Assembly: GCF_025950085.1 (NCBI RefSeq)
Contig: NZ_JAPDDS010000001.1
Location: 124,001-188,000, forward strand
Direction of reading: 5' to 3'
Source of the DNA: Luteolibacter flavescens
Lineage (GTDB): Bacteria > Verrucomicrobiota > Verrucomicrobiia > Verrucomicrobiales > Akkermansiaceae
DNA: 64,000 bases
This document shows, piece after piece, positions 1 through 64,000 of this stretch. Under the pieces are notes generated by a model. That model was not told the DNA's origin and ran no database searches. It saw nothing but the letters and a program-made list of their open reading frames with translations. Numbering within the stretch: the first letter of the stretch is position 1; each line of letters opens with the position of its first letter. The position numbers and the translations under genes were made by a program.

Positions 1-75
1 TCCATGATCGAAGGCCTCCGGAAAAAGCTCGGAGGTGGAGGTTTCGTCAATCTCCTATTCGGCTGGCTATTTTAG
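1..75 (+). CDS. 3' end of an upstream gene (partial)
   Basis: Frame 1 is open from the window edge to a TAG at 73-75. The tail it encodes is basic, then glycine-rich, then hydrophobic (LGGGGFVNLLFGWLF), which looks like a real C-terminus. Only 24 codons are visible, so no family can be named. It could also be chance. Confidence 0.3.
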   Translation, partial: SMIEGLRKKLGGGGFVNLLFGWLF

Positions 76-116
76 CTTCTGATCTTGGGTCTTGCGTCTT
101 CAAGTCTTCCGTCTCT
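74..116. repeat. degenerate heptad repeat upstream of ahcY
   Basis: Six units of about 7 bp run head to tail, most with the core GTCTT (cores at 89, 96, 104 and a GTCTC at 111). They sit 35-80 bp before the ahcY start. A similar period-7 array of a different unit follows ahcY. It may be an intergenic repeat family or simply low-complexity sequence. Confidence 0.5.
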
Positions 117-151
117 CTCCGATCTAAATTCAAACTCCACCACAGAAAATC

Positions 152-1570
152 ATGTCCACTACTTTCACCGACTACAAGGTCGCCGACATCTCCCTCGCGG
201 AGTTTGGTCGCAAGGAAATTGAAATCGCCGAGCACGAGATGCCCGGCCTCATGGCGACCCGTGCCAAGTATGGCCCGGAGAAGCCGCTGCAGGGCGTCCG
301 CATCATGGGCTCGCTGCACATGACCATCCAGACCGCGGTGCTCATCGAGACGCTGGTCGAGCTCGGTGCCGAAGTGCGCTGGGTTTCCTGCAACATCTTC
401 TCCACCCAGGACCACGCCGCCGCGGCGATCGCCGCTGCCGGTATCCCGGTCTTCGCCTGGAAGGGCGAGACGCTTGAGGAGTATTGGTGGTGCACTTGGG
501 AAGCTCTCGTCAATCCGGCTGGCCTCGGCCCGGAACTCATCGTCGATGACGGTGGCGACGCGACCCTTCTCATCCACAAGGGCTACGAGCTCGAGAACGG
601 CTCCGATTGGGTCAATACCCCATCCGGCTCGCTCGAAGAAAAGGTCATCAAGGACCTCCTCAAGAAGATCCACGCCGAGCAACCGGGCATCTTCGCGAAG
701 ATCGTGAAGGACTGGAAGGGTGTCTCCGAAGAGACCACCACCGGCGTCCATCGCCTCTATCAGATGGCAAAGGCCGGCACCCTGCTCGTGCCCGCCATCA
801 ACGTGAACGACTCCGTCACCAAGTCGAAGTTCGACAACCTCTACGGCTGCCGCGAGTCGCTGGTCGATGGCATCAAGCGCGCCACCGACGTGATGATCTC
901 CGGCAAGGTCGGCGTAGTCTGCGGCTACGGTGACGTGGGCAAGGGCTGTGCCCAGGCCCTCCGCGGCCAAGGCGCACAGGTAGTCGTGACCGAAGTCGAT
1001 CCGATCTGTGCCCTCCAGGCTGCGATGGAAGGCTTCCGTGTGCTGACCGTCGAGGACACCCTCGGCTGGGGAGACATCTACGTCACCACCACCGGCAACT
1101 TCGACATCATCCGCCTCGAGCACATGGAGAAGATGAAGGACCAGGCCATTGTTTGTAACATCGGCCACTTCGACAACGAGATCCAGATCGACAAGCTGAA
1201 CAACGCCCCCGGCGTCGTTCAGAAGAACATCAAGCCACAGGTCGACAAGTACACCTTCCCGACCGGCAACAGCATCTACATGCTTGCTGAAGGCCGCCTC
1301 GTGAACCTCGGCTGCGCCACCGGCCACCCGAGCTTCGTGATGTCCAACAGCTTCACCAACCAGACGCTCGCCCAGATCGACCTCTGGAAGAACAAGGACA
1401 CCTACAAGGCTGGCGAAGTGAAGGTGCTCGACAAGAAGCTCGACGAGGAAGTCGCCCGCCTCCACCTCGCCAAGGTGGGTGCCAAGCTGACCGTCCTCAC
1501 CAAGGAGCAAGCCGACTACATCAGCGTCCCGGTCGAAGGCCCCTACAAGGCCGACCACTACCGCTACTGA
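152..1570 (+). CDS. ahcY: adenosylhomocysteinase
   Basis: Converts S-adenosylhomocysteine to adenosine and homocysteine in the cytoplasm, removing the product that inhibits SAM-dependent methyltransferases. The 472 residues match the usual bacterial length. Visible landmarks are the NAD-binding stretch [15 protein letters not shown] near residue 257, the conserved [11 protein letters not shown], and the family C-terminus ending DHYRY. The ATG at 152 starts a normal family N-terminus ([19 protein letters not shown]). It is followed by a strong rho-independent terminator, so it is probably transcribed alone. I looked for an SAH riboswitch in the short leader and saw none. Confidence 0.97.
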
Positions 1571-1585
1571 GGACGCTCCGCTTGG

Positions 1586-1613
1586 GAAGTTCCAAGTGAG
1601 AAGTTCGAAGTTC
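1586..1613. repeat. four tandem heptamers downstream of ahcY
   Basis: The stretch divides exactly into GAAGTTC, CAAGTGA, GAAGTTC, GAAGTTC. It lies between the ahcY stop and its terminator. The same GAAGTTC unit followed by a CAAG heptad recurs at 25084-25104. Confidence 0.6.
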
Positions 1614-1622
1614 CTATAGAAG

Positions 1623-1654
1623 AAGCCCCGCCGGTCCGTCCGGCGGGGCTTTTT
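1623..1654 (+). terminator. rho-independent terminator of ahcY
   Basis: A 12-bp GC-rich stem (AAGCCCCGCCGG pairing with CCGGCGGGGCTT) has a short loop and is followed by a T run. It lies 50 bp after the ahcY stop. Confidence 0.9.
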
Positions 1655-1744
1655 GTTGTGGGAACGAAAGCTGGTCGAGAGCCGTCTCGGGCGTTGCCGT
1701 GTGAAGATGGGAATAGGCCGGTCGCGGAGTTCTCGGAGAATTCG

Positions 1745-2236
1745 ATGATCAGGAATTTCCTCCGCGGCATGGTTCATCGTGTCCGGTTTGTCGCAGCGAT
1801 CTCAGCGGTTCTCTGTGCCACATCGGCTTTGGGGAGTGATACTGCGACTGTGCCGTTGCTTGAACCGTTGGAGGAGGTCGCGAAGAAACAGCAAGGGAAG
1901 TCCGTCCTCGTGATCTTCACCGCTCGCTGGGATGCCTCCGATGTCATGTTGAGGAAGCTGATGGAGGACGAGACGGTGAAGGCGGTGCTTCATTCTCATG
2001 AAGTCGCTTTCTATATGGCCGACTGCACCGTTGGAGCGGGGGCAGGAGCGACAGAAATGAGAAGGCATGGGATCAAGGCCACCCCTATATCAGCATTGGT
2101 CCGCCGACCGGATGGAGCAATCGGCATCAAGCGCCTCGTTTTGACCTCGGTCGACACCTTTGTTGCCAGTCTCCGGTCCTTGCTGGAGAAAGGAGAGAAA
2201 GCTCTCCCTGACGCCAAAGACAAAGCTCCGAAGTGA
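1745..2236 (+). CDS. exported thioredoxin-fold protein lacking the CxxC
   Basis: About 163 residues from ATG 1745; ATG 1769 is also possible and would begin directly at a signal peptide (MVHRVRFVAAISAVLCATSA). The open frame extends upstream to 1658 but that part overlaps the ahcY terminator region. The mature part resembles the C-terminal thioredoxin domain of DsbD-like proteins: VLVIFTARWDASD sits where WCxxC is expected, and HGIKATPISALVRRPDG matches the cis-Pro region. Both redox cysteines are absent, so disulfide exchange is unlikely; a scaffold or binding role is inferred. It is followed by a convergent kinase-WD40 gene. Confidence 0.65.
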   Translation: MIRNFLRGMVHRVRFVAAISAVLCATSALGSDTATVPLLEPLEEVAKKQQGKSVLVIFTARWDASDVMLRKLMEDETVKAVLHSHEVAFYMADCTVGAGAGATEMRRHGIKATPISALVRRPDGAIGIKRLVLTSVDTFVASLRSLLEKGEKALPDAKDKAPK

Positions 2237-2309
2237 AGGGGGGAATCCGCATCTCCATTCGCTCCCGCAATCGCCCGACAACCTCTCTCCGTCGTGGCGA
2301 CGCCGAGCG

Positions 2310-4190
2310 TTATCGAGGAGCTTGGTGCACCCTGATGTGGCTGGGCAGGGCGGGGCCAGGAAGGGGCATTTCGTCAGAGCCGAAGGGCCAGATTTCCAGC
2401 GAACTGAAAGGCTGGCAATGGATGAGGGAGTTGTCTTTGCCTTGGAGATCGTGACCGAAATGCAGCCACGCCGCCGGGTAGAAGGTGCTGAAGCTGAGGA
2501 GCTCGATAGGTGCTGGACGGTTTGCAGTCTTTGCCATCCATAGTTTCAAGGTCCCATCTCCAGCGGTGGCGATTCGCAGGGTATCATGGCTGACAGCGAT
2601 CGCAGTGATAGCTCCGTGGTGTGCTTGCCAGCCTTCCTCCGGGATTTCCTGCCAAGTTGCGGTATTGAATACCCGCACACGGCCATCCTCATTGCCACAA
2701 TAAAGACGGCTGCCATCGGGATGATAGACCACCGAGGTGTCGTAGAGGCGGAAGGCTCCGACCGTTCGGGCTTCCTTGGTCAAATCCTCGATATCGTAAA
2801 TTTTCGTCTGATGTGCGAAGGCCGTGGCGGCGATATGGCGTCCATCGGGCGATAGTGCGAGGCCCCAGATTCGCGAATCCCCCAACTGCCATGTCAGATC
2901 TCCGGAGACCTTCACACGCCGGGTATCAAGGTCCACCACGAAGAGCTGTCCGGGCGTGGCTCCGATGATCTTCGTCCCGTCCGGCGTCACCAGACCGCGC
3001 AGCAATTCCCGGAAATCCTGGATATAGCCCGCACCGGAGATCCTCCCGGTTTCGCGAATGCTCTCCGCATCTTCTTCCCACAAGATTATGTCGCTGGACT
3101 CGCGCTCCATGGTTGCCAGCCCTCCACCGGGCAGTACGGCCAATGGCATGTGACCTTCTGCCAGGCAGACAAATCCTGCGCCGTCGCGCCAATACCAGAC
3201 GGCATGGTCAAGACTGCCATATAGCACCCGGGAGCCATCGGGCGAAGCGGAGGGTTGCAGCCAGTTCTTGTACAAATGGGCGTTGGTGAGGCGCAGGGGC
3301 GGCGCAGGCGGAGCGGGATCCCAGATCCGCACTGTACCGTCCACCGACGCGGTAAACAGGCTGGAGCCATCGGATGCAAAGCTGACTCCGGTGGCCCTGC
3401 CCTCGTGGCCCAGCAGGAACACGGCACCGCCCCCCAGCGCGCTGCGGGTGAGCAGCCGGCGTCCGGGACTATGGACTCCGTTGCCATCGAGCGGCTGGCG
3501 GATCGCCGGTGCGCTGTCGTCGTCATAAGTTGGAGGTCCTTGCGGTGCCGGCTTCAGAAAATCGAAAAGCCGGATCATGCCATCCGAGCCGGTCAGTGCC
3601 ACCATCGCCTCGGAGGGATGGAACATCAGCCCGGTCATCGGCTCGCCGAAAACCTGGCGGGCGAGCGACTCACCAGTCGCAAGCTCCGATACCTCTAGTA
3701 CATTGAAGGGAGCATCCATCGCTCCGCCCAAGGTCGCGAGGTATTTCCCATCGTGCGAAAGTGCGACCACACTGGCTGTACCGATCCACGGGGAATGACG
3801 TGCTAGAGACCTTGCCCCGGCCAATGGCAAGTCTCCCCGCAGGTCATCGATGCCGAATAGCACCACATCCAAGCTGCCCTGCTTCTCCGTCACCGCGACC
3901 AAACCACTTTCCCGGGCCACGGTCAAAGGAGCGGACCATTCAACCGGCAGCGGCGTAGTCTTCCGGTCTCGCACGTCGAAGATCCACGCACTTTCACCGG
4001 GGTTGAATTCGATCCTGGCATTCTCGCCGATCAGGAGCCGGTGCTGGTCGAGCCATGCGCTTTGGACATGGGTGATTTCATTCAGCTCAAAAACGACCTC
4101 CAGCGTCTCAGCCTTGAAGACGCGGAGCGTATTGCGAAAGGAACAGACAAAGTGTCGCCCGTCGGGAGCATAGTTGCAGGCCGTGGTAGT
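2310..4190 (-). CDS. WD40-repeat half of a frameshifted Ser/Thr kinase gene
   Basis: This frame is open from just after a TGA at 4191-4193 to the stop at 2310. It encodes at least seven WD40/beta-propeller blades, for example SFASDGSSLFTASVDGTVRIW, ALSPDGRHIAATAF, VVYHPDGSRLYCGNEDGRVRVF and AVSHDTLRIATAGDGTLKLW. Upstream of the first ATG (3974) the frame still encodes blade sequence (YAPDGRHFVCSFRNTLRVF) that continues the kinase ORF ending at 4108. The two pieces therefore belong to one protein of about 1,135 residues. The propeller would be the periplasmic or surface sensor or docking part behind the kinase membrane helix. Confidence 0.8.
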   Translation of the reverse strand, partial: TTTACNYAPDGRHFVCSFRNTLRVFKAETLEVVFELNEITHVQSAWLDQHRLLIGENARIEFNPGESAWIFDVRDRKTTPLPVEWSAPLTVARESGLVAVTEKQGSLDVVLFGIDDLRGDLPLAGARSLARHSPWIGTASVVALSHDGKYLATLGGAMDAPFNVLEVSELATGESLARQVFGEPMTGLMFHPSEAMVALTGSDGMIRLFDFLKPAPQGPPTYDDDSAPAIRQPLDGNGVHSPGRRLLTRSALGGGAVFLLGHEGRATGVSFASDGSSLFTASVDGTVRIWDPAPPAPPLRLTNAHLYKNWLQPSASPDGSRVLYGSLDHAVWYWRDGAGFVCLAEGHMPLAVLPGGGLATMERESSDIILWEEDAESIRETGRISGAGYIQDFRELLRGLVTPDGTKIIGATPGQLFVVDLDTRRVKVSGDLTWQLGDSRIWGLALSPDGRHIAATAFAHQTKIYDIEDLTKEARTVGAFRLYDTSVVYHPDGSRLYCGNEDGRVRVFNTATWQEIPEEGWQAHHGAITAIAVSHDTLRIATAGDGTLKLWMAKTANRPAPIELLSFSTFYPAAWLHFGHDLQGKDNSLIHCQPFSSLEIWPFGSDEMPLPGPALPSHIRVHQAPR

Positions 4191-5721
4191 TCAGCGAGTT
4201 GGCCCTGCCGAGGTCCGGCCCGTTTTTCAGTTCGGGCAATGGACGCGGCTCCCGCAGGGGAGTGCCGTCATGCCGCAGGAGATGAAGCACACCGCCGCCG
4301 GTGACGACGGCTAGCGAGCACCCATCCGGCCCCACCGCCAGCGTCTCGGGGATCTCGCCGCCGGGAAGACGGAATAGCGCGCGCTCATCCCCCTTGCATA
4401 GCTGTTTCAGGAGCCGCCATTCCAACCCGCGATGCTCCGGCGGCGCGGCGGCGAGCAATTGACGCGCTCGGGAGAAATCGTGCCGTTCCCGGGCCGCCAG
4501 TGCTGCCGCCACGGTGGAGACGTATCCCGAGAGGCGCTCCGCAGCAGCCAGGCGGGTGGCTTCTTCCCGGTTGGCTTCCGCGACCGCGCGGCTCGCCTCC
4601 GAGCTTCTCCACAATAGCAAGCTGACGATGAAGCCGACCAGCAGGGAAAGCAGGAAGCTGGCGAACATCGTCACCCGCCATGGGTGACGCTGCGCCCAGC
4701 GCAGGGCTCGCTCGCCGGGCGTCACCCGTCGGGATAGGATCGGCTCGCCACGCTGCCACCGCTCCAACTCATCGGCCAACTCTCCGGCGCTGGACAAACG
4801 TCGTGCTGGCTCCTTCTCCAAGCACCGCAGACAGAGCGTCTCCAGATCACGCGTCGCCGCCGCCTTCCCCATGTGTGACACCGGGGCATCCTCATTCAGC
4901 ACCCGGCTGAAGACCTCTGCCGGAGTATCGCCCGGAAATGGCAGCCGCCCTGTGAGCATCCGGTAGAGCATCACGCCAAGCGCCCACACGTCACTCGCCG
5001 TGGTGATGTCCCGGACGTCGCCACGTGCCTGCTCCGGTGACATGTAGTGTGGCGTGCCTACCTGGGCACTGGACAGGGTCAGGCCCTGCTCGGCATGCTC
5101 GAGCTTGGCCAGGCCGAAATCCGCCACAAATGGCTCTCCATCAAGATCGAAAAGGACATTGCCGGGCTTTAGGTCCCGGTGCAGCACGCCGTGTGCATGG
5201 GCATGCTGTACCGCCCTGGCCAGTTTCCCCATGATGAGTGCTGCCTCCGTGGCCGGAAGGGTGCCCGCTTCCAAACGCTGGGATAAATTGCCACCCCCCA
5301 GCAGCTTCATGGTGAAGAACGGCTGCTCTTCGATTTCACCGACTTCGTAAATCGGCACTATGTGAGGGTGATCCAACTGCGCAATCGCCGTCGTCTCCGT
5401 CTGGAAGCGCTGGCGTTCCGCTTCTGTGGCGAACATGAAGCCGCGGATCATTTTCAACGCCACCACGCGCCGGGTAGCGATCTCTTCCGCCTGCCAGATC
5501 ACTCCCATCCCCCCGGACCCGATCTGGCACCGCAGCTTGAACTTGCCATAGGTCCCCGCCTCCAGCGGAACGAAACGCTTGAAAGCATGCTCTCCAACAG
5601 GCTCTACCGAAGTCGTTTCCCCGGCCTCCAGCGCCTCGCCAAACAGGCATGCCAGACAGACGCCATCCTCCTCCAGCGAGGAATGGCATGCCGAACAAGG
5701 CATCGTGGGTCTTTTCTCCAT
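4108..5721 (-). CDS. PASTA-less Hanks-type Ser/Thr protein kinase, N-terminal half
   Basis: Residues 9-25 hold two CxxC pairs (small zinc ribbon). The kinase domain follows: Gly-rich loop GSGGMG at 68-73, ATP-binding Lys90, HRDLKPGN at 181, DFG at 201, and activation-segment PHYMSPEQ near 224. A single membrane helix spans about 350-371, after which a coiled segment and the first propeller blades begin. Kinase-WD40 fusions of this layout are common in Planctomycetes and Verrucomicrobia, and their targets are mostly unknown. The ORF runs out of frame near 4173 and ends in an unrelated tail at 4108. It is divergent from an ECF sigma factor gene, suggesting a regulatory pair. Confidence 0.85.
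   Translation of the reverse strand: MEKRPTMPCSACHSSLEEDGVCLACLFGEALEAGETTSVEPVGEHAFKRFVPLEAGTYGKFKLRCQIGSGGMGVIWQAEEIATRRVVALKMIRGFMFATEAERQRFQTETTAIAQLDHPHIVPIYEVGEIEEQPFFTMKLLGGGNLSQRLEAGTLPATEAALIMGKLARAVQHAHAHGVLHRDLKPGNVLFDLDGEPFVADFGLAKLEHAEQGLTLSSAQVGTPHYMSPEQARGDVRDITTASDVWALGVMLYRMLTGRLPFPGDTPAEVFSRVLNEDAPVSHMGKAAATRDLETLCLRCLEKEPARRLSSAGELADELERWQRGEPILSRRVTPGERALRWAQRHPWRVTMFASFLLSLLVGFIVSLLLWRSSEASRAVAEANREEATRLAAAERLSGYVSTVAAALAARERHDFSRARQLLAAAPPEHRGLEWRLLKQLCKGDERALFRLPGGEIPETLAVGPDGCSLAVVTGGGVLHLLRHDGTPLREPRPLPELKNGPDLGRANSLNYHGLQLCSRRATLCLFLSQYAPRLQG
4165..4190 (-). other. probable +1 frameshift joining kinase and WD40 frames
   Basis: On the minus strand the kinase frame reads ...NYHGLQ, then loses homology. 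Skipping one C at position 4173 gives CTG CAA TAT GCT CCC, i.e. ...NYHGLQ YAPDGRHFV, a normal blade continuation. The overlap of the two frames is limited to 4108-4190. It could be a real mutation, an assembly error or, less likely, a recoding site, as I see no classic slippery heptamer. Confidence 0.7.
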
Positions 5722-5770
5722 GTTGATCGAATAAAAGGGGACATGCGACGTCTCTCATCACGCGCGCCTG

Positions 5771-5786
5771 TGATGCAAGGGCATCA
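5771..5786. promoter_or_regulatory. perfect inverted repeat in the kinase/sigma divergent gap
   Basis: TGATGC and GCATCA form 6-bp perfect arms around AAGG. The site lies in the 136-bp gap between the divergent kinase and ECF sigma genes, so it could be an operator for either. No factor can be named. Confidence 0.35.
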
Positions 5787-5857
5787 TGAATCGAAAGAGT
5801 TTCCTAACACCGTTACATCTCTTATCACCAAGCGTCGCCACCCTTCCCCTGTAGAGA

Positions 5858-6613
5858 ATGCCAACAATGAATGCCACGACCGGCTTCACCAACCCTGCCG
5901 ACAGGCATGTGGAGGGAGCCTTCCCCGCGACCGCATGGTCGATGCTCAGGCAGATGGGCAGCGAGATACCTGAGGAAGAGCGCATCGGCTGGGAGCGTCT
6001 GGCGCGAGCTTACTGGCAGCCGCTCTACTTCTTCCTGCGCCGTCGCGGAGCAGATCATCACGCTGCGGCCGATGAGGTGCAGGGGTTTTTCGCGCATCTT
6101 CTCAGCAGGGAATTCGTGCGCCGGATCGAGAGGGGCAACGGTCTCTTTCGTTCGTTTCTGCTCACCTCCCTGCAAAACTGGCGTGCGGACCAGCGGCGCT
6201 TCGCTGTCGCACAAAAGCGAGGTGGCGGCATGGCCCCTCTTCCGTTGCACGAGCTCGAAGCCGTCTCGGCGTTGCCCGTGGCAACCGACGCCTCGCCGGA
6301 GGAAGCCTTTGACCGGCGCTGGGCGAGGGCATTGTACGACAACTCTCTCGCCGCATTGCAGGCCCGTCTAGAATCCCGCGGACGAGGACTGCTTTTCTCC
6401 GCGCTGAAAGGCTTGTTTACTGGTCAAACGACTGACCAATACCAAGAGATCGCGACCCGCCTCAACATGAGCGGAGGAGCAGTCAAACAAGCGGCCTTGG
6501 AACTACGTCGCGAGTTCAGCGGTGTTCTTCACGAGGAAATCCGCCGGACGGTGACCGACGAAGCCTTGGTCGATGAGGAACTACGCTATCTGCTGAAGCT
6601 CCTGCGCGGTTAG
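5858..6613 (+). CDS. ECF-type RNA polymerase sigma factor
   Basis: 251 residues. The N-terminal half has region-2-like sequence (WERLARAYWQPLYFFLRRRG, then ADEVQGFFAHLL), and the C-terminal half a helix-turn-helix region 4 (YQEIATRLNMSGGAVKQAALELRREF). It is somewhat longer than classical ECFs, as in the planctomycete/verrucomicrobial groups found next to Ser/Thr kinases. It starts divergently 136 bp from the kinase-WD40 gene. The inferred circuit is kinase signalling to the sigma factor. Start ATG 5858 is the first; ATG 5867 (MNATTG) is an alternative. No anti-sigma gene is seen. Confidence 0.85.
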   Translation: MPTMNATTGFTNPADRHVEGAFPATAWSMLRQMGSEIPEEERIGWERLARAYWQPLYFFLRRRGADHHAAADEVQGFFAHLLSREFVRRIERGNGLFRSFLLTSLQNWRADQRRFAVAQKRGGGMAPLPLHELEAVSALPVATDASPEEAFDRRWARALYDNSLAALQARLESRGRGLLFSALKGLFTGQTTDQYQEIATRLNMSGGAVKQAALELRREFSGVLHEEIRRTVTDEALVDEELRYLLKLLRG

Positions 6614-6637
6614 CCTGCAGCGGCTTTCCCGGTATGT

Positions 6638-6665
6638 GGTTGCCCGCCCGCTTGAACGGGCAACC
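6638..6665. terminator. hairpin after the sigma-factor gene
   Basis: GGTTGCCCG and CGGGCAACC form a 9-bp stem 25 bp after the sigma-factor stop, between convergent genes. There is no T run, so it may be a factor-dependent terminator or an mRNA 3' end. Confidence 0.4.
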
Positions 6666-6711
6666 CCTGACAGATCCAGTGTATCAGATGATTCCCTGGG
6701 GGTGTTGCCGC

Positions 6712-7506
6712 TTATTTGGAAGCGACACGAGTCATCTTTGCGGTGGTTTCCGGCGTATTGTTTTGCTGCTGACCGTCCTTCTGTCCTTTTTGCCAAAAGT
6801 GACCTTCCAGTTCATTCTCCGATTTCCACTCGAAGCGGAGATGGTCACCGTTCGGCAGGTCGAGGTTAACGCACAACGGAGCTTGGGGATTGCCGCCGGC
6901 ATAGCCGATTTTTCCCTTCAGCTCGTGCCTTTGATCCATGTAAACATAGACGAAATCCGTTTCGCTTTTGATGGTCAGCTTGGAGTGGTTCTTTCCGTGG
7001 CTATCATCGTTGGCCCAGGACCAGTCGCCCTCCCAGGTGGCACCACTGGCGACGATCTTCTCCCTCAGGCCCGGCTTGAAGTCCCTGACAAAACGGACGA
7101 GCGTCTTGTTGTTCTGCGCGATCCCGGTCTCCTCTTTGCCGTTGTTGAAATGGATTCCCTTCCGATACTGGGCGGAGCTGGCATCCACCGCCTGGTAGAG
7201 CGCTTGCTGGAAGTTCCCCTTATCCTGTTTGTGCAGGTTTTGATAAACGAGGGTCAGGTCCTTCATGTAAGGAACGCCCCAACCCTTTTCGCGGGCGATG
7301 GCCCCTACTTCCGCAGGGTCGTAGGTACCGCTGTCCTTTTCTTCCACCACTTTGCCTTTCGTGCCGGATTCATCCACCGTGAAGACGATGCCGCCATCAG
7401 GATGGATGTCGCCGATCTTGTAAGTTTGAGCTTCGAGCGTGCCGACGGCTGTAAGCACGGCTGCCGCCATTGCGGAAAACAGGGACATTGGGTGGTGTGG
7501 TTTCAT
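6712..7506 (-). CDS. secreted DUF1566-like hypothetical protein
   Basis: 264 residues with an N-terminal signal peptide ending near TLEAQ. The start of the mature protein, GDIHPDGGIVFTVDESGTKGKVV, resembles the GGIVFxVD motif seen at the start of DUF1566/lectin-like secreted proteins. The C-terminal half (residues about 160-245) reads like a beta-sandwich with many charged residues (GDWSWANDDSHGKNHSKL). No catalytic motif is visible. It is convergent with the sigma-factor gene and has a 320-bp leader side with no clear features. Function unknown. Confidence 0.6.
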   Translation of the reverse strand: MKPHHPMSLFSAMAAAVLTAVGTLEAQTYKIGDIHPDGGIVFTVDESGTKGKVVEEKDSGTYDPAEVGAIAREKGWGVPYMKDLTLVYQNLHKQDKGNFQQALYQAVDASSAQYRKGIHFNNGKEETGIAQNNKTLVRFVRDFKPGLREKIVASGATWEGDWSWANDDSHGKNHSKLTIKSETDFVYVYMDQRHELKGKIGYAGGNPQAPLCVNLDLPNGDHLRFEWKSENELEGHFWQKGQKDGQQQNNTPETTAKMTRVASK

Positions 7507-7872
7507 ATGCTATTCTTATTCAATATGATGGCGAGTCGCCTTCGTTTTTGACGAACCAAGATGAGGTGCAGACAAAGTGCCTGAAATTCTGCCGCTCCGA
7601 CTGATCCTCCGCTGAGTTCTCTTCCTTTCACGGAATCCGTGGGGGAAAGGTCAGAAGAAGAAGGATGTTTTTTCTGATTGCGACGTGAGCGTGGCTTGGT
7701 CCTGCTTTTGCTGGCCGTTCATGTTGTCGGGGTAGATGCTATCCTAGCCCGCAGTCATTTCTGGTGGGCGGCTGATTCACTCAATGAATACCCGGCCAAA
7801 TAGTTCGGCGGATCTCACCGTTTTCTAATGAACGCTCGGGTAGGCTTTCGGTGGCCTTTGTTTTTTCCGCCG
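7507..7872. other. 366-bp intergenic region, nothing recognised
   Basis: This stretch lies between two divergent genes (minus-strand gene starting at 7506, plus-strand ORF at 7873). I found no RNA gene, repeat or convincing promoter hexamers. Confidence 0.4.
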
Positions 7873-8217
7873 ATGAGTCCGCAGATTCCCGCAAACATTA
7901 CCCCCCAACGCCAGGTGGCAGCCATTCCACCTGTGGCCAGGGAGATCCTGATCAAGGCGATCTACGATCTGGATCCGGCCCACAAGGTGAGGTTGCGGCT
8001 GTTGGAGTCGGGGATCAAGAGGAGCGATCGCTCGGTGATGGACTGGCTGAAGAAGGTCCGCATCTGGTTGGACTTCCCCGGTCACTATCCGTGCACCACG
8101 AGCGAGGTTTACAAGGCCGCGGTAGTGGATTGCCGGAGTCGGAACGGAATGCCCACCGCCGCCGAAATCGCGGCGGGCTGGGAGCCGGCGGCTGCCTCAC
8201 GGACCACGCAGTCTTGA
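7873..8217 (+). CDS. small hypothetical protein
   Basis: About 114 residues from ATG 7873; the frame is open from ATG 7828 but that addition (RWPLFFPP) looks non-coding. The sequence is helical and basic in the middle (REILIKAIYDLDPAHKVRLR, DRSVMDWLKKVRIWLDFPG) and resembles no family I know. No good Shine-Dalgarno is seen before either ATG. An overlapping frame, 7851-8300, is longer but reads as Gly/Asp-rich shadow. The stop lies within 80 bp of the end of the convergent receptor gene. Confidence 0.4.
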   Translation: MSPQIPANITPQRQVAAIPPVAREILIKAIYDLDPAHKVRLRLLESGIKRSDRSVMDWLKKVRIWLDFPGHYPCTTSEVYKAAVVDCRSRNGMPTAAEIAAGWEPAAASRTTQS

Positions 8218-8275
8218 AAAAGGAAAACCCCTGGATGGAGCCGGGACAGATGCGCGATCCCGGTCCACCCAGAGG
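8216..8275 (-). terminator. terminator of the TonB-dependent receptor
   Basis: On the minus strand an extended stem (core TCCCGG/CCGGGA plus flanking CTGG/CCAG pairing) is followed by a T-rich tract (TTTTCCTTTTT), 20-80 bp after the receptor stop. Confidence 0.65.
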
Positions 8276-8296
8276 TGCTTCGGCTACCAAGTTTTG

Positions 8297-10567
8297 TTAG
8301 AAGGTGACTTCCACGCCGCCGAAGAGCGTCTGCCCGGCATTGCCGCGCGGGCCCTGCGGGTGGCGGCTCACCAGTCCGCGTTCGTCGAAGAGATTCTGCA
8401 CTCCGCCCACGAGCTTGAGATTGTCATTCACCCGGTAGTGGCCGGTGAGGTCCACGAGCACGAGCGAGTCGATCTTGCCATTTACGGCGCTCGGGATGCC
8501 GGTGGGCGTAGTGCCATTCCACCCGGTGCCCCAGGTGCTGCTCATGTAGCTGGCATCCAGATTCACGGCCCACTTCTCCCCGGTGATGCCGACGCCGACG
8601 GCGAGTCGCCATTCCGGGATGTAGGGGATCTCATTGTCATCCACCGCACCAGCGAAGAGGCCACCGGTCAGGCGCTGGCCGGCCGGCACGTCGAAGCGTG
8701 CGTGGGTGTAGGTGGCGCTGGCATAGACCGGCACGCCGAAGCCCCAGCCTGCTGCCTCACCCGCATCGTATTCCACGAGCGTTTCGAGACCGTATGAGGT
8801 GGCTTCACCCACGTTCTGGTCAGGCAGCACATTGCCTGTGGAGACACCGATCTGAGGGGTGATGAGATCGTCGAAGGCGGTGTAGAAGCCGACGACTTCC
8901 GCGCGGAAAGCCTCCTGCTGGTGACGGTAGCCGATCTCGTAGCCGAGGCTGGTCTCGGCATCTGCACCGGACATGTAGCCTGCTGTATTCGGCGGGCTGG
9001 AGCCGCGATAGATGCCCGCGAAGATCGAGTTGCAATCATCGAGCAGGTAGTTGAGGCCGACGCCACCCATGACGAGATGCTCGTCTCCGGAGCGGCTCAC
9101 ACCTGCGGGCGTCGTGTTCTCCCAGTCGATGAATTCGTAGCGGAAGCCGGGACGGATGGTGAGTTGGCCGAGCTTGATCTCATCCTCGATGAAGGTGGCG
9201 ATGGCGGTGGTTTCTTCCAGTGCATTTGGCGTGCGACCGGCGGCACGCGAGACCTCGTAGAAGCCGCCATTCCCATTCGAGCGCAGGCGAACGTCCTGAC
9301 CTTCACCCGTCACGCTGTCGTAGTGAACGCGTGCACCGAGCGCGAGGTCGTGCTCGAGGGAGCCCGTTTCGAAGCGGATGTTCGCTTGGTTTTGCCAGCC
9401 ATAGGATTCGTGGAAGCGGATGTTCGACAGACGTCGGATGGTTCCGTCGCCGTAGCCCTGCAGCACCGCGAGCGCGGCGGGATTCAGCAGCGCGCTGGCG
9501 ATGGGGATATTCGTGCCGCCACCGATCGCGTCGTTCGCTCCGAGACGAACGTCATTCAGACGGAAGAACGCGCGATTGAATTCGTTGTAGTAGAGTGCGC
9601 TTTCGAGGCGAAGGCTGTCGCTCGGCTCCGCGATCCACTTGAAGTACGAGCGAGTTGCGTCCGAGTCGAAGGTGTCGAAGGCATTTCCAGCATAGCGCCG
9701 GTCGTAGTTCGCACGCAGGTCCTGCTCGGTCACGCCCGGGTAGGAGTCGTCCATGTCGAAGTCAGTGTAGCCCACCTTCACTTCGAAGCGCTGCTTCAGC
9801 GCGGTATTCGGCTCCCAGAAGAACTTCAGCATCGGCTCCAGCAGATCCATGCCCGCGGTGGCACCGGAGCCATCCAGCTCGCGGAAGCCGTCGCTGGATT
9901 GGTGGTGGAGTTCCAAGAGGTAGCCGAAGCGGCCCGACTCAGTCTCCACCGTGTCTCCGCTCCACATGTGGTTGAAGAACGTGTTGTCGGTCCCGAAGGT
10001 GTTGCGGGAAAAAAATCGCGGGCCATCACCTTCCGGGATCGGCGTGGAGAGGAAATTGACGACACCGCCGGTGGTCTGCGGGCCATACTTCACCTGGCTG
10101 GAACCCTTCAGGATTTCCACGCCGGCCATGCGTCCGACCTTCGGCGAGTAGTAGGCGGAGGGATTTGAGTAAGGCGAGGGCGCGGTGAGGATTCCGTCCT
10201 CCATCAGCGTCACCTTGTTGCTCCGGTTCCCATCCACGCCGCGGATGGAGATATTCAGGAAATTGCCGTAGCTGTCCTCGTCGCGGACGTAGATGCCGGG
10301 TGTCTTTGCGACCACCTTCGAGAAGTTCGTGTAGCCGCGCTCGCGGAATTCGTCCGCGCCGATGTAGGCAGCGGAGCCGGAGAGCGTCCATGCCTGCTCC
10401 GTGCTGCCGACGACGGTCAGTGGTTCGAGCAGGGTGGGGGACGTCGTGGCGGTGGACGGGGTGACAGGCTTGTCGACGTCTTGACCGCGGCTCACATGGG
10501 CGAGGGGCAGGGTGGCTGCGCAGGCGAGCAGGCAGTATCTACGGATCATGGTGTTGTTATTGGGCAT
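8297..10567 (-). CDS. TonB-dependent outer-membrane receptor (FecA-like)
   Basis: 756 residues: signal peptide (about 1-28), plug domain (about 45-170) with the typical run from LEPLTVVGS through VVAKTPGIYVRDED, ISIRGVDGNRSNKVTLMEDG and VEILKGSSQVKYGPQTTGGVVNF, then a 22-strand-type barrel ending in an aromatic GGVEVTF, the usual BAM recognition end. Overall character is closest to ferric-siderophore/dicitrate receptors; the ligand cannot be told from sequence alone. It follows a response regulator-sensor kinase pair on the same strand by 136 bp, so a ligand-responsive two-component circuit is inferred. Confidence 0.9.
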   Translation of the reverse strand: MPNNNTMIRRYCLLACAATLPLAHVSRGQDVDKPVTPSTATTSPTLLEPLTVVGSTEQAWTLSGSAAYIGADEFRERGYTNFSKVVAKTPGIYVRDEDSYGNFLNISIRGVDGNRSNKVTLMEDGILTAPSPYSNPSAYYSPKVGRMAGVEILKGSSQVKYGPQTTGGVVNFLSTPIPEGDGPRFFSRNTFGTDNTFFNHMWSGDTVETESGRFGYLLELHHQSSDGFRELDGSGATAGMDLLEPMLKFFWEPNTALKQRFEVKVGYTDFDMDDSYPGVTEQDLRANYDRRYAGNAFDTFDSDATRSYFKWIAEPSDSLRLESALYYNEFNRAFFRLNDVRLGANDAIGGGTNIPIASALLNPAALAVLQGYGDGTIRRLSNIRFHESYGWQNQANIRFETGSLEHDLALGARVHYDSVTGEGQDVRLRSNGNGGFYEVSRAAGRTPNALEETTAIATFIEDEIKLGQLTIRPGFRYEFIDWENTTPAGVSRSGDEHLVMGGVGLNYLLDDCNSIFAGIYRGSSPPNTAGYMSGADAETSLGYEIGYRHQQEAFRAEVVGFYTAFDDLITPQIGVSTGNVLPDQNVGEATSYGLETLVEYDAGEAAGWGFGVPVYASATYTHARFDVPAGQRLTGGLFAGAVDDNEIPYIPEWRLAVGVGITGEKWAVNLDASYMSSTWGTGWNGTTPTGIPSAVNGKIDSLVLVDLTGHYRVNDNLKLVGGVQNLFDERGLVSRHPQGPRGNAGQTLFGGVEVTF

Positions 10568-10669
10568 TGCTTCGGTGATTCACCGCCTCCTTCCGGAAAC
10601 GGAGCCCCGCATTCCGCGAGGGGTGTCCGAGCAACCTAACAACCCGATCTTTAGAAAATCATTAGGGTG

Positions 10670-10684
10670 TGAGAATTGATCTCA
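10670..10684. promoter_or_regulatory. inverted repeat upstream of the receptor gene
   Basis: TGAGA-ATTGA-TCTCA lies about 105 bp before the receptor start, in an A+T-rich island of the gap after the sensor kinase gene. It is a candidate binding site for the neighbouring OmpR-type regulator or for a metal regulator. It does not match a full Fur box. Confidence 0.35.
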
Positions 10685-10703
10685 ATAGAGTGCAGTCCAC
10701 GTA

Positions 10704-12152
10704 TTATGAGTGGCTTGCGATTTGTGCTTTCACCCGGAAAGTGAAAGTTGCCAGCTTATCGCCTACTTCTAGCTCCAATGTTCCGCCGAGACGGTAGGCA
10801 ATCTCCCTAGCCAGCGGAAGACCCAGCCCCGCGCCGGGAGCATTCACGGAAACCCGGCGTCCGCGCTCGAAAGGCCGGAAGATCCGCTCGGCATCGCCTG
10901 CCTCGAGATCACCGCGGCTATTCGCGACCTTCAGGGTGAAGCATGACTCCTGCATGCCGAGCGAAACAAGGATCCGTCCTCCGCGCGGCGTGTAGCGGAA
11001 TGCATTCTCGACCATATTCTGGACGATGATCTGGAACATGCCACCGTCTCCATTCAATACGATCTTCTCCGCTGGATAGCTCACCTCCAAGTGCAGGCCA
11101 TGATCCGGCTGCGAGGTTGCGGCTTCAAGAACCGACCTGACGATAGGTCCGGGCTCGTAGGGCAGTGCCGGCATCTCATCGATCCCGCCGCGCAGCCGCG
11201 CCAGGCTCATGAGGCTATTGATGGTGACGCGGATCTCGCGGGTGACGGCAAGCGCGGAGCCGATGCGGCGGTGAAGATCCTCGCCATCCTTCGGCTTCGA
11301 GTGTGCGACTTCCAGGATGGCATGGATGCCGGAGATGGGAGTGCGCAGTTGATGGGCGGCGCTGAAGGCAAACTCCTTCTCATGCGCTCGCGCCAGCTCG
11401 ACACGTTCCAGCGTGGAATTGAACGCGGTGGCCAGGCCTATGACTTCGACCGGAAGATCATCGGGGATCTCCGGCAAGGGAGTGCCGACCTCGGTGGAGC
11501 GCTTCACGAGATTGGCGACCAGGCGGTCGATGGGCGCGAGCGTCCACCGGATGATCAGATAGATGCCCACGCAGATCGCCACCAGCGTGAGCAGCCCGGA
11601 CTTCGCCAGCCGATGGCGCGTGGCCTTCAGTTCGGCGTCGAGCCCGGCGGTTTCGCGGGCGCAGACGACGACCTGCGGATAGTCCTCGATCCTGAGGATT
11701 TCTCCACGCCGTTCCATCTCGGCACGGCCGTAGTGATTCGTGAAGGGATAGTGACGCAGCCCGAGTGCGCGTCCGCTCTCTCCGTCTGCCAGCACCACGT
11801 CCCGGAAGACCGGCTCGTCCAGCGCGCCATGGAAATAGGGAAGATCATGGCCTCCCAGATCCGGCGAGCGCGTCGTGGCGGACGTCCTCTCGTCCCAGAA
11901 CTGGAACAAGCCGTCGAGCCCCAGCCCGCCGCTGGATTCCAGAGCCTCCTGCCATTCATAGACGATCCCTCCCGCTTCCAGTTCCGCGGACTTGGAAAGC
12001 AGGATCGCGGATCTCATCAGTTGCTCGTCCAACTGCTCGCGAAGGGATCGCTCGACCTCGTGGTAGATGGTGAGCTTCGACCAGCCGAGCACCGCGCTCA
12101 CGATGAGCACGCAGCCCAGCATGAGGCGACGGCGGATGGACGGGCGCTTCAT
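10704..12152 (-). CDS. membrane sensor histidine kinase
   Basis: 482 residues. TM1 about 10-27, periplasmic domain to about 185, TM2 about 185-203 (LVAICVGIYLIIRWTLAPID), then HAMP, HisKA with the phospho-His in FSAAHQLRTPISG (about 265), and HATPase_c with N box MVENAFRYTP and G box GAGLGLPLAREIA. The start ATG overlaps the stop of the response regulator gene (ATGA), so the two are translationally coupled. It belongs to the QseC/PmrB-like, OmpR-partner group. The stimulus is unknown; the downstream TonB-dependent receptor suggests a metal, siderophore or other imported ligand. Confidence 0.92.
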   Translation of the reverse strand: MKRPSIRRRLMLGCVLIVSAVLGWSKLTIYHEVERSLREQLDEQLMRSAILLSKSAELEAGGIVYEWQEALESSGGLGLDGLFQFWDERTSATTRSPDLGGHDLPYFHGALDEPVFRDVVLADGESGRALGLRHYPFTNHYGRAEMERRGEILRIEDYPQVVVCARETAGLDAELKATRHRLAKSGLLTLVAICVGIYLIIRWTLAPIDRLVANLVKRSTEVGTPLPEIPDDLPVEVIGLATAFNSTLERVELARAHEKEFAFSAAHQLRTPISGIHAILEVAHSKPKDGEDLHRRIGSALAVTREIRVTINSLMSLARLRGGIDEMPALPYEPGPIVRSVLEAATSQPDHGLHLEVSYPAEKIVLNGDGGMFQIIVQNMVENAFRYTPRGGRILVSLGMQESCFTLKVANSRGDLEAGDAERIFRPFERGRRVSVNAPGAGLGLPLAREIAYRLGGTLELEVGDKLATFTFRVKAQIASHS

Positions 12153-12826
12153 TCCTGGGCTGCTCCGATCACGAAGCCATGGCCCCGGCGCGTGGTGATG
12201 AGGTCCGGCAACCCGTGGGCGGTCAGCTTTTTCCTCAGGTAGGTGAGACAGACGTCGATCTTGTTAGATCCGCTGTCGCCATGATCGTGGTAGATGTGCG
12301 CCTGGATGTCCGCACGCGACACCGTCTCGCCCTGACGATGGGCGAGGTATTCGAGCAGCTTGAATTCCAGTGGTGTCAGCGGGATCGGCTTGCCGGAGAA
12401 GGTGACCAGCTTCTTGGCGGAATTGATCGTGAGGTCGCCGATGGTGAACTCGGATTTTTCCAGTGCGAATTTCCGTCGCACCAGCACCCGGACACGCGCC
12501 ACCAGTTCGGCGAGATCGAAGGGCTTCACCAGATAGTCGTCCGCCCCGGCATCGAGGCCCTCGATCCTCTGGGAGACCGCGTCCTTCGCGCTGATGATGA
12601 TCACCGGTGTCTTGTCATGCAGGTCCCGCAGCTTCCGGAGGATGGTGAGGCCGTCGATCTCCGGCAGCATGAGATCAAGCACGATCACGTCGTAGGCGTA
12701 GTTCGACGCGTGCCAAAGGCCGACGTCTCCGGTGCCGCTTTCATCGACGACGAACCCGGCATCCCAGAGCCATTCGCGGATGCTGGTTCGCAGCGGGAGG
12801 TAGTCTTCGATCAGGAGGCAGCGCAT
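12149..12826 (-). CDS. OmpR/PhoB-type response regulator
   Basis: 225 residues. Receiver domain with acidic pocket ED at 7-8, phospho-acceptor Asp51 in VLDLMLPEIDG, Thr/Ser in IIISAK and Lys in YLVKPFD. The C-terminal winged helix ends with LTYLRKKL and the wing RRGHGFVI. It is the first gene of regulator-kinase-receptor and overlaps the kinase by four bases. Confidence 0.94.
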   Translation of the reverse strand: MRCLLIEDYLPLRTSIREWLWDAGFVVDESGTGDVGLWHASNYAYDVIVLDLMLPEIDGLTILRKLRDLHDKTPVIIISAKDAVSQRIEGLDAGADDYLVKPFDLAELVARVRVLVRRKFALEKSEFTIGDLTINSAKKLVTFSGKPIPLTPLEFKLLEYLAHRQGETVSRADIQAHIYHDHGDSGSNKIDVCLTYLRKKLTAHGLPDLITTRRGHGFVIGAAQE

Positions 12827-13038
12827 GGCACGTCACCGGGGAAGCCCGGATAAAAGGGCGGGCTTTCGCGGCAGTGATGGGGGCGGGCACCGTCGCTTGC
12901 CAAGTCTATTTCGCCAGGAGCGCAGGTGGCGCGGTTTGGATTTCCAGCGATCCACCGTGGTTCGGGAATCCGGCGGCGACCGCTCCATGTCGGCATTTTC
13001 CCATTTCCGCACCATGCATTCTGGGCTCTCTTCTTCCC

Positions 13039-14622
13039 GTGCCGCCAAAAGACCATGAGACCAAGCTGGGAGTCGTAATCGTCCGCAATCCGACCGTGGA
13101 TGACATCCCGGCGATCCTGGCGTTGCACAAGCGCTGCTTCCCGCGCGAGAGCGATGCCGGCGGGCCGTGGAATGAGAAGCACCTGCGCTCCCACCTCCAT
13201 GTCTTCCCGGAAGGTCAGCTCATTGCGGAGAAAGATGGCAAGATCCTCGGCGCGGCTTCCTCGCTGATCGTCTCGCTCGGGCGGAATCCGCTGCGCAAGC
13301 ACACCTACGACGGCGTGACGGATGCAGGCTATTTCTACAACCACGACCCGCAGGGCGACACGCTCTACGGGGCAGATGTGTACGTCGATCCGGACGCGCG
13401 GAAGTTCGGCGTGGGAGCTGCGCTCTATGCCGCGCGGCGCGACTTGTGCCGCCGCCTGAATCTCCGCCGGATCCTCGCCGGGGCACGGCTCTGGAACTAC
13501 GACGAGCACGCCGCTCGCCTGACGCCGGAGGAATACGTCTGGCAGGTGCAGGACGGAAAGATCCCGGACCCGGTGCTCGGCTTCCAGATCAAGCAAGGCT
13601 TCGCCGTCCGCGGCATCATGCCGAACTACCTCCACGACCATCGCTCGCGTGACCACGCGGCGCTGATCGAGTGGATCAATCCGGAGTACCAGGCCCATGG
13701 CGAGCTTTCGACGAAGGTGCGCGTGGCATGCGTGCAGTACCAGATGCGGAAGGTCGCGGACTTCGAGGACTTCGCGAATCAGGTCCGCTACTTCGTCGAG
13801 ACCGCGGGCGAGGACTACGGCGCGGAGTTCGTGCTCTTCCCGGAGTTCCTCACCGTCCAGCTACTCAGTGCGCTGGAGCCGCTCGGTTCGCGCGAGGGCA
13901 TCCGCAAGCTCTCTGAATACACGGCGCAATTCATCGAGCTGATGAGCGGCCTCGCGCGTCAGCAGGGACTCTATCTCATCGCCGGCTCACACCCGGTGGC
14001 GCAGCCCGACGGCCGTCTGGAAAACACCGCGATGATCTTCAAGCCGGACGGCACCTACGCGTCCCAGCCGAAGCTGCACATCACGCCTTCCGAGAAAACA
14101 TGGTGGGGCATCTCCGGTGGCGATTCGCTGATCGTGCTCCAGACGCCGAAGGCAAAGATCGGTGTGCTGATCTGCTACGATGTCGAGTTCCCGGAAGCCG
14201 CCCGCTACCTCGCGGACCGCGGCGTGGAGATCCTCTTCATCCCGTATTGCACGGACAATCGCCAGGGCTACCTCCGCGTCAGCCTGTGCGCCGCTGCGCG
14301 CGCCATCGAAAACCAGATCTACGTCGCCACGGCTGGCGTTGTCGGGAATCTGCCGGACGTGCCAGCGATGGACATCCACTACGGTCGCGCGGCGGTCTTC
14401 ACGCCAAGCGACTTCGAGTTCGCACGCGACGGCATCCAGGCAGAGGCCGATGCGAATGTGGAGACGATGCTCGTGACCGATCTCGACATCACTGACCTCT
14501 ATCGCTCGCGCCTCAATGGCAGCGTGACTCCGGTCACGGACCGCCGCACGGATCTCTTCGAATTCCACAACAAGCTCTCGAACGAGATCATCGCGCCGGG
14601 CGTGCAAGAGGGGCACCTGTGA
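13039..14622 (+). CDS. GNAT acetyltransferase-nitrilase (carbon-nitrogen hydrolase) fusion
   Basis: About 527 residues from GTG 13039. The frame is open from 12874 but the extra 55 residues look non-coding. Residues about 10-220 form a GNAT domain (DVYVDPDARKFGVGAALYAA is the acetyl-CoA loop region). From about 225 on there is a nitrilase-superfamily domain with the Glu-Lys-Cys triad: Glu269 in LFPEF, Lys345 in PKLHITP, Cys379 in VLICYDVEFPE. Such GNAT-nitrilase fusions occur in several phyla and their substrate is not established; an amide formed or cleaved next to an acyl transfer is likely. It stands alone, convergent with the next gene. Confidence 0.9.
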   Translation: MPPKDHETKLGVVIVRNPTVDDIPAILALHKRCFPRESDAGGPWNEKHLRSHLHVFPEGQLIAEKDGKILGAASSLIVSLGRNPLRKHTYDGVTDAGYFYNHDPQGDTLYGADVYVDPDARKFGVGAALYAARRDLCRRLNLRRILAGARLWNYDEHAARLTPEEYVWQVQDGKIPDPVLGFQIKQGFAVRGIMPNYLHDHRSRDHAALIEWINPEYQAHGELSTKVRVACVQYQMRKVADFEDFANQVRYFVETAGEDYGAEFVLFPEFLTVQLLSALEPLGSREGIRKLSEYTAQFIELMSGLARQQGLYLIAGSHPVAQPDGRLENTAMIFKPDGTYASQPKLHITPSEKTWWGISGGDSLIVLQTPKAKIGVLICYDVEFPEAARYLADRGVEILFIPYCTDNRQGYLRVSLCAAARAIENQIYVATAGVVGNLPDVPAMDIHYGRAAVFTPSDFEFARDGIQAEADANVETMLVTDLDITDLYRSRLNGSVTPVTDRRTDLFEFHNKLSNEIIAPGVQEGHL

Positions 14623-14641
14623 CAGGCGGCGTGGGCCGTGG

Positions 14642-15568
14642 TTACTCCTCGTCGTCCTCGAGATCGCCTTCCGACATCATCTTCTCGGTCATCTCCAGAT
14701 TCACGAGCTGCATTTCCTTGAGTTGCTGGCGATAATCCTTCAGTGCGGCTAGCTGGGGTTCATCAAGGAAGGTGGCGGCCTCCTTCATGAGTGCTTGCTC
14801 CTGGGATTCCCAATGCCGCTCAAAGCTCGTCACCAGACCGCCGTCGCCTGCGGCATCCACCGCGGGCGAGGTGATGCGCGCCTGATAGAGCGCATCGACG
14901 AGCTTGCCCTCCGCGGCCTTGTCGAGGGCCGCGTTCTTTGCGCCGAAGGTCGCGCGGATGCCGTCGAGCTGCTGGCGCTCCGGGATGCGGTTCTTGTAAT
15001 CGGCGAGGCGTTTCGAGTCTTCCTCGCTGTTGAGAAAGGTCGTGATGGTCTCCTCGTTTGCCTTCTTTCGCTCTTCGAGTTCCCGCGCCATCGCCTCGCG
15101 CTCTTCCGGCGTGGCGTTCGCCATCTTCATGCCCAACTCCTGCTGGTCCGCCATTTCCTGGCCAAGCAGCGTTCTGAAATAGTCCGTCTCGTCCTTGGTC
15201 AGGCCGAGGGTGTCGATGTAGTCTTCATACATCATCACCACGGCAGTCTTCACGCCCTGGTTCATCATCGCTTTGCCCGCAGGGAGGTCCCACATCTTGC
15301 GGACACTTTTTGCGATCATTTCCTCATTCACGCCTGAGGACGTCCCGGTCTGGGCTCTGCGATCACCCGCTTTCGTCGGCGCGTTCGTCTGGCCGTTCGC
15401 GGTAACTGAGGCGCTTGCCAGAGTCTTGCCGTGCGTGGTCGGGAGGTGCGTCGGGGGCTTGCGGGCCTCCTCCAATTCGCGCCGCAGCGACGAGATCCGC
15501 GATTCTTCGATCACGAGCGTTACGGCGACCGCTGCGATGACGAGGCCGAGGGTGGGGAGAGACTTCAC
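14642..15568 (-). CDS. membrane-anchored coiled-coil protein, function unknown
   Basis: About 308 residues from GTG 15568. The longer open frame would start at 15649, before and through the terminator of truB, so it is rejected. An N-terminal helix (LPTLGLVIAAVAVTLVI) anchors the protein. Two similar helical repeats follow, each with an LT/L..E...LL signature (LGLTKDETDYFRTLLGQE; LDEPQLAALKDYRQQLKEM), separated by charged coiled coil. Related helical repeats recur in many Verrucomicrobia secreted proteins and loosely resemble LTxxQ/Spy-type chaperones; no function is assigned. The C-terminus is acidic (EGDLEDDEE). Confidence 0.65.
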   Translation of the reverse strand: MKSLPTLGLVIAAVAVTLVIEESRISSLRRELEEARKPPTHLPTTHGKTLASASVTANGQTNAPTKAGDRRAQTGTSSGVNEEMIAKSVRKMWDLPAGKAMMNQGVKTAVVMMYEDYIDTLGLTKDETDYFRTLLGQEMADQQELGMKMANATPEEREAMARELEERKKANEETITTFLNSEEDSKRLADYKNRIPERQQLDGIRATFGAKNAALDKAAEGKLVDALYQARITSPAVDAAGDGGLVTSFERHWESQEQALMKEAATFLDEPQLAALKDYRQQLKEMQLVNLEMTEKMMSEGDLEDDEE

Positions 15569-15609
15569 GTCGCCATGCTGGCGGAAAACGAAGCCCGTGG
15601 GAAGCCGCC

Positions 15610-15643
15610 AAAAAAATCGCGCCTCCAGCAACGGAGGCGCGAT
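15610..15643 (-). terminator. terminator of nrnA-truB
   Basis: An 11-bp perfect stem (ATCGCGCCTCC/GGAGGCGCGAT, 6-base loop) is followed on the minus strand by seven T. It lies 30 bp beyond the truB stop. Confidence 0.92.
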
Positions 15644-15671
15644 TGTCAATCGGATGGATGAACTGGAACGA

Positions 15672-16406
15672 TCAAGCGCCCCGCATCAGCGAGATCTCGG
15701 CGAGGCTCACGAGGCTCTTCCACAGGTCCTCGCGCGGCATCGTCTTGAGTTGGTCGACCGTGATGGCGCGGTCCAGCGTGAAGCGACCCGAGCGGGTCCG
15801 GCGCAGCGCGCTGAGGTGTGCCCCGCAGCCTAGCTTGCCGCCGATGTCGTGGGCGTAGGTGCGGACGTAGAAGCCCTTCGAGCAATTCACCGTGAAGTCC
15901 ACCTCGGGCAGCTCGATACGATGAACCTCGTACTTCGACACCGTCACCGGGCGCGGCTCGCGGACGACTTCCTGGCCCTTGCGCGCCAGCTTGTAGAGCG
16001 GCACGCCGTCCTTCTTGATCGCGGAGACCATCGGAGGGATCTGCTCGAAGGCACCGGTGAATTCACCGAAAGCCGCATCGATCTGCCCGGCACTGAAAGC
16101 CTGGACTTCCTTTTCCTCCAGCACGTCGCCCTGGCGATCCTGCGTGGAGGTCACCTTGCCCAGCGTGAGCGTGCCCTGGTATTCCTTGTCCTCGCTCATC
16201 AGGAGGTCCTGGATCTTCGTCGCGCGCTCGATGACCAGCATCAGCAGGCCGGTGGCCATGGGGTCGAGCGTGCCGCAGTGGCCGATCTTCTTCGTGCCCA
16301 GCGAGCGGCGGGCGATGGCGACCACGTCGTGCGAGGTCATGTCGGGCGCCTTGTCCACCAGCAGCACGCCGCTGGGAACCATCGGGCCGGGATTCGGTCG
16401 ATTCAT
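15672..16406 (-). CDS. truB: tRNA pseudouridine-55 synthase
   Basis: 244 residues from ATG 16406 (MNRPNPGPMVPSGVLLVDK). The frame extends to 16541 but that part overlaps nrnA. The catalytic Asp is in GHCGTLDPMATGLL; other family blocks are DKPxG-like DKAPDMTSHDVV, YKLARKGQ and the KGFYVRTYAHDIG motif. It modifies U55 in the T-loop of tRNAs. It begins 11 bp after nrnA, the pairing seen in many bacteria where both sit near rbfA/infB; those partners are not here. A strong terminator closes the unit. Confidence 0.95.
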   Translation of the reverse strand: MNRPNPGPMVPSGVLLVDKAPDMTSHDVVAIARRSLGTKKIGHCGTLDPMATGLLMLVIERATKIQDLLMSEDKEYQGTLTLGKVTSTQDRQGDVLEEKEVQAFSAGQIDAAFGEFTGAFEQIPPMVSAIKKDGVPLYKLARKGQEVVREPRPVTVSKYEVHRIELPEVDFTVNCSKGFYVRTYAHDIGGKLGCGAHLSALRRTRSGRFTLDRAITVDQLKTMPREDLWKSLVSLAEISLMRGA

Positions 16407-16417
16407 AGGGAAAGTTA

Positions 16418-17389
16418 TCAGGGAAGTGCGAGCTTCACGGCCTCCAGCACCCGCTCCTTCGCGGCGGAGAGCGGGCCGGTCATGCGGATGCCGGCTGCGA
16501 GCGCGTGACCGCCACCGCCGAACTGCATGCAGACATTGCACGCGTCCACCCGCGCATCCTTCGAGCGCATCGAGACGCGGATCTTGCCATCCGGCAGTTC
16601 CTCGAAAAAGAGCGCCACGATCACGCCGTCGATGCCGCGGATGATGTCGATGAGGCCCTCGCTGTCCTCGGGCTTCAGGCCGAGGTGGTCGCGGACCTCC
16701 ATCGTCAGATCCCAGTGGGCGACGCGACCATCGCCGGTCAGCTCCAGCGTATTCAGCAGCGCGCGCATCAGCTCCACGCGGCGATACGGGTTGTGATCGT
16801 AGGTGAGGGAATTGATGCGTCCCACATCCAAGCCACGGCGGATCAGGTCGGCCGCCATCAGGTAGGTTTCCTCGGTCGTGGAGGGATACTGGAAGGAGCC
16901 GGTGTCGGTCGAGACGGCCACGTAGATGGCATCGCGTGATGCATCCGGGAGCGGCAGGCCGAGCGTGGTGATCAGCTTGTAGAGGATCTGGCCGGTGGCC
17001 GGGCTGCTGGAGTCGATGTGGTTCAGATCGCCGTAGCAGGGGTTCGACTTGTGGTGGTCGATGTTCACCCAGAGCTTCGCCTTCGATGCCGCATTCAGCG
17101 CGTTGTCGCCGAGGCGCGGCTTGTTCGCAGTGTCGAGCGCGATGGCCACTTCCACATCGAGCGGCTCGGCTGGCGGCAGCTCGATGCGATGGGATTCCGG
17201 GAGGAAAACGAGGTTGTCGGGAAGTCCGTCCTCATTGATCAGCCGGACCTTCTTGCCCGCCGCTTCCAGCGCGAGTCCGAGCGCGAGCTGCGAGCCGATG
17301 GCATCGCCGTCCGGGCGCACGTGGCTGATGAGCACGAACGAGTCGTGCTTCGCGAATACTTCGCCGATTTCCTGATAGCTCGCGTTCAT
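16418..17389 (-). CDS. nrnA: DHH/DHHA1 phosphoesterase (NrnA-like oligoribonuclease / pAp phosphatase)
   Basis: 323 residues from ATG 17389; the longer frame to 17446 lacks family similarity. Metal-binding motifs of the DHH domain are ISHVRPDGDAIGS near the N-terminus, IALDTA, and NIDHHKSN. The C-terminal DHHA1 motif is GGGGHALAAGIR. The family degrades short oligoribonucleotides and often 3'-phosphoadenosine 5'-phosphate in the cytoplasm. It is the first gene of the nrnA-truB unit. Confidence 0.9.
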   Translation of the reverse strand: MNASYQEIGEVFAKHDSFVLISHVRPDGDAIGSQLALGLALEAAGKKVRLINEDGLPDNLVFLPESHRIELPPAEPLDVEVAIALDTANKPRLGDNALNAASKAKLWVNIDHHKSNPCYGDLNHIDSSSPATGQILYKLITTLGLPLPDASRDAIYVAVSTDTGSFQYPSTTEETYLMAADLIRRGLDVGRINSLTYDHNPYRRVELMRALLNTLELTGDGRVAHWDLTMEVRDHLGLKPEDSEGLIDIIRGIDGVIVALFFEELPDGKIRVSMRSKDARVDACNVCMQFGGGGHALAAGIRMTGPLSAAKERVLEAVKLALP

Positions 17390-17456
17390 GGTGTCCCGCG
17401 GAAGGGGGCGGGATTCTCCCGATGCGCCCCCCGCACGCAAGGACAAAGGCGACGCC

Positions 17457-18227
17457 TCACTTCAGCGCCGAGAAGTCCACCGGCTTGAGGAAGACCGACT
17501 TCACGCCATCCGGTACGGTGAGCGATCCTCCCGCAGCGTCCTCCGAGGCCTTCTTCGCGGCGACCCACACAGGGTCCGCACGGAATTCCGTCCAAGATTT
17601 CTCAGCGGCCGCCGCGTCCTTGTGGGCGAGGAAATAGACCAGCGTGTCATCCGCCGCGGGCTGCCCGGGGACCGGCTTGAAGTAGGCTCCGTTGGTCATG
17701 CCGTGCTTCTTGAAAAGCCCCATGGTGTGCTCGCTGAAGCGCTTGTGCAGGTTCGGCAACTTACCCGGGGTGGTCGTGTAGGTGCGCAGTTCAAAGAGAC
17801 GCTCCGCTCCACCGGCATCGTTCGCGGGAAAGCCCGGCGAGAAGTCCGTCGAGGTCAGGTAGAGCTCGTCGATCTTGCTGAGGAGCTTGCCATTCACCTC
17901 GGAGGCCGCGGCGGCCTTCTTCCAGTCCTCGTCGGCGAGGAATCCCTTCCACGCCGCGTCGCGGGCCGCGCGGTCCGGATAAGACAGGACATAGACCAGC
18001 AGGTTATCCTTGTTCTCCACCGGCACCCAATATCCGACATTCGTCATGCCGTGCTTTTCGAAAAGCTTGCAGGTATGATCGCGGAAGCGCGTCAGGAGGG
18101 CATCCAGCTTTCCGGGCTCCGCGTGATAAGTACGCAGCTCATACAGCCGCGTGTCCCGTGGCTTTTCTTCGGCTTTCACGGCGAGGGATACGGCGGCGAG
18201 CAATCCGAGAACTAGGGTCCTGAGCAT
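17457..18227 (-). CDS. exported protein with two NIPSNAP domains
   Basis: 256 residues: signal peptide (MLRTLVLGLLAAVSLAVKAE), then two ferredoxin-like NIPSNAP repeats, each beginning with the family phrase (RLYELRTYHAEPGKLDALL and RLFELRTYTTTPGKLPNLH) followed by KHGMTN. NIPSNAP proteins are dimeric alpha-beta barrels without a settled biochemical role; exported tandem forms are common in Verrucomicrobia and Planctomycetes. It stands 67 bp upstream of nrnA on the same strand but is probably transcribed independently. Confidence 0.9.
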   Translation of the reverse strand: MLRTLVLGLLAAVSLAVKAEEKPRDTRLYELRTYHAEPGKLDALLTRFRDHTCKLFEKHGMTNVGYWVPVENKDNLLVYVLSYPDRAARDAAWKGFLADEDWKKAAAASEVNGKLLSKIDELYLTSTDFSPGFPANDAGGAERLFELRTYTTTPGKLPNLHKRFSEHTMGLFKKHGMTNGAYFKPVPGQPAADDTLVYFLAHKDAAAAEKSWTEFRADPVWVAAKKASEDAAGGSLTVPDGVKSVFLKPVDFSALK

Positions 18228-18304
18228 GAAAAAGGGTTGCCTGCCGCGAGCGGCGTGACAACCCCATCTTCAGTCACATGGCCTTGGGGACCATGGGAAA
18301 TCGC

Positions 18305-18529
18305 TCAAGCGGCGATCTCGTAGTGCTCCGCGATCTGGCGGAAGATACGGTCGCGACGCTCGCGTGCCTGATCGACATCGCGGGTTTTCAGGGAAAAGCG
18401 GAGACGCTCGGCGGTGGCGTCCGGCTTGTGGACAGTCAGGTGACACCACCAGACACCACGATTGTTCCAGAGGTGATGGTTCGGGTTCTCCTGGTTCACG
18501 CGCAGGGCGAGCTTGGGCTTCCTTTTCAT
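18305..18529 (-). CDS. small orphan protein resembling an integrase arm/N-terminal domain
   Basis: About 74 residues from ATG 18529 (MKRKPKLALRVNQEN); an earlier ATG at 18613 would add a Cys-containing stretch that looks non-coding. The core, RGVWWCHLTVHKP followed by LRFSLKTRDVDQARERRD, is the strand-turn-strand-helix pattern of the N-terminal part of tyrosine recombinases (where xSLxTRDxxEAxxxRD is typical). No catalytic domain follows. It could be a recombinase remnant or a domesticated DNA-binding protein. The flank at 18640-18715 is unusually A+T rich for this genome. Confidence 0.55.
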   Translation of the reverse strand: MKRKPKLALRVNQENPNHHLWNNRGVWWCHLTVHKPDATAERLRFSLKTRDVDQARERRDRIFRQIAEHYEIAA

Positions 18530-18666
18530 GCGTTCGGTGTCTTGGGCTAGGGTTCTGGGAAAAGTTGCTTCTTGGCTAAGCAGCATTTCCAGACACGGAT
18601 TACACCGATTCAAAGGGTTTACCCGGTGTAGGCAAGGAGATTTACTAAGGTAGCACTTTTAATCAC

Positions 18667-18682
18667 TTTAATGACCATTAAA
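18667..18682. repeat. small inverted repeat in an A+T-rich gap
   Basis: TTTAAT-GACC-ATTAAA, 6-bp perfect arms, in the A+T-rich spacer between the cystathionine synthase end and the small integrase-like gene. It could be an operator for that gene. Confidence 0.3.
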
Positions 18683-18718
18683 TGAATAAAAATGCTAAGG
18701 AAATCCGTTAAATCGGAC

Positions 18719-20197
18719 TCAAGCCTCAGCCAGCGCCGTCTCAAAGCGGGAAACGAGCCCCGCAGTATCCTCCGCCCCGCATGACACACGGATCAAATGG
18801 GAGGAAACCCCACATGCTTCCGCCCAGCCGAGTTCCGTGTAATGGGCCAGCAGCGTGTAGGGGCATGCCAGCGTGAAGGGCGTGCCAAAGCTGGGTCCCT
18901 TCGACACCTCGAGTGCGTCGAATACCTTCGGAGCTTTCTTCGGATTCTTCAGGACGAAGGAAAGCAGCGGACCGTAGCCACCTCGCGGTGCGCGGATCTT
19001 GTCATAGTCCTCCTTGGTCGTGAGAGAGGGGTGCCAGACCTCCGCGACGGCGGGGTGGTCGGCGAGCATCTTGGCGATCGCGACGCCGTTGGCATTGTGC
19101 GCCGCCATCCGGGCGGGGAAGCCCTTCAGGTTGGAAAGCAGCACTTCGGCATCCCCGATGTAGAGCGGGGTACTGCGCAGGCTTTCCTCGGCGAGAGAGG
19201 ATAGCAGGGAGCCGGCGTGCTCCGAGTCCGGACGGATGGAGGCCATGCCCGCCATCACATCACCGGTGCCGGAGAGCCACTTGGTGAGGCTGGTGGTCAC
19301 CACGTCGGCATATTTCAGCGCCGTGACATTCGACGGTCCGACGGCGGAATCATCGATGATGAAAGGAACGCCACCCTCGGCGCAGGCGGCAGCCACGCGC
19401 GGGACATCGATGGTGCGGAGCAGGGGATTGCTCGGGCACTCGGTGAAGACCCCGGCGAACTCACCCTGGCGGATGCGCCGGAGTGCTTCGTCAAAGGACT
19501 CGCCGATAGCCTGATTGAGGAAAACGACGCCATTGCCGAATTGCTCCTGAACCTTCAGGGCATCGACGTAGGGAAATTCGATCTGGAGCGTCTTCTTTCC
19601 TTCCTTCACGCCCGGCAGCGAGCGGAGGACGGCGGTGATGGCTGCCATCCCGCTGTTGTAGATGAAGACGTGATCGGGCTCGACGGAGAGCAGCTTGCCC
19701 AGGCGGCGCTGGAGCAGGTGGGACTTGTCGCCGCTGCGGACCTTGCCCTCGAGGAAGTCTTCCGCCTGACGGCTGCTGACAAGCTCTCCGGTGAAGCGCT
19801 GGTAATCGACGGCCTCCTGGCGTGCCTTCACCGGCACGGCCAAGACGTGCATGCCGTGGAAGCCTTCCGCCCGCACGGCCATCTCGGCGCGGCGCTCGAT
19901 CCAGCGTTGCGCGCGCTGGGCGGCCACCTTGTTCGGGAAAACGAATGCTTCCTCGCCCTCCTCGGCGATTTCCTCGGCGGCCATGGCCGTGAGGCGCTTG
20001 ACCAGCGGATGGCGGAAGAAACGCGGGTAGCCGATGCGCATCTTGCGGACCACCTTGTCCCGGGCTTCTTCGTAGCCGATCACCGACTTCCAGGTCGGGA
20101 GGCATACGGAAACGGCATGGGAAGAATCCGGGAGAGGCATTCCCAGATCCTCTTCCTGCCAGGCAGGCTGAGCCGACAAATCACGCATGTGCGCCAC
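18719..20197 (-). CDS. cystathionine gamma-synthase-type PLP enzyme with N-terminal extension
   Basis: 492 residues, about 100 more than bacterial MetB. The C-terminal 350 residues are a fold-type I Cys/Met-metabolism enzyme: YNSGMAAITAVLRSL (cofactor phosphate region), DDSAVGPSNVTAL (PLP Asp), SLTKWLSGTGDVMAG with the Schiff-base Lys. The N-terminal part (PLPDSSHAVSVCLPTW, GYEEARDKVVRKM, GYPRFFRHPLVKRL, SSRQAED) follows the arrangement I associate with fungal STR2/MET-7 enzymes. It probably joins an activated homoserine to cysteine in methionine synthesis. MAHM or the ATG three codons later may be the start. It is divergent from the subtilisin gene. Confidence 0.85.
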   Translation of the reverse strand: MAHMRDLSAQPAWQEEDLGMPLPDSSHAVSVCLPTWKSVIGYEEARDKVVRKMRIGYPRFFRHPLVKRLTAMAAEEIAEEGEEAFVFPNKVAAQRAQRWIERRAEMAVRAEGFHGMHVLAVPVKARQEAVDYQRFTGELVSSRQAEDFLEGKVRSGDKSHLLQRRLGKLLSVEPDHVFIYNSGMAAITAVLRSLPGVKEGKKTLQIEFPYVDALKVQEQFGNGVVFLNQAIGESFDEALRRIRQGEFAGVFTECPSNPLLRTIDVPRVAAACAEGGVPFIIDDSAVGPSNVTALKYADVVTTSLTKWLSGTGDVMAGMASIRPDSEHAGSLLSSLAEESLRSTPLYIGDAEVLLSNLKGFPARMAAHNANGVAIAKMLADHPAVAEVWHPSLTTKEDYDKIRAPRGGYGPLLSFVLKNPKKAPKVFDALEVSKGPSFGTPFTLACPYTLLAHYTELGWAEACGVSSHLIRVSCGAEDTAGLVSRFETALAEA

Positions 20198-20314
20198 CTG
20201 CTTGCCGGGACCGGGGCAGGTAGCGCAAGCCGGATTCCCGGAATTCTGGCGTGCGGTGCCACATTCGTGAAATTTCCCGCTACCCCGGGCGGCATTTCGG
20301 GGTTACCGGAGTGC

Positions 20315-21880
20315 ATGAGAAAAGGCGGGCGACAAGCGATTCTGGCCGCGGCAGTGCTGGTTGGCGGTGCTGCCGGCTGGTGGTTCACCCGGACGGCCAT
20401 CGATGAAGCGACCCCGGATCCGGTGGCCGCCGTGCAGGTGCCGAAGGCCCCGCTCTACGACCCGCCGCCGAAGGCGAGCAAGCCAGCCGCGCGCCCTGTC
20501 GGCTGGGACCGCGATGACGAGGCCGCCGAGGCCGGTGCGCTGAAAAACCAGCGCTCGATCGTCTTTTCCAGCCGCGAGGCCATGGAGAAATTTCTCGCTG
20601 CCGCTCAAGGTAAAGGGATCGCGATCCTCGGCTCCATCGACCGGTTGAATGCTCTGCACGTCGGCTTCCTCTCATTGGATGACCTGATGGCGCTGCTGGA
20701 TGGCACGGAGGACACCGGCTTCATTTATCCGGTTTCGCTGCCGACCCCGACCACCGAGGGCGTGCAGGAGGGTGCCATCGGCTTTGGAAACCAGCTCCTT
20801 GCGTGGCTGGGCATCACTGGCGACAACTCCGCCTACGGGGCGGGGGTGAAGATCGCCATTCTCGACACGGGTTCCACCCTTGCCGGGGCAAAGAATTTCT
20901 TCCTCGTGGACCCGCCGGCCGATGCGTCGGGCTGGAATGGTCACGGTACCGCGGTGGCCGACCTGATCCGCCAGATCGCGCCGTCTTCCGAGCTGCTCTC
21001 GTGGCGTGTCGCCGATGACAATGGCGTCTCGAACAGCTTCCTGCTGGCCCAAGGCATCTTGGCCGCAGTCGATTCCGGAGTGGACATCATCAATATCTCG
21101 ATGGGCTCCTACGGGAACTCCACGATCCTGCGGCAGGCCGTCGAGTATGCCCAATCGCAGGGCATCATCATCTACGCCTCCACCGGCAACGAGGGCTACG
21201 ACCAGATCGCCTATCCGGCCGGCTACTCCGGGGTGGTGGGGGTGGGTGCCGTGGATGCGGCGGGCAATCACCTGAACTTCTCCAATACCGGCGATGTCTC
21301 GATGAGCGCTCCGGGGCTGGATCTCGTGACGGCTTGGACGGGGGACCAGAGCATCTATTTCACCGGCACCTCGGCGAGTTCGCCCATCGGTGTCGGGGTG
21401 CTGGCGGCCACGATGTCGTCCGGCGGGACGAAGATCACCTCGGCCTCGGCCTATCAGAAGGTCGTGGACAATTTGAACGAATCCGGCGCGCCGGGGACCG
21501 ACGAATACTACGGCGACGGCACGGTGGACTTCGGTCGCATCCTGAACTCCAGCCAGAGCGGCATCACCGATGCGGCCATCGCTTCGAACTACATCACGAC
21601 CGGCGCCAACGGCCAACCGGTGCTGCAAGTGACCGTGGAGAACCGCGGCACCGCCACGCTGATCAATGCCCCGGTCCAAGTGACCATCAATGGCTCGACC
21701 ACGACCTACTACGTCACGACCCTGCAGGCCGGGGACATCAAGACCTTCACCGTGCCGGTCAGCACCCAGAACGGGCAGGCAACAATCGTGTCGGGCGTCT
21801 CCGTTTCGGGTGGCACCACGGACTCGAAGCCTGCAAATAACAAGCGGTCCGATGTTTACGTCTCGCCGCCGACGAATTGA
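20315..21880 (+). CDS. membrane-anchored subtilisin-family (S8) serine protease
   Basis: 521 residues from ATG 20315; the frame is open far upstream (19217) but there it is antisense to the cystathionine synthase gene. An N-terminal signal/anchor (about 8-23) is followed by a Pro-rich linker and an I9-like propeptide region (SIVFSSREAMEKFLAAAQGK). The catalytic domain has Asp184 (AILDTGS), His210 (WNGHGTAVADLI), Asn292 (STGNEG) and Ser353 (GTSASSP). The C-terminal 100 residues look like a CARDB-type beta-sandwich (VENRGTATLINAPVQVTING). Its end overlaps the next gene by 29 bp, suggesting co-expression of exported hydrolases. Confidence 0.92.
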   Translation: MRKGGRQAILAAAVLVGGAAGWWFTRTAIDEATPDPVAAVQVPKAPLYDPPPKASKPAARPVGWDRDDEAAEAGALKNQRSIVFSSREAMEKFLAAAQGKGIAILGSIDRLNALHVGFLSLDDLMALLDGTEDTGFIYPVSLPTPTTEGVQEGAIGFGNQLLAWLGITGDNSAYGAGVKIAILDTGSTLAGAKNFFLVDPPADASGWNGHGTAVADLIRQIAPSSELLSWRVADDNGVSNSFLLAQGILAAVDSGVDIINISMGSYGNSTILRQAVEYAQSQGIIIYASTGNEGYDQIAYPAGYSGVVGVGAVDAAGNHLNFSNTGDVSMSAPGLDLVTAWTGDQSIYFTGTSASSPIGVGVLAATMSSGGTKITSASAYQKVVDNLNESGAPGTDEYYGDGTVDFGRILNSSQSGITDAAIASNYITTGANGQPVLQVTVENRGTATLINAPVQVTINGSTTTYYVTTLQAGDIKTFTVPVSTQNGQATIVSGVSVSGGTTDSKPANNKRSDVYVSPPTN

Positions 21881-22649
21881 GTTCCTTTTCCTCTCCCTGA
21901 TCGCTGCTTGTTGCTGCCACGCAGCGGAATTGCGTGAGGCTCCGCGTGCGGAGGCCTCGCCAGTCAACCAGCTATCGATTTCCGGGAATGCCTGCGGCCC
22001 CGCGGCCCTTTTGGCGTCGTTTCGCAGCGGAAGCGAGAATTGGCAGCGGGCGGCGGCTTCCCTCCCGGGGACCACGGATCGGGAGCAACTCGGCCAATGG
22101 ATTCGACGCTATGGACTCTTGCCATCGGCGACGCTGAAAGGGCGGAAGCGCTGGACGAATGCGGGGATCAATGTCGAGGACCTCGTCGTCGCGACCAACG
22201 AGATGACTAGGCCGCTCTACCTGCCGGCGGTGGCGCAGGACGATCTTTTCATGCGCAAGGGCGAGAAGCCCGAGGCCTTGCTGCGGCGTACCCACCAGCG
22301 GCTTGAGAAGTCATTGGCGAAGGGAGTGCCGCCGGTGCTGAGCCTGAGGCGCTTCGTCTTGCGAGGCGGAAAGTGGGAAGCACTGCAGGGCCACTTCGTC
22401 ACCGTCACCGCCGTGCCGCGCAAGCTCGGTCGCGGGCAGTCAGCCTTTGCATTCACCTACCTCGATCCGTGGGGTGGGAAGCGGACGCAGGGTGAATTCC
22501 GGATCTCCCCCGGACCGATTCTGGCCGCCCCGGGGCAGGAGTCGCCCTGTCTGGAGGTCCTCGCTCCGGCGGCGAATATCGGGAAGAAGGAGGTCCGTCG
22601 TGGCGAGACCACCGTGATCATCCCGGCCGCGGTCATTGGCCGCTGGTGA
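21852..22649 (+). CDS. exported C39-like cysteine peptidase, possible lipoprotein
   Basis: 265 residues from ATG 21852 inside the end of the subtilisin gene. The N-terminus is basic then hydrophobic (RRRRIEFLFLSLIAAC), with an IAAC lipobox-like site at Cys20. Cys48 in SGNACGPAALLASF, His in LQGHFVTVTAV and Asp in TYLDPWGG form the Cys-His-Asp pattern of C39/papain-like peptidases. Length and lack of an ABC domain exclude a bacteriocin exporter. Substrate unknown. It sits between a serine protease and a metallopeptidase gene. Confidence 0.75.
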   Translation: MFTSRRRRIEFLFLSLIAACCCHAAELREAPRAEASPVNQLSISGNACGPAALLASFRSGSENWQRAAASLPGTTDREQLGQWIRRYGLLPSATLKGRKRWTNAGINVEDLVVATNEMTRPLYLPAVAQDDLFMRKGEKPEALLRRTHQRLEKSLAKGVPPVLSLRRFVLRGGKWEALQGHFVTVTAVPRKLGRGQSAFAFTYLDPWGGKRTQGEFRISPGPILAAPGQESPCLEVLAPAANIGKKEVRRGETTVIIPAAVIGRW

Positions 22650-22716
22650 GGCGATACTCTCAGGTCCAGACAGTCGATCGGTACGTGCTTTTCTCTGGAT
22701 TTCGCATTTTTTCTGG

Positions 22717-22752
22717 ATGAAAAAGTTATTCATGGTCGTTTTGTCTGCGTGA
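22717..22752 (+). other. 11-codon leader ORF overlapping the metallopeptidase start
   Basis: ATG 22717 opens MKKLFMVVLSA followed by TGA at 22750-22752. The TGA overlaps the GTG start (22749) of the next gene as GTGA. The peptide looks like the start of a signal peptide. It may be a coupling leader, or a remnant of a shifted true start. No strong Shine-Dalgarno is visible. Confidence 0.4.
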
Positions 22753-24554
22753 AATTGACCTTCGCTGCCTTGCTTCTCGCTTTCCCGCTTCACGCGAGCC
22801 CTCAGGAAGAGATCTCTGCCAAGGTCCCGGCAGCGAAGGCTATCCTCGACGCGTGGCAGGCGAAGGACCCGGTGAGGGCGGAGAAGAAGATCCACATCGT
22901 CTATTGGACGCCCTCCGACCGTGAGCCTGCGCCGCGCTATCGGGAACGCCTCGGGGTGATCCTGGAGGATATCCGGGATTTCTACGCGAAGGAGATGAAG
23001 CGTCTCGGCTTCGGCCCGCTGACCATTCGGCTCGACTATGCCGGTGATGGCGAAATGAAGGTTCACCTCGTGCAGGGCCGCCAACCGTATGCCAATTACG
23101 ACGTGCAGTCCGGGAGCCAGATCCGCACCGAGTGCCTGACCACGCTGCGTTCCGCCGGGATCGATCCCGAGAAGGAGACCATCGTGATCTTCTGCAACAT
23201 GTCGAACTGGGACGCCGGGAAGGCGACCATCTCCCAAAACAGCCCCTATTATGCAGGCGGCAGCAATCGCCAGGGCACTGCGTGGCAGGTGGATTCCCCG
23301 ATCCTTGACCTCGATTCTCTCGCGAAGAAGGAACCGCGGGTAAAGGACGGCCAATACGGCGGCATTTCCATCGGCCGCTACAATTCCATCTTCATCGGCG
23401 GCATCGCCCACGAACTCGGACACGCCCTCGGCCTGCCGCATAACAAGGAGCGGCCGGACGAGGAGACGGCCTTCGGCACAGCTCTCATGGGTAGCGGCAA
23501 TCGCAGCTACGGCGAGGATCTCCGCGGAGAAGGGAAGGGTTCCTTCCTCACGCTCGCGCATGGCCTGAAGCTGGCCTCGCACCCCGTTTTTAGCGGCTCG
23601 GTGAAGGGCATCGACCAGCCGGCGAATGCGGTATTGAAAGACGTCTCCATCGTCAGTCATGGCAAGGCATTCACCTTCAGCGGGACCGTCACTGCCGATC
23701 CTCCGCCGTATGCGGTGCTTGGCTACATGGACCCGGAAGGTGGCGGTGACTATGACGCCACCACCTGCACTGCCATTCCGGATGCCTCCGGGAAATTCAC
23801 GCTGGAGGCCGGTGCCTTCGCTTCCGGAAAGCCCGGGGTCTTCCGGGTGGTCGTGGTGCAAGCAAATGGAGCCGCAAGCTCCTTCGCCGGTGCCAGCACG
23901 CCCTTCACGTATCCGTATCTGGTGGCAAAGGACGGCACGGTCGATCTCTCCTCGAGCCAAGCGCGCCTGCAGCTTTCGCCATTGATAGAAGCGGTTTCCA
24001 AGCGCGACGCCTCCGCCACGGCGAGTGCCTTGGCCGCGGTCGAGTCGTCGAATCCCGCTCCGTCCGTAATGGAGGCGGCAAGGGTCCGTGCCGCCACGCT
24101 GGTACCGAAGGCGGCACCGTCACCTGCCGATGAGACCGGTGAAGTCAGCCGTCTTTCAGAAGCGAAGCCCTCATCCGCGCGGGTTGGCTACGGCCGACCT
24201 GCTTACAATATCCTGCCCGGCAGCGAACTCCTCTTCTCCTGTGCCTCGCGTCTTTTCGCCCGCGGCATCTACGCCCATGCCCCGGCCAGCCATGCCTGGC
24301 AACTGGACGGAAAGTGGAAGGCCCTGCGCGGGCGCGCGGGCCTGCCCGATGGCAATGACGGGGGCTCCTGCGTCTTCGTCGTGAAAGCTGACGGCAAGGA
24401 AATCTGGCGGACGCAGAAAACCGAGTCCGGCACGCTCCGGAGCTTCGAGCTCCCGGTCGAAGGAGTGAAGGAAATCGCGCTGATCGTGGAGGATGCCGGA
24501 GACGGGAACGGTGCCGATTGGGGCTGCTGGTTTGATCCCGAGCTCAGCCGCTGA
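22749..24554 (+). CDS. exported zinc metallopeptidase with C-terminal NPCBM domain
   Basis: 601 residues from GTG 22749, beginning with a signal peptide (KLTFAALLLAFPLHAS). The zinc site is HELGHALGLPH at residues 221-231 (HExxHxxGxxH, metzincin-type), preceded by a large N-terminal domain with the strand KIHIVYWTPSD. After about residue 330 a beta-sandwich follows. From about 465 on there is an NPCBM module (ARVGYGRP, LFARGIYAHAPASHAWQLDG, DWGCWFDPEL), known as a carbohydrate-binding domain. The enzyme may attack glycosylated proteins. It follows the subtilisin and C39-like genes in the same direction, after a 99-bp gap. Confidence 0.85.
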   Translation: MKLTFAALLLAFPLHASPQEEISAKVPAAKAILDAWQAKDPVRAEKKIHIVYWTPSDREPAPRYRERLGVILEDIRDFYAKEMKRLGFGPLTIRLDYAGDGEMKVHLVQGRQPYANYDVQSGSQIRTECLTTLRSAGIDPEKETIVIFCNMSNWDAGKATISQNSPYYAGGSNRQGTAWQVDSPILDLDSLAKKEPRVKDGQYGGISIGRYNSIFIGGIAHELGHALGLPHNKERPDEETAFGTALMGSGNRSYGEDLRGEGKGSFLTLAHGLKLASHPVFSGSVKGIDQPANAVLKDVSIVSHGKAFTFSGTVTADPPPYAVLGYMDPEGGGDYDATTCTAIPDASGKFTLEAGAFASGKPGVFRVVVVQANGAASSFAGASTPFTYPYLVAKDGTVDLSSSQARLQLSPLIEAVSKRDASATASALAAVESSNPAPSVMEAARVRAATLVPKAAPSPADETGEVSRLSEAKPSSARVGYGRPAYNILPGSELLFSCASRLFARGIYAHAPASHAWQLDGKWKALRGRAGLPDGNDGGSCVFVVKADGKEIWRTQKTESGTLRSFELPVEGVKEIALIVEDAGDGNGADWGCWFDPELSR

Positions 24555-24573
24555 GCCTCGCCCGGGCGCGCGG

Positions 24574-25059
24574 TCACTTCACCGCGCGCCGCGAGGTGAC
24601 CTCGAAGCCGCCACGGAGCTTCTGGCCGAGCACGAATTCCTCGCGAGTCGTCTCGTGTTTGTCATTGGCCCCGTATTCCACCCGTACCGTCAGGATTCCA
24701 CCTTGGTTGAGGATGCTCACGATCCGGAAAATCGGCTCCTTTCGCAGCCGCAGGAAGCAATGCACCGGCACATCCGGGTGATTGGCATTCCATAGCCAGT
24801 GAGCCGGAAGGAAATCCGGCACGTCCGCGAGCGCGGCAAAGATCGCCCGGACCCTCCGCTCGCCATGTCGCGAGACCAGTCGCGCCGCCGTCTTCTTGGC
24901 CAGCAGGCCCTCCCACCACGCGGCCAGAGGGTTTTCACTCGCCTCGACGACTTCCTCAATGAGCGTCCGCGCGTGGAAGGACATCGCCACGTGCAATTGC
25001 TCCCGGGTCATGAGCCCGGCTTCGAAGTCCTCGAATAGCTGTGGCGGAGTGCGGAGCAT
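24574..25059 (-). CDS. hypothetical protein
   Basis: 161 residues from ATG 25059. The N-terminal half is helical (LFEDFEAGLMTREQLHVAM, TLIEEVVEASENPLAAWWEG), the C-terminal half strand-rich (PVHCFLRLRKEPIFRIVSI, GILTVRVEYGANDKHETTRE). No signal peptide or membrane segment, and no family recognised. It ends convergently 19 bp from the metallopeptidase gene. Codon use and composition look normal for this genome, so I believe it is expressed. Confidence 0.6.
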   Translation of the reverse strand: MLRTPPQLFEDFEAGLMTREQLHVAMSFHARTLIEEVVEASENPLAAWWEGLLAKKTAARLVSRHGERRVRAIFAALADVPDFLPAHWLWNANHPDVPVHCFLRLRKEPIFRIVSILNQGGILTVRVEYGANDKHETTREEFVLGQKLRGGFEVTSRRAVK

Positions 25060-25066
25060 GAGGTGG

Positions 25067-25158
25067 GGAAAGGTGCCAGGTTAGAAGTTCCAAGCGCCAA
25101 GGCATGCCGGGGCTGCCCCCGGCTGACTGGCGGTCGTCTTGGACCTAGCACCTTTTCC
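25067..25158. repeat. inverted element built of heptad repeats
   Basis: The left end GGAAAGGTGCCAGGT (25067-25081) and right end ACCTAGCACCTTTTCC (25143-25158) are imperfect inverted copies. Inside the left arm the sequence falls into heptads AAGGTGC, CAGGTTA, GAAGTTC, CAAGCGC, CAAGGCA (25070-25104). A GC-rich hairpin lies between (25106-25123). It fills the gap between the hypothetical gene and mrp. Confidence 0.55.
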
Positions 25159-25166
25159 GCCGCTTG

Positions 25167-26282
25167 TCACCGGGCGGGCACTTTTTCCCGGAGTGCCGTG
25201 GCGATCTCCTGGAAGGCCGCGGCCACTGGATGCTCGGCGGCGGGGATGAGAGCCACGGGTGTGCCGGCGTCGCCGCGTTCGCGGGTCTGCGGGTCGATCG
25301 GGATCTGTGCGAGCAGCGGGACATTCATCGTGGCCGCCTCCTTCACGCCGCCGCCTTCGCCGAAGAGATAGTAACGCTGGCCGTGGTCGCACTCGAACCA
25401 CGCCATGTTTTCCACGAGGCCGAGGATGGGCACGTTCACCTTCGCGAACATCGTCACCGCCTTGCGGGCATCGATCAGCGCCATCTCCTGCGGAGTGGTC
25501 ACGATCACCGCGCCATCGACGGCGACGGTCTGGACGATGGTGAGCTGGATATCCCCGGTGCCGGGCGGCAGGTCGAGGATGAGGTAGTCGAGGTCGCCCC
25601 ACTCCACCTGGCGGAGGAATTGCTGGGTGTAGCGCGTGGCCATGGGTCCGCGGACGATGACCGGCGAGCGGTCTTCCAGCAGGAAGCCCATCGACATGAG
25701 CTTCAGGCCGTGGGCCTCGATGGGGATGATCTCGTCGCGCTCGTTTGCCATTGGTCGCTCATGCGTGCCGAAGAGCTGGGCGACGGACGGCCCGTAGAGA
25801 TCGCAATCGCAGAGGCCGACCTTTGCGCCGCCTTTCGAAAGCGAGACCGCGAGATTGGCAGCCACCGTGGACTTGCCCACACCGCCCTTGCCAGATGCCA
25901 CCACGATGATGCGCTTCACGCCGGGGATGGAGGACTTGCCCTGCACGTCGCCGCTGCCGCTTGCGCCCTGCTGGCCTTGCGGGTCTTTCACCGCGATGTC
26001 GATGGTCACCGAGCCCACGTCGGGCAGGTGGTCGAGCGCGGCGTGGCAGTCCTTGAAGATCTGCTCGGGGACCTTCGGATCCTTCGTTGCCACCTCGATG
26101 CGGACGGTCAGCACGCCATCTTCATGGCGGATGTCCTTCACGAGGCCGAAGGAGACGATGTCCCGGGAGAAGCCGGGGTAGCGGACGTGGCGGAGGGCTT
26201 CCTTGATGAATTCGGGATTCACGGCGGCGGAAGCAAGGTCGCGTTCGCCCGTCCTGTCAACCCGGGGAGACGCAAAGCTCAC
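25167..26282 (-). CDS. apbC: Mrp/NBP35-family Fe-S cluster carrier ATPase
   Basis: 371 residues. Residues about 15-95 form the MIP18/DUF59 domain (IKEALRHVRYPGFSRDIV). The P-loop is ASGKGGVGKSTVAANLA with the deviant Walker A lysine; switch regions are CDLYGPSVAQLFG and LILDLPPGTGDIQL. The family loads Fe-S clusters onto apo-proteins. In most members a CxxC near the C-terminus bridges the cluster; here the segment reads ENMAWFECDHGQRYYLFG, with only one cysteine. Two N-terminal start options exist; ATG 26282 is used. Confidence 0.92.
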   Translation of the reverse strand: MSFASPRVDRTGERDLASAAVNPEFIKEALRHVRYPGFSRDIVSFGLVKDIRHEDGVLTVRIEVATKDPKVPEQIFKDCHAALDHLPDVGSVTIDIAVKDPQGQQGASGSGDVQGKSSIPGVKRIIVVASGKGGVGKSTVAANLAVSLSKGGAKVGLCDCDLYGPSVAQLFGTHERPMANERDEIIPIEAHGLKLMSMGFLLEDRSPVIVRGPMATRYTQQFLRQVEWGDLDYLILDLPPGTGDIQLTIVQTVAVDGAVIVTTPQEMALIDARKAVTMFAKVNVPILGLVENMAWFECDHGQRYYLFGEGGGVKEAATMNVPLLAQIPIDPQTRERGDAGTPVALIPAAEHPVAAAFQEIATALREKVPAR

Positions 26283-26359
26283 GGGGGAAAACGCGGAGGG
26301 GCGCCGGGGTTCTTTCTCCCGGTCTTGACGCGGGAGAGGGGAGCCGGAACGCTGGACCT

Positions 26360-27031
26360 GTGATCGAGGCCAAGAATCTGCACCGCAGCTACCGCATCGG
26401 GAAAAAGAGCATCGAGGTGCTGCACGGCATCGATCTCCACATCGCGCGCGGCGAGCGGGTCTTCCTCTGCGGCCCGAGCGGCGCGGGGAAAACGACGCTG
26501 CTCTACACCCTCGCCGGTCTGGAGCGCCCGGAGCAGGGCTCGGTGAATATCGACGGCACCGACCTCTATTCCTTGGGGCCGAAGAAGCAGGCAGCTTTCC
26601 GCAATGCCAAGATCGGCTACATCTTCCAAAACTACCTGCTCCTCCCGGAACTGACTGCGCTGGAAAACGTGCTCGTTCCCGGGGCGATCGGCGGGAAGGA
26701 CGCGACCGAGGCGGCGATGGCTGCCCTGAAACGTGTGGGTCTTGCAGACCGGGCGGACCACCTCCCGGCGGAGCTTTCCGGCGGCGAGCAGCAGCGGGTG
26801 GCCATTGCCCGCGCTCTGGTGAATCACCCGCCGGTCCTCTTCGCCGACGAACCCACCGGAAACCTCGATTCCCGCAACAGCACCGAGGTGATGGACCTCC
26901 TCATGGGCTTGGCCACCGAGAGCGACACCACCCTCGTGGTGGTGACCCATGACGAGCACCTCGCCGAGCTCGGCGACCGCAAGCTGATCATCCAGGACGG
27001 CAGCATTGCCGACGGGGCGATGCTGAAATAG
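26360..27031 (+). CDS. ABC transporter ATP-binding protein, LolD/MacB type
   Basis: 223 residues from GTG 26360. Walker A GPSGAGKTTLL, Q-loop IFQNYLLLPEL, signature LSGGEQQRVAIARAL, Walker B VLFADEPTGNLD, H-loop VVVTHDEHLA. Length and the EPTGNLDS phrase place it with the LolD/MacB/FtsE group that works with FtsX-like permeases. No permease is adjacent, so its partner is elsewhere; lipoprotein release is possible but not shown. It is divergent from mrp (77-bp gap) and 123 bp upstream of ctaB. Confidence 0.88.
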   Translation: MIEAKNLHRSYRIGKKSIEVLHGIDLHIARGERVFLCGPSGAGKTTLLYTLAGLERPEQGSVNIDGTDLYSLGPKKQAAFRNAKIGYIFQNYLLLPELTALENVLVPGAIGGKDATEAAMAALKRVGLADRADHLPAELSGGEQQRVAIARALVNHPPVLFADEPTGNLDSRNSTEVMDLLMGLATESDTTLVVVTHDEHLAELGDRKLIIQDGSIADGAMLK

Positions 27032-27154
27032 CGTCCGAAATACGGAATAACCCGCGGTTTCCGGATTCCGATCCAGCGACAGGAGCCGGGAAGCCGGGCA
27101 GCGCAGAGGATCGCGCTTGCCCTCTCGTCGCCGCTTTCCTTCCCTCGCGCACCG

Positions 27155-28081
27155 ATGTCCGACGAAGCACCTGCCGAAATCCCAGCCACTCCGGAAACCC
27201 CGGAGCCCGCGCCCGGCCTGCGCAGGGACATGATGGTGCTGACGAAGATGCGGCTGAATGTCTTCGTCCTCATCACCACCTTCTTCGGCTATCTGCTCGC
27301 CTCGCGCGGCCATGAGTTCGATTTCTGGCGGCTGGTCCACACGATCATCGGCACGGCAGCGGCGGCCTTCGGCTCCGCGGCCTTCAACCAGCTCATGGAG
27401 GTGGACCTGGATGCCCGCATGCGGCGCACGGCGGACCGTCCGCTTCCAGCCCGGCGCATGGACCCGCTGTTCGCCTTCGGGGTGGGGTGGATACTTTCCG
27501 CCGCGGGCATCATTCACCTGGCGATCAAGATCGGCCTGTGGCCCGCGATCCTCGCGGCGATCACGATCGCCGTTTACGTTTTCATCTACACGCCGCTGAA
27601 GCGCATCAGCAGCACGAACACGCTGGTCGGAGCCATCCCCGGAGCGATCCCGCCGATGATTGGCTGGACCGCGGCGGGCGGTGCCTTCGACGGCGGCGCG
27701 TGGTTCCTTTTCACGCTGCTCGCCCTCTGGCAGCTCCCGCATTTCGTGGCGATCAATTGGCTCTGCCGCGAGGAATACGAGAACGCCGGCTACAAGATGT
27801 GGTCGGACGGGGACGTCAGCGGCCGCCGCAGTGCCCTCATCGCCGCGGTCTTTTCGCTTTGCCTCGCGGCCTTGCCCGTGTGGCCGTGGCTTGCGGGCTG
27901 GACGCCGGGATGGCTTGGCTACGTTGCCCTCGGTGGCGGCATCCTCGCGGGGCTTCTCATGGCCGCGCTGGCCGGGCGCTTCATGCGGGATGGCGAGCGC
28001 ACTTCTTTCCGCCGGCTTTTCCTCTTCACCCTGTTGTATCTGCCCCTTGAGCTTGGATTGCTTGCCATCGCTTGGGCCTAG
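27155..28081 (+). CDS. ctaB: protoheme IX farnesyltransferase (heme O synthase)
   Basis: 308 residues with about eight membrane helices. UbiA-family motifs: NQLMEVDLDARMRRTADRP (first Asp-rich NxxxDxxxD) and YTPLKRISSTNTLVGAIPGA (second loop), followed by PPMIGW. It attaches a farnesyl chain to heme B to give heme O for heme-copper oxidases. The N-terminal 25 residues are Pro/Glu rich. It starts the group ctaB-sco-sco-DUF420-hisD; no oxidase subunit genes lie in the window. Confidence 0.95.
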   Translation: MSDEAPAEIPATPETPEPAPGLRRDMMVLTKMRLNVFVLITTFFGYLLASRGHEFDFWRLVHTIIGTAAAAFGSAAFNQLMEVDLDARMRRTADRPLPARRMDPLFAFGVGWILSAAGIIHLAIKIGLWPAILAAITIAVYVFIYTPLKRISSTNTLVGAIPGAIPPMIGWTAAGGAFDGGAWFLFTLLALWQLPHFVAINWLCREEYENAGYKMWSDGDVSGRRSALIAAVFSLCLAALPVWPWLAGWTPGWLGYVALGGGILAGLLMAALAGRFMRDGERTSFRRLFLFTLLYLPLELGLLAIAWA

Positions 28082-28099
28082 TCTAGTTTCCGCCGCCCC

Positions 28100-28882
28100 A
28101 TGAGGACGCCTGTCGAACCACTCGTCCCCGCCGAGCGCGATCCGCGCAAGCTGCGGAAGACCGCACTCTGGCTTGTTGTGATCATGATCGCCAGCGGGGT
28201 AGGCATTTACACCGCCTACATCAAGTGGGGTCACAAGAAGATGCAGGAGCAGGCGGAGCACGCCCGCCCGGGCATCGTCGGCCGCATCGACAACAAGTCG
28301 GAATTCGGAGTCGTGCGTCAGGATGCCTCCGGTGCCAAGGTCTCCGATCTCTTCGGCAAGGTGTGGGTGGTGTGTGGTGTCTCGGTGAAAGATCCGGACT
28401 CCTGGAAAGCCACCCGGGAGGTGCTGCTGCGCCTGAACGAGCGCTACGCGGGCAATGACGATTTCCGCATCGTCTGCTTCACCGTGGATCCGAACCAGGA
28501 GGAACCTGCCGTGCTGGAAGCTGCCGCGAAGGAACTCGGCGCGAATCTCCCGGAGTGGTGGTTCGTCGGAGCAGGGGAGGAATACGTCCACAAGTTCCTG
28601 AAGAACCAGCTCAAGCTCGGCATCATGCCGCACCGGGAGGACGGCAAGTGGATCTATGATTCGTCGATCACGCTGATCGACCGCGACCGCCACATCCGCC
28701 GTGCCGTGGTGCCTCAGCAGCGTGGCGGCCCGCCGTATGTGGCCCCCTTTGATTTCGCCCAAGCCGCGGAGTGGGATGCCAAGGGAGTGAAGACCGGCAT
28801 CGAAAAGACCAACTCCGAACAACTCGAGCACTTGCTCGTACAGACCATCGACGGGCTGCTGGCCCAACCTGTAACGCCATGA
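28100..28882 (+). CDS. Sco/SenC-like protein without copper ligands
   Basis: 260 residues, one N-terminal membrane helix (TALWLVVIMIASGVGIYTAY) and a thioredoxin-like periplasmic domain. It aligns by eye with the next gene (FRIVCFTVDPN, DSSITLIDRDRHIR). The CxxxC of Sco proteins is replaced by VWVVCGVSVKDPDS, with one cysteine, and the conserved metal-binding His before the ITL strand is Tyr-Asp (WIYDSSITL). Copper transfer by this protein alone is therefore doubtful; a partner role to the next Sco is inferred. It begins 18 bp after ctaB and overlaps the next start (ATGA). Confidence 0.85.
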   Translation: MRTPVEPLVPAERDPRKLRKTALWLVVIMIASGVGIYTAYIKWGHKKMQEQAEHARPGIVGRIDNKSEFGVVRQDASGAKVSDLFGKVWVVCGVSVKDPDSWKATREVLLRLNERYAGNDDFRIVCFTVDPNQEEPAVLEAAAKELGANLPEWWFVGAGEEYVHKFLKNQLKLGIMPHREDGKWIYDSSITLIDRDRHIRRAVVPQQRGGPPYVAPFDFAQAAEWDAKGVKTGIEKTNSEQLEHLLVQTIDGLLAQPVTP

Positions 28883-29637
28883 ACGACCGAGGAAAAATCT
28901 TTGCCATCTACGGCACCGTGGCCGTGCTCTCCGCGCTGATCCTGGGCACGGCGATGTATCTGGGAAACCGTGTGCCCGAGCAGGCGCAACCGGACTTCCA
29001 CAACGCGGGGATGGAGAAGGTCGATACCTTCTTCCAGATCCAGAAGGACTTCACCGGCGTCAATCAGTCGGGCGAGCAGGTGAAGCTCTCCGATCTGAAG
29101 GGCAAGGTCTGGCTCGTCGCGGAGTTCTTCGCGATCTGCCCGCACTGTGCCGCGCGGAATGGCCAGGAGATCAAATCGCTCTTCGATCAATTCAAGGATC
29201 ATCCCGACTTTCACGTCACCTGCATCTCCGTCGATCCCACGACGGACACGCCCGAGCGCCTGACGGAATACTCGAAGGCCCTGGAGGCAGACCCCGAACG
29301 CTGGTGGTTCATGAGCCACCCGAATGAAAAGGAGACCCACGAGTATCTGGAGCAGGAGCTGAAGTTCCTGCGCGTGCGGGAACGCCTCGACCCCGTGGAT
29401 CGCGAGGCGAACGGTCGCTTCGAGCACGACATGTCCATCACGCTGGTGGACCGCGAGTGGAACATCGTTGGCAAGTGGAACCTCTACGGCGCTCGCTCCG
29501 AGGAGGGTCGCAAGCAGGACCCGGAAGCCTACGAGCGCATGAAGGCGGAACTCGTGTCCCGTCTCACCGAGGAGCTTGAGAAGAACGAGACCGCAGGGAT
29601 CGAGAATCTCGCGGAAGATGACTCCACCCATGACTGA
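28879..29637 (+). CDS. Sco/SenC family copper chaperone
   Basis: 252 residues from ATG 28879, which overlaps the preceding stop; the frame upstream is a shadow of the first Sco. N-terminal helix (IFAIYGTVAVLSALILGTAM), then a thioredoxin-like domain. The redox/metal pair is CPHC in EFFAICPHCAARN (two residues between the cysteines, not the usual three), and the third ligand His is kept in FEHDMSITLVD. The family delivers copper to the CuA or CuB site of cytochrome oxidase. It overlaps the DUF420 start by 8 bp. Confidence 0.9.
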   Translation: MNDRGKIFAIYGTVAVLSALILGTAMYLGNRVPEQAQPDFHNAGMEKVDTFFQIQKDFTGVNQSGEQVKLSDLKGKVWLVAEFFAICPHCAARNGQEIKSLFDQFKDHPDFHVTCISVDPTTDTPERLTEYSKALEADPERWWFMSHPNEKETHEYLEQELKFLRVRERLDPVDREANGRFEHDMSITLVDREWNIVGKWNLYGARSEEGRKQDPEAYERMKAELVSRLTEELEKNETAGIENLAEDDSTHD

Positions 29638-30241
29638 CGAGCGCAGGGAGTGGCTGTCGCGACCGCCGCAGGAGGCGCTGTCGAAGAAGCTTTCGATCAT
29701 CGCCTGGATACTGACCGGTGCGGTGCTGGTCCTCGTCGGCCTGATGCGCCGGCCGGAACTGCGCATCCCGCTGCCGGAGGGCTGGAGCTTCGATTTCCTG
29801 CCACCCGTCCATGCCGCCTTGAACACCGGGGTGAGCATCGCCCTGGTCATCGCCCTCGTCGCGGTGAAGCAGGGAAAGATCGCGCTGCACAAGAACGCGA
29901 TCTACGCCGCGATGGCGCTCTCGGTGACCTTCCTGCTCTGCTACGTCGCGTATCACTTCACGAACATGGAAGTGCTCTTTGGCGATGCGAACAAAGACGG
30001 TCTGCTGGACGAGGCAGAGCGTGCCGCGGTGAGCGGCGTGCGCCCGGCTTACCTCCTCCTTCTGATTTCCCACATTGTGCTCGCGGGCGTCAGCCTGCCT
30101 TGCATCCTGATCACCTTCATCGCCGGATTCACGAATCGCTTCGCAGCGCACCGCCGCCTGGCCAAGTGGGTCTTCCCGCTGTGGCTTTACGTCGCCGTCA
30201 CCGGCCCGATCTGCTACCTGATGCTCAAGCCCTACTACTGA
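29630..30241 (+). CDS. DUF420 membrane protein with an EF-hand loop
   Basis: 203 residues from ATG 29630 (ATG 29618 also possible). Five or so membrane helices, with conserved histidines in PPVHAALNT, KIALHKNAIYAA, CYVAYHFTN and LLISHIVLAGVSLP, as in CtaM-like DUF420 proteins needed for heme-copper oxidase maturation. Between the third and fourth helix a canonical 12-residue EF-hand loop (DANKDGLLDEAE, residues about 119-130) replaces the usual short Gly-rich loop. Gene order after ctaB and two sco genes supports a role in oxidase assembly. Confidence 0.88.
   Translation: MTDERREWLSRPPQEALSKKLSIIAWILTGAVLVLVGLMRRPELRIPLPEGWSFDFLPPVHAALNTGVSIALVIALVAVKQGKIALHKNAIYAAMALSVTFLLCYVAYHFTNMEVLFGDANKDGLLDEAERAAVSGVRPAYLLLLISHIVLAGVSLPCILITFIAGFTNRFAAHRRLAKWVFPLWLYVAVTGPICYLMLKPYY
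29984..30019 (+). other. EF-hand calcium-binding loop coding segment
   Basis: Encodes Asp1, Asn3, Asp5, Gly6, hydrophobic 7 (Leu), Asp9 (the -X position is filled by Asp) and Glu12: a full calcium-loop pattern, inside a predicted extracytoplasmic loop of the DUF420 protein. Confidence 0.75.
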
Positions 30242-30265
30242 CGTAGTAGTTAGTTTCCCTCTCCC

Positions 30266-31546
30266 ATGAAAATCCTCGGATATCGCGACGCCGACTACGA
30301 CTCCTTCGTCAAGCGCCTGAACCGCCGCGCGTTGCCGACGCATGACGTCCGCGACCTGGTGGGCGAGATCATCGCGGAAGTCGCGGGCAAGGGCGACAAG
30401 GCGCTCGTCGCCTACGCCAAGCGTTTCGACAACGTGGAGCTGAAGGAAAAGCAGCTCTTCCTCACGCCGGACGAACTGGCCGCGGTGAAGGTGGCTCCGT
30501 CCACGCGCAAGGCCGTGGCGGCATCGCTGAAGAACATCACCGCTTTCGCGAAGAAAGGCCTGCGCAAGGATTGGTCGATGCGGAATACCGAAGGCGCGCT
30601 CGTCGGCGAGCGCTTCCAGCCCTTCGACCGCGTGGGCGTCTATGTCCCCGGTGGCAAGGCCCCGCTGGTCTCGACCGCGCTGATGACTGCCGGTTTTGCC
30701 AAGGCTGCCGGCGTTCCCGAAATCCTCGCTGCCACCCCGTGCGGGCCGGATGGCAAGGTGAATGCGGAACTTCTCTACGCGCTGAAAGCCGCGGGCGTGA
30801 CCGAAATCCTGAAGATCGGCGGCGCACAGGCCATCGCCGCCATGGCGCTGGGCACGAAGACCGTGCGCCCGGTGGATCGTATCTTCGGCCCCGGCAACCG
30901 CTTCGTGGTGGAGGCAAAGCGCCAGCTCTTCGGCGCGGTGTCCATCGACCTGCTGCCGGGCCCGAGCGAGATCCTCATCATCTCCGACAAGACCGGGAAC
31001 CCGGACTATATCGCCGCCGACCTGCTGGCGCAGGCTGAGCACGGCGGTGACAGCGTCATCGGCTTCATCACCGACTCGAAGGCGCTGATTGCAAAGGTGC
31101 TCAAGTCGGTGGATCGCCAGCTCGAAACGCTCACGCGTGCGCGCTATATCCGCGACGTGCTGAAGCAGGCGACCTTCCTGCTGCACGTCCGCAGCATGGC
31201 GGATGCGATCGCCATCGCGAACGACTTCGCCGCCGAGCACGTCTCCTTCATCAGCGCGGATGAGCGGAAATGGCTGCCGCAGATCCGCACCGCGGGTGCC
31301 ATCTACCTCGGCAACGATTCGCCGGTGGCGGTCGGCGATTTCCTCGCTGGTCCCAGCCACACCCTGCCCACGGGCGGCAGCGGACGTTCCTTCTCCGGCC
31401 TGCGCGCGGATCAATTCCAGCGCCGCACCAGCATTGTGAAGCTCGACAAGAAGTCGGTGAGGAAGTCGCTGGCCGTGGTGGAGGAATTCGCCCGCATCGA
31501 AGGCCTCGACGCGCACGGTCGCTCGACGGCGATCCGGTGTGAATGA
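30266..31546 (+). CDS. hisD: histidinol dehydrogenase
   Basis: 426 residues. Family signatures include VGVYVPGGKAPLVSTALM, IFGPGNRFVVEAKR, LLPGPSEILII, AEHGGDSVIGF with catalytic-site residues, and GPSHTLPTGGSGRSFSGL near the C-terminus. It catalyses the two-step oxidation of histidinol to histidine. It starts 24 bp after the DUF420 gene, so it is probably cotranscribed with oxidase-assembly genes although unrelated in function; no other his gene is near. Confidence 0.96.
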   Translation: MKILGYRDADYDSFVKRLNRRALPTHDVRDLVGEIIAEVAGKGDKALVAYAKRFDNVELKEKQLFLTPDELAAVKVAPSTRKAVAASLKNITAFAKKGLRKDWSMRNTEGALVGERFQPFDRVGVYVPGGKAPLVSTALMTAGFAKAAGVPEILAATPCGPDGKVNAELLYALKAAGVTEILKIGGAQAIAAMALGTKTVRPVDRIFGPGNRFVVEAKRQLFGAVSIDLLPGPSEILIISDKTGNPDYIAADLLAQAEHGGDSVIGFITDSKALIAKVLKSVDRQLETLTRARYIRDVLKQATFLLHVRSMADAIAIANDFAAEHVSFISADERKWLPQIRTAGAIYLGNDSPVAVGDFLAGPSHTLPTGGSGRSFSGLRADQFQRRTSIVKLDKKSVRKSLAVVEEFARIEGLDAHGRSTAIRCE

Positions 31547-31621
31547 GGCAGTGATGCTCTTTTGAGACCTCGGATCTGGTTGATGGAGACATCGCTATAT
31601 CCCGGTCGTGCCATGTGATAT

Positions 31622-31644
31622 GAAATGCCGTCACTTGGCATTTC
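31622..31644. repeat. inverted repeat between hisD and the next gene
   Basis: GAAATGCC and GGCATTTC form perfect 8-bp arms around seven bases, about 75 bp after hisD. There is no T run. It could be a transcript end or an operator for the gene at 31704. Confidence 0.4.
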
Positions 31645-31703
31645 CACAATGGCCCGGATTTTCAAAGCGACGGAGGCGTGCGGACCTGCTCGCATGCCAC
31701 CGC

Positions 31704-32489
31704 ATGAAAGACGAATTGCTACTGCGATTGGAGTCCTTCGAACTTGATGAACCCTCCGCCCCGTTCCCGTTCAGCGCCCGCTTGGCTCGTGAGAATGGTT
31801 GGTCCCGCGAATTCTCCCGCCGGGTGATCGTGGAATACAAGCGCTTCGTATGGCTGGCCATGCGGGCGGGCCACCCGGTGACACCGTCCGAGGAGGTCGA
31901 TGAGGCGTGGCATCTCCACCTCTGCTACACCCGCTCCTACTGGGACGGCATGTGCGGGGGAGTCCTCGGCAAGCCCCTCCATCATGGCCCCACCGAGGGC
32001 GGGGAGAAGGAGGATGCGATATTCGCGGACTGGTATGAGCGGACCTTGGAAAGCTACCGCCGCCTCTTCGGCGAGGAACTGCCCGCCGACATCTGGCCAC
32101 CGGCGGAAATCCGATTCCGGCCTGCATCCAGCCGGAAGATTGATGCCACAACGCACTGGGCCGTCCCGAAGCGAGTGATCAAGCGCGTCCTGCTCGGTGG
32201 CTCCATCGCTGCGGTATTGCCCGTCCTTGCGGGCTGCTCCCACCTGATCGCGGCGGCGGATTTCGGTGATCTTCTCTGCTTCCTGATCCCGGTCGCTTTC
32301 GTGGTCTGGATCATCGTCCTGGCCGTGAAAAAGGGCGGTAAGGGCGGAGGGAACGGATGCGGAGGAGGTGGCTGCGGAGGCACTTCCTCCGGTATCTCAA
32401 GCTGTGGCAGCAGCGCGGGTGACAGCGGTTCCTCGGGCTGCAGCTCCTCCGGTTGCGGAGGCGGGGGCTGTGGTGGAGGCGGAGATTGA
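31704..32489 (+). CDS. GRDP-like membrane protein with Gly/Cys-rich tail
   Basis: 261 residues from ATG 31704. The N-terminal half has the glycine-rich-domain-protein-like motif VDEAWHLHLCYTRSYW. Two hydrophobic segments follow (LLGGSIAAVLPVLAGC, and LLCFLIPVAFVVWIIVLAV), then KKGGKGG and a 65-residue tail of Gly, Ser and Cys, including repeated CGGGG units and at least nine cysteines. Similar tails end TIGR04222-type membrane proteins. The first hydrophobic segment contains LAGC, like a lipobox but internal. Function unknown; the tail may sit at a membrane face and bind metal or crosslink. Confidence 0.75.
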   Translation: MKDELLLRLESFELDEPSAPFPFSARLARENGWSREFSRRVIVEYKRFVWLAMRAGHPVTPSEEVDEAWHLHLCYTRSYWDGMCGGVLGKPLHHGPTEGGEKEDAIFADWYERTLESYRRLFGEELPADIWPPAEIRFRPASSRKIDATTHWAVPKRVIKRVLLGGSIAAVLPVLAGCSHLIAAADFGDLLCFLIPVAFVVWIIVLAVKKGGKGGGNGCGGGGCGGTSSGISSCGSSAGDSGSSGCSSSGCGGGGCGGGGD

Positions 32490-32503
32490 TCCAGCCATTC
32501 GCT

Positions 32504-33535
32504 TCACTCCGTGCGCTCGAATGCCGCCGTCGCAGGCTCCAGCGACTTCAGGAAGAACTGGCAGAGGTCCGCATAGAGCGCGGTGGAGCCGGTGGCGAGC
32601 ACGCGGTTGTGATCGGCTCCTTCTACCACGCGGAATTGCTTCCGGGAGTCGGGGATGGCGGCGAAGATTTCGATGCCCTGCTCGATGCCGATGTAGGGAT
32701 CGCGGTCGCCGTGCGCGATCATTACCGGGAGATGCAGCTTTGCCGCGGCCTCCACCGGTCTCACATCGGCGGGCCAGTATCCGGCGCGCATTTTGGTGGC
32801 GCATCCCACGCTGAAGGCGGCGAGCGGGCAGCAGAAGCGCAGTTGCTCCGGCACGATCTCCTCCGCCGAGCGCAGCACCGGGCGATCCAGCGAGGCAAAA
32901 GTGGCCACGCTGGCGACTCCCGACCACTTCGCGGGCTCGCTTGCCGCAGCGAGCAGGGCGATCGATCCGCCTTGTGAGACGCCGAAGAGGAAGGCTGGGG
33001 TCGCTGGGAAATCGAACTTCGCGGATGCCTCGGCGAGCGCTTGGCTTGCCAATCCCGATTCCAGCAGTCCGAAGCTGCCGACCGTGCCGGGGTGGTCGCC
33101 TTGTCCGGGGATATCCACCAGCAGGCAACGGAAGCCCGCCGCGCAGAAGCGTTCGCAGATCGGGAGGTGATCCTCCTTCCGCCCGCTGTGCCCGTAGAAC
33201 ATCACGATGGTCCCGAGCTGTGAACCCCATGGCGGCAGCGCGATGCCCCGTCCGTTGAGTTCTTCCCGCAGAGCCCGTCCCTTCTCCGCCGGACCCGGTT
33301 CCGCGATGCCGGTGACCAGCAGGCCCGGCGTCTCATCCGTCATGACAAACGGCTGCACCTGAAGGCCGAAATCCGCGGGCTTCGCGAGGATTTCCCGGTG
33401 GTAATCCTGCAGGCCACGCCGCTGCGGCGAGATCAGTCTGCCCGATCCCCACCAACCGGCCACAGCCAGCACGACGGCGAGTAAAAGGGCAAAGATGGCC
33501 AGAAGTCTAAGGGCGAGACGGCGTAGGCGCTTCAT
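32504..33535 (-). CDS. membrane-anchored alpha/beta hydrolase
   Basis: 343 residues. N-terminal membrane helix (RLLAIFALLLAVVLAVAGWW). Oxyanion region FYGHSGRKED, nucleophile elbow GVSQGGSIALLAA with Ser, acid in AHGDRDPYIG, and His in VEGADHNRVL. The closest familiar group is the BAAT/dienelactone-hydrolase-like or BEM46-like alpha/beta hydrolases. Substrate not predictable. Convergent with the Gly/Cys-tailed gene (14-bp gap). Confidence 0.85.
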   Translation of the reverse strand: MKRLRRLALRLLAIFALLLAVVLAVAGWWGSGRLISPQRRGLQDYHREILAKPADFGLQVQPFVMTDETPGLLVTGIAEPGPAEKGRALREELNGRGIALPPWGSQLGTIVMFYGHSGRKEDHLPICERFCAAGFRCLLVDIPGQGDHPGTVGSFGLLESGLASQALAEASAKFDFPATPAFLFGVSQGGSIALLAAASEPAKWSGVASVATFASLDRPVLRSAEEIVPEQLRFCCPLAAFSVGCATKMRAGYWPADVRPVEAAAKLHLPVMIAHGDRDPYIGIEQGIEIFAAIPDSRKQFRVVEGADHNRVLATGSTALYADLCQFFLKSLEPATAAFERTE

Positions 33536-33642
33536 GCAGGGCGGGCGGAGGGGAGCTCGGACGCGTGAAATACGGAAGAGGAGACCGTGAATTTCGCAAG
33601 ATCGCGTTTGCCATCAAGGAATTCGGCGTCTAGGGGAAGCCC

Positions 33643-34065
33643 ATGACTTTGCTCGCCGAGACGTCCGATGTGATGACCAAGACCCGTGAACTGTGCGCCG
33701 CCATCGCCGGTGACGCCCATTTCTCGAAGCTCCAGCAGGACGTGGAGCGCTTCTTGGGCGATGATGGCGCGCGCCTGATGTACCAGACCGTTCACCAGCG
33801 CGGTGAGGAGCTGCACCACAAGCAACACTCCGGCGTGAAGCTCGCTCCGACCGAGATCCGCGAATTTGAGGCCGCCCGTGACGCCCTCATGAGCAACGAG
33901 GTCGCTTCCGCCTTCCTTGATGCTCAGGACGAGTTGGAGTCGCTCCAGAAGACCATCGGCAAGTACATCAACATGACCCTAGAGCTGGGCCGTGTGCCGA
34001 GCGAGCAAGAGGTCGCTCAGGCCGAAAAGGGCGGCTGCTGCGGCGGTGGTGGCTGCGGCTGCTGA
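33643..34065 (+). CDS. YlbF/YmcA-family protein with Cys-rich tail
   Basis: 140 residues from ATG 33643. It is a helical bundle of the YlbF family (FSKLQQDVERFLGDD, EIREFEAARDALMSNEVASA, DELESLQKTIGKYINMTLEL). In Bacillus relatives act with the YmcA-YaaT complex on RNase Y and on phosphorelays. Here the protein ends in GGCCGGGGCGC, a four-cysteine tail that suggests metal or Fe-S binding, consistent with reports of Fe-S clusters in the Bacillus complex. It is alone and ends in a terminator. Confidence 0.85.
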   Translation: MTLLAETSDVMTKTRELCAAIAGDAHFSKLQQDVERFLGDDGARLMYQTVHQRGEELHHKQHSGVKLAPTEIREFEAARDALMSNEVASAFLDAQDELESLQKTIGKYINMTLELGRVPSEQEVAQAEKGGCCGGGGCGC

Positions 34066-34098
34066 GCCGGGCTTCCTCTGACGAGTTTTCCAATGCAT

Positions 34099-34133
34099 CG
34101 GGCGGCTTCTTCACGGAAGCCGCCCGTTTCTTT
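34099..34133 (+). terminator. terminator of the ylbF-like gene
   Basis: A 10-bp stem GGGCGGCTTC/GAAGCCGCCC with a 6-base loop, followed by a T-rich run, 35 bp after the stop. Confidence 0.85.
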
Positions 34134-34145
34134 GCCGGGCACGGA

Positions 34146-34802
34146 TTACTCCGCGCCGTTGGCAACTTCCTTCGGCTTGGCAAACTTCGCGCGGGCGATT
34201 TCCCAAACCATGGGCAGCACGGAGAAGCCGATGATACCGAGCACCACGAGCTCGAAGTTCTCCTTCACCACCGGGATGTTCCCGAAGAACCAGCCGGCGG
34301 GCAGGATCAGCACCACCCAGAGGATCGCGCCGGAAATGTTGAAGAACATGAAGCGCTTGTAGTCCATCTCGCCCGATCCAGCGACGAAGGGTGCGAAGGT
34401 GCGGACGATGGGCACGAAACGGGCGAGGATGATGGTCTTGCCGCCGTAGCGGACGAAAAATTCGTTGGTCTTAGCGATATGCGACGGCTTAACGATCTTC
34501 GGGAACTTCCGCATCATCCACTGGCCGCATTTACGGCCGATCCAGTAGTTCACGGTGTCACCGAGGATCGCGGCGACCAGCAGGACCGCGGCGGCGATCC
34601 AGATATTGAGTCCGGAGAGGGGATCGGCAGCGAGCGCACCCACGGCGAAGAGCAGCGAATCGCCCGGCAGGAAAGGGGTGACGACGAGACCGGTCTCGCA
34701 GAAGACGATCACAAACAGGAGCACATAGACGAGTGTCCCGTATTCTCGGGTGAAGGCGGTAAGGTGTTCCTGGATGTTCAGGATGAAGTCGATGATCTGC
34801 AT
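34146..34802 (-). CDS. DedA-family membrane protein
   Basis: 218 residues, several membrane helices. DedA motifs: FCETGLVVTPFLPGDSLLF, GDTVNYWIGRKCG and RFVPIVRTFAPFVAGSG with the conserved Arg/Pro, then YKRFMFFNISGAILW. The family includes undecaprenyl-phosphate and phospholipid flippases. It starts 5 bp after gpsA, so it belongs to a plsY-gpsA-dedA operon, supporting a lipid-related role. Confidence 0.93.
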   Translation of the reverse strand: MQIIDFILNIQEHLTAFTREYGTLVYVLLFVIVFCETGLVVTPFLPGDSLLFAVGALAADPLSGLNIWIAAAVLLVAAILGDTVNYWIGRKCGQWMMRKFPKIVKPSHIAKTNEFFVRYGGKTIILARFVPIVRTFAPFVAGSGEMDYKRFMFFNISGAILWVVLILPAGWFFGNIPVVKENFELVVLGIIGFSVLPMVWEIARAKFAKPKEVANGAE

Positions 34803-34807
34803 CTGGC

Positions 34808-35809
34808 TTAGGTGTTTTCTGGGCGGGGGTCGCGGCTGAGCAGCTCGTGCATCGCGTGCGCGGCCGGTTTGCCTTGGTAGAGGATCGAGAAAACGGCGTC
34901 GATGATCGGCGTGCGGACACCTGCCTTTCCGGCGGCATCGTGGATCGAGAGGGTGTTTGGCACGCCTTCCGCGACCATGCCGAGCGAGGTGGTCGCCTCT
35001 TCCAGCGACTTGCCGTGGCCGAGCGCCAGGCCGACGCGATGATTGCGGGAGTGCTTCGAGAAGCAGGTGGCGATGAGGTCGCCGACTCCGGAAAGCCCGG
35101 CGAAGGTCTCGGCGCGGCCGCCTAAAGCGACGCCGAGGCGGGTCATTTCCGCGAGCGCGCGCGTGACCAGCGCCGCGATGGCATTGTCACCGAGGCCGAG
35201 GCCGGCGGCGATGCCCGCGGCGATCGCATAGACGTTCTTGATCGCGCCACCGAGCTCGATGCCCGCGAGATCGTCACTGGTGTAGCTGCGGAAGTGCGGT
35301 GCGGTGAAAAGCTCCTGCAGATTGCGAGCGAGTGCTTCGTCGGTAGCACCAATGACCGCGCAGGTAGCCAGATTGGCCGCGATTTCCTCGGCATGGTTGG
35401 GCCCGGAGACCACGGCGACGGGATTGTGAGGGAAGACCTCGCGGAGGATCTCGCTCATCCGTTCGCCCGTGTTCCGCTCAATGCCCTTGGCACAGGAAAG
35501 CAGCACGGTCTCCCGTGATAGGCCGACGAGGTCGTTCGCACACTGGCGGGTGGCGGCGGTCGGCACGCCAAAGAGCACCAGAGGATGGGCCGCGGCGTCG
35601 GAAAGCTTTGTCGAGGCGCGGACATGCTCCGGCAGCACGATCTCCTTCAGGTAGCGGGGATTGCGGTGGCTGGAGTTGATCGAGTCCACGACTGCCTCAT
35701 CGCGGCCGATCAGCACGAGATCGGACAGCTTTGGCGCGAGCAGCACGGCCAGCGCCATGCCAAAGGAGCCGGTGCCGAGGATGGCGGCGGAAGGAAAGGC
35801 GTCAGGCAT
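34808..35809 (-). CDS. gpsA: glycerol-3-phosphate dehydrogenase [NAD(P)+]
   Basis: 333 residues. N-terminal Rossmann motif AILGTGSFGMALAVLLA, then LSCAKGIERNTGERMSEIL, VVSGPNHAEEIA, and the catalytic Lys in LGGAIKNVYAIAAGIAAGLG. Residues GLSGVGDLIATCFSKHSRNH are family-typical. It makes sn-glycerol 3-phosphate from DHAP for phospholipid synthesis. The ATG overlaps the end of plsY by 8 bp: the two enzymes supply and use the same intermediate. Confidence 0.97.
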   Translation of the reverse strand: MPDAFPSAAILGTGSFGMALAVLLAPKLSDLVLIGRDEAVVDSINSSHRNPRYLKEIVLPEHVRASTKLSDAAAHPLVLFGVPTAATRQCANDLVGLSRETVLLSCAKGIERNTGERMSEILREVFPHNPVAVVSGPNHAEEIAANLATCAVIGATDEALARNLQELFTAPHFRSYTSDDLAGIELGGAIKNVYAIAAGIAAGLGLGDNAIAALVTRALAEMTRLGVALGGRAETFAGLSGVGDLIATCFSKHSRNHRVGLALGHGKSLEEATTSLGMVAEGVPNTLSIHDAAGKAGVRTPIIDAVFSILYQGKPAAHAMHELLSRDPRPENT

Positions 35810-36512
35810 CGGACTTTTTCTTGGGCTGGAAGCGGTTTTCGGTGCCGGCCCGCAAGCGCTGGATATTCCCGCGATGCTTCCAGATCGCCAAGGCCGCGAT
35901 CACGACGGAAAAGACAAACAGCGGCTTGTTCCAGGTGCCTGCAGCGATCTTCCCGTGCTGCCATGATCCGAAGATGATGATCGGCGGGAGCATCGCCGCC
36001 GCTACGATGGAGGCGACCGAGACGTATCGGCTGACCTTGAAGGTGATGAGCCAGACGAGGATCAGCACTCCTACTGCGCCCGGTGCGAGGGCGATGAGGA
36101 CTCCCGCGGAAGTGGCGATGCCCTTGCCTCCCTTGAAGCCCACCCACGGCGAGTAGTTATGCCCCAGGATGGAAAGCAGGCCGGTGAGGACCTGGAGCGA
36201 CTGGGCCTTCCACTGGTCTCCCGCGCTGAAGATGTAGCCGTGATCGAGCAGCCCGCGGAAGGTGAAGCCGGTTTCTTGCCCTTCGAAGCGGATCAGGGTG
36301 ATGGCCAGCAGCGTGGGGATGAATCCCTTCAGCGCATCGAGGATCAGACAGGTGATCCCGTATTTTTTCCCGACCACGCGCAGCACGTTGGTGGCTCCGA
36401 TGTTACCGGAACCGTGCTGACGGATGTCGATGCCCTTCATCCGGGCGATGAAGAGTCCGAAGGGGATCGACCCGAGGAGGAATGCGATGAGCGGACAGAG
36501 CCAGAGCTGCAT
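35802..36512 (-). CDS. plsY: acyl-phosphate:glycerol-3-phosphate acyltransferase
   Basis: 236 residues from ATG 36512 (MQLWLCPLIAFLLGSIPFG); the frame continues upstream to 36566 without family similarity. Three PlsY motifs are visible: GSIPFGLFIAR, RQHGSGNIGATNVLR and FKGGKGIATSAG. It makes lysophosphatidic acid from acyl-phosphate at the inner membrane. First gene of plsY-gpsA-dedA. The C-terminal 25 residues are basic. Confidence 0.96.
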   Translation of the reverse strand: MQLWLCPLIAFLLGSIPFGLFIARMKGIDIRQHGSGNIGATNVLRVVGKKYGITCLILDALKGFIPTLLAITLIRFEGQETGFTFRGLLDHGYIFSAGDQWKAQSLQVLTGLLSILGHNYSPWVGFKGGKGIATSAGVLIALAPGAVGVLILVWLITFKVSRYVSVASIVAAAMLPPIIIFGSWQHGKIAAGTWNKPLFVFSVVIAALAIWKHRGNIQRLRAGTENRFQPKKKSDA

Positions 36513-36739
36513 GGGCGCGGCTTGGGTAGTCGAAAGGAGAGGGGATGTCACCCCCCGAATCGCCACCCGCCCGGCTCACTTGCCGAGGCCTCGCCGGCAT
36601 ATCTCGATCAGCCTTGCGTCGCGCTTCAGCCCGTGGGTGACCATCTCCCGGTCGGCCTTCGGAACGCGGGCCCGCCAGGTCTCCCAGTCGCCACAGCATA
36701 TCCCGCACGACAGGAATCTTTTTGCGCGCGAAATTATTT

Positions 36740-37129
36740 TCAGCTCCAGATGCGGGTGACGCCGTAGGCATCCAGCTTCTGATCGCAAGACAGAATCGGC
36801 ATCCCACGAATCTGCGACTCGGCTACCAACAAGCGATCGAATGGATCGCGGTGATGCATCGGAAGATAAGCCGCACGATGCATGGCCTGCCATCCGGGAG
36901 TGACCATTTCAAATCCGATCTTTGACAAGACATCCGGCAGATCGGGCCGGTCGCTCCAGTCCACCTGCAGCTTCCCGAGCGCTGACTTGATTGCGATTTC
37001 CCACAGGCTGGCCAAAGACACCAGCGAACGGGAGGCGGGATCTTCAATCCGGCGTGCGACGCTGTCGGGAAGCCGGGGACTGTCCTCAAGGAAGAAGATC
37101 AAGGTGCAGGTGTCGACCAGATGATCCAT
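36740..37129 (-). CDS. PIN-domain toxin (VapC family)
   Basis: 129 residues. Conserved acids of the PIN nuclease are Asp6 (VDTCTLI), Glu in LASLWEIAIKSALGKL, Asp in HHRDPFDRLLVAE and Asp in ILSCDQKLD. All four are present, so it is probably an active endoribonuclease. It is preceded 3 bp upstream by a Phd-type antitoxin gene: a complete type II toxin-antitoxin pair. Confidence 0.9.
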   Translation of the reverse strand: MDHLVDTCTLIFFLEDSPRLPDSVARRIEDPASRSLVSLASLWEIAIKSALGKLQVDWSDRPDLPDVLSKIGFEMVTPGWQAMHRAAYLPMHHRDPFDRLLVAESQIRGMPILSCDQKLDAYGVTRIWS

Positions 37130-37132
37130 CGC

Positions 37133-37426
37133 TCAGAGCTTCTTTTTCGGAAAGCGGACGGGAGGTTCCTCGGCGACCTTCATGGTGGTTTCCGTGTCGT
37201 CGAAGAAGTCCTCGAATCCCGCTTCCGACTCATCGAAACGCGAGGAGATGTAGAAGTCTGCCGACTTCAGGCAGCCCCTCTTCGGTGCCACCGCGGGCCG
37301 ATGGGGATGAAGCTCGGCCACGATCTTCCCGTGTCGGGTGAAAGCGATGGGTTCACCTCCACTTTCAAGCTCCGCCACCAGAGCGGACAGCCTTGTCTTG
37401 GCGTCGTAGAGACCGACCTCTTTCAT
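37133..37426 (-). CDS. Phd/YefM-family antitoxin
   Basis: 97 residues. The N-terminal half (VGLYDAKTRLSALVAELESG, then FTRHGKIVAELHPH) is the Phd/YefM DNA-binding and dimerisation fold; the C-terminal half is acidic then ends in basic RFPKKKL, the likely toxin-neutralising tail. The toxin gene follows after 3 bp. Two overlapping palindromes lie just before its start, fitting autoregulation. Confidence 0.9.
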   Translation of the reverse strand: MKEVGLYDAKTRLSALVAELESGGEPIAFTRHGKIVAELHPHRPAVAPKRGCLKSADFYISSRFDESEAGFEDFFDDTETTMKVAEEPPVRFPKKKL

Positions 37427-37430
37427 GAGG

Positions 37431-37460
37431 TCAGACTAGTCTGGTCTGATCTCTTCTCAA
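37431..37460 (-). promoter_or_regulatory. promoter and palindromic operator of the toxin-antitoxin operon
   Basis: CAGACTAGTCTG (37432-37443) is a perfect palindrome, and TCAGAC (37431-37436) with GTCTGA (37444-37449) forms an overlapping one. On the minus strand TTGAGA (37460-37455) and TAGTCT (37438-37433), 16 bp apart, resemble -35/-10 boxes. The -10 lies 6 bp from the antitoxin ATG, so transcription may start at or near the A of ATG (leaderless). Confidence 0.6.
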
Positions 37461-37485
37461 GGCGAAATTGATTATCGCAGAGCCC

Positions 37486-38358
37486 TCAGATCGGTGTCAC
37501 GTCCACCGAGACCTTCAGCGTGTGGCTGAGGCCGCCGACGGTGACGCCGCGGAGGGGGGAGACGTCGCGGTAGTCGCGGCCGGTGGCCACGGTGATGTGG
37601 CGTTCGCCGGGGCGGACATTGTTTGTGGGGTCGAAGTCCAGCCAGCCTTGGCCGGGGACGAAGACGGAGACCCAGGCGTGCGAGGCGTCCGCGCCGACGA
37701 GCTTCGGCTTGCCCGGTGGCGGCAGTGTTTCCAGATAGCCGGAGACATAGCGCGCGGGCAGGCCGAGCGAACGCAGGGCTGCGATCATGAGCTGGGCGAA
37801 GTCCTGACAGACGCCGCGGCGATTTTTCAGGACGTCGGTCACCGGTGTGGCCACCGTCGTGAAGTCCGGGTCGAACTTGAACTCATGGAAGATCCGCGCG
37901 TTTAGGGCCGACACGGCGTCGAGCACGCAGCGGCTTTTCGTGAAATCCGGACGTGCGAACTCGGCCAACTCCGGCAGCACCGGAATGAGCGGAGAGGACA
38001 GAGCAAAGGCGCGCGCATCCAGCGAGGCTGGATCCTTAGACGTGCGGAGTTGATCCAACATCTTCTCCCACGGTCCGCCGGCTTCAAGCGGGAGCTGACC
38101 GGCGGAAAGCACCTCGACCTCGCTCTCGGCAGTAATGACGAGTTCCGGATGCGGACGTTGGATCGAGAAGTAGTCGATGTGATTCCCGAAGGAATCCCGG
38201 CGGCTGCGGTGGAATTCCGGCTGCGGGTCGATGCCCAGCTTCCACTTCAGGCAGCGCTGCCCCGCCAAGTCCAGCGGCCGTAACCGCGCCTCATTGTGGC
38301 ACAGGTTCGCGGGCGTGTCGTAGCGGTAGGAAGTCCGGTGGCGGATGCGATAGCGCAT
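37486..38358 (-). CDS. transglutaminase-like cysteine protease domain protein
   Basis: 290 residues. N-terminal bacterial transglutaminase-like domain (YRIRHRTSYRYDTPANLCHNEARLRP), then the catalytic triad Cys in RRGVCQDFAQLMIAAL, His in ASHAWVSVFVPG and Asp in WLDFDPTNN. This is the protein usually encoded with circularly permuted ATP-grasp and alpha-E proteins; here it follows their fusion by 81 bp on the same strand. The trio is thought to make or process a peptide-like product, unproven. Confidence 0.92.
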   Translation of the reverse strand: MRYRIRHRTSYRYDTPANLCHNEARLRPLDLAGQRCLKWKLGIDPQPEFHRSRRDSFGNHIDYFSIQRPHPELVITAESEVEVLSAGQLPLEAGGPWEKMLDQLRTSKDPASLDARAFALSSPLIPVLPELAEFARPDFTKSRCVLDAVSALNARIFHEFKFDPDFTTVATPVTDVLKNRRGVCQDFAQLMIAALRSLGLPARYVSGYLETLPPPGKPKLVGADASHAWVSVFVPGQGWLDFDPTNNVRPGERHITVATGRDYRDVSPLRGVTVGGLSHTLKVSVDVTPI

Positions 38359-38439
38359 GAAAGAGATCGTGGATGGGAGATGGCGGACGACGGATGCCAG
38401 TCGATAACGGGCGCTTCCTATGCTTTGCCATCCCGGGCT

Positions 38440-41034
38440 TCAGCCATGCAGGAAATGCGGCCGGTCGGCGTGGCGGAAGTACGTCAGGGTCAGGGCCGTC
38501 GAGAGCTGGCCGAGGGAGTGCAGCATGTGATCGACGAATGCCTCCAGCTTGCGCCTGCGCCCGCCATTCGTGCTGGTGAGCGTGGCGATGTCCGTGAGGC
38601 GAAGGCGGCTGGATGTTTCCACGAGCACCCGCTGCTCGGCGGTCAGCCGTGCCCCGTGCGACTGGCGCGGCAGGCGGTCGATGTTCCCTTCCAACCGCTG
38701 GATCTGGTAGAGCAGCGAGCGGGCGTTGTTTGGCTCCAGCAAGAGCAGCTCCAGCACCAGCTCGATCCGCGGGTAGGTGCGGTAGCGCTTGCGGTAGGTG
38801 ACCAGGCTGTCCGAGGCGGCGAGCACCGTTTCCATCACAAGCTGCTCTTCTTCCGGGGTGCGGGCCTCGACGAGGAAATGGCGGATCACCGCGAGCTGGA
38901 ATTGCGCGCGTTCGATCCGTCGCCCCGAGTCGAGCAGGCGCCAACCGGCATCGCGCGTCATACTCTCGAGGTTCAGGCCGAGCAGCGCGGTGAGATGCAG
39001 GATGAGGCGGTTCAGTGGATCGGTGAAATCGTCAAGGTCACGGGCGACCGGGCTGGATGCCTCCACCCACTCGCGGATCACGCCTTCGATTACGCGCCAT
39101 GAATCCGGCGACCACAGGTCGCGCACGGCATACGCGGCATTGCGGAAGGACCGCAAATTGTAGGCCAGCGATCCGATCCTGCCGGGCTGGCTGAGAAGGG
39201 ACATCACTTCCTCCTCGTCGCTCACGGCCGCATGGTCCTCGTCCTCGTGGATGGGCATCGCATTGGTCACGCCGAGCAGGCCACCCATCAGAATCTCGCG
39301 ATGTCGGCTGAGCTGGCTTTCGTCATCGCCGATGGATTCCACGAAACTCATCACGGCACGGCGAAGCAGGCGTGCGGTGCCCTCGGCGCGCTCGGCGTAG
39401 CGACCGGTCCAGAAGAGATTCTCCCCGGAACGGCTCGGCACGTTGCGGGCGTCGGCCTCGCCCGCGATCTCCGCGGTGTCATTCCACAGGCTGACGAAAG
39501 GCTCTGTATCCGTGCCCTGCACCCATGTGTCCTTCGACGTGCCGCCGAGCTGGCTGGAGACGACCAATGCTTCCGGCGAAGCCGCGATGCGGGCAAGTCC
39601 ACCGGGCATGATGATGTAGCGACCATCCGCGGTGGCGGTGGCAAAGCCGCGCAGCACGCCGCGCCGGGCCTCGATCTCCGTGCCGCTGAGGCAGGGCTGG
39701 GTGGAAAAGCTGACCTGCTCCTGGCCGACGTAGCACTCCGGCGAGGCGAGGATTCGCGCGCGCAATGCTTCGCGCTCCACCTTCGTCAGGCTGCCGCCGA
39801 AGACGGTGCCAAAGGTCGGCGCGCGGTGGATCGACTTCACCACCAGCGTGTCCAGATTTGCCAGCACGTGGTCGCGCGTCTTCTTCTCCCCGCACCACCA
39901 TGTCGCGGCTGCGGGCAGGATCAGCTCCTCATTCCGCAGATGGCGGGCGATGCCGGGGAGGAAGGCCATCAGGCCGGGATTCTCAAGCACACCGCTGCCG
40001 GGGTGATTCACCACCGCGACATTCCCGGCGCGCATCGACTCCAGCAGGCCGGGCACGCCGAGCTGCGAGTCTTCCTTCAGTTCCAGAGGATCGCTGAACC
40101 ACGCATCGACCCGGCGGATGATCACGTCCACGGGCTCCAGGCCGCCAAGCGAGCGCAGCCATACGCGGGCATCGCGCACCGTGAGGTCGTCCCCCTGCAC
40201 CAGCGAGTAGCCGAGGTAGGAAGCGAGGAAGGCGTGCTCGAAATAGGTCTCATTCTGCGGTCCCGGCGTGAGGATCACCACCCGGGGTTCTCGTGCCCCG
40301 CTGGCAGCGGGAAAGGACTCGAGCGTCTCGCGTAAGGTGCGAAAGAATCCCGCGATGCGGCGCACTCCTGTCCGATGGAAAAGCCGTGGCATCGCGCGCG
40401 TCATCACGCCGCGGTTCTCCACCACATAGCCGCTGCCGGAGGGGGCCTGCGTGCGGTCGTTGACGATCCACATGCGACCGTCCGGGCCGCGGGCGAGGTC
40501 GGCGGCGTAGAGGATAAGCTGGCGCTTCGACTCCAGCCGCATGCCGTGGCATGGGCGCAGGTAGCCTCGATGGGCGTGGATCAGCTCCGGCGGCAGCCAG
40601 CCCTCGGTGATGAGCTTCTGGTCGCCGTGAAGGTCGGTCAGGACATGGTCCAGCAGCTCGGCCCGCTGGATGAGCCCGGCCTCGACCGTCTTCCAATCCT
40701 GCTCGGAAACCACCCACGGCACGGCGTCGATCTGCCAGGCCCGATGCTCGCCGTCCGGTGCGCCGTGGACGCTGTAGGTGACGCCGTTTTCACGCAGCAG
40801 GCGGAGAATCTCACCATTCGAGGTGGCAGCCTGCTCCGGGGTCAATCCGCCGAGCCAGGAGCCAACGTGGGACCACGAGGGATTCACGCTCCCGTCGGCG
40901 GCGAGCATTTCGTCCCATACCCCGCGAGCGTAGCCCTTGGGCAGGATGTTTCTCGGGGTGACCGCAGCCGGCATGCCGGGGGATATGCCCCCATCGGCTT
41001 GATTTGGCAATGGCGGCGACTTGGGCGGCGTCAT
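38440..41034 (-). CDS. circularly permuted ATP-grasp / alpha-E fusion protein
   Basis: 864 residues from ATG 41034; the frame continues upstream through miaA in another frame and is rejected there. The N-terminal 490 residues are a circularly permuted type 2 ATP-grasp (DUF404/407: KLITEGWLPPELIHAHRGYLRPCHG, DRTQAPSGSGYVVENRGVMTRAM, TPGPQNETYFEHAFLASYLG, VVKSIHRAPTFGTVFGGSLT). The C-terminal 330 residues are an alpha-E domain (DUF403: SRSGENLFWTGRYAERAEGTA). These are often separate genes. It starts 13 bp after miaA and precedes the transglutaminase gene. Confidence 0.92.
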   Translation of the reverse strand: MTPPKSPPLPNQADGGISPGMPAAVTPRNILPKGYARGVWDEMLAADGSVNPSWSHVGSWLGGLTPEQAATSNGEILRLLRENGVTYSVHGAPDGEHRAWQIDAVPWVVSEQDWKTVEAGLIQRAELLDHVLTDLHGDQKLITEGWLPPELIHAHRGYLRPCHGMRLESKRQLILYAADLARGPDGRMWIVNDRTQAPSGSGYVVENRGVMTRAMPRLFHRTGVRRIAGFFRTLRETLESFPAASGAREPRVVILTPGPQNETYFEHAFLASYLGYSLVQGDDLTVRDARVWLRSLGGLEPVDVIIRRVDAWFSDPLELKEDSQLGVPGLLESMRAGNVAVVNHPGSGVLENPGLMAFLPGIARHLRNEELILPAAATWWCGEKKTRDHVLANLDTLVVKSIHRAPTFGTVFGGSLTKVEREALRARILASPECYVGQEQVSFSTQPCLSGTEIEARRGVLRGFATATADGRYIIMPGGLARIAASPEALVVSSQLGGTSKDTWVQGTDTEPFVSLWNDTAEIAGEADARNVPSRSGENLFWTGRYAERAEGTARLLRRAVMSFVESIGDDESQLSRHREILMGGLLGVTNAMPIHEDEDHAAVSDEEEVMSLLSQPGRIGSLAYNLRSFRNAAYAVRDLWSPDSWRVIEGVIREWVEASSPVARDLDDFTDPLNRLILHLTALLGLNLESMTRDAGWRLLDSGRRIERAQFQLAVIRHFLVEARTPEEEQLVMETVLAASDSLVTYRKRYRTYPRIELVLELLLLEPNNARSLLYQIQRLEGNIDRLPRQSHGARLTAEQRVLVETSSRLRLTDIATLTSTNGGRRRKLEAFVDHMLHSLGQLSTALTLTYFRHADRPHFLHG

Positions 41035-41047
41035 CGCGGCGGGTAAA

Positions 41048-41917
41048 TCAGATGCCTTGCCGATCTTCCTGCAACCAGCGTTCGCGGCGGAACCAGGTCT
41101 CCTGCCGCTTCGCATACTGGCGGGTGGCGGCATTGATAAGGGCTTCGCATTCGGCCCGGTCGATCTCCCCGGCCAGATGGCGGCGGATTTCCCCGTAGCC
41201 GATGGATTTCTCCAAGCCGGGGGCCAGGTTTTCCAAGGTGGCGACCTCCTGAATCGCGCCGCCATCGAGCATTTGGCGTGTGCGCCGGGCGATGCGGTCG
41301 TGGAGGTCGGGCCGTGGACGGGAGATAAAGATGCCGCGGAGCTTCGCGGCACGGGCGGCGGTGGCTGCTTCCCAATCGTCGCGCAGGGTAGAGCAGGGGA
41401 CCCCGGAGATCAGGCAGACCTCCAGTGCCCGGGAGACGTAACGGCGGTTTTTCAGGTCGGTCCGGGCGGCCTCGACGGGGTCGAGCGCCTGCAGGCGGGA
41501 GACGAGATCTTCCAATGGCGCGGCATCCAGCTCGGTGCGCAGGGTCGGCTCGCCCGGTGGCAGCGGGGAAGGGCCATGGGAGAGGAATTTCAGGTAAAGC
41601 CCGGAGCCTCCGGTGATGACCGGGGTTTTTCCACGGGCCAGAAGCTCCTCGATGACCGGCACCACCAGTCGCAGGTAGGCCATGGCGTCCACCGGCTGAT
41701 CTGGAGAAAGAACGCTGTAGAGGTGATGGGGGCGCTTCCCACGGTCCTCGGCTGGAGGCGCAGCGGTCAGCAATTCGAGGCCGCGGTAAAGCTGGAAAGC
41801 GTCCGCATTGACGATCTCACCATCCAGTTCCGCGGCGATCTTCAGCGCGCGCGCGCTCTTCCCCGAAGCCGTGGGGCCACAGACGAAAAACAGGTGCTCG
41901 GGAGCCGGAAGGGTCAT
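41048..41917 (-). CDS. miaA: tRNA dimethylallyltransferase
   Basis: 289 residues from ATG 41917; the upstream frame crosses an inverted repeat and is non-coding. P-loop VCGPTASGKSARALKIA, then EIVNADAFQLYRGLELLTA, HHLYSVLSP, ITGGSGLYLKFL and the C-terminal SIGYGEIRRHLAGEI, followed by KRQETWFRRERWL. It adds isopentenyl to A37 of tRNAs reading U-initial codons. Probably cotranscribed with the ATP-grasp/alpha-E gene. Confidence 0.95.
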   Translation of the reverse strand: MTLPAPEHLFFVCGPTASGKSARALKIAAELDGEIVNADAFQLYRGLELLTAAPPAEDRGKRPHHLYSVLSPDQPVDAMAYLRLVVPVIEELLARGKTPVITGGSGLYLKFLSHGPSPLPPGEPTLRTELDAAPLEDLVSRLQALDPVEAARTDLKNRRYVSRALEVCLISGVPCSTLRDDWEAATAARAAKLRGIFISRPRPDLHDRIARRTRQMLDGGAIQEVATLENLAPGLEKSIGYGEIRRHLAGEIDRAECEALINAATRQYAKRQETWFRRERWLQEDRQGI

Positions 41918-41929
41918 GGGAAAGTGGCA

Positions 41930-41979
41930 GCGGCATCCTGCCGCTAGCTCATGGGCGCAGGCTGGCGGTAGGATGCCGC
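41930..41979. repeat. 19-bp imperfect inverted repeat upstream of miaA
   Basis: GCGGCATCCTGCCGCTAGC (41930-41948) and GCTGGCGGTAGGATGCCGC (41961-41979) are inverted copies with 17 of 19 positions matching, 12 bp apart. The left arm is itself nearly palindromic (GCGGCATCCTGCCGC). This is the form of REP-like elements. Confidence 0.6.
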
Positions 41980-41987
41980 GGCCACGA

Positions 41988-42020
41988 TAAAAAACGACCC
42001 GCCTGGAGAAACCAAGCGGG
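41988..42020 (-). terminator. terminator of the RRM-protein gene
   Basis: On the minus strand CCCGC...GCGGG with inner TGG/CCA pairing is followed within three bases by TTTTTTAT, 30 bp past the RRM gene stop. Confidence 0.75.
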
Positions 42021-42050
42021 GCGTGAAATACGGCTATTTCAGCGCGAGCC

Positions 42051-42950
42051 TCAGGCGGTCGGCTCTTCCGTGGTTGCAGGGGCGGCCGGAGTTGCGGGGG
42101 CAATTGCTGCGGGCTGGGCTGCGGGCGCGGCAGCCGGAGCTGCCTGAGCGGCTGGAGCTTCGGCCACCGGAGTGGTCTCTTCCTTCAGCGCTTCCTCGTG
42201 CTCCTTGGTCTTCGCACCGCTGACGACGAGCTTGCGGCCCATGAAGAACTGGTCGTGCAGGACTTCCACGGAGCGCTTGGCTTCATCGACATTGAGCATG
42301 TCCACGAATCCATAGCCCTTCGACTTGTGGGTGCGGCGGTTGTAGACGATCTCGACATTGCGGACCGTGCCCACGCCCTTGAAGAGATCCTTGAGATCTT
42401 CTTCGCTGCAGTCGTAGGACAGGTTGCCGAGGTAGATGCGGGCGCTGGCCACCTCGGACTTCTCCGGGCTGCGGCGCTGGCGATCTTCGCGGGGACCGCG
42501 GTCTTCCCTCGGACCACGATCTTCACGTGGAGGGCGGTCTCCCGACTGCTGCTTGGCGACGCGGACGTTCGACTTCGGCTCGCGGACCGGGCCTTCCTCG
42601 AAGCGGATCGGCTCGCGGCGCTCGCGCGGCGGGCGGACGGGCTCCTTGTAGAGGCCGAAGATCGAGAGGATCTTCTGCCAGAAGGTCTTCTTCGGGGCGG
42701 GCTTGTTGAACTCCTTGCGGGGTGGGCGTGGGCCACGCTCTCCGCTGTCACCACCACGCTCGCGGCGCTCGCCGCGATTGCGATCACCGCCGCCATGGTT
42801 GCCATGGGAGCGCTTTTGGCCGTGGTGTTGATTCGGGTTGTTCGGGTCTTGGTCTTGCCGGTTGCGATTCCGGCCTTTGCCTCCGCGCGAGCGACGGCGG
42901 CGACGTTCTCCGTCGCCGGTTCCGCGGGTATCAGGTGTGGCGTTCGACAT
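42051..42950 (-). CDS. RRM-type RNA-binding protein with disordered basic N-terminus
   Basis: 299 residues from ATG 42950 (MSNATPDTRG); the frame upstream to 43307 is not coding-like. Residues 1-150 are Arg/Gly/Asn/Pro-rich and highly basic, with repeated REDRGP units. Residues about 165-245 form one RRM: RNP2 RIYLGNLSYD, RNP1 SKGYGFVDML. The last 45 residues are an Ala/Pro/Thr tail. Small RRM proteins occur in cyanobacteria and Verrucomicrobia and act as RNA chaperones, sometimes in cold or salt response. The low-complexity arms suggest condensate-type behaviour, which is inference. Confidence 0.9.
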   Translation of the reverse strand: MSNATPDTRGTGDGERRRRRSRGGKGRNRNRQDQDPNNPNQHHGQKRSHGNHGGGDRNRGERRERGGDSGERGPRPPRKEFNKPAPKKTFWQKILSIFGLYKEPVRPPRERREPIRFEEGPVREPKSNVRVAKQQSGDRPPREDRGPREDRGPREDRQRRSPEKSEVASARIYLGNLSYDCSEEDLKDLFKGVGTVRNVEIVYNRRTHKSKGYGFVDMLNVDEAKRSVEVLHDQFFMGRKLVVSGAKTKEHEEALKEETTPVAEAPAAQAAPAAAPAAQPAAIAPATPAAPATTEEPTA

Positions 42951-43369
42951 GTTTTCGTTTCGGTTGGCGGGCCATTCTCGCGACGGCGGGCAGCCGCCCG
43001 CGTTCGGGCGGGGCTGCGGGCTCGACCAGCCATTTTCGGGTCGCCGGCTTTGTGGTGCCGGGGATTTTCCGCCACTCGATGCGGGACGGGCGGAAAGGGT
43101 CCATGGACCCGGGAAAAAGGCGGCTATCGCGCGTTGGACCCGGTTTGGCAGGCATCTCCGCGGCATCCGCGCGACCGCCGGAGTCCGATTGCGTCCGCCC
43201 AAGCGGAGCGCTGCTGCCAAAAGCTGCGTTTTGGCCGGAGGCGTGCAGCCGGATGGGTGTGGGGCTGCCTGACGCGCGGAGTCTACGCCGCTTGGAATCA
43301 ATGGCAAGGCGCGAATCGGCGGGTTTTGGGTTGAGCGGTCGCCACACGCCGGTAGAGTCCGCGTGCCTG

Positions 43370-44323
43370 ATGAAACGCGCGCTTTTGGTCCTCGTCGCTA
43401 CCCTTTCCGCCGCCGTCTCGTATGCCCAGCAAGGTGAAGCCTTCATGGTCGTCGAGGCGCACTCGGGAAAGGTCATTTCCGCTGCCAATTCCGTGGTGAA
43501 GCGGCCCGTCGCCAGCCTGAACAAGATCGCCACGGGCGTGATCGTCGTGGACTGGGCTGATGCGACCGGCACGGATCTCAGCAAGGTGGAGGCCACCGTT
43601 CCCGCCTCTGTTCAGGGGATTGGCGGGCCCAACCAGATGGCGCTCCAGCCGGGCGACCGCATCACCCTGCGCGACGCACTCTACGCCGCCCTGCTCGGTT
43701 CCGACAATTACGCCGCGATGACCGTGGCCGATCACGTGGGCCGCCAGATGCTGCGTGCCCGCGGGCGGAGCGGCGATGGCATCGGGGCCTTCGTCACCGA
43801 GATGAACGAGTTGGGCAAGGCCATCCACCTGACCAAGACCCGCTTCGCCAGTCCCCATGGTCTCGACACTCAGAAGAACGGTGGATTTTCTACCGCCGCG
43901 GACGTGGCGAAGCTGTCCATCTACGCGATGCGGAAGCCGGGATTCACCTTCATTACACGCCAGAAAGACCGCCAGGTGACCGTCCACGGCCCATCCGGTC
44001 CACGTACCTTCAATGTGAAGAACACCAACGAGTTGATCGGCGAGCCGGGCATTCTTGGTGTGAAGACCGGCACGACGAATGCCGCGGGGCCCTGCGTCAG
44101 CGTCGCGTCGGATCGTGATCCGCTGGTCCGCCAGAAGCCGGATGGTGAAAAGGCTGTGACGCCGCGCCGCCTCATCGTGGTGGTGCTGAACAACCCCGAC
44201 CGCTTCAACCGCGCGCGCGGGCTGCTGCGCCAAGGCTGGAGTTCCTACGACCGCTGGGTGGCTGCCGGTGCGCCGGTGCAGGACCGCGAGAAGGAAATCC
44301 TGCACGTGCCGAATCCGCGCTGA
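43370..44323 (+). CDS. D-alanyl-D-alanine carboxypeptidase (PBP5/6-like)
   Basis: 317 residues from ATG 43370 with a signal peptide (LLVLVATLSAAVSYAQ); the long upstream frame is antisense to the RRM gene. Active-site motifs: SLNK (SxxK) in VASLNKIATG, SDN (SxN) in LLGSDNYAAM, and KTG in GVKTGTT. It trims the terminal D-Ala of peptidoglycan stem peptides. No C-terminal amphipathic anchor is obvious. Divergent from the RRM gene, 56 bp before pfkA. Confidence 0.9.
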   Translation: MKRALLVLVATLSAAVSYAQQGEAFMVVEAHSGKVISAANSVVKRPVASLNKIATGVIVVDWADATGTDLSKVEATVPASVQGIGGPNQMALQPGDRITLRDALYAALLGSDNYAAMTVADHVGRQMLRARGRSGDGIGAFVTEMNELGKAIHLTKTRFASPHGLDTQKNGGFSTAADVAKLSIYAMRKPGFTFITRQKDRQVTVHGPSGPRTFNVKNTNELIGEPGILGVKTGTTNAAGPCVSVASDRDPLVRQKPDGEKAVTPRRLIVVVLNNPDRFNRARGLLRQGWSSYDRWVAAGAPVQDREKEILHVPNPR

Positions 44324-44379
44324 AGAATGGCACTCTTTTGACTTATCGAACCTGTCTCTAACCACCAAACCCACCTGCG

Positions 44380-45453
44380 ATGCGTATCGGTATTCTGAAC
44401 AGCGGCGGCGACTGCCCGGGCCTCAATGCAGTGATCCATGGCGTCGTCGGCGCGGCGACCCAGCTCGGCTGGGAGGTCATCGGATTCAAGGACGGCTTTG
44501 AAGGCCTGCTCCCCCCCGGCGACTACAAGGTGCTGAAGCCGCAGGACACCCAGGGCATCCTCAAGCTGGGTGGCACGATCCTGGGCACCACCAACAAGGG
44601 TCACTTCGCCGCGAAGGTCGGCAAGGGCGACATCGCTGAGGTGCCCGCCGACATCGTGGCGAAGGCCAAGCGGACAATGGACCAGCTCGAGATCCGCGCG
44701 CTGATCATCGTGGGCGGCGACGGCTCGCTCACCACCGGCCTGCAACTCTATCGTGAAGGCTGGCCGGTGATCGGCGTGCCGAAGACCATCGACAACGACC
44801 TGCGCGCGACTGCCATGACCTTCGGCTTCGACAGCGCGGTCAGCACCGTGGTCGATGCGCTGGATCGCCTGCACACGACGGCCGAGAGCCACAAGCGCAT
44901 CATGGTGCTGGAAGTGATGGGTCGCCACGCCGGCTGGATCGCCCTGTGGGGCGGCATCGCCGGTGGTGCGGATGCCATCCTTCTGCCTGAGATTCCTTTC
45001 GATACGGAGAAGGTCGCCGAGCACGTGCGCCAACGCGATGCGCAGGGCCACCACAGCACGCTGGTGGTGGTGGCGGAAGGCGCGCACCTGCCGGATGGCG
45101 AACTCGCGACCATCGCGGAAAATGCCGGCGGTGAAGTCCGCCTCGGCGGTATCGGCGATATCATTGCGCGCCGTCTCGAACACCTCACCGGCAAGGAAAC
45201 CCGCTCCTGCACGCTGGGCCACCTCCAGCGCGGCGGTGCCCCGACGGCGCTCGACCGCATCCTCGGCACGCGCTTCGGCGTGATGGCCGTGAAGCTCGCC
45301 GAAGAAGGCCGCTTTGGCCGGATGGTGAGCTATCAGGCCTATCACGTGGACTCCGTGCCGATCGAGGAAGCGGTGAACCAACTCCGCCTCGTCGAGCCCG
45401 AGGGCGAAATGGTCAAGGCCGCGAAGGCCGTGGGCATTTGCTTGGGGGATTGA
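44380..45453 (+). CDS. pfkA: 6-phosphofructokinase, group III type
   Basis: 357 residues. ILNSGGDCPGLNAVIHG at the N-terminus, GGDGS at 112-116, PKTIDNDL at 134-141 with the catalytic Asp, MGRHAGWIAL, and LGHLQRGG near the C-terminus. The Gly of GGDGS predicts ATP as donor (PPi enzymes have GGDD), while the Lys of PKTIDND is shared with PPi enzymes; this G/K combination is that of actinobacterial ATP-PFKs. Commits fructose 6-phosphate to glycolysis. Ends in a strong terminator. Confidence 0.95.
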   Translation: MRIGILNSGGDCPGLNAVIHGVVGAATQLGWEVIGFKDGFEGLLPPGDYKVLKPQDTQGILKLGGTILGTTNKGHFAAKVGKGDIAEVPADIVAKAKRTMDQLEIRALIIVGGDGSLTTGLQLYREGWPVIGVPKTIDNDLRATAMTFGFDSAVSTVVDALDRLHTTAESHKRIMVLEVMGRHAGWIALWGGIAGGADAILLPEIPFDTEKVAEHVRQRDAQGHHSTLVVVAEGAHLPDGELATIAENAGGEVRLGGIGDIIARRLEHLTGKETRSCTLGHLQRGGAPTALDRILGTRFGVMAVKLAEEGRFGRMVSYQAYHVDSVPIEEAVNQLRLVEPEGEMVKAAKAVGICLGD

Positions 45454-45480
45454 TCGACGATTGCCGGATTGATGTTTTCA

Positions 45481-45518
45481 AAGAAGCGGGCAATCCTTGG
45501 GGTGCCCGCTTCTTTTTT
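45481..45518 (+). terminator. terminator of pfkA
   Basis: 10-bp stem GAAGCGGGCA/TGCCCGCTTC followed by six T, 30 bp after pfkA. Confidence 0.92.
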
Positions 45519-45529
45519 AGGCAAGAGCT

Positions 45530-45943
45530 ATGAGTGAAAACCATGGACCGTTTCATCGCCTCGGCGAGCCGGGAGGTCCCGGCTGCCCTGTCGGAATCCT
45601 CCCAATCGCCGTTAGCGACGCTCAGGGCGGGCAGGTTTCCGGGAGTTTGTTAGACGCTGGAACCGAATCTACAGAGATCGAACTGCTCCGCACAATCGCC
45701 GCGCGTTTCGGCGTGAAATGGGGCCGCGACGATCTCGGATGGTGGGCCGTGGTGAAGGAAGTTGAAACTCCAACATGGTCAGTGTGGCGTCAGGACGACC
45801 ACGGCAATTCGTTCCTTGTCGAAGCCAATCTAACGAAATCCCAAGCCGAGAGGCTCCAAGTCGAGTTTGAGGAGAGGGGGCACAAACAAACTTATTGGGC
45901 TGTCGATGAAGTTTCCTCCGGTGTCGCGCAGGGAGTCTCTTGA
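45530..45943 (+). CDS. small hypothetical protein
   Basis: 137 residues from ATG 45530, 10 bp after the pfkA terminator. The first 45 residues are Gly/Pro-rich and may not be translated. The rest reads as a small alpha-beta domain: VWRQDDHGNSFLVEANLTKSQAERL followed by GHKQTYWAVDE, a pattern I have seen in short uncharacterised bacterial proteins. It ends one base from the convergent xseA gene. Function unknown. Confidence 0.5.
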   Translation: MSENHGPFHRLGEPGGPGCPVGILPIAVSDAQGGQVSGSLLDAGTESTEIELLRTIAARFGVKWGRDDLGWWAVVKEVETPTWSVWRQDDHGNSFLVEANLTKSQAERLQVEFEERGHKQTYWAVDEVSSGVAQGVS

Positions 45944-45944
45944 T

Positions 45945-47312
45945 TTACTTCACCGTGCTGCGGATCACGCCGTCCTTCATCTTCGTCTGAATTTCGTCTC
46001 CCGGGGCAACGTCCGCGGTGGAGCGGATGATCCGACCGGTCGAGTCCAGCGCGATGGAAAAACCGCGCTCGAAGGCCGACTCAGGTCCGAGCGTCCGCAG
46101 CAGCGAACGCAGCCGGTGCAGGCGCTGGGAGGATTCGTCTAGGCTGCGGTTCGCCGCGCGTTCGAATTGCCCGCGCAGACGCACGAGGTGATCCCGCCGG
46201 AGCTGGAGTTGCCGAGCGGGGTGGTGCGCAGCAAGGGTGCGGCCGAGTTCCTTGATCCTCTGCTGGCGATCGCGGAACTCGCTTTCCATGGCGGAAGAAA
46301 GCCTGCCTCGCACGGAATCCAGCCGCATCACGGGCTCGCGCAACAAGCGCTCGCCGCCACGTGAAAGCACGCCGCGGCGCAGGTTCTCCAGCATCATCGC
46401 GAGACGCTCGGTGCGGTCATGCACGCGGCGGGTGAGCCGACGTTTCAGGATGCCCAGCCTCGCCCGCAGTTCCTCGCCATCCGGCACCGCGAGCTCGGCT
46501 GCGGCGCTCGGGGTCGGGGCGCGGAGGTCCGCAACGAAGTCGGCGATGGTAAAGTCGATCTCGTGTCCCACCGCGGAGATCACCGGGATGGTGGAGGCGG
46601 CGATGGCGCGGGCTACGACCTCCTCATTGAAATTCCACAGGTCCTCGATGGAGCCGCCGCCGCGGCCGACGATCAGGACGTCGCTACGAGGAATGTCGTA
46701 CTTCTCGGGCTGCGACATCCGCCCGATGGCGCGGGCGATCTCCAGCTCGGCACCCTTTCCCTGGACTCGCACGGGGTAGAGCACCGGCTGCACCCATGGG
46801 GCGCGACGTTCGAGGATATTCAGGATATCGCGGATCGCCGCCCCAGTGTCCGAGGTGATGATGCCGACGACTTTCGGAAAAGCGGGGATGCGCTGCTTCC
46901 GCTCCGCATCGAAAAGCCCCTCTCCCTGGAGCTTGCGCTTCAGTGCCTCGAAGCGCGCCTGTAGCTCGCCGACCCCGGCACGCTCGACACGTTGGACGAT
47001 GATCTGGAGCTGGCCGCGGGCCTCATAGACACTGGGCTCGGCGAAGGCGCGGACCTTCACTCCATCCGCCATCACCTCGGAGCCCGGGCGCTTCCTCGCG
47101 CCAAACATCGCGCACTGGATCTGCGCGCCATCGTCCTTCAGCGAGAAATACCAGTGGCCGCTGGCCTGCTTCTTCAGGTTCGACACCTCGCCTTCCACCC
47201 AGACTTCGCCGAGTTCGACTTCCAGCAGGTTCTTCATCCGTCGCACGAGCTGCGTGACGGAGAGCGCCTTCGGGGCAGGCGAAGGCTTCGGGGCGAAGAG
47301 GTCGTCCATCAT
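45945..47312 (-). CDS. xseA: exodeoxyribonuclease VII large subunit
   Basis: 455 residues. N-terminal OB fold (VWVEGEVSNLKKQASGHWYFSL), catalytic core with VVGIITSDTGAAIRDILNIL, DVLIVGRGGGSIEDLWNFNEE and SAVGHEIDFTIADFVADLRAPTPSAAAE, then the long coiled-coil and a C-terminal domain (LGPESAFERGFSIAL). It degrades single-stranded DNA with XseB. No xseB gene lies next to it in the window. Confidence 0.96.
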   Translation of the reverse strand: MMDDLFAPKPSPAPKALSVTQLVRRMKNLLEVELGEVWVEGEVSNLKKQASGHWYFSLKDDGAQIQCAMFGARKRPGSEVMADGVKVRAFAEPSVYEARGQLQIIVQRVERAGVGELQARFEALKRKLQGEGLFDAERKQRIPAFPKVVGIITSDTGAAIRDILNILERRAPWVQPVLYPVRVQGKGAELEIARAIGRMSQPEKYDIPRSDVLIVGRGGGSIEDLWNFNEEVVARAIAASTIPVISAVGHEIDFTIADFVADLRAPTPSAAAELAVPDGEELRARLGILKRRLTRRVHDRTERLAMMLENLRRGVLSRGGERLLREPVMRLDSVRGRLSSAMESEFRDRQQRIKELGRTLAAHHPARQLQLRRDHLVRLRGQFERAANRSLDESSQRLHRLRSLLRTLGPESAFERGFSIALDSTGRIIRSTADVAPGDEIQTKMKDGVIRSTVK

Positions 47313-47321
47313 GGCGGTTGA

Positions 47322-47717
47322 TCAGCGTTTCTCCTGCACGGCATTGAGCAGGATCCGCAGCGCGCCGCCCGAGATCCAGACCTCGTAGCAAAGGCATGTG
47401 AGCGAGCATCCCATGAGGACCAGCGCGATGACGAACGACGTCATGCCAAGCTCCTGCCACTCCGCCACCACGGCGACCATGGAGATGACGCAGAGGAGCA
47501 GACTGAAGGCGCCGAAGAGCTGCATCAGCCGGATGAGCGTCAGCCTCCGTCGCAGGTTGCTGATCTGTGCGTGGAGCAGATCCTCACCTCTCTCCAGCCA
47601 GTCCTTGTGAAGCTGGCGGATGAGGGCCGCGAGGTGGAGGAAGCGATTCGTGAAGGACAGGAAGAGCAGGCTGATCGCGGGGAACAGCAGGGCGGGCGTG
47701 GAGACTTCCAAGGTCAC
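47322..47717 (-). CDS. DUF2721 membrane protein
   Basis: 131 residues with three hydrophobic helices (ALLFPAISLLFLSF, LFGAFSLLLCVISMVAVVAE, SFVIALVLMGCSLTCLCYE) and a charged cytoplasmic loop (LHKDWLERGEDLLHAQISNLRRRL). Matches the DUF2721 layout. Function unknown. It is 9 bp upstream of xseA, so the two are probably cotranscribed. Confidence 0.85.
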   Translation of the reverse strand: MTLEVSTPALLFPAISLLFLSFTNRFLHLAALIRQLHKDWLERGEDLLHAQISNLRRRLTLIRLMQLFGAFSLLLCVISMVAVVAEWQELGMTSFVIALVLMGCSLTCLCYEVWISGGALRILLNAVQEKR

Positions 47718-47776
47718 GCCACGGGTCTATAGCCCCAGGCGTCCCGTGGCAATCGCGGTCGCCTTTCGGAAACAAA

Positions 47777-47805
47777 GAAGCCATCTCCGGAATGGAGATG
47801 GCTTC
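47777..47805 (-). terminator. terminator of the outer-membrane protein gene
   Basis: A 12-bp perfect stem GAAGCCATCTCC/GGAGATGGCTTC with a 5-base loop is followed on the minus strand by a T-rich tract, 22 bp after the stop of the barrel gene. Confidence 0.85.
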
Positions 47806-47826
47806 GTGCAATTCTGGCGGACTGCT

Positions 47827-48417
47827 TCAGAAGTTGAAGCGGATGCCGGCACCGACGCCGACGTCGTCGAGGTCATCGACATTCGCGCCGAAGAGGCTGA
47901 CGTCATCCAGCCACATGTAGCGTGCGCCGGCATAGACCTCGAAGGTCTCGGACACGTTGTAAACCACACCGGCGAAGCCCTGGAGCGTCAGCACCCAGTC
48001 GTCGTCGCTCAGCGGGCCGGCATTTACGTCAACGTAGGAAGCACCTGCACCAGCGCCGACATAGAAGCCGAACTTCTCGGTGAACTTGTACTCATACTTG
48101 TAGTTCAGCGTGACCGGCACCACGTCCACGTCGGTCGAGAACGGGAAGAAGAAAGAAGGGCTCTCGTCCTGACCGATCCAACCGGACTCAAGGAAGAGGG
48201 ACGAGCCATTGCCAAAGTCATAGCCGACGTGGCCGTTGTAGAAGGCTTCCTCCGCATCGGTCAGGTAGTCCACACCGGCACCGAGATACCATCCGATGTG
48301 ATCGGGATTGGTCATCGGCGAGGAATAGGTCTGCGGACTGGTGGCGACGGCATCACCCGCGTGGGCGGCGGTGATGGAGAGCGCGAGTGCCGATGCGAGC
48401 AGGGTAGTGTATTTCAT
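47827..48417 (-). CDS. outer-membrane beta-barrel protein
   Basis: 196 residues from ATG 48417 with a signal peptide (KYTTLLASALALSITAAHAG). The mature part is alternating hydrophobic strands with acidic turns (DYLTDAEEAFYNGHVGYDFG, FGFYVGAGAGASYVDVN, FEVYAGARYMWLDDVSL) and ends GAGIRFNF, with terminal Phe for BAM insertion. About eight strands are expected, as in OmpA-N/OmpX-like barrels. Ligand unknown. Confidence 0.85.
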   Translation of the reverse strand: MKYTTLLASALALSITAAHAGDAVATSPQTYSSPMTNPDHIGWYLGAGVDYLTDAEEAFYNGHVGYDFGNGSSLFLESGWIGQDESPSFFFPFSTDVDVVPVTLNYKYEYKFTEKFGFYVGAGAGASYVDVNAGPLSDDDWVLTLQGFAGVVYNVSETFEVYAGARYMWLDDVSLFGANVDDLDDVGVGAGIRFNF

Positions 48418-48764
48418 GGATGGTTTCGGTTGATTGATGCGCCTCACCTTGGGAGCGAGGTTTGCCGACTATCGCAATCGCCGTGCCGTGCATCGGCAGG
48501 GCCGATGAGGTGCGGGCGGTAATGGTTCATTCCACTGTAAACCAAGCTTCTGCAAGCGCTCCGCCCGGGAAACCAGGGTCTAACAGGCAGGCCGCAGGCA
48601 GAATGGAGATTGCTTAACCGATCCAAATTGCAACGCTCCGATTGCAATGTGAACGACGTGGGTCGAAGAGCCATCTAACAGAAATATCGATCAGTTAGAC
48701 CATCGGTGTGATCCAAAGGAACGCGAGAGAAACAGGCTGTGGTCGATACGGCAGGAGCCTTGAA
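48418..48764. other. 347-bp intergenic region
   Basis: Upstream region of the barrel gene and downstream of the TPR gene. Apart from the inverted repeat at 48627-48648 I recognise nothing; no ORF with coding character and no RNA gene. Confidence 0.4.
48627..48648. promoter_or_regulatory. ATTGCAA inverted repeat
   Basis: ATTGCAA (48627-48633) and TTGCAAT (48642-48648) are perfect 7-bp arms with 8 bp between. The second half is itself the palindrome ATTGCAAT. It lies about 210 bp before the barrel gene start and is a candidate regulator site. Confidence 0.4.
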
Positions 48765-49214
48765 TCAGCTCCAGCGATCCGGCTTCTTCTCCCAATGCTT
48801 GGGTGCCAACTTCGCCAGAAACTTCTCGGGGAAGCGCTGGTCGTTCAAGATCTCATCCATCTGTTCCTGGCGGCATTGGACGGCCATCAGGACGAGACGT
48901 CGTGCATCGTCATCGCGCCCGCGCTTGCAGGCTTCCGCTGCCACCGCCTGGAAGGCACGGGCAGCCTCCGCGCGATCGGACTCGTTGCCATTGCGAAGGA
49001 TTTTCGCTTCCTCCAGCGCGACTTGCCATTTGCCGAGGCTGGCAGCAGCACGCGCGCGGACACGCCGGGCTGCGGCGGCCCATCTCAGTTCGTCGGGGAG
49101 CGCGTCGAGCATGTCCAGTGCTTCCCGGTGCATGCCGAGTTCCATGAGATCATCCGCTCGCTGGATGCTTGGCCTCGGGAGTTCGACGGTGGAGGAGGGC
49201 GAAATCACTTTCAT
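48765..49214 (-). CDS. small TPR-like protein
   Basis: 149 residues from ATG 49214, which has a good GGGAGG Shine-Dalgarno 9 bp upstream; this decides against the earlier ATG at 49256. Two to three TPR-like helical pairs (ADDLMELGMHREALDMLDAL, ARAAASLGKWQVALEEAKIL, AACKRGRDDDARRLVLMAV-type) with Ala/Arg-rich composition. A C-terminal segment FLAKLAPKHWEKKPDRWS follows. Probably a protein-interaction module. Downstream of the hybrid kinase on the same strand. Confidence 0.75.
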   Translation of the reverse strand: MKVISPSSTVELPRPSIQRADDLMELGMHREALDMLDALPDELRWAAAARRVRARAAASLGKWQVALEEAKILRNGNESDRAEAARAFQAVAAEACKRGRDDDARRLVLMAVQCRQEQMDEILNDQRFPEKFLAKLAPKHWEKKPDRWS

Positions 49215-49311
49215 GAGAATTTCCCTCCCTAGCACCGCATGGCGCGTTCGCAACAAACGGCGGGAAAAAATTTCTTCCGTCCTTCACCGCGGGATGGGCG
49301 AGCTCCGGCGC

Positions 49312-51552
49312 TTACTTTGTGGCGCGCACTCCGTTCTCATCCACCGCTCCACCGTGGGCGAGGATCGCCGAGCGAATCTTCGCCAGGCTCACCGGCTTCG
49401 CGAGGACTTCGTCGGCTCCCAGGTCGCGGACCTGCTGCACGCGCTCCAGCCTGGCATCGCCCGTGATGACGATCTTGCGTGGAATGACCTGTCCGGATTT
49501 CTGGATGTGCTTCAGCACTTCGCTGCCGTCGATGTCCGGCAGATTGAGATCGAGAAGCAGCACGTCGAAGCTGCCACCGGCCAGATGGGCGAGCGCGGAG
49601 TTTCCATCGGCTGCGGCGGTGACGGTCGCGCCCTCATTTGTGAGCAGCTCTCCCACGGCGGCCTTCGCGACCTCGTTGTCCTCCACCAGCAGGACTTTCA
49701 GGCCTCGCATCGGATTCTCGCCGCTAGGCATGACGGGCCCCTCGTCTTGAACGACGGCTTCAGGCGGAGCCATCAGTCCCGCGGGAATGATCAGGGTGAA
49801 AGTGGAGCCTGCGCCCACCGTGCTGTCCACGGACAAGGTGCAGCCGAGCGTCGATACCAGACGGCGGCAGATCGCGAGACCGAGTCCCGCGCCCTTTTCG
49901 CGATTCCGCTCCGGATTGCGAAGCTGGAAGAACTCGTCGAAGACCTTGTTCACCGCATCTCCCGGAATACCCACACCGGTATCCGCGATTGAGATCCTCA
50001 CGTCATCGCTCACGATGCATTCGACGCGGACGCTGCCCTTCTCCGTGAATTTCACGGCGTTGCTCATCAGGTTAGCGATCACCCGCTTCATCTTCGTCCG
50101 GTCCGTCTTCAGTCGCACCGGTTCCGCAGGCATCACCTTGGCAATCGTCAGCCCCTTGCCATTCGCGGCGGTCTCTGCCTGGAAGACCTCGGCATCGATG
50201 ATCTCATGCAGTGCGAATTCCGAGAGGTGGAGATCAGCCGGGCCGGAATCGAGACGCGTGAGGTCGAGAACGTCGCTCACCAGATCGACGAGCGAGCGCG
50301 CGTTCGCCCACATGCTTCGGGCGAGTTCCGGCACCCGATGCGATTGCGCCGAGTCGGACGAGGCCCGTTCGATGAGTTCCGCTAGCAGCGAGATCGCATT
50401 CGCGGGAGTGCGGACATCGTGCGACACGGCAGCAAGGAACTGGCTCTTCTGGATCGTCGCCTCTTCCGCATCGCGACGGCGCGTCTCCAGTTCTTTCTGG
50501 ATGCGGATCGATTGCAACGCGAGCGCCCCTTGTGAGGCGAGCCATTCGCAGATGCTGAAGTCATGCTCGGTCCATTCGCGGGGCTCCACGCCGTAGATGC
50601 AGAGTGCGGCCACCACCTTGCCCTCGTACCAGATGGGCGACGCGATGACCGAGACCAAGGGGCGGCCGGCTCGCAGCGATGGCAGGCGCAGGTCCTCGCG
50701 TTGGCGGATGTCATTCAGGCCGGCGGTGCGCTCGGTCTCCGCCACCATGCGGGCAAAGGTGTGGTCATAGCGGATACCATCGTCCATGCGTCCTTGCAGG
50801 CCGAAGCCGCAGTCGCCCCACACGTCGTAGGCCTCGCTTGTCGCGCCGATCACCTCGGCAGTGGTGACGTCGTTGATGATCTGCAGCGCGGCTTGGCAGA
50901 CGCCGCTCATCACGTAGGACTCGCTCATGTCGCCGCGCATCCAGCGGCCCGAGTGAAGGAGGGTCTCCAGGCCCTTCTCGCGTCGCATCAGCTCGCGATT
51001 CAGCTCTTGCAGGTCGGAGCCTTGTTGCTCCAGCTCTTCCGCTTGCTGGCGCAGTTCTTCCGACTGCTGTTCCAGCTCCTCGGTCTGGCTCTGGAGTTCT
51101 TCGTTCTGCCGCGCGATTTCTTCCTCACGTGCCGCCAGCTCCTGATTGCTCTTCTCAAGGTCGTCATTGAGCAAGGCCAGCCTGTGACGTTTGTTCGCGA
51201 GACGCTCGCGCACCCCGAGGAACCAGTGGATGGCGAAGGTGACAACCCAGATATTCACCAGCTCTGAGCAAAGCCAGAACCACTTGTCCGTGGCGTGCGG
51301 GAATGACTTCGCGGGAAGCATCACGAGGATCTTCATCGACGAGACAGCCGAGAGGACCAGCGCCGAGAGATGGAGGATGGATTTCCAGCGGCCCCACAGG
51401 CAGACCAGCAGCGGGAGCACCACCGAGATCGGGAAGACACGATGACCGAAGACATCGAGCCGCAGCCACGCGAAGACCGCCACGATGAACGTGCTGACGA
51501 GTGCCGCGGTCCAGAAGGGAGGCTTCGTGTCGTATTGGGGGGACGAAGTCAT
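49312..51552 (-). CDS. hybrid sensor histidine kinase/response regulator
   Basis: 746 residues from ATG 51552. N-terminal four-helix membrane domain (to about 115), then a long coiled coil of EELxxQ repeats (about 128-200), a GAF-like domain (about 210-350), HisKA with His378 in AAVSHDVRTPANAIS, HATPase_c (LMSNAVKFTEKG, DTGVGIPGDAV, GAGLGLAICRRL), and a C-terminal receiver with phospho-Asp in VLLLDLNLPDIDG and Lys in VLAKPVS. No DNA-binding output. Its ATG overlaps the stop of a CheR-like gene (ATGA), so both are translated together and likely act in one pathway. Confidence 0.92.
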   Translation of the reverse strand: MTSSPQYDTKPPFWTAALVSTFIVAVFAWLRLDVFGHRVFPISVVLPLLVCLWGRWKSILHLSALVLSAVSSMKILVMLPAKSFPHATDKWFWLCSELVNIWVVTFAIHWFLGVRERLANKRHRLALLNDDLEKSNQELAAREEEIARQNEELQSQTEELEQQSEELRQQAEELEQQGSDLQELNRELMRREKGLETLLHSGRWMRGDMSESYVMSGVCQAALQIINDVTTAEVIGATSEAYDVWGDCGFGLQGRMDDGIRYDHTFARMVAETERTAGLNDIRQREDLRLPSLRAGRPLVSVIASPIWYEGKVVAALCIYGVEPREWTEHDFSICEWLASQGALALQSIRIQKELETRRRDAEEATIQKSQFLAAVSHDVRTPANAISLLAELIERASSDSAQSHRVPELARSMWANARSLVDLVSDVLDLTRLDSGPADLHLSEFALHEIIDAEVFQAETAANGKGLTIAKVMPAEPVRLKTDRTKMKRVIANLMSNAVKFTEKGSVRVECIVSDDVRISIADTGVGIPGDAVNKVFDEFFQLRNPERNREKGAGLGLAICRRLVSTLGCTLSVDSTVGAGSTFTLIIPAGLMAPPEAVVQDEGPVMPSGENPMRGLKVLLVEDNEVAKAAVGELLTNEGATVTAAADGNSALAHLAGGSFDVLLLDLNLPDIDGSEVLKHIQKSGQVIPRKIVITGDARLERVQQVRDLGADEVLAKPVSLAKIRSAILAHGGAVDENGVRATK

Positions 51553-52334
51553 GGGCTCGTTCGATGACTGCTGGAGCATTTGTGATAAATCGAAGGGGCG
51601 ACGCGATGCAGGCCGGGCAGGTTCGGCTTCTCCGCCCTGCCGACGACGAGGAATCCGCCGGGTGCGAGGGCATCCGACAATCGCGACCAGAGGGCGTCGG
51701 CCGAGGCGGGCTCGAGGTAGATGGCGAGATTCCGGCAGAGGATGAGATCCCACGTGCCGGTGGGGCCGGAGGCGAGCAGGTCGGACTGCTCCCAGCGCAT
51801 GGCCTTGCGAAGCTCGTGCGACATGGCGATGCGGCCGTCGGAGAGTCTTTGCCATTGGCCGCCGTTCACAGGCAGACTGCGATCACCGGGGAGATAGACG
51901 CCTTGCCTTGCCCGGGCAAGTGCACCGGGTCGGCAGTCGCTTCCCAACAGGACGCACTCGTCGAGGGCACCCAGCTTTGCCAGCAGCAGGCCGACGGAGT
52001 AGAGCTCGGCACCCTCCGAGCAGCCCGCGCTCCAGATGCGGGGACGGGCAGGGCGGCGCAGCAACAGCGGCATGACCTCCTGCTCCAGATGGATGAAAAC
52101 CGCGGGATCCCGGAACAGCTCCGTGGTGCCGATCAGGAGGGCCTCAAGCGCCTTCGAGGTCAGCTCCGGCCTCGCGCTCAAAAGCCGCCGCGCTTCATGA
52201 AGGCTGTCCACCCGCAGGGCGCGCAGGCAGGAAGGGAGCCGCCGGAGCAATGGCGTGCCGCGATAGTGTGAGGGATTCAGCCCCGCCGCCGCGAGAATGC
52301 CGCGAAGGAAGAGCGTGCCGGTGTCTTCGATCAT
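51549..52334 (-). CDS. CheR-type SAM-dependent protein methyltransferase
   Basis: 261 residues from ATG 52334; the frame is open to 52580 but the extra residues are Pro/Arg-rich and unlike CheR. IGTTELFRDPAVFIHLEQ matches the CheR TTxFFRDP block, and WSAGCSEGAELYSVGLLLA the SAM-binding motif of CheR; LILCRNLAIYL corresponds to the CRNvLiYF block. CheR methylates glutamates of chemoreceptors, but no receptor, CheB or CheA is near. It is coupled to the hybrid kinase gene, which suggests a non-chemotactic signalling use. Confidence 0.85.
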   Translation of the reverse strand: MIEDTGTLFLRGILAAAGLNPSHYRGTPLLRRLPSCLRALRVDSLHEARRLLSARPELTSKALEALLIGTTELFRDPAVFIHLEQEVMPLLLRRPARPRIWSAGCSEGAELYSVGLLLAKLGALDECVLLGSDCRPGALARARQGVYLPGDRSLPVNGGQWQRLSDGRIAMSHELRKAMRWEQSDLLASGPTGTWDLILCRNLAIYLEPASADALWSRLSDALAPGGFLVVGRAEKPNLPGLHRVAPSIYHKCSSSHRTSP

Positions 52335-52836
52335 CGGCACGGCAGCCCGCACGGGAGGAGGGGGAACCGCGGCGCGAGATGTGGTGTGGCGTTGCTTTGA
52401 GGCCAGTCCGCCGAAGCACGGCAATGCGCCGCGGAATGAGACATGGAGATAGCGGCTCTCCCGGTCCTGATGAAAGGGGGCATGGCGGGACGCACCGGCG
52501 CTCTCGTCGGTATCGGGGCTGCACTTTCGCGGGGCAGGCAACTGGGAAACGGGGGGGATGCCTGTCGCTGCAATTTCCATGGTTCACAAATACTGTGGGG
52601 CAGATGATCCGAGGTCCAGCGTTTCGGTCGGGCCGGATGTATTCGCCGACCCGTTAGAGGAAGGGGAAATGATAGGCTTCCGGATGAGGCGTTTTCGGCA
52701 CAACCGGGCAATCCACAATGTCTTCCCATGAATCCGGCTCAGAAAATGTGTGTCTGCACATGCCTCCAAGTGGACTTTGGCGCAGCTTCGGCATACAGGA
52801 TGCAATGCGCAGCATCACTGCGACATGCCGTCTGCC
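52335..52836. other. 500-bp region between divergent genes
   Basis: Between the CheR-like gene and the glycosyltransferase. The CheR frame and two plus-strand frames stay open through part of it, but none shows family similarity. No RNA gene or repeat recognised; it should hold both promoters. Confidence 0.4.
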
Positions 52837-54204
52837 ATGAAAATCGCCATGCTGTCTTGGGAGAGCCTCCACTCGATACCGGTGGGGGGAGGGGCCGTCC
52901 ACGTGACGGAGCTGGCCGCAGCGCTGGAGCGCCGGGGGCATGAGGTCCACGTCTTCACCCGGCTGGGGCAGGGGCAGACGACTTCCGCGCTCATCGATGG
53001 CGTGCACTACCACCGCTGTCCCATCGAGCTGCACCCCGACTTCATCACCGAGACGAATAACATGGGCAACGCGCTCATGTATTTCCTGGCCGCCCACGAG
53101 GTAGAGTCGGGCAAGCCCTTCGACATCGTCCACGGCCACGACTGGCTGTGCTCGAAGGCCGTCGCGCAGGCGAAGAACGACCACGGGCGAAAGGCGGTCT
53201 TCACCATCCACTCCACCCAATTCGGCCGCACGGGCAACAACCTGCACACCGGCGTGTGCGATCGCATCCGGGCAATCGAGCGGGAGGGCACGTATGTGGC
53301 GGACCGGGTGATCGCCGTGTCGGGTTACTTGGCGGACGAGGTGAAGTGGCAGTATGAGGTGCCGGATTGGAAGCTGCGCGTGGTTTACAATGGTATCGAC
53401 TGCACGCGCTTCGACGATCCCATCGACCCGGCGATCTGCCGGGCCAGCTACGGCGTCGCGCCGATGGACCCGATGATCTTGTTCGTGGGGCGGATCAGTA
53501 CCCAGAAGGGCCCGGATCTCTTGCTGGAAGCGATGCCTTCCATCCTTCACTACAAGCCGAATGCAAAGGCAGTCTTCGTGGGCGGCGGCGACATGCTGGG
53601 CCACCTGAAGCATCGGGCGAAGGAGCTGGGAGTGGATTTTGCCGTGCGCTTCCCCGGTGCGATGAGCCCGGACGGGGACGTGATGAATCTCTTCAAGAGC
53701 GCGGACGTGGTCTGCGTGCCAAGCCGCAATGAGCCCTTCGGCATCGTGGTGCTGGAGGCATGGGCTGCGTCAAAGCCGGTGGTGGTGACGCGTAATGGCG
53801 GACCGCGCGACTTCGTCTCGCATGGCGAGGACGGCTACATCGTGGACGCGACTGCCTGGGGCATCGCCGACGGGGTGAAAGCGGCATTCTCGAACTTTGA
53901 GCACGCACGCTGGATGGGCAGCCGTGGCCGGGTAAAGGCAGCGTATGGCTTCAGTTGGGATACGATCGCCGAGCAGACTGAGGCGGTCTATCGGGAGATC
54001 CTTCCTGTGAGTGCGGTCGTAGAAGGGAAGAAGACGGAGGTCTCAGAGACTGCTGAACCTGTCGCAAAGAATGCTCCGGTGACGGAGATTGATTCTCCTG
54101 ACAAAGCCGTCGCAAAGAAGCCAGAGGTGCCAGCGGTGAAGAAGACGCCGGAACTGAAAATTCCAGAGAGCGCTAAGGATGACGTCATGACGCGTGACCG
54201 CTGA
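52837..54204 (+). CDS. GT4 glycosyltransferase, glycogen-synthase-like
   Basis: 455 residues from ATG 52837 (MKIAMLSWESL); ATG 52825 is an alternative and the frame to 52750 is unlikely. GT-B fold: N-terminal VGGGAVHVTELAAALERRGHE, DIVHGHDWL, FTIHSTQFGR; C-terminal ILFVGRISTQKGPDLLLEA, VFVGGG, and the nucleotide-sugar motif SRNEPFGIVVLEAWA. Closest to the GT4 alpha-glucan (glycogen) synthase or maltose-1-phosphate synthase group. The last 60 residues are a Lys/Glu/Pro-rich tail, probably disordered. It may act in glycogen synthesis. Confidence 0.88.
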   Translation: MKIAMLSWESLHSIPVGGGAVHVTELAAALERRGHEVHVFTRLGQGQTTSALIDGVHYHRCPIELHPDFITETNNMGNALMYFLAAHEVESGKPFDIVHGHDWLCSKAVAQAKNDHGRKAVFTIHSTQFGRTGNNLHTGVCDRIRAIEREGTYVADRVIAVSGYLADEVKWQYEVPDWKLRVVYNGIDCTRFDDPIDPAICRASYGVAPMDPMILFVGRISTQKGPDLLLEAMPSILHYKPNAKAVFVGGGDMLGHLKHRAKELGVDFAVRFPGAMSPDGDVMNLFKSADVVCVPSRNEPFGIVVLEAWAASKPVVVTRNGGPRDFVSHGEDGYIVDATAWGIADGVKAAFSNFEHARWMGSRGRVKAAYGFSWDTIAEQTEAVYREILPVSAVVEGKKTEVSETAEPVAKNAPVTEIDSPDKAVAKKPEVPAVKKTPELKIPESAKDDVMTRDR

Positions 54205-54212
54205 AAGCGGCT

Positions 54213-54244
54213 CGCTGGGAGCGCGTGCCACCGGCTCGCTTGGA
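54213..54244 (+). repeat. 32-bp repeat, copy 1
   Basis: Begins CGCTGGGAGCGCGTGCCACC and ends CGCTTGGA. Identical to the sequence at 63552-63583 and to the complement of 54323-54354. It starts 9 bp after the glycosyltransferase stop. Confidence 0.9.
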
Positions 54245-54322
54245 CAGAAGGCGCACCCAGTGTGGAAGCCGTCTGCCGAAATCCCCCGGGAAGCGGTCTT
54301 ATTCAGTCACTTCACCGGCCCA

Positions 54323-54354
54323 TCCAAGCGAGCCGGTGGCACGCGCTCCCAGCG
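54323..54354 (-). repeat. 32-bp repeat, copy 2 (inverted)
   Basis: Exact reverse complement of copy 1, 78 bp away, so the pair can form a long stem-loop beyond the glycosyltransferase gene and before the convergent ispH end. Confidence 0.9.
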
Positions 54355-54407
54355 GGCTGACGACTCCCGGCTCGGACCATACGGGGATGGCCGCCCGGCT
54401 GTAGACT

Positions 54408-55631
54408 TCACACCGCCTTCACCTGATCCCGCGGGACGCCGCGCATTTCGAAGATCCGGAAAATGGTGTCTTCGATCAGGTTGTTCGGGCAACTCGCGCC
54501 GGCGGTGATGCCGATGACCACGGGCTGCTCGCCGAGGAGGGCACCGGGGTAGCCGCTCGTGACCTCGGCCTTTTCATGCAGGTCGAAGTGGACGATCTGC
54601 TCCAGAGACTGGAGGCACTGGGCATTCCGGATGAAGAAGGTCGGCAGGGATTGCTCGCCGATTTCCACGAGGTGCGTCGTGTTCGAGCTGTTGTAGCCAC
54701 CGACGACGAAGAGCATGTCCATCTTCCGGCGCAGCATCTCGAAAAGCGCGTCCTGCCGCTCCTGGGTCGCTCCGCAAATGGTGTCGAAGAAGATGAAATT
54801 CTCCGCCGATCCGTCGCGCGCCTCCACGGCAGCGCGGACCCGGCGTTGGATTTCTTCCGTCTCGCTTTTCAGCATCGTGGTCTGGTTGGCCACGCCGACT
54901 TTCTGCAGGTGCAGATCGGGGTCGAAATCCTCCGAGACCGCATGCGCGAAACGCTTGAGGAAAGCATCCTTGTCGCCACCTTCGCGGATGTATTGGCAGA
55001 CCGCGTCGGTCTCATCGAGCGTCAGGACGATGAGATAGTGACCCTTTCCATCCTCGCCCATGGCGCGGGAGGCAGTGGCCTGGGTTTCCTCGTGACCGGC
55101 CTTGCCGTGGATGATGGAGGTGATGCCGTCCTTCGCGTAGCCGCGGACCCGGCGCCAGACCTTCATCACGTCGCCGCAGGTGGTATCCACCACGTAGCAG
55201 CCGCGCTCCTCGATCTTGCCCATGAAATTCGTCGGCGCGCCGAAGGCCGGGACGATCACCACGTCCTCCGTGGTGAGCTGGTCGTAGTCATCGGTGAGCT
55301 GCTTCCAAGGCAGGGAGACGATGCCCATGTCCACGAGCTGGCGGTTCACCTCGGGATTGTGGATGATCTCGCCGATCAGGAAGATGCGGTTCTCCGGGAA
55401 GACCCGGCGCGCGGCGTAGGCGAGGTCGATCGCCCGCTCCACGCCGTAGCAAAAGCCGAATTGCTGGGCCAGCCGCACGGTGGTATTGCCCAGCGTGATC
55501 TCGCCGCCGCTCGTGCGGATGCGCTCCACGATGGACGAGCGGTAGTGGCGCTCCACCTCGGCATTGACCTGGGTCATCACGTCCGGGCGGCGGACGTTCA
55601 CTCGGGGGCGCTTCTGTGCGGCTTCGCTCAT
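54408..55631 (-). CDS. ispH: 4-hydroxy-3-methylbut-2-enyl diphosphate reductase
   Basis: 407 residues from ATG 55631 (MSEAAQKRPRV); an upstream ATG at 55667 is less likely. The three [Fe-S] cysteines are in QFGFCYGVERAID, VDTTCGDVMKVW and FDTICGATQERQDAL. Length and motif spacing match the long cyanobacterial/plant IspH rather than the 310-residue E. coli type. Last step of the MEP isoprenoid pathway. Confidence 0.96.
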   Translation of the reverse strand: MSEAAQKRPRVNVRRPDVMTQVNAEVERHYRSSIVERIRTSGGEITLGNTTVRLAQQFGFCYGVERAIDLAYAARRVFPENRIFLIGEIIHNPEVNRQLVDMGIVSLPWKQLTDDYDQLTTEDVVIVPAFGAPTNFMGKIEERGCYVVDTTCGDVMKVWRRVRGYAKDGITSIIHGKAGHEETQATASRAMGEDGKGHYLIVLTLDETDAVCQYIREGGDKDAFLKRFAHAVSEDFDPDLHLQKVGVANQTTMLKSETEEIQRRVRAAVEARDGSAENFIFFDTICGATQERQDALFEMLRRKMDMLFVVGGYNSSNTTHLVEIGEQSLPTFFIRNAQCLQSLEQIVHFDLHEKAEVTSGYPGALLGEQPVVIGITAGASCPNNLIEDTIFRIFEMRGVPRDQVKAV

Positions 55632-55763
55632 GCGAGGGCGATATAGCGCCGGGACGGCTGGGAACAAATCATTTCCCGGCAGGAATGGGACACCGGCGGG
55701 AGATCTGGAATGGATGAGATCGCGGGGTTGGCAGCGGGAGAAAATGTTGTAAAAGACCGGAAA

Positions 55764-56486
55764 TCAGGCTTTTTCCGGCCCGATGGCGGGGGATTCAGCG
55801 TTCTTTTTCCCCAGCACGGGCAAGGCCAGCAGGGAAAACAGGACGACGGCCAAGGCCTGCATGCCGATGAGATAGTAGGGCCAGTCGCCCATGTGGTCGA
55901 GCAGGCTGGGATTGACCGGCTTGCGGGCGGTGAAGCCGAAATTCGTGCCGAGCCAGGCATTCACGGCCATGGAGAGGATCAGATAGACATTCGCCCAAAG
56001 CAACGCCGTCAGCGGCCCGCGCCACCACGGACGCCCGGAGCGCCAGCCGCGGACGATGGGCAGGTAGAGCGCCGCGCCGACGATGGCGAAATGGTGCACG
56101 AAGAAGGCGACGAAAGCCGGGTGGGGGAAGCCCACGGTGATCGCCGGGGTCAGCAGTGCCTGGATGGTGGCAGCCAGCCCCCAGAAATAGGTCAGCACGC
56201 ACAGCAGGCGCTTCCCGGTCAGCAGGGCGAAGCCGGCGACAAAGGCCGCCAGATCGCACAGGTGCAGCGGCAGCGTGCTATCGAGATCCGGAGTCCGCAC
56301 ATCGCTCATCCACGCTGCCTGCGTGTATCCGAATGCCGCCAAGCAAAGGAACGCGAGAATGGAGCGGGGGATGCGTTCGTTTTTCCCGGCCTTCTTTCCC
56401 CAGATGACCAGCATGGCGATGCCGGTGAAGCCGATGACCATCGCCCAGCCGTGCATGGCGGTGAAGGGATGAAAGACTGGCGGCAT
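55764..56486 (-). CDS. TIGR02206/YwaF-family membrane protein
   Basis: 240 residues from ATG 56486 (MPPVFHPFTAMHGW), seven hydrophobic helices. The phrase STLPLHLCDLAAFVAGFALL and the later HHFAIVGAALYLP and MGDWPYYLIGM correspond to conserved positions of the TIGR02206 family. Function unknown. Between ispH and a divergent isomerase gene. Confidence 0.85.
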   Translation of the reverse strand: MPPVFHPFTAMHGWAMVIGFTGIAMLVIWGKKAGKNERIPRSILAFLCLAAFGYTQAAWMSDVRTPDLDSTLPLHLCDLAAFVAGFALLTGKRLLCVLTYFWGLAATIQALLTPAITVGFPHPAFVAFFVHHFAIVGAALYLPIVRGWRSGRPWWRGPLTALLWANVYLILSMAVNAWLGTNFGFTARKPVNPSLLDHMGDWPYYLIGMQALAVVLFSLLALPVLGKKNAESPAIGPEKA

Positions 56487-56603
56487 GGGGCAGAAGGAAA
56501 CGCCTTCGCAAGGCCCCGGCAAGCGGGAAGGGGATCAAGTCGGGTCATGATGCGAAAGAATCCCTCGCCTCCGTCCGTTCGGGGCGCGTAATTTGCATCC
56601 GTC

Positions 56604-57464
56604 ATGAAACGCCGCTCTCTCTTTGCCATGGTCCCCGCCGCGTCCGCCCTGCTTGCGCTCCGCTCGCACGGCAAGCCGATCGCTCCTGAAGCGCTGACGG
56701 AGGCCGGATTCACGATCTCCGTGCAGTGCTGGTCGCTGAAGGAATTCACCCTGTGGGAGGCCATCGAGAAGTCTGCCGCTGCCGGTGCGGGCGCGGTGGA
56801 AGTTTTCCCCGGCCAGAAGATCGGCGGCGACCTCGGCGATGCGAAACTGGGTCCCGATCTCTCCGATGACCAGATCGCCAAGCTGCTGGAGCATGCGAAG
56901 AAGAATGGCATCACCCCGGTGAACTTCGGCGTCACCGGCATCTCCAAGGATGAGGCCGAGGCGCGGAAGACCTTCGAATTTGCCAAGAAGATGGGCCTCT
57001 ACGGCGTGACCACCGAGTCGCTGGACGCCCTCGACACGCTGGAGAAGCTGGCGAAGGAATACGACATCAAGGTCTGCTTCCACAACCATCCGAAGCCGAC
57101 CCACCTGTGGGACCCGAACAAGATCTGGGACGCGATCAAGGACCGCCACGAGAACATCGGCTACTGCGCCGACGTGGGTCACTGGGCGACCTCGGGCCTC
57201 GATCCGCTGGAGGTGATCAAGAAGGTGGCACCGCGTGTCCATTCCTTCCACATGAAGGATCGCGAGGCCGTGGGCAAGTGGACGCACGACCGCCCCTTCG
57301 GCACCGGCGTCATCGACAATGCCGCGATCCTCGATGAGGTGCGCAAGCACGGCTTCGCCGGAAACGTGACCATCGAGTACGAACACAACTGGAAGACGAA
57401 CGTGCCGGAGATCGCGCAATGCGTGGGTTATCTCCGCGCCTACTCAAAGCTGCGGAAGGCCTGA
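56604..57464 (+). CDS. exported sugar phosphate isomerase/epimerase (xylose isomerase-like TIM barrel)
   Basis: 286 residues. N-terminus MKRRSLFAMVPAASALLALR is Tat-like (twin Arg, then hydrophobic). The barrel has ISVQCWSLKEFTLWEAIEKS, VCFHNHPKP, IGYCADVGHWATSGLDP and VTIEYEHNW, with His/Glu/Asp metal ligands typical of AP-endonuclease-2-like isomerases. Exported members are frequent in Verrucomicrobia and Planctomycetes. Substrate unknown. A hairpin follows. Confidence 0.88.
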   Translation: MKRRSLFAMVPAASALLALRSHGKPIAPEALTEAGFTISVQCWSLKEFTLWEAIEKSAAAGAGAVEVFPGQKIGGDLGDAKLGPDLSDDQIAKLLEHAKKNGITPVNFGVTGISKDEAEARKTFEFAKKMGLYGVTTESLDALDTLEKLAKEYDIKVCFHNHPKPTHLWDPNKIWDAIKDRHENIGYCADVGHWATSGLDPLEVIKKVAPRVHSFHMKDREAVGKWTHDRPFGTGVIDNAAILDEVRKHGFAGNVTIEYEHNWKTNVPEIAQCVGYLRAYSKLRKA

Positions 57465-57478
57465 TGCCTCTTTGAAAA

Positions 57479-57517
57479 CGGGCGGGGAATTGGAATGGCA
57501 ATTCCTTTTCCCGCCCG
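57479..57517 (+). terminator. hairpin after the isomerase gene
   Basis: CGGGCGGG and CCCGCCCG pair around an inner AATTG/CAATT stem, 15 bp after the stop. There is no long T run, only GATTTCCG. A weak or partial terminator. Confidence 0.5.
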
Positions 57518-57544
57518 GATTTCCGTGTTAGACGATCCACTGCC

Positions 57545-57958
57545 ATGAATGATCCTTACTCGCCGCCGTCCGCGTCAGCCGCTTCGCAGCCGTCCGCACT
57601 TTCCAGTGAGGATCGCACCTGGGCACTGGCCGCGCACTTGTCCGCACTCACTGCCTACTTCACCGGGGTCGGCATGGTCGTGGGGCCACTGGTGGTATGG
57701 CTCATCAACAAGGACTCCAGGCCCTATGCCGCGGCGGAGGCAAAGGAAGCGCTCAATTTCAATATCTCCTGGCTGCTGTGGGGCATCCTCTGGGGTATCG
57801 CTTCCTTCATCCTCACGTTCGTTTTCATCGGCATCTTGATGTTCTTTGCGCTCGGCCTTTTCTACATCATCTGGACCGTCCTCTGCATCATCGCCGCGGT
57901 GAAGGCGAACGAGGGCAAGCCGTATCGCTATCCGCTGACGGTGCGCTTCATTTCGTGA
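57545..57958 (+). CDS. DUF4870 membrane protein
   Basis: 137 residues: Ser/Ala/Pro-rich start, then TWALAAHLSALTAYFTGVGMVVGPLVVWL, AEAKEALNFNISWLL, two more helices, and KANEGKPYRYPLTVRFI at the end, all typical of DUF4870 (Tic20-like). Function unknown. The next gene starts in its stop codon (GTGA). Confidence 0.9.
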   Translation: MNDPYSPPSASAASQPSALSSEDRTWALAAHLSALTAYFTGVGMVVGPLVVWLINKDSRPYAAAEAKEALNFNISWLLWGILWGIASFILTFVFIGILMFFALGLFYIIWTVLCIIAAVKANEGKPYRYPLTVRFIS

Positions 57959-58449
57959 AGGCCTGCCACGTGGTCACAGGTCCGGCGGGCGCGGGGAAGT
58001 CTTCCCATGCCCGCCGTCTTGCTGCGGAGCTGGGTGCCTGCCTGATCGACAGTGACACCGCCACCGAGCGGCTCGTCCGTGCCGGTCTCACGCTTGCGGG
58101 GCTGAATTCGGATGACCGGGATTCGCCCAGCTACAAGCGCGCCTATCGCGATGCGGTGTATGAGGCTATGTTTGATCTCGCGGTGGCGAACTTGCCGCAG
58201 GTGCCGGTGGTGCTCGCCGGGCCATTCACCCGAGAAGGCGGTGAGGCAGATTGGCCGGATCGCTTGGAAAGGAGGCTCGGCGTAAAGCCCGTGCTGCATT
58301 TCGTCTGGTGCGAGATCGAGGTGCGTCGGCAGCGGATGATTGCCCGCGGGGAAGAACGCGACCTGCCGAAGCTCCGTGACTGGCAAACCTACGCCGCCTC
58401 CTGCCGCGAGGAGAGTCCAGTGTGGGAGCATGTTTTCGTGGAGACGTAA
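57955..58449 (+). CDS. small P-loop kinase (AAA_33 type)
   Basis: 164 residues from GTG 57955 overlapping the DUF4870 stop. Walker A TGPAGAGKSSHARRLA, DSDTATERL, VVLAGPFTR as Walker B strand, and FVWCEIEVRRQRMIARGEERD as the lid. It is like gluconate/shikimate-type small kinases; substrate unknown. The frame extends upstream only as a shadow of DUF4870. Confidence 0.8.
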   Translation: MKACHVVTGPAGAGKSSHARRLAAELGACLIDSDTATERLVRAGLTLAGLNSDDRDSPSYKRAYRDAVYEAMFDLAVANLPQVPVVLAGPFTREGGEADWPDRLERRLGVKPVLHFVWCEIEVRRQRMIARGEERDLPKLRDWQTYAASCREESPVWEHVFVET

Positions 58450-58460
58450 CGAGGCTGCGA

Positions 58461-59207
58461 TTAACGCATCAGTCTCCGCAGGGGGAAGATGTCCACGTCC
58501 ACACGCTCCGACCACAGGGCCGACTCGGGCTTTCCGTGAGGCTCGGGCAGGCCGTCCCATTTCATCGGCAGCGTGGACCAGCGGTCGCATTTCGCCTGTG
58601 CCCAGCGGTAGGGCGGGTGATGCACCTTTCCACTGAAGAGCTGCCCATTCCTCCCGCTGGAGAATAGCACGTATCGCTCTAACAGAAAGAACTCAAGCGA
58701 CCCCGGCTCCGCCTCCTGTGCTTCGCCATCCGGCCCATACTCATAGATGGCCTCCTCGGTCTCGCCGCTTCGCAAGCAGTGGTAGCGCGTTGCCTTCAGA
58801 TCGCCGCCGCAACGCATCCGCGCGTGTTGGTAGGGCAGAAGGAAAAGCCTCCGCGCCAGCTCCACGGCCACCGGCTGGTTGCAATCGAGCGAGAGGAACC
58901 ACACGCCCGGCTGGCCCGAGTCATCGTGGCAATAGATCCGCACGTTCAGCTCCAGAAACCAGGAGAGCCCCGGCACCGCGGGCAGCATCACCGGGCGCAC
59001 CCGCTCCATGAGAAAGGGGACCACCCCGAGCCATGCCTCGCCCTCGTGCAGGTCGAGGTGCAATCCCGGCGGAAGGAGCGGTCGCAAGAGTTCGGGATCG
59101 ACCCGCCAGTGGAGAAACAGCAGCCGTGACCAGCGCTGTTTCATCACCGGCCGACCCGTGGGACGCTCGCGTGCGGCGAGGCGTTGCGCGAGCTCCACGG
59201 GATTCAT
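58461..59207 (-). CDS. DUF2071 (YqjF-like) protein
   Basis: 248 residues. MKQRWSRLLFLHWRVDPELL, LHLDLHEGEAWLGVVPF, FLELNVRIYCHDDSGQPGVWF and LPYQHARM follow the DUF2071 pattern. Related to acetoacetate-decarboxylase-like folds; no activity known. Starts 9 bp after the isomerase gene on the same strand, probably the last gene of the unit beginning at 61755. Confidence 0.88.
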   Translation of the reverse strand: MNPVELAQRLAARERPTGRPVMKQRWSRLLFLHWRVDPELLRPLLPPGLHLDLHEGEAWLGVVPFLMERVRPVMLPAVPGLSWFLELNVRIYCHDDSGQPGVWFLSLDCNQPVAVELARRLFLLPYQHARMRCGGDLKATRYHCLRSGETEEAIYEYGPDGEAQEAEPGSLEFFLLERYVLFSSGRNGQLFSGKVHHPPYRWAQAKCDRWSTLPMKWDGLPEPHGKPESALWSERVDVDIFPLRRLMR

Positions 59208-59216
59208 TCGGCCACC

Positions 59217-60095
59217 TTAGAGTGCCGCGATGACCTTTTCCATTCTCTTTCCGTAGTCCACGTAGCTGTCGTAGCATTGCTGCCAATCCACTTGGGATTG
59301 GTCCTTCACGTGGAAGACAGTGGCGACGTGAGGCTCGATCGCGATCCAGCCATCGTAGCCACGCGACTTCGCATCGGCGAGGATCTCCGGGATCTTCGCA
59401 TCGCCCTCGCCGGGCATGGTGTAGACGGGCTCCACGCCATCGACGGCAGGGCTGATGCAGTCCTTGATGTGGATGTGGACGACGTGGTCGCGCACCTTCG
59501 TCCAGAATTCCCAAGGGTCCTGCCATGGTGACGGCTCGCCCTTCGAGCGGTCCCGCTGGAAGAGTGGATTGCCCGTGTCGAAGACGAGCTTCAGGCCCGG
59601 GATTTCCTCGATCAGACGCAGCGTGTGCTCCGCGGAGAAGCCACCCCAGTTCATGCAGTTCTCATGGATCGCGGTGAGACCGGCATCATCGAAGCGCTTC
59701 ACGATCTCCCGCAACCGGTTGAATCGTTCCTGCTCCTGCTGGTCCTCTCCCCATGGCTCCTGCGCGTAGGACATCACGCGGATCATCTGTGTGCCGAGAC
59801 GCTTCATCCGCGGGATGGCGCGCTCGATCTCCGCGAGCGTGACGGCGAAGTCCGTGGTGATCTTCTTGCCCCAGTTCCCGATCAGCGAGCCGAATTCCGG
59901 GATGTGGATGCTCGCTTCATCGAGTCGGTCGGCCACGCGGTCGAAGTCGTCCTGCGGCAGCTCATGAATGTTCGAGCCATTCACCCCGCGGGCGGAAATG
60001 GCGGACCATCCGAGTTCCTTGGTGGCCTTGATCTGGGTTTCGAGATCGCGCGCTGCCTCGTCGGCAAATCCGGTGAGTTTGAAAGAGGTGGACAT
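59217..60095 (-). CDS. sugar phosphate isomerase/epimerase
   Basis: 292 residues, cytosolic (no signal). TIM-barrel blocks: FADEAARDLETQIKATKELG, LTAIHENCMNWGG (His/Glu), LVFDTGNPLF, HVVHIHIKDCI, GYDGWIAIEPH. Typical metal-dependent isomerase/epimerase residues are present. Clustered 3 bp after the Uma2 gene and near a Gfo/Idh/MocA dehydrogenase and an MFS carrier, consistent with sugar or inositol-type catabolism. Confidence 0.9.
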   Translation of the reverse strand: MSTSFKLTGFADEAARDLETQIKATKELGWSAISARGVNGSNIHELPQDDFDRVADRLDEASIHIPEFGSLIGNWGKKITTDFAVTLAEIERAIPRMKRLGTQMIRVMSYAQEPWGEDQQEQERFNRLREIVKRFDDAGLTAIHENCMNWGGFSAEHTLRLIEEIPGLKLVFDTGNPLFQRDRSKGEPSPWQDPWEFWTKVRDHVVHIHIKDCISPAVDGVEPVYTMPGEGDAKIPEILADAKSRGYDGWIAIEPHVATVFHVKDQSQVDWQQCYDSYVDYGKRMEKVIAAL

Positions 60096-60098
60096 GTG

Positions 60099-60668
60099 TT
60101 AGAAAGTGAGACGCTCGTAGAGCTCGGCGAGCGGGAGCTGGGCTTCGATTTCCGGGAGTTCGATCACCGCATCGAGGCCGACGTGCTCGCCGGTCTCGAA
60201 ATCGCCGGTCTCGCGGCGGCGATACACGATCACGCGCGCTTCGTCGGGCTCGACGAAGATGAGATGCCTGACCGAAGCAATGGTGAGGTAGGCGTCGCGC
60301 TTCTCCGTGAGATCGATCCGTCGCGTGGAGTCGCTGAGAACTTCCACGATCACCGATGGCTGATCTTGGTAGAGAGAATGGTCGGGCTTGCCTTCGCACA
60401 CGACCATCGCATCCGGGTAGTAGAAGCGGGTCTGGTCCGCAAGTTCCACCCGTAGCTTCATGTCGCTGTTGAAAGGCTGGCATGGCTTACCCCTGAGACG
60501 GGCGACCAAGGCTCCCAGAATGTTCGAAGAAATGGCATTGTGTCGGGCTGTGCCGCCCGCCATCGCATGCACCACACCGCCCAGATACTCATGCTTGGCA
60601 TCGCCGTCCTCCTCGGCGGCGAGGTAGTCGGCGACGCTGACAAGCAAGGGTTTTCTGAGCGCGGTCAT
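60099..60668 (-). CDS. Uma2-family (PD-(D/E)XK-like) protein
   Basis: 189 residues. KHEYLGGVVHAMAGGTARHN at the start, then FYYPDAMVVCEG (Asp), PSVIVEVLSDSTRRIDLTEK (Glu..Lys) and YLTIASVRHLIFVEPDE. This is the Uma2/DUF820 putative nuclease fold with catalytic D...ExL...K. Role unknown despite wide spread. It lies between the dehydrogenase and isomerase genes with short gaps (43 and 3 bp). Confidence 0.9.
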   Translation of the reverse strand: MTALRKPLLVSVADYLAAEEDGDAKHEYLGGVVHAMAGGTARHNAISSNILGALVARLRGKPCQPFNSDMKLRVELADQTRFYYPDAMVVCEGKPDHSLYQDQPSVIVEVLSDSTRRIDLTEKRDAYLTIASVRHLIFVEPDEARVIVYRRRETGDFETGEHVGLDAVIELPEIEAQLPLAELYERLTF

Positions 60669-60711
60669 GACGACATGCTAGCGGGCGAAGCGGCGCGCGG
60701 CAACTTCGGGC

Positions 60712-61755
60712 TTAAAGCTCCACGCGCTTGCCGCCGTTCTGCGCGCTCTCGTAGATCGCGCGGATCACGGCCACGGGCTTGCGGGCCTCCGCGGCGGAGA
60801 CGGTGGTTTCGCGGCCTTCCTGGATCGCGCTGACCACTTCCTCGAAGTTGCGCTGGTGCTGGTAGAAATTGATCGCCTTCGGGTCATTCGCCCCGAGACC
60901 GGCGGATTGGCCTTTCATCAGCGTGGAGCGGATTTCGTTGTCCTCCGGCTTCTCATTCATGAAGTCCCAGATTTCGAAGGCCTCGTCGGCGAGGAAGACG
61001 GAGCCCTCCGTGCCGCAGAGTTGTACGCGGGCCGGGTGACCGTCCTTCGACCATGTGCAGGTGGATCCCTCGATCACGCCGCGGGCACCGCTTTCGAACT
61101 CGATGATGGCCACGGCGATGTCTTCCACCTCGATGCGCTCGTGCGCGAGGCATGCCATGCTCGCCTGCACCGCCTTCACCGGACCGGCGAGGTAGATGAG
61201 GGCGTCGATGGTGTGGATGGATTGGTTCATCAGTGCACCACCGCCGTCCAGAGCCCAGGTGCCGCGCCAGCCTGCCGAATCGTAGTAGGCCTGGTCGCGA
61301 TACCACTTCACGTAGGCGGAGGCCGAGGTCAGCTTGCCGAAGCGGCCTTCGTCGGCAGCCTTCTTGAAGGCCTCCATGCCGGGGTGGAAGCGACGGTTCA
61401 GCACGGCTGCGAGCGTCTTGCCATTCGCCTTAGCGGCGGCCATGAGCTGGTCGATGCGCTCGACGGTCACCTCCAGCGGCTTCTCGCAGATCACGTGCTT
61501 GCCGGCATTCAGCGCGGCCAGCGAGGGATCGAGATGAGCACCGGACGGCGTGCCCACCGTGACGATCTCAAGCTCGGGGTCCGCCAGGAAAGCGGCCATG
61601 TCCGAGTAGGCCTTCGCCCCGTATTCGGAAGCCAGTTTCTCCGCCGCCTCGGCGCGCAGGTCGAAGACCGAGTGAAGCTCGCCACCGGTCATCGCGGTGA
61701 TCGCCTTGGCGTGGAAATGGCCGATCATGCCGGCACCGATGATTCCGAATTTCAT
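60712..61755 (-). CDS. Gfo/Idh/MocA family oxidoreductase
   Basis: 347 residues from ATG 61755 (MKFGIIGAGMIGHFHAKAI); the frame to 61854 is not family-like. Rossmann GAGMIG, EKP signature in VICEKPLEVTVERI, then the C-terminal alpha-beta domain with WALDGGGALMNQSIHTIDALIYL, including the catalytic His region. NAD(P)-dependent oxidation of a sugar or cyclitol is expected. First gene of a four-gene minus-strand unit, divergent from an MFS carrier. Confidence 0.93.
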   Translation of the reverse strand: MKFGIIGAGMIGHFHAKAITAMTGGELHSVFDLRAEAAEKLASEYGAKAYSDMAAFLADPELEIVTVGTPSGAHLDPSLAALNAGKHVICEKPLEVTVERIDQLMAAAKANGKTLAAVLNRRFHPGMEAFKKAADEGRFGKLTSASAYVKWYRDQAYYDSAGWRGTWALDGGGALMNQSIHTIDALIYLAGPVKAVQASMACLAHERIEVEDIAVAIIEFESGARGVIEGSTCTWSKDGHPARVQLCGTEGSVFLADEAFEIWDFMNEKPEDNEIRSTLMKGQSAGLGANDPKAINFYQHQRNFEEVVSAIQEGRETTVSAAEARKPVAVIRAIYESAQNGGKRVEL

Positions 61756-61947
61756 GGGATTGGATTGAAAGATTCGAAGGGTTTGCTGCGGGTTAGAGCT
61801 GTATGACAAGATGCCACGGAAGCTTGCTGCGATCAGAAAAGCGCCCGATGACAAACTTGTCGAGAAAAGGCTTCCCCCGCGTCGCTTTCAGGCTTGCCGG
61901 ATCGTCCCCGGCACTCTGGAGTCCACAAAACTCAAGAACGGTTCCGT
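61756..61947. promoter_or_regulatory. divergent control region with GACAA/TTGTC elements
   Basis: 192 bp between the dehydrogenase and transporter genes. GACAAACTTGTC at 61851-61862 is an inverted repeat; single GACAA lies at 61806-61810, and TTGTC-T-GACAA at 61957-61967 is inside the first codons of the transporter. They may be operator half-sites for a shared regulator. Confidence 0.35.
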
Positions 61948-63408
61948 ATGGCAAACTTGTCTGACAACCCTGCTCCGTCCGCCAACGGTTGGTGGTCCCA
62001 ATTGAACAAATACCAGCGTCTCGTCTTCGTCGTGGCGACGCTCGCGTGGTTGTTCGACTGCCTCGATCAGCAACTCTTTAACCTGGCGCGAAGCCCCGCG
62101 ATGAAGTCGCTGATGGGGGCGAATCAGGAGATCAAGCTCTTCGGTGATGTCTCCATTGCCGCGGGTGCGCTTTCCACTTCGATCTTCGTTTTGGGATGGG
62201 CCACGGGCGGCATGATCTTCGGCTCTCTCGGCGACCGCTTCGGCCGTGCGAAGATGCTTTCGGTCACGGTACTGCTTTACTCGATTGCCACGGGGCTCTC
62301 CGCGCTTTCGCAGAGTTTCACGGATTTCGCGGTCTATCGTTTTATCACTGGCCTCGGTGTGGGTGGTGTCTTCGGCCTCGCGGTGGCACTGGTGGCAGAC
62401 ACGGTTCCCGGTCACATCCGGCCGCGTGCTCTCGGGGTATTGCAATCGTTCTCGGCTGTCGGCAACTGCGCTGCAGGTTTCATTGGCCTGGCGATCGCCA
62501 TGACGGCCATCGGGGAGAATACGAACTATTGGAAATGGTTGTTCGTGATCGGTGCGTTGCCCGCATTCCTCGTCGCCACCATCCAGCTTCGCATGAAGGA
62601 GCCGGAATCATGGCGCATTTCCCGCGACAAGGCATTGGCAGAAGGCAAGCGCGCAGGCTCTTACCGCGATCTCTTCGGTGACAAGCGCTGGCTGAAGCAC
62701 GCGGTGCTCGGCATGATCCTCTCCTGCGCGGGCGTCATCGGCCTGTGGGGCATCGGGGTCTTCTCGTCCGACCTGGTCGGCGACATCATCACCCACAATT
62801 TCACGGAGGCGAATGCGTCCGCTGAGGAGATCAACAAGGGCAAGCAGCTCTGGATGTCCCTGAACCTGCTCGCCTTCAATGTCGGAGCCTTCATCGGCAT
62901 GCTGGTCTTCACCCGGGTAGCCGTGAACATGGGCCGCAAGAAGGCATTCGGGATCTTCTTCGCCGGATCGCTGCTGATCACGGTCTTTGTGTTCCAGATG
63001 ATCGGCAAGATCAATGGACGCTGGGACATCCTGTGGATGGCTCCGCTGATGGGCTTTTTCCACCTCTCGGTCTTCGCGGGCTTCTCGATTTATCTGCCCG
63101 AGCTCTTCCCGACGCGCCTGCGGGCCACCGGTGTTTCCTTCTGCTACAATGTCGGTCGCTACCTCGCTGCGCTCGGTCCGTTTACGCTGGGAGCTCTGGC
63201 CGCGACATTCGGCAAGAAGGCCCAGGAGGCCGCCGTTGCCGCTGCTCCACCGGAAGCCACCGAGGCTTTCCTGGCATCGCTGCGGACCGCGGCGAAGATC
63301 GATGCCTTCCGCGACGCGGCTTCATGGATGTGTCTGATCTTCCTGCTCGGAATCATCGTCCTGCCGTTCCTTCCTGAGACGAAGGACCAGCCGCTGCCGG
63401 AGGATTGA
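61948..63408 (+). CDS. MFS transporter (sugar/organic acid permease)
   Basis: 486 residues from ATG 61948; upstream frame to 61894 is unlikely. Twelve helices expected. First loop motif GSLGDRFGRAKML (MFS motif A), ITGLGVGGVFGLAVALVAD (motif with Gly), PGHIRPRALG, and the second-half IYLPELFPTRLRATGVSFCYNVGRYLAA, resembling sialate/aromatic-acid-type carriers (AAHS/SP-like). Expressed divergently from a Gfo/Idh/MocA unit, so it probably imports the substrate of that pathway. Confidence 0.9.
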   Translation: MANLSDNPAPSANGWWSQLNKYQRLVFVVATLAWLFDCLDQQLFNLARSPAMKSLMGANQEIKLFGDVSIAAGALSTSIFVLGWATGGMIFGSLGDRFGRAKMLSVTVLLYSIATGLSALSQSFTDFAVYRFITGLGVGGVFGLAVALVADTVPGHIRPRALGVLQSFSAVGNCAAGFIGLAIAMTAIGENTNYWKWLFVIGALPAFLVATIQLRMKEPESWRISRDKALAEGKRAGSYRDLFGDKRWLKHAVLGMILSCAGVIGLWGIGVFSSDLVGDIITHNFTEANASAEEINKGKQLWMSLNLLAFNVGAFIGMLVFTRVAVNMGRKKAFGIFFAGSLLITVFVFQMIGKINGRWDILWMAPLMGFFHLSVFAGFSIYLPELFPTRLRATGVSFCYNVGRYLAALGPFTLGALAATFGKKAQEAAVAAAPPEATEAFLASLRTAAKIDAFRDAASWMCLIFLLGIIVLPFLPETKDQPLPED

Positions 63409-63425
63409 CGATGTATTGAGAGATC

Positions 63426-63451
63426 CGCCTCGTCTGGGAACGGACGAGGCG
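63426..63451 (+). terminator. hairpin after the MFS gene
   Basis: CGCCTCGTC and GACGAGGCG form a perfect 9-bp stem 18 bp after the stop. No T run follows; a factor-dependent terminator or stabilising 3' hairpin. Confidence 0.5.
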
Positions 63452-63503
63452 TCGGTCCTGCGGATAGTTGGGAAGCGGGCTTGTTTGGTTACTTCGCCTT
63501 CCG

Positions 63504-63530
63504 TCCAAGCCGGCTGAAGCCAGCGCTCCC
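63504..63530 (-). repeat. diverged inverted partner of the 32-bp repeat
   Basis: TCCAAGC at one end and CGCTCCC at the other match the ends of the inverted 32-bp repeat, with a changed middle (CGGCTGAAGCCAG, itself partly palindromic). It faces the copy at 63552. Confidence 0.5.
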
Positions 63531-63551
63531 GGCTTCGCAGATACTTGTGCT

Positions 63552-63583
63552 CGCTGGGAGCGCGTGCCACCGGCTCGCTTGGA
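63552..63583 (+). repeat. 32-bp repeat, copy 3
   Basis: Identical over 32 bp to 54213-54244, 9.3 kb away. Lies between the MFS gene and the convergent dnaB end. Confidence 0.9.
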
Positions 63584-63604
63584 CGGTCACGTGTGTTAGA
63601 CCCT

Positions 63605-64000
63605 TTACTCGCCAGCACCATCCCGCTCATCCCGGGCGCGGGTTTCGAAGCGCATCAGCTCCGCGATGAAGGTCAGCGGGACGTGGCCGGTTTCACCGTT
63701 ACGGTTCTTGGCGAGCAGCAGTTCGGCGCGACCTGCTTCGGCTTCCTTCTCTTCCTCGGTCTCGGCGTAGTAGGCGGTCCGGTAGAGCAGGCCGATCATG
63801 TCGGCGTCCTGCTCGATGGTGCCGGACTCACGAAGGTCGGACATGCGGGGCACACCGAGCGACTTGCCGGTTCGTCCTTCCGGACCACGGTTGAGCTGGG
63901 CGAGCACCAAGATGGGCAGGCTGAGCTCCTTGGCGAGGGCCTTGATGCCGGCGGAAATTTCACCGATTTCACGCTCGCGGGAGTTCTGCGCCTGCTTCGA
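63605..64000 (-). CDS. dnaB: replicative DNA helicase DnaB, C-terminal part (runs off the window)
   Basis: The last 131 codons are visible. The sequence ISAGIKALAKELSLPILVLAQL, LNRGPEGR, PRMSDLRESGTIEQDADMIG (motif H4) and LLLAKNRNGETGHVPLTF are the classical DnaB C-terminus that binds ssDNA and ATP. The ATPase core lies outside the window. No intein is visible in this part. Confidence 0.95.
   Translation of the reverse strand, partial: SKQAQNSREREIGEISAGIKALAKELSLPILVLAQLNRGPEGRTGKSLGVPRMSDLRESGTIEQDADMIGLLYRTAYYAETEEEKEAEAGRAELLLAKNRNGETGHVPLTFIAELMRFETRARDERDGAGE

Follow-up and report, generated by a model that had tools for sequence, protein, structure and literature searches.

The DUF420 (CtaM-family) protein encoded in a 64,000-nucleotide stretch of the Luteolibacter flavescens genome (contig NZ_JAPDDS010000001.1, positions 124,001 to 188,000; hereafter the window, whose own numbering and + strand are used throughout) carries a twelve-residue calcium-type loop, DANKDGLLDEAE, at residues 119-130 (29984..30019). 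The loop, recognized from the translated open reading frame and from ligand conservation among relatives, is part of a 14-residue insert that some orthologues have and others lack, and its ligand positions are strictly kept when it is present. We think that it probably binds Ca2+ in a structural role, as a loop-helix site of the Dx[DN]xDG type, and braces the outer loop of the protein beside conserved histidines. Orthologues can be up to 92% identical outside the insert and yet differ in having or lacking this metal-type loop next to the histidines; such pairs are ready-made material for testing the role of the outer loop in the CtaM family.

The gene (29630..30241, starting with the ATG at 29630) encodes 203 amino acids with five predicted transmembrane helices and belongs to Pfam family PF04238 (E 1.3e-37, 129.4 bits; cut-off 30.5); the genome (5.9 Mb) has no other DUF420 match. 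Directly upstream, overlapping its start by 8 bases, lies a SCO1/SenC protein gene that we call ScoB (28882..29637; PF02630, 55.3 bits), preceded by a second, divergent Sco-like gene, ScoA (28100..28882; PF02630, 16.6 bits, under the cut-off of 22.8), and by a CtaB-like UbiA-family prenyltransferase (27155..28081; PF01040, 167.5 bits) that, judged from this context, is a heme O synthase. The resulting order is ctaB-sco-sco-DUF420-hisD, and ctaB-sco-sco-DUF420 recurs in named relatives both with the insert (L092, L093 and L094) and without it (L095 and L109). The genome also has one heme A synthase (CtaA) and three oxidase subunit I matches, at least one of them possibly of the aa3 type, in line with the company of heme A synthase and aa3-type oxidase genes in which the CtaM family occurs.

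Active aa3-type oxidases depend on CtaM in Bacillus and Staphylococcus (PMC4958251, PMC9145763), and the accessible portions of the literature propose that it acts in heme insertion, at CuB or in copper export (PMC4958251, PMC9145763, PMC13344008). The window protein falls in the same Pfam family as CtaM/YozB of these organisms, above the cut-off, and resembles CtaM further in having ctaB nearby, as in S. aureus, and four to five transmembrane segments (PMC9145763, in its accessible text); it differs in the 14-residue calcium-type loop of its outer loop. The initial annotation held that no calcium site had been described in this family, and the literature we could search bears this out. Neither 'calcium' nor 'EF-hand' appears in the accessible text of PMC9145763, PMC8239418, PMC13344008 or PMC12808453, 'calcium' is likewise absent from that of PMC4958251, and searches for DUF420 or CtaM, also combined with calcium and EF-hand, found no description of a calcium site in a literature whose subscription papers were mostly outside reach. 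A search joining EF-hand, cytochrome oxidase assembly and Verrucomicrobi found nothing.

The loop lies exactly where it had first been placed within the DUF420 protein, the codon of D119 occupying 29984-29986 and that of E130 ending at 30019. At positions 1, 3, 5, 6, 8, 9 and 12 it agrees with the EF-loop pattern, in keeping with the original claim that it matches the calcium-loop positions, and its DANKDG...E also matches D-x-[DN]-x-[DN]-G, position 12 being acidic. Position 13 is R131, so that the full 13-position pattern is not fitted; the 12- and 13-position patterns used here are ones that we take to be of PROSITE type. The 12-position pattern arose in 4 of 50,000 shuffles of the whole protein and in 48 of 50,000 shuffles of the 27-residue loop segment. 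The protein holds the loop in a single copy.

We collected 316 proteins passing 60 bits and 120 amino acids from Verrucomicrobiota and Bacteroidota, the two phyla covered by our reading of DUF420; 299 were distinct, 113 with the insert and 186 without. Grouped at 75% identity, the insert-bearing proteins form 64 clusters, among which D1 is present in 62, D, N or S at position 3 in all 64 and at position 5 in 62, G6 in 52, and a hydrophobic residue at position 8 and E12 in all 64, while positions 2, 4, 7, 10, 11 and 13 vary. E12 is found in every one of the 113 individual proteins. D.[DN].[DN]......E describes 106 of the 113 inserts and the stricter 12-position pattern 89; of the 24 that miss the latter, 18 do so solely through a hydrophobic residue at position 4. 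The 13-position pattern is fitted by 28 and missed by 85. Every insert has the same length and a shared tail (E..A.VG), and insert-less orthologues have a short GGxG turn in place of the loop. Outside the insert, residue 142 tracks its state, being Leu in 97 of 113 proteins with the insert and, among the 186 without it, Leu in 30 and Phe in 102, an association that spans about 15 independent pairs. The inserts of L025, L068 and L292 have lost or changed ligands (ETDGVKGLSDAE, NLDADTALSEEE and DTDGIKGLSEAE) and are perhaps decaying sites.

The insert is unevenly distributed, even at short range. DUF420 occurs in 100 of 117 genomes of the window's GTDB family, with matches of two lengths 14 codons apart, the longer ones carrying the calcium-type loop; 98 classified loci in 97 of these genomes divide into 43 with and 55 without the insert, and those of the window's own genus into 4 and 10. 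The alignment of DUF420 proteins at the loop, proposed in the initial annotation together with the view that a lack of conservation in close relatives would count against a calcium site, thus cuts both ways: ligand positions are conserved in 113 of 299 proteins, and 10 of 14 congeners have no loop, which is missing there by a change of state and not by decay of the motif. A description of the loop as conserved in the DUF420 proteins of Verrucomicrobiota would be wrong; the pattern is one of presence or absence.

The sample of the phylum contains DUF420 in 73 of 240 genomes and the insert in only three, all from the window's family. DUF420 is also present in 149 of 296 Bacteroidota genomes, where, among the matches listed, 17 places reach at least 420 bases and 14 carry the insert (one of them known from L141), and in 113 of 119 genomes of the order of Phaeodactylibacter, where 17 places are of at least 420 bases and all 16 that were read carry it; six of these genomes are shared with the Bacteroidota sample. 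Among the best 80 of 570 relatives in named genomes, 57 have the insert, including all 24 Bacteroidota, and 23 do not, a share that is biased because the scan favours sequences like the query. Length alone is no evidence for the loop, since long DUF420 places without it exist: 11 other long Verrucomicrobiota places (405-426 bases) showed no calcium-type loop when read, nor did three Bacteroidota places of 432 bases (L285, L286 and L288). These last three have a different insert at a similar place, with no calcium ligands (IGHTVFPEYAPD and the like). One genome (G053) encodes two DUF420 copies, L045 and L070, with a calcium-type loop in both, and in one genus of the window's family with small genomes (g3) DUF420 is absent from all 13 nearly complete genomes.

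How closely does the loop resemble known calcium sites? A profile built from 58 loops (25 columns) and searched against PDB sequences at E up to 10 returned 105 matches, with calcium-binding EF-hand proteins (E 2.5e-4) and a dockerin (E 0.01) at the top; most of the matches listed (60 of the 105) were of EF-hand or dockerin kinds. These matches are a likeness of motif, not of descent, and the search partly restates the motif. Another profile, A2, had only 10 weak matches among PDB sequences, including three dockerin chains that aligned at the loop. No EF-hand family matched the window protein in Pfam at E up to 10; an hmmscan of 50 insert-bearing proteins against Pfam gave EF-hand_5 in 6, Dockerin_1 in 2 and EF-hand_1 in 2, and 22 insert-less proteins showed no EF-hand family among the matches listed (25 of 42 families).

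Canonical EF-hands of the calmodulin type occur in pairs. The DUF420 loop shares with them its spacing, G6, the hydrophobic residue at position 8, E12 and an exit helix (128-133); it differs in having neither an entering helix nor a partner EF-hand in the sequence and in a position 13 that is mostly charged. Of the first description of the feature as an EF-hand loop, what stands is a calcium-type loop with EF-loop spacing; a canonical EF-hand we reject, given the missing entering helix, the single copy and the charged R131. The arrangement of a loop followed by one helix is also that of the type I dockerin calcium repeat, whose chains the loop profile matches; dockerin repeats, however, are paired and bind cohesins, whereas DUF420 has one loop in a membrane protein. 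A further parallel is with Dx[DN]xDG loops outside EF-hands, which likewise have twelve residues with ligands at 1, 3, 5 and 12 and need no helix-loop-helix (PMC3123361, accessible text). Such loops occur in many contexts, Rigden et al. weighed transplant against convergence as their origin, and a protein is known to acquire a Ca2+ site when such a loop is inserted (PMC3123361, accessible text). The DUF420 loop differs from these in residing in an oxidase-assembly membrane protein and in switching on and off among close orthologues, and it provides a natural system in which to set convergence against transplant; 'DUF' does not occur in the main text of PMC3123361.

An AlphaFold2 (AF2) model of the window protein (mean pLDDT 95.3, pTM 0.88) contains five long helices (15-39, 57-80, 84-111, 138-167 and 171-202) and places the loop between the third and fourth. 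Residues 111-120 and 121-130 have confidences of 93 and 94, in a model built without metal. Because the third helix ends at 111 and the loop begins only at 119, with a short exit helix behind it (DSSP on the model, residues 128-133, 30011..30028), the architecture is loop-helix and not helix-loop-helix. The positive charges of the other loops suggest that this one is on the outer side of the membrane; the helices at 84-111 and 138-167 accord with the initial annotation's outer loop between two helices. The insert-less orthologue L109 is predicted to have the same helices joined by a short turn (mean pLDDT 92.0, turn block 85), from a shallower alignment of 22 rows against 50 for the window protein.

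As is typical of the CtaM family, the window protein combines four to five transmembrane helices with conserved histidines. His87 (29888..29890) and His174 (30149..30151) lie towards the inner side and are His in 299 of 299 proteins and in all 298 with a letter there, respectively. The loop is flanked by the other two: His109 (29954..29956; 272 of 299), at the end of the third helix and eight to ten residues ahead of the loop, and His148 (30071..30073; 299 of 299) in the fourth helix. With two of these four nearly invariant histidines near each membrane face of the model, DUF420 may hold a metal or heme site. In fold comparisons, the best Foldseek match in the PDB was oxidase subunit III (E 0.063, TM 0.44), with no match at E 0.001 or better; VIA-align scored subunit III and designed helical bundles alike at Z of about 10, gave 7.9 for cytochrome b561 (4o6y), and yielded similar values for the insert-less model. 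These Z values are inside the tool's range for unrelated helical bundles, and we therefore claim no fold relation.

Taken as a structural site, the twelve residues would wrap one Ca2+ through side chains 1, 3, 5 and 12, with position 7 contributing a main-chain oxygen and position 9 acting as a ligand directly or through water, the coordination seen in Dx[DN]xDG loops. A Glu at position 12 suits Ca2+ rather than Mg2+. Calcium in the periplasm or outside the cell is usually high and steady, so that the site would usually be occupied and would act as a staple, holding in place the lengthened outer loop and the beginning of the fourth helix. The stapled region would adjoin the His109/His148 site, which may handle a cargo of copper, heme or electrons for Sco proteins or the oxidase. 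Insert-less orthologues would do the same job with their short GGxG turn; since most of the window's genus has no loop, the loop must be dispensable for the basic role of the family.

Over its evolution the family seems to have gained and lost the loop repeatedly. A large tree (FastTree, insert columns excluded) needs 25 state changes, 15 of them forced by starred, well-supported branches, against 91 for shuffled labels, although error in the tree inflates such counts. The nearest relative is insert-less for 12 of 113 insert-bearing proteins, and the reverse holds for 9 of 186. A second tree, built with more care for 48 rows near the window and with both insert and flanks excluded, requires 7 changes, of which starred branches compel 3; a single change suffices in none of 200 bootstrap trees, and the AU test rejects a single clade of insert-bearing rows (p 0.0004). 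There the window protein pairs with the insert-less L037 (support 99/91), and both join the insert-less L013 (100/92).

Frequent switching need not mean frequent gain. The insert could be old, ancestral in a larger clade and lost many times, with no transfer of the loop segment; its one length and shared tail are what a single origin predicts, and if a gain costs five times as much as a loss, parsimony infers 2 gains and 45 losses. The direction does depend on costs, with 24 gains and 1 loss at equal cost, 14 and 16 at 2:1, and 3 and 41 at 3:1, losses being favoured once a gain costs at least three losses. Yet a two-state model whose root is set to lack the insert prefers gains (gain rate 0.32, loss rate 0.06, lnL -95.0); holding gain near zero worsens the fit greatly (lnL -143.1), and near-zero loss gives -97.6. 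Moreover, the window is nested with strong support among insert-less rows, every loss would need to leave a GGxG-like turn, and flanks change along with the insert in half of the 12 pairs tested (see below). We therefore consider ancient origin followed by loss alone to be rather unlikely.

The flanks are where the change of state leaves a broader footprint. Relative to L037, many residues are replaced both in the non-helical segment ahead of the insert (residues 112-118, 29963..29983) and in the start of the fourth helix behind it (residues 133-151, 30026..30082), the insert itself, aligned to L037, comprising residues 119-132 (29984..30025). Differences affect 14 of 32 flank residues and 14 of 139 elsewhere (p 3e-5), while L013 and L037, both insert-less, show 0 of 32. 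Among discordant pairs, a flank excess was found in 6 of 12 (p < 0.05, one-sided and uncorrected) and none in the other 6; the insert-less pair L005/L037 also has a somewhat lower flank identity (0.78 against 0.86). Over all pairs of like divergence, which are not independent, flank identity is about 0.05 to 0.15 lower in discordant than in concordant pairs.

In its loop segment (residues 112-147) the window protein resembles some Bacteroidota and Opitutales (0.69 against 0.50 elsewhere for L293, and 0.69 against 0.54 for L154) more than it does the insert-bearing congeners L022 and L048 (0.53, ranks 31 and 32 of 112, against 0.78-0.79 elsewhere), although the segment is closest of all to those of L092 (0.78) and L093 (0.72). 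The pair L001-L293 stands 2.9 SD over the trend, rank 27 of 6,328 pairs. That the window's change of state altered flanking codons too suggests an exchange of segments. The footprint fits short-segment exchange; selection for matching flanks after the change fits too. One possibility, which we put forward tentatively, is that a 14-residue calcium-binding cassette moves between orthologues within and across phyla (Verrucomicrobiota and Bacteroidota) by recombination at the flanking conserved helices, and tunes the assembly factor to outside calcium. If so, the moving cassette would exemplify in nature the loop transplant which Rigden and Galperin considered as the alternative to convergence.

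Calcium could also be irrelevant, the insert serving as an acidic docking arm for Sco or cytochrome c, or as a site for another metal such as Cu2+, Mn2+ or a lanthanide. The outer segment is indeed strongly acidic with the insert (net charge -4.2, against -0.9 without), and a role of CtaM in copper export was proposed in a 2026 study (PMC13344008, accessible portion), with which a Sco gene beside DUF420 is in line, though it is silent on the loop. A docking arm, however, has no need of exact spacing at positions 1, 3, 5, 6, 8 and 12 with an invariant E12 and G6, and we found no conserved His or Cys suited to copper within the insert of the insert-bearing relatives. We regard both variants as unlikely.

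More doubtful still is a calcium sensor, in which outside calcium would fill or empty the loop, switch CtaM activity and couple oxidase assembly to the calcium supply. In favour of a sensor are ligands typical of a genuine Ca2+ site and the nearness of the loop to His109 and His148; against it stand the single loop with no paired EF-hand and the usually high, steady ambient calcium. Nor did residues in the neighbouring Sco associate with the insert: across 114 loci (47 with and 67 without) and 938 column-residue tests in ScoB nothing stood out, at the low power of only 5 independent pairs. Finally, the absence of the insert from 186 of 299 proteins speaks for a chance or neutral acidic stretch resembling an EF loop, which is nevertheless barely credible, the simple form of this reading being refuted by ligand positions held in 64 separate clusters of two phyla, with the rarity of the pattern in whole-protein shuffles (4 of 50,000) pointing the same way. 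A structural Ca2+ site thus remains our preferred reading.

Some features of the neighbourhood are worth recording in their own right. Sco proteins usually carry a C-x3-C pair. The ScoB encoded beside DUF420 has instead CPHC (C-x2-C), and the first C-x2/3-C pair in the ScoB of relatives is C-x2-C in 112 of 114; ScoA has no such Cys pair. Downstream, the open reading frame at 31608-32489 encodes a protein that matches nothing in Pfam at E up to 1 and has a long C-terminal tail rich in Gly, Cys and Ser.
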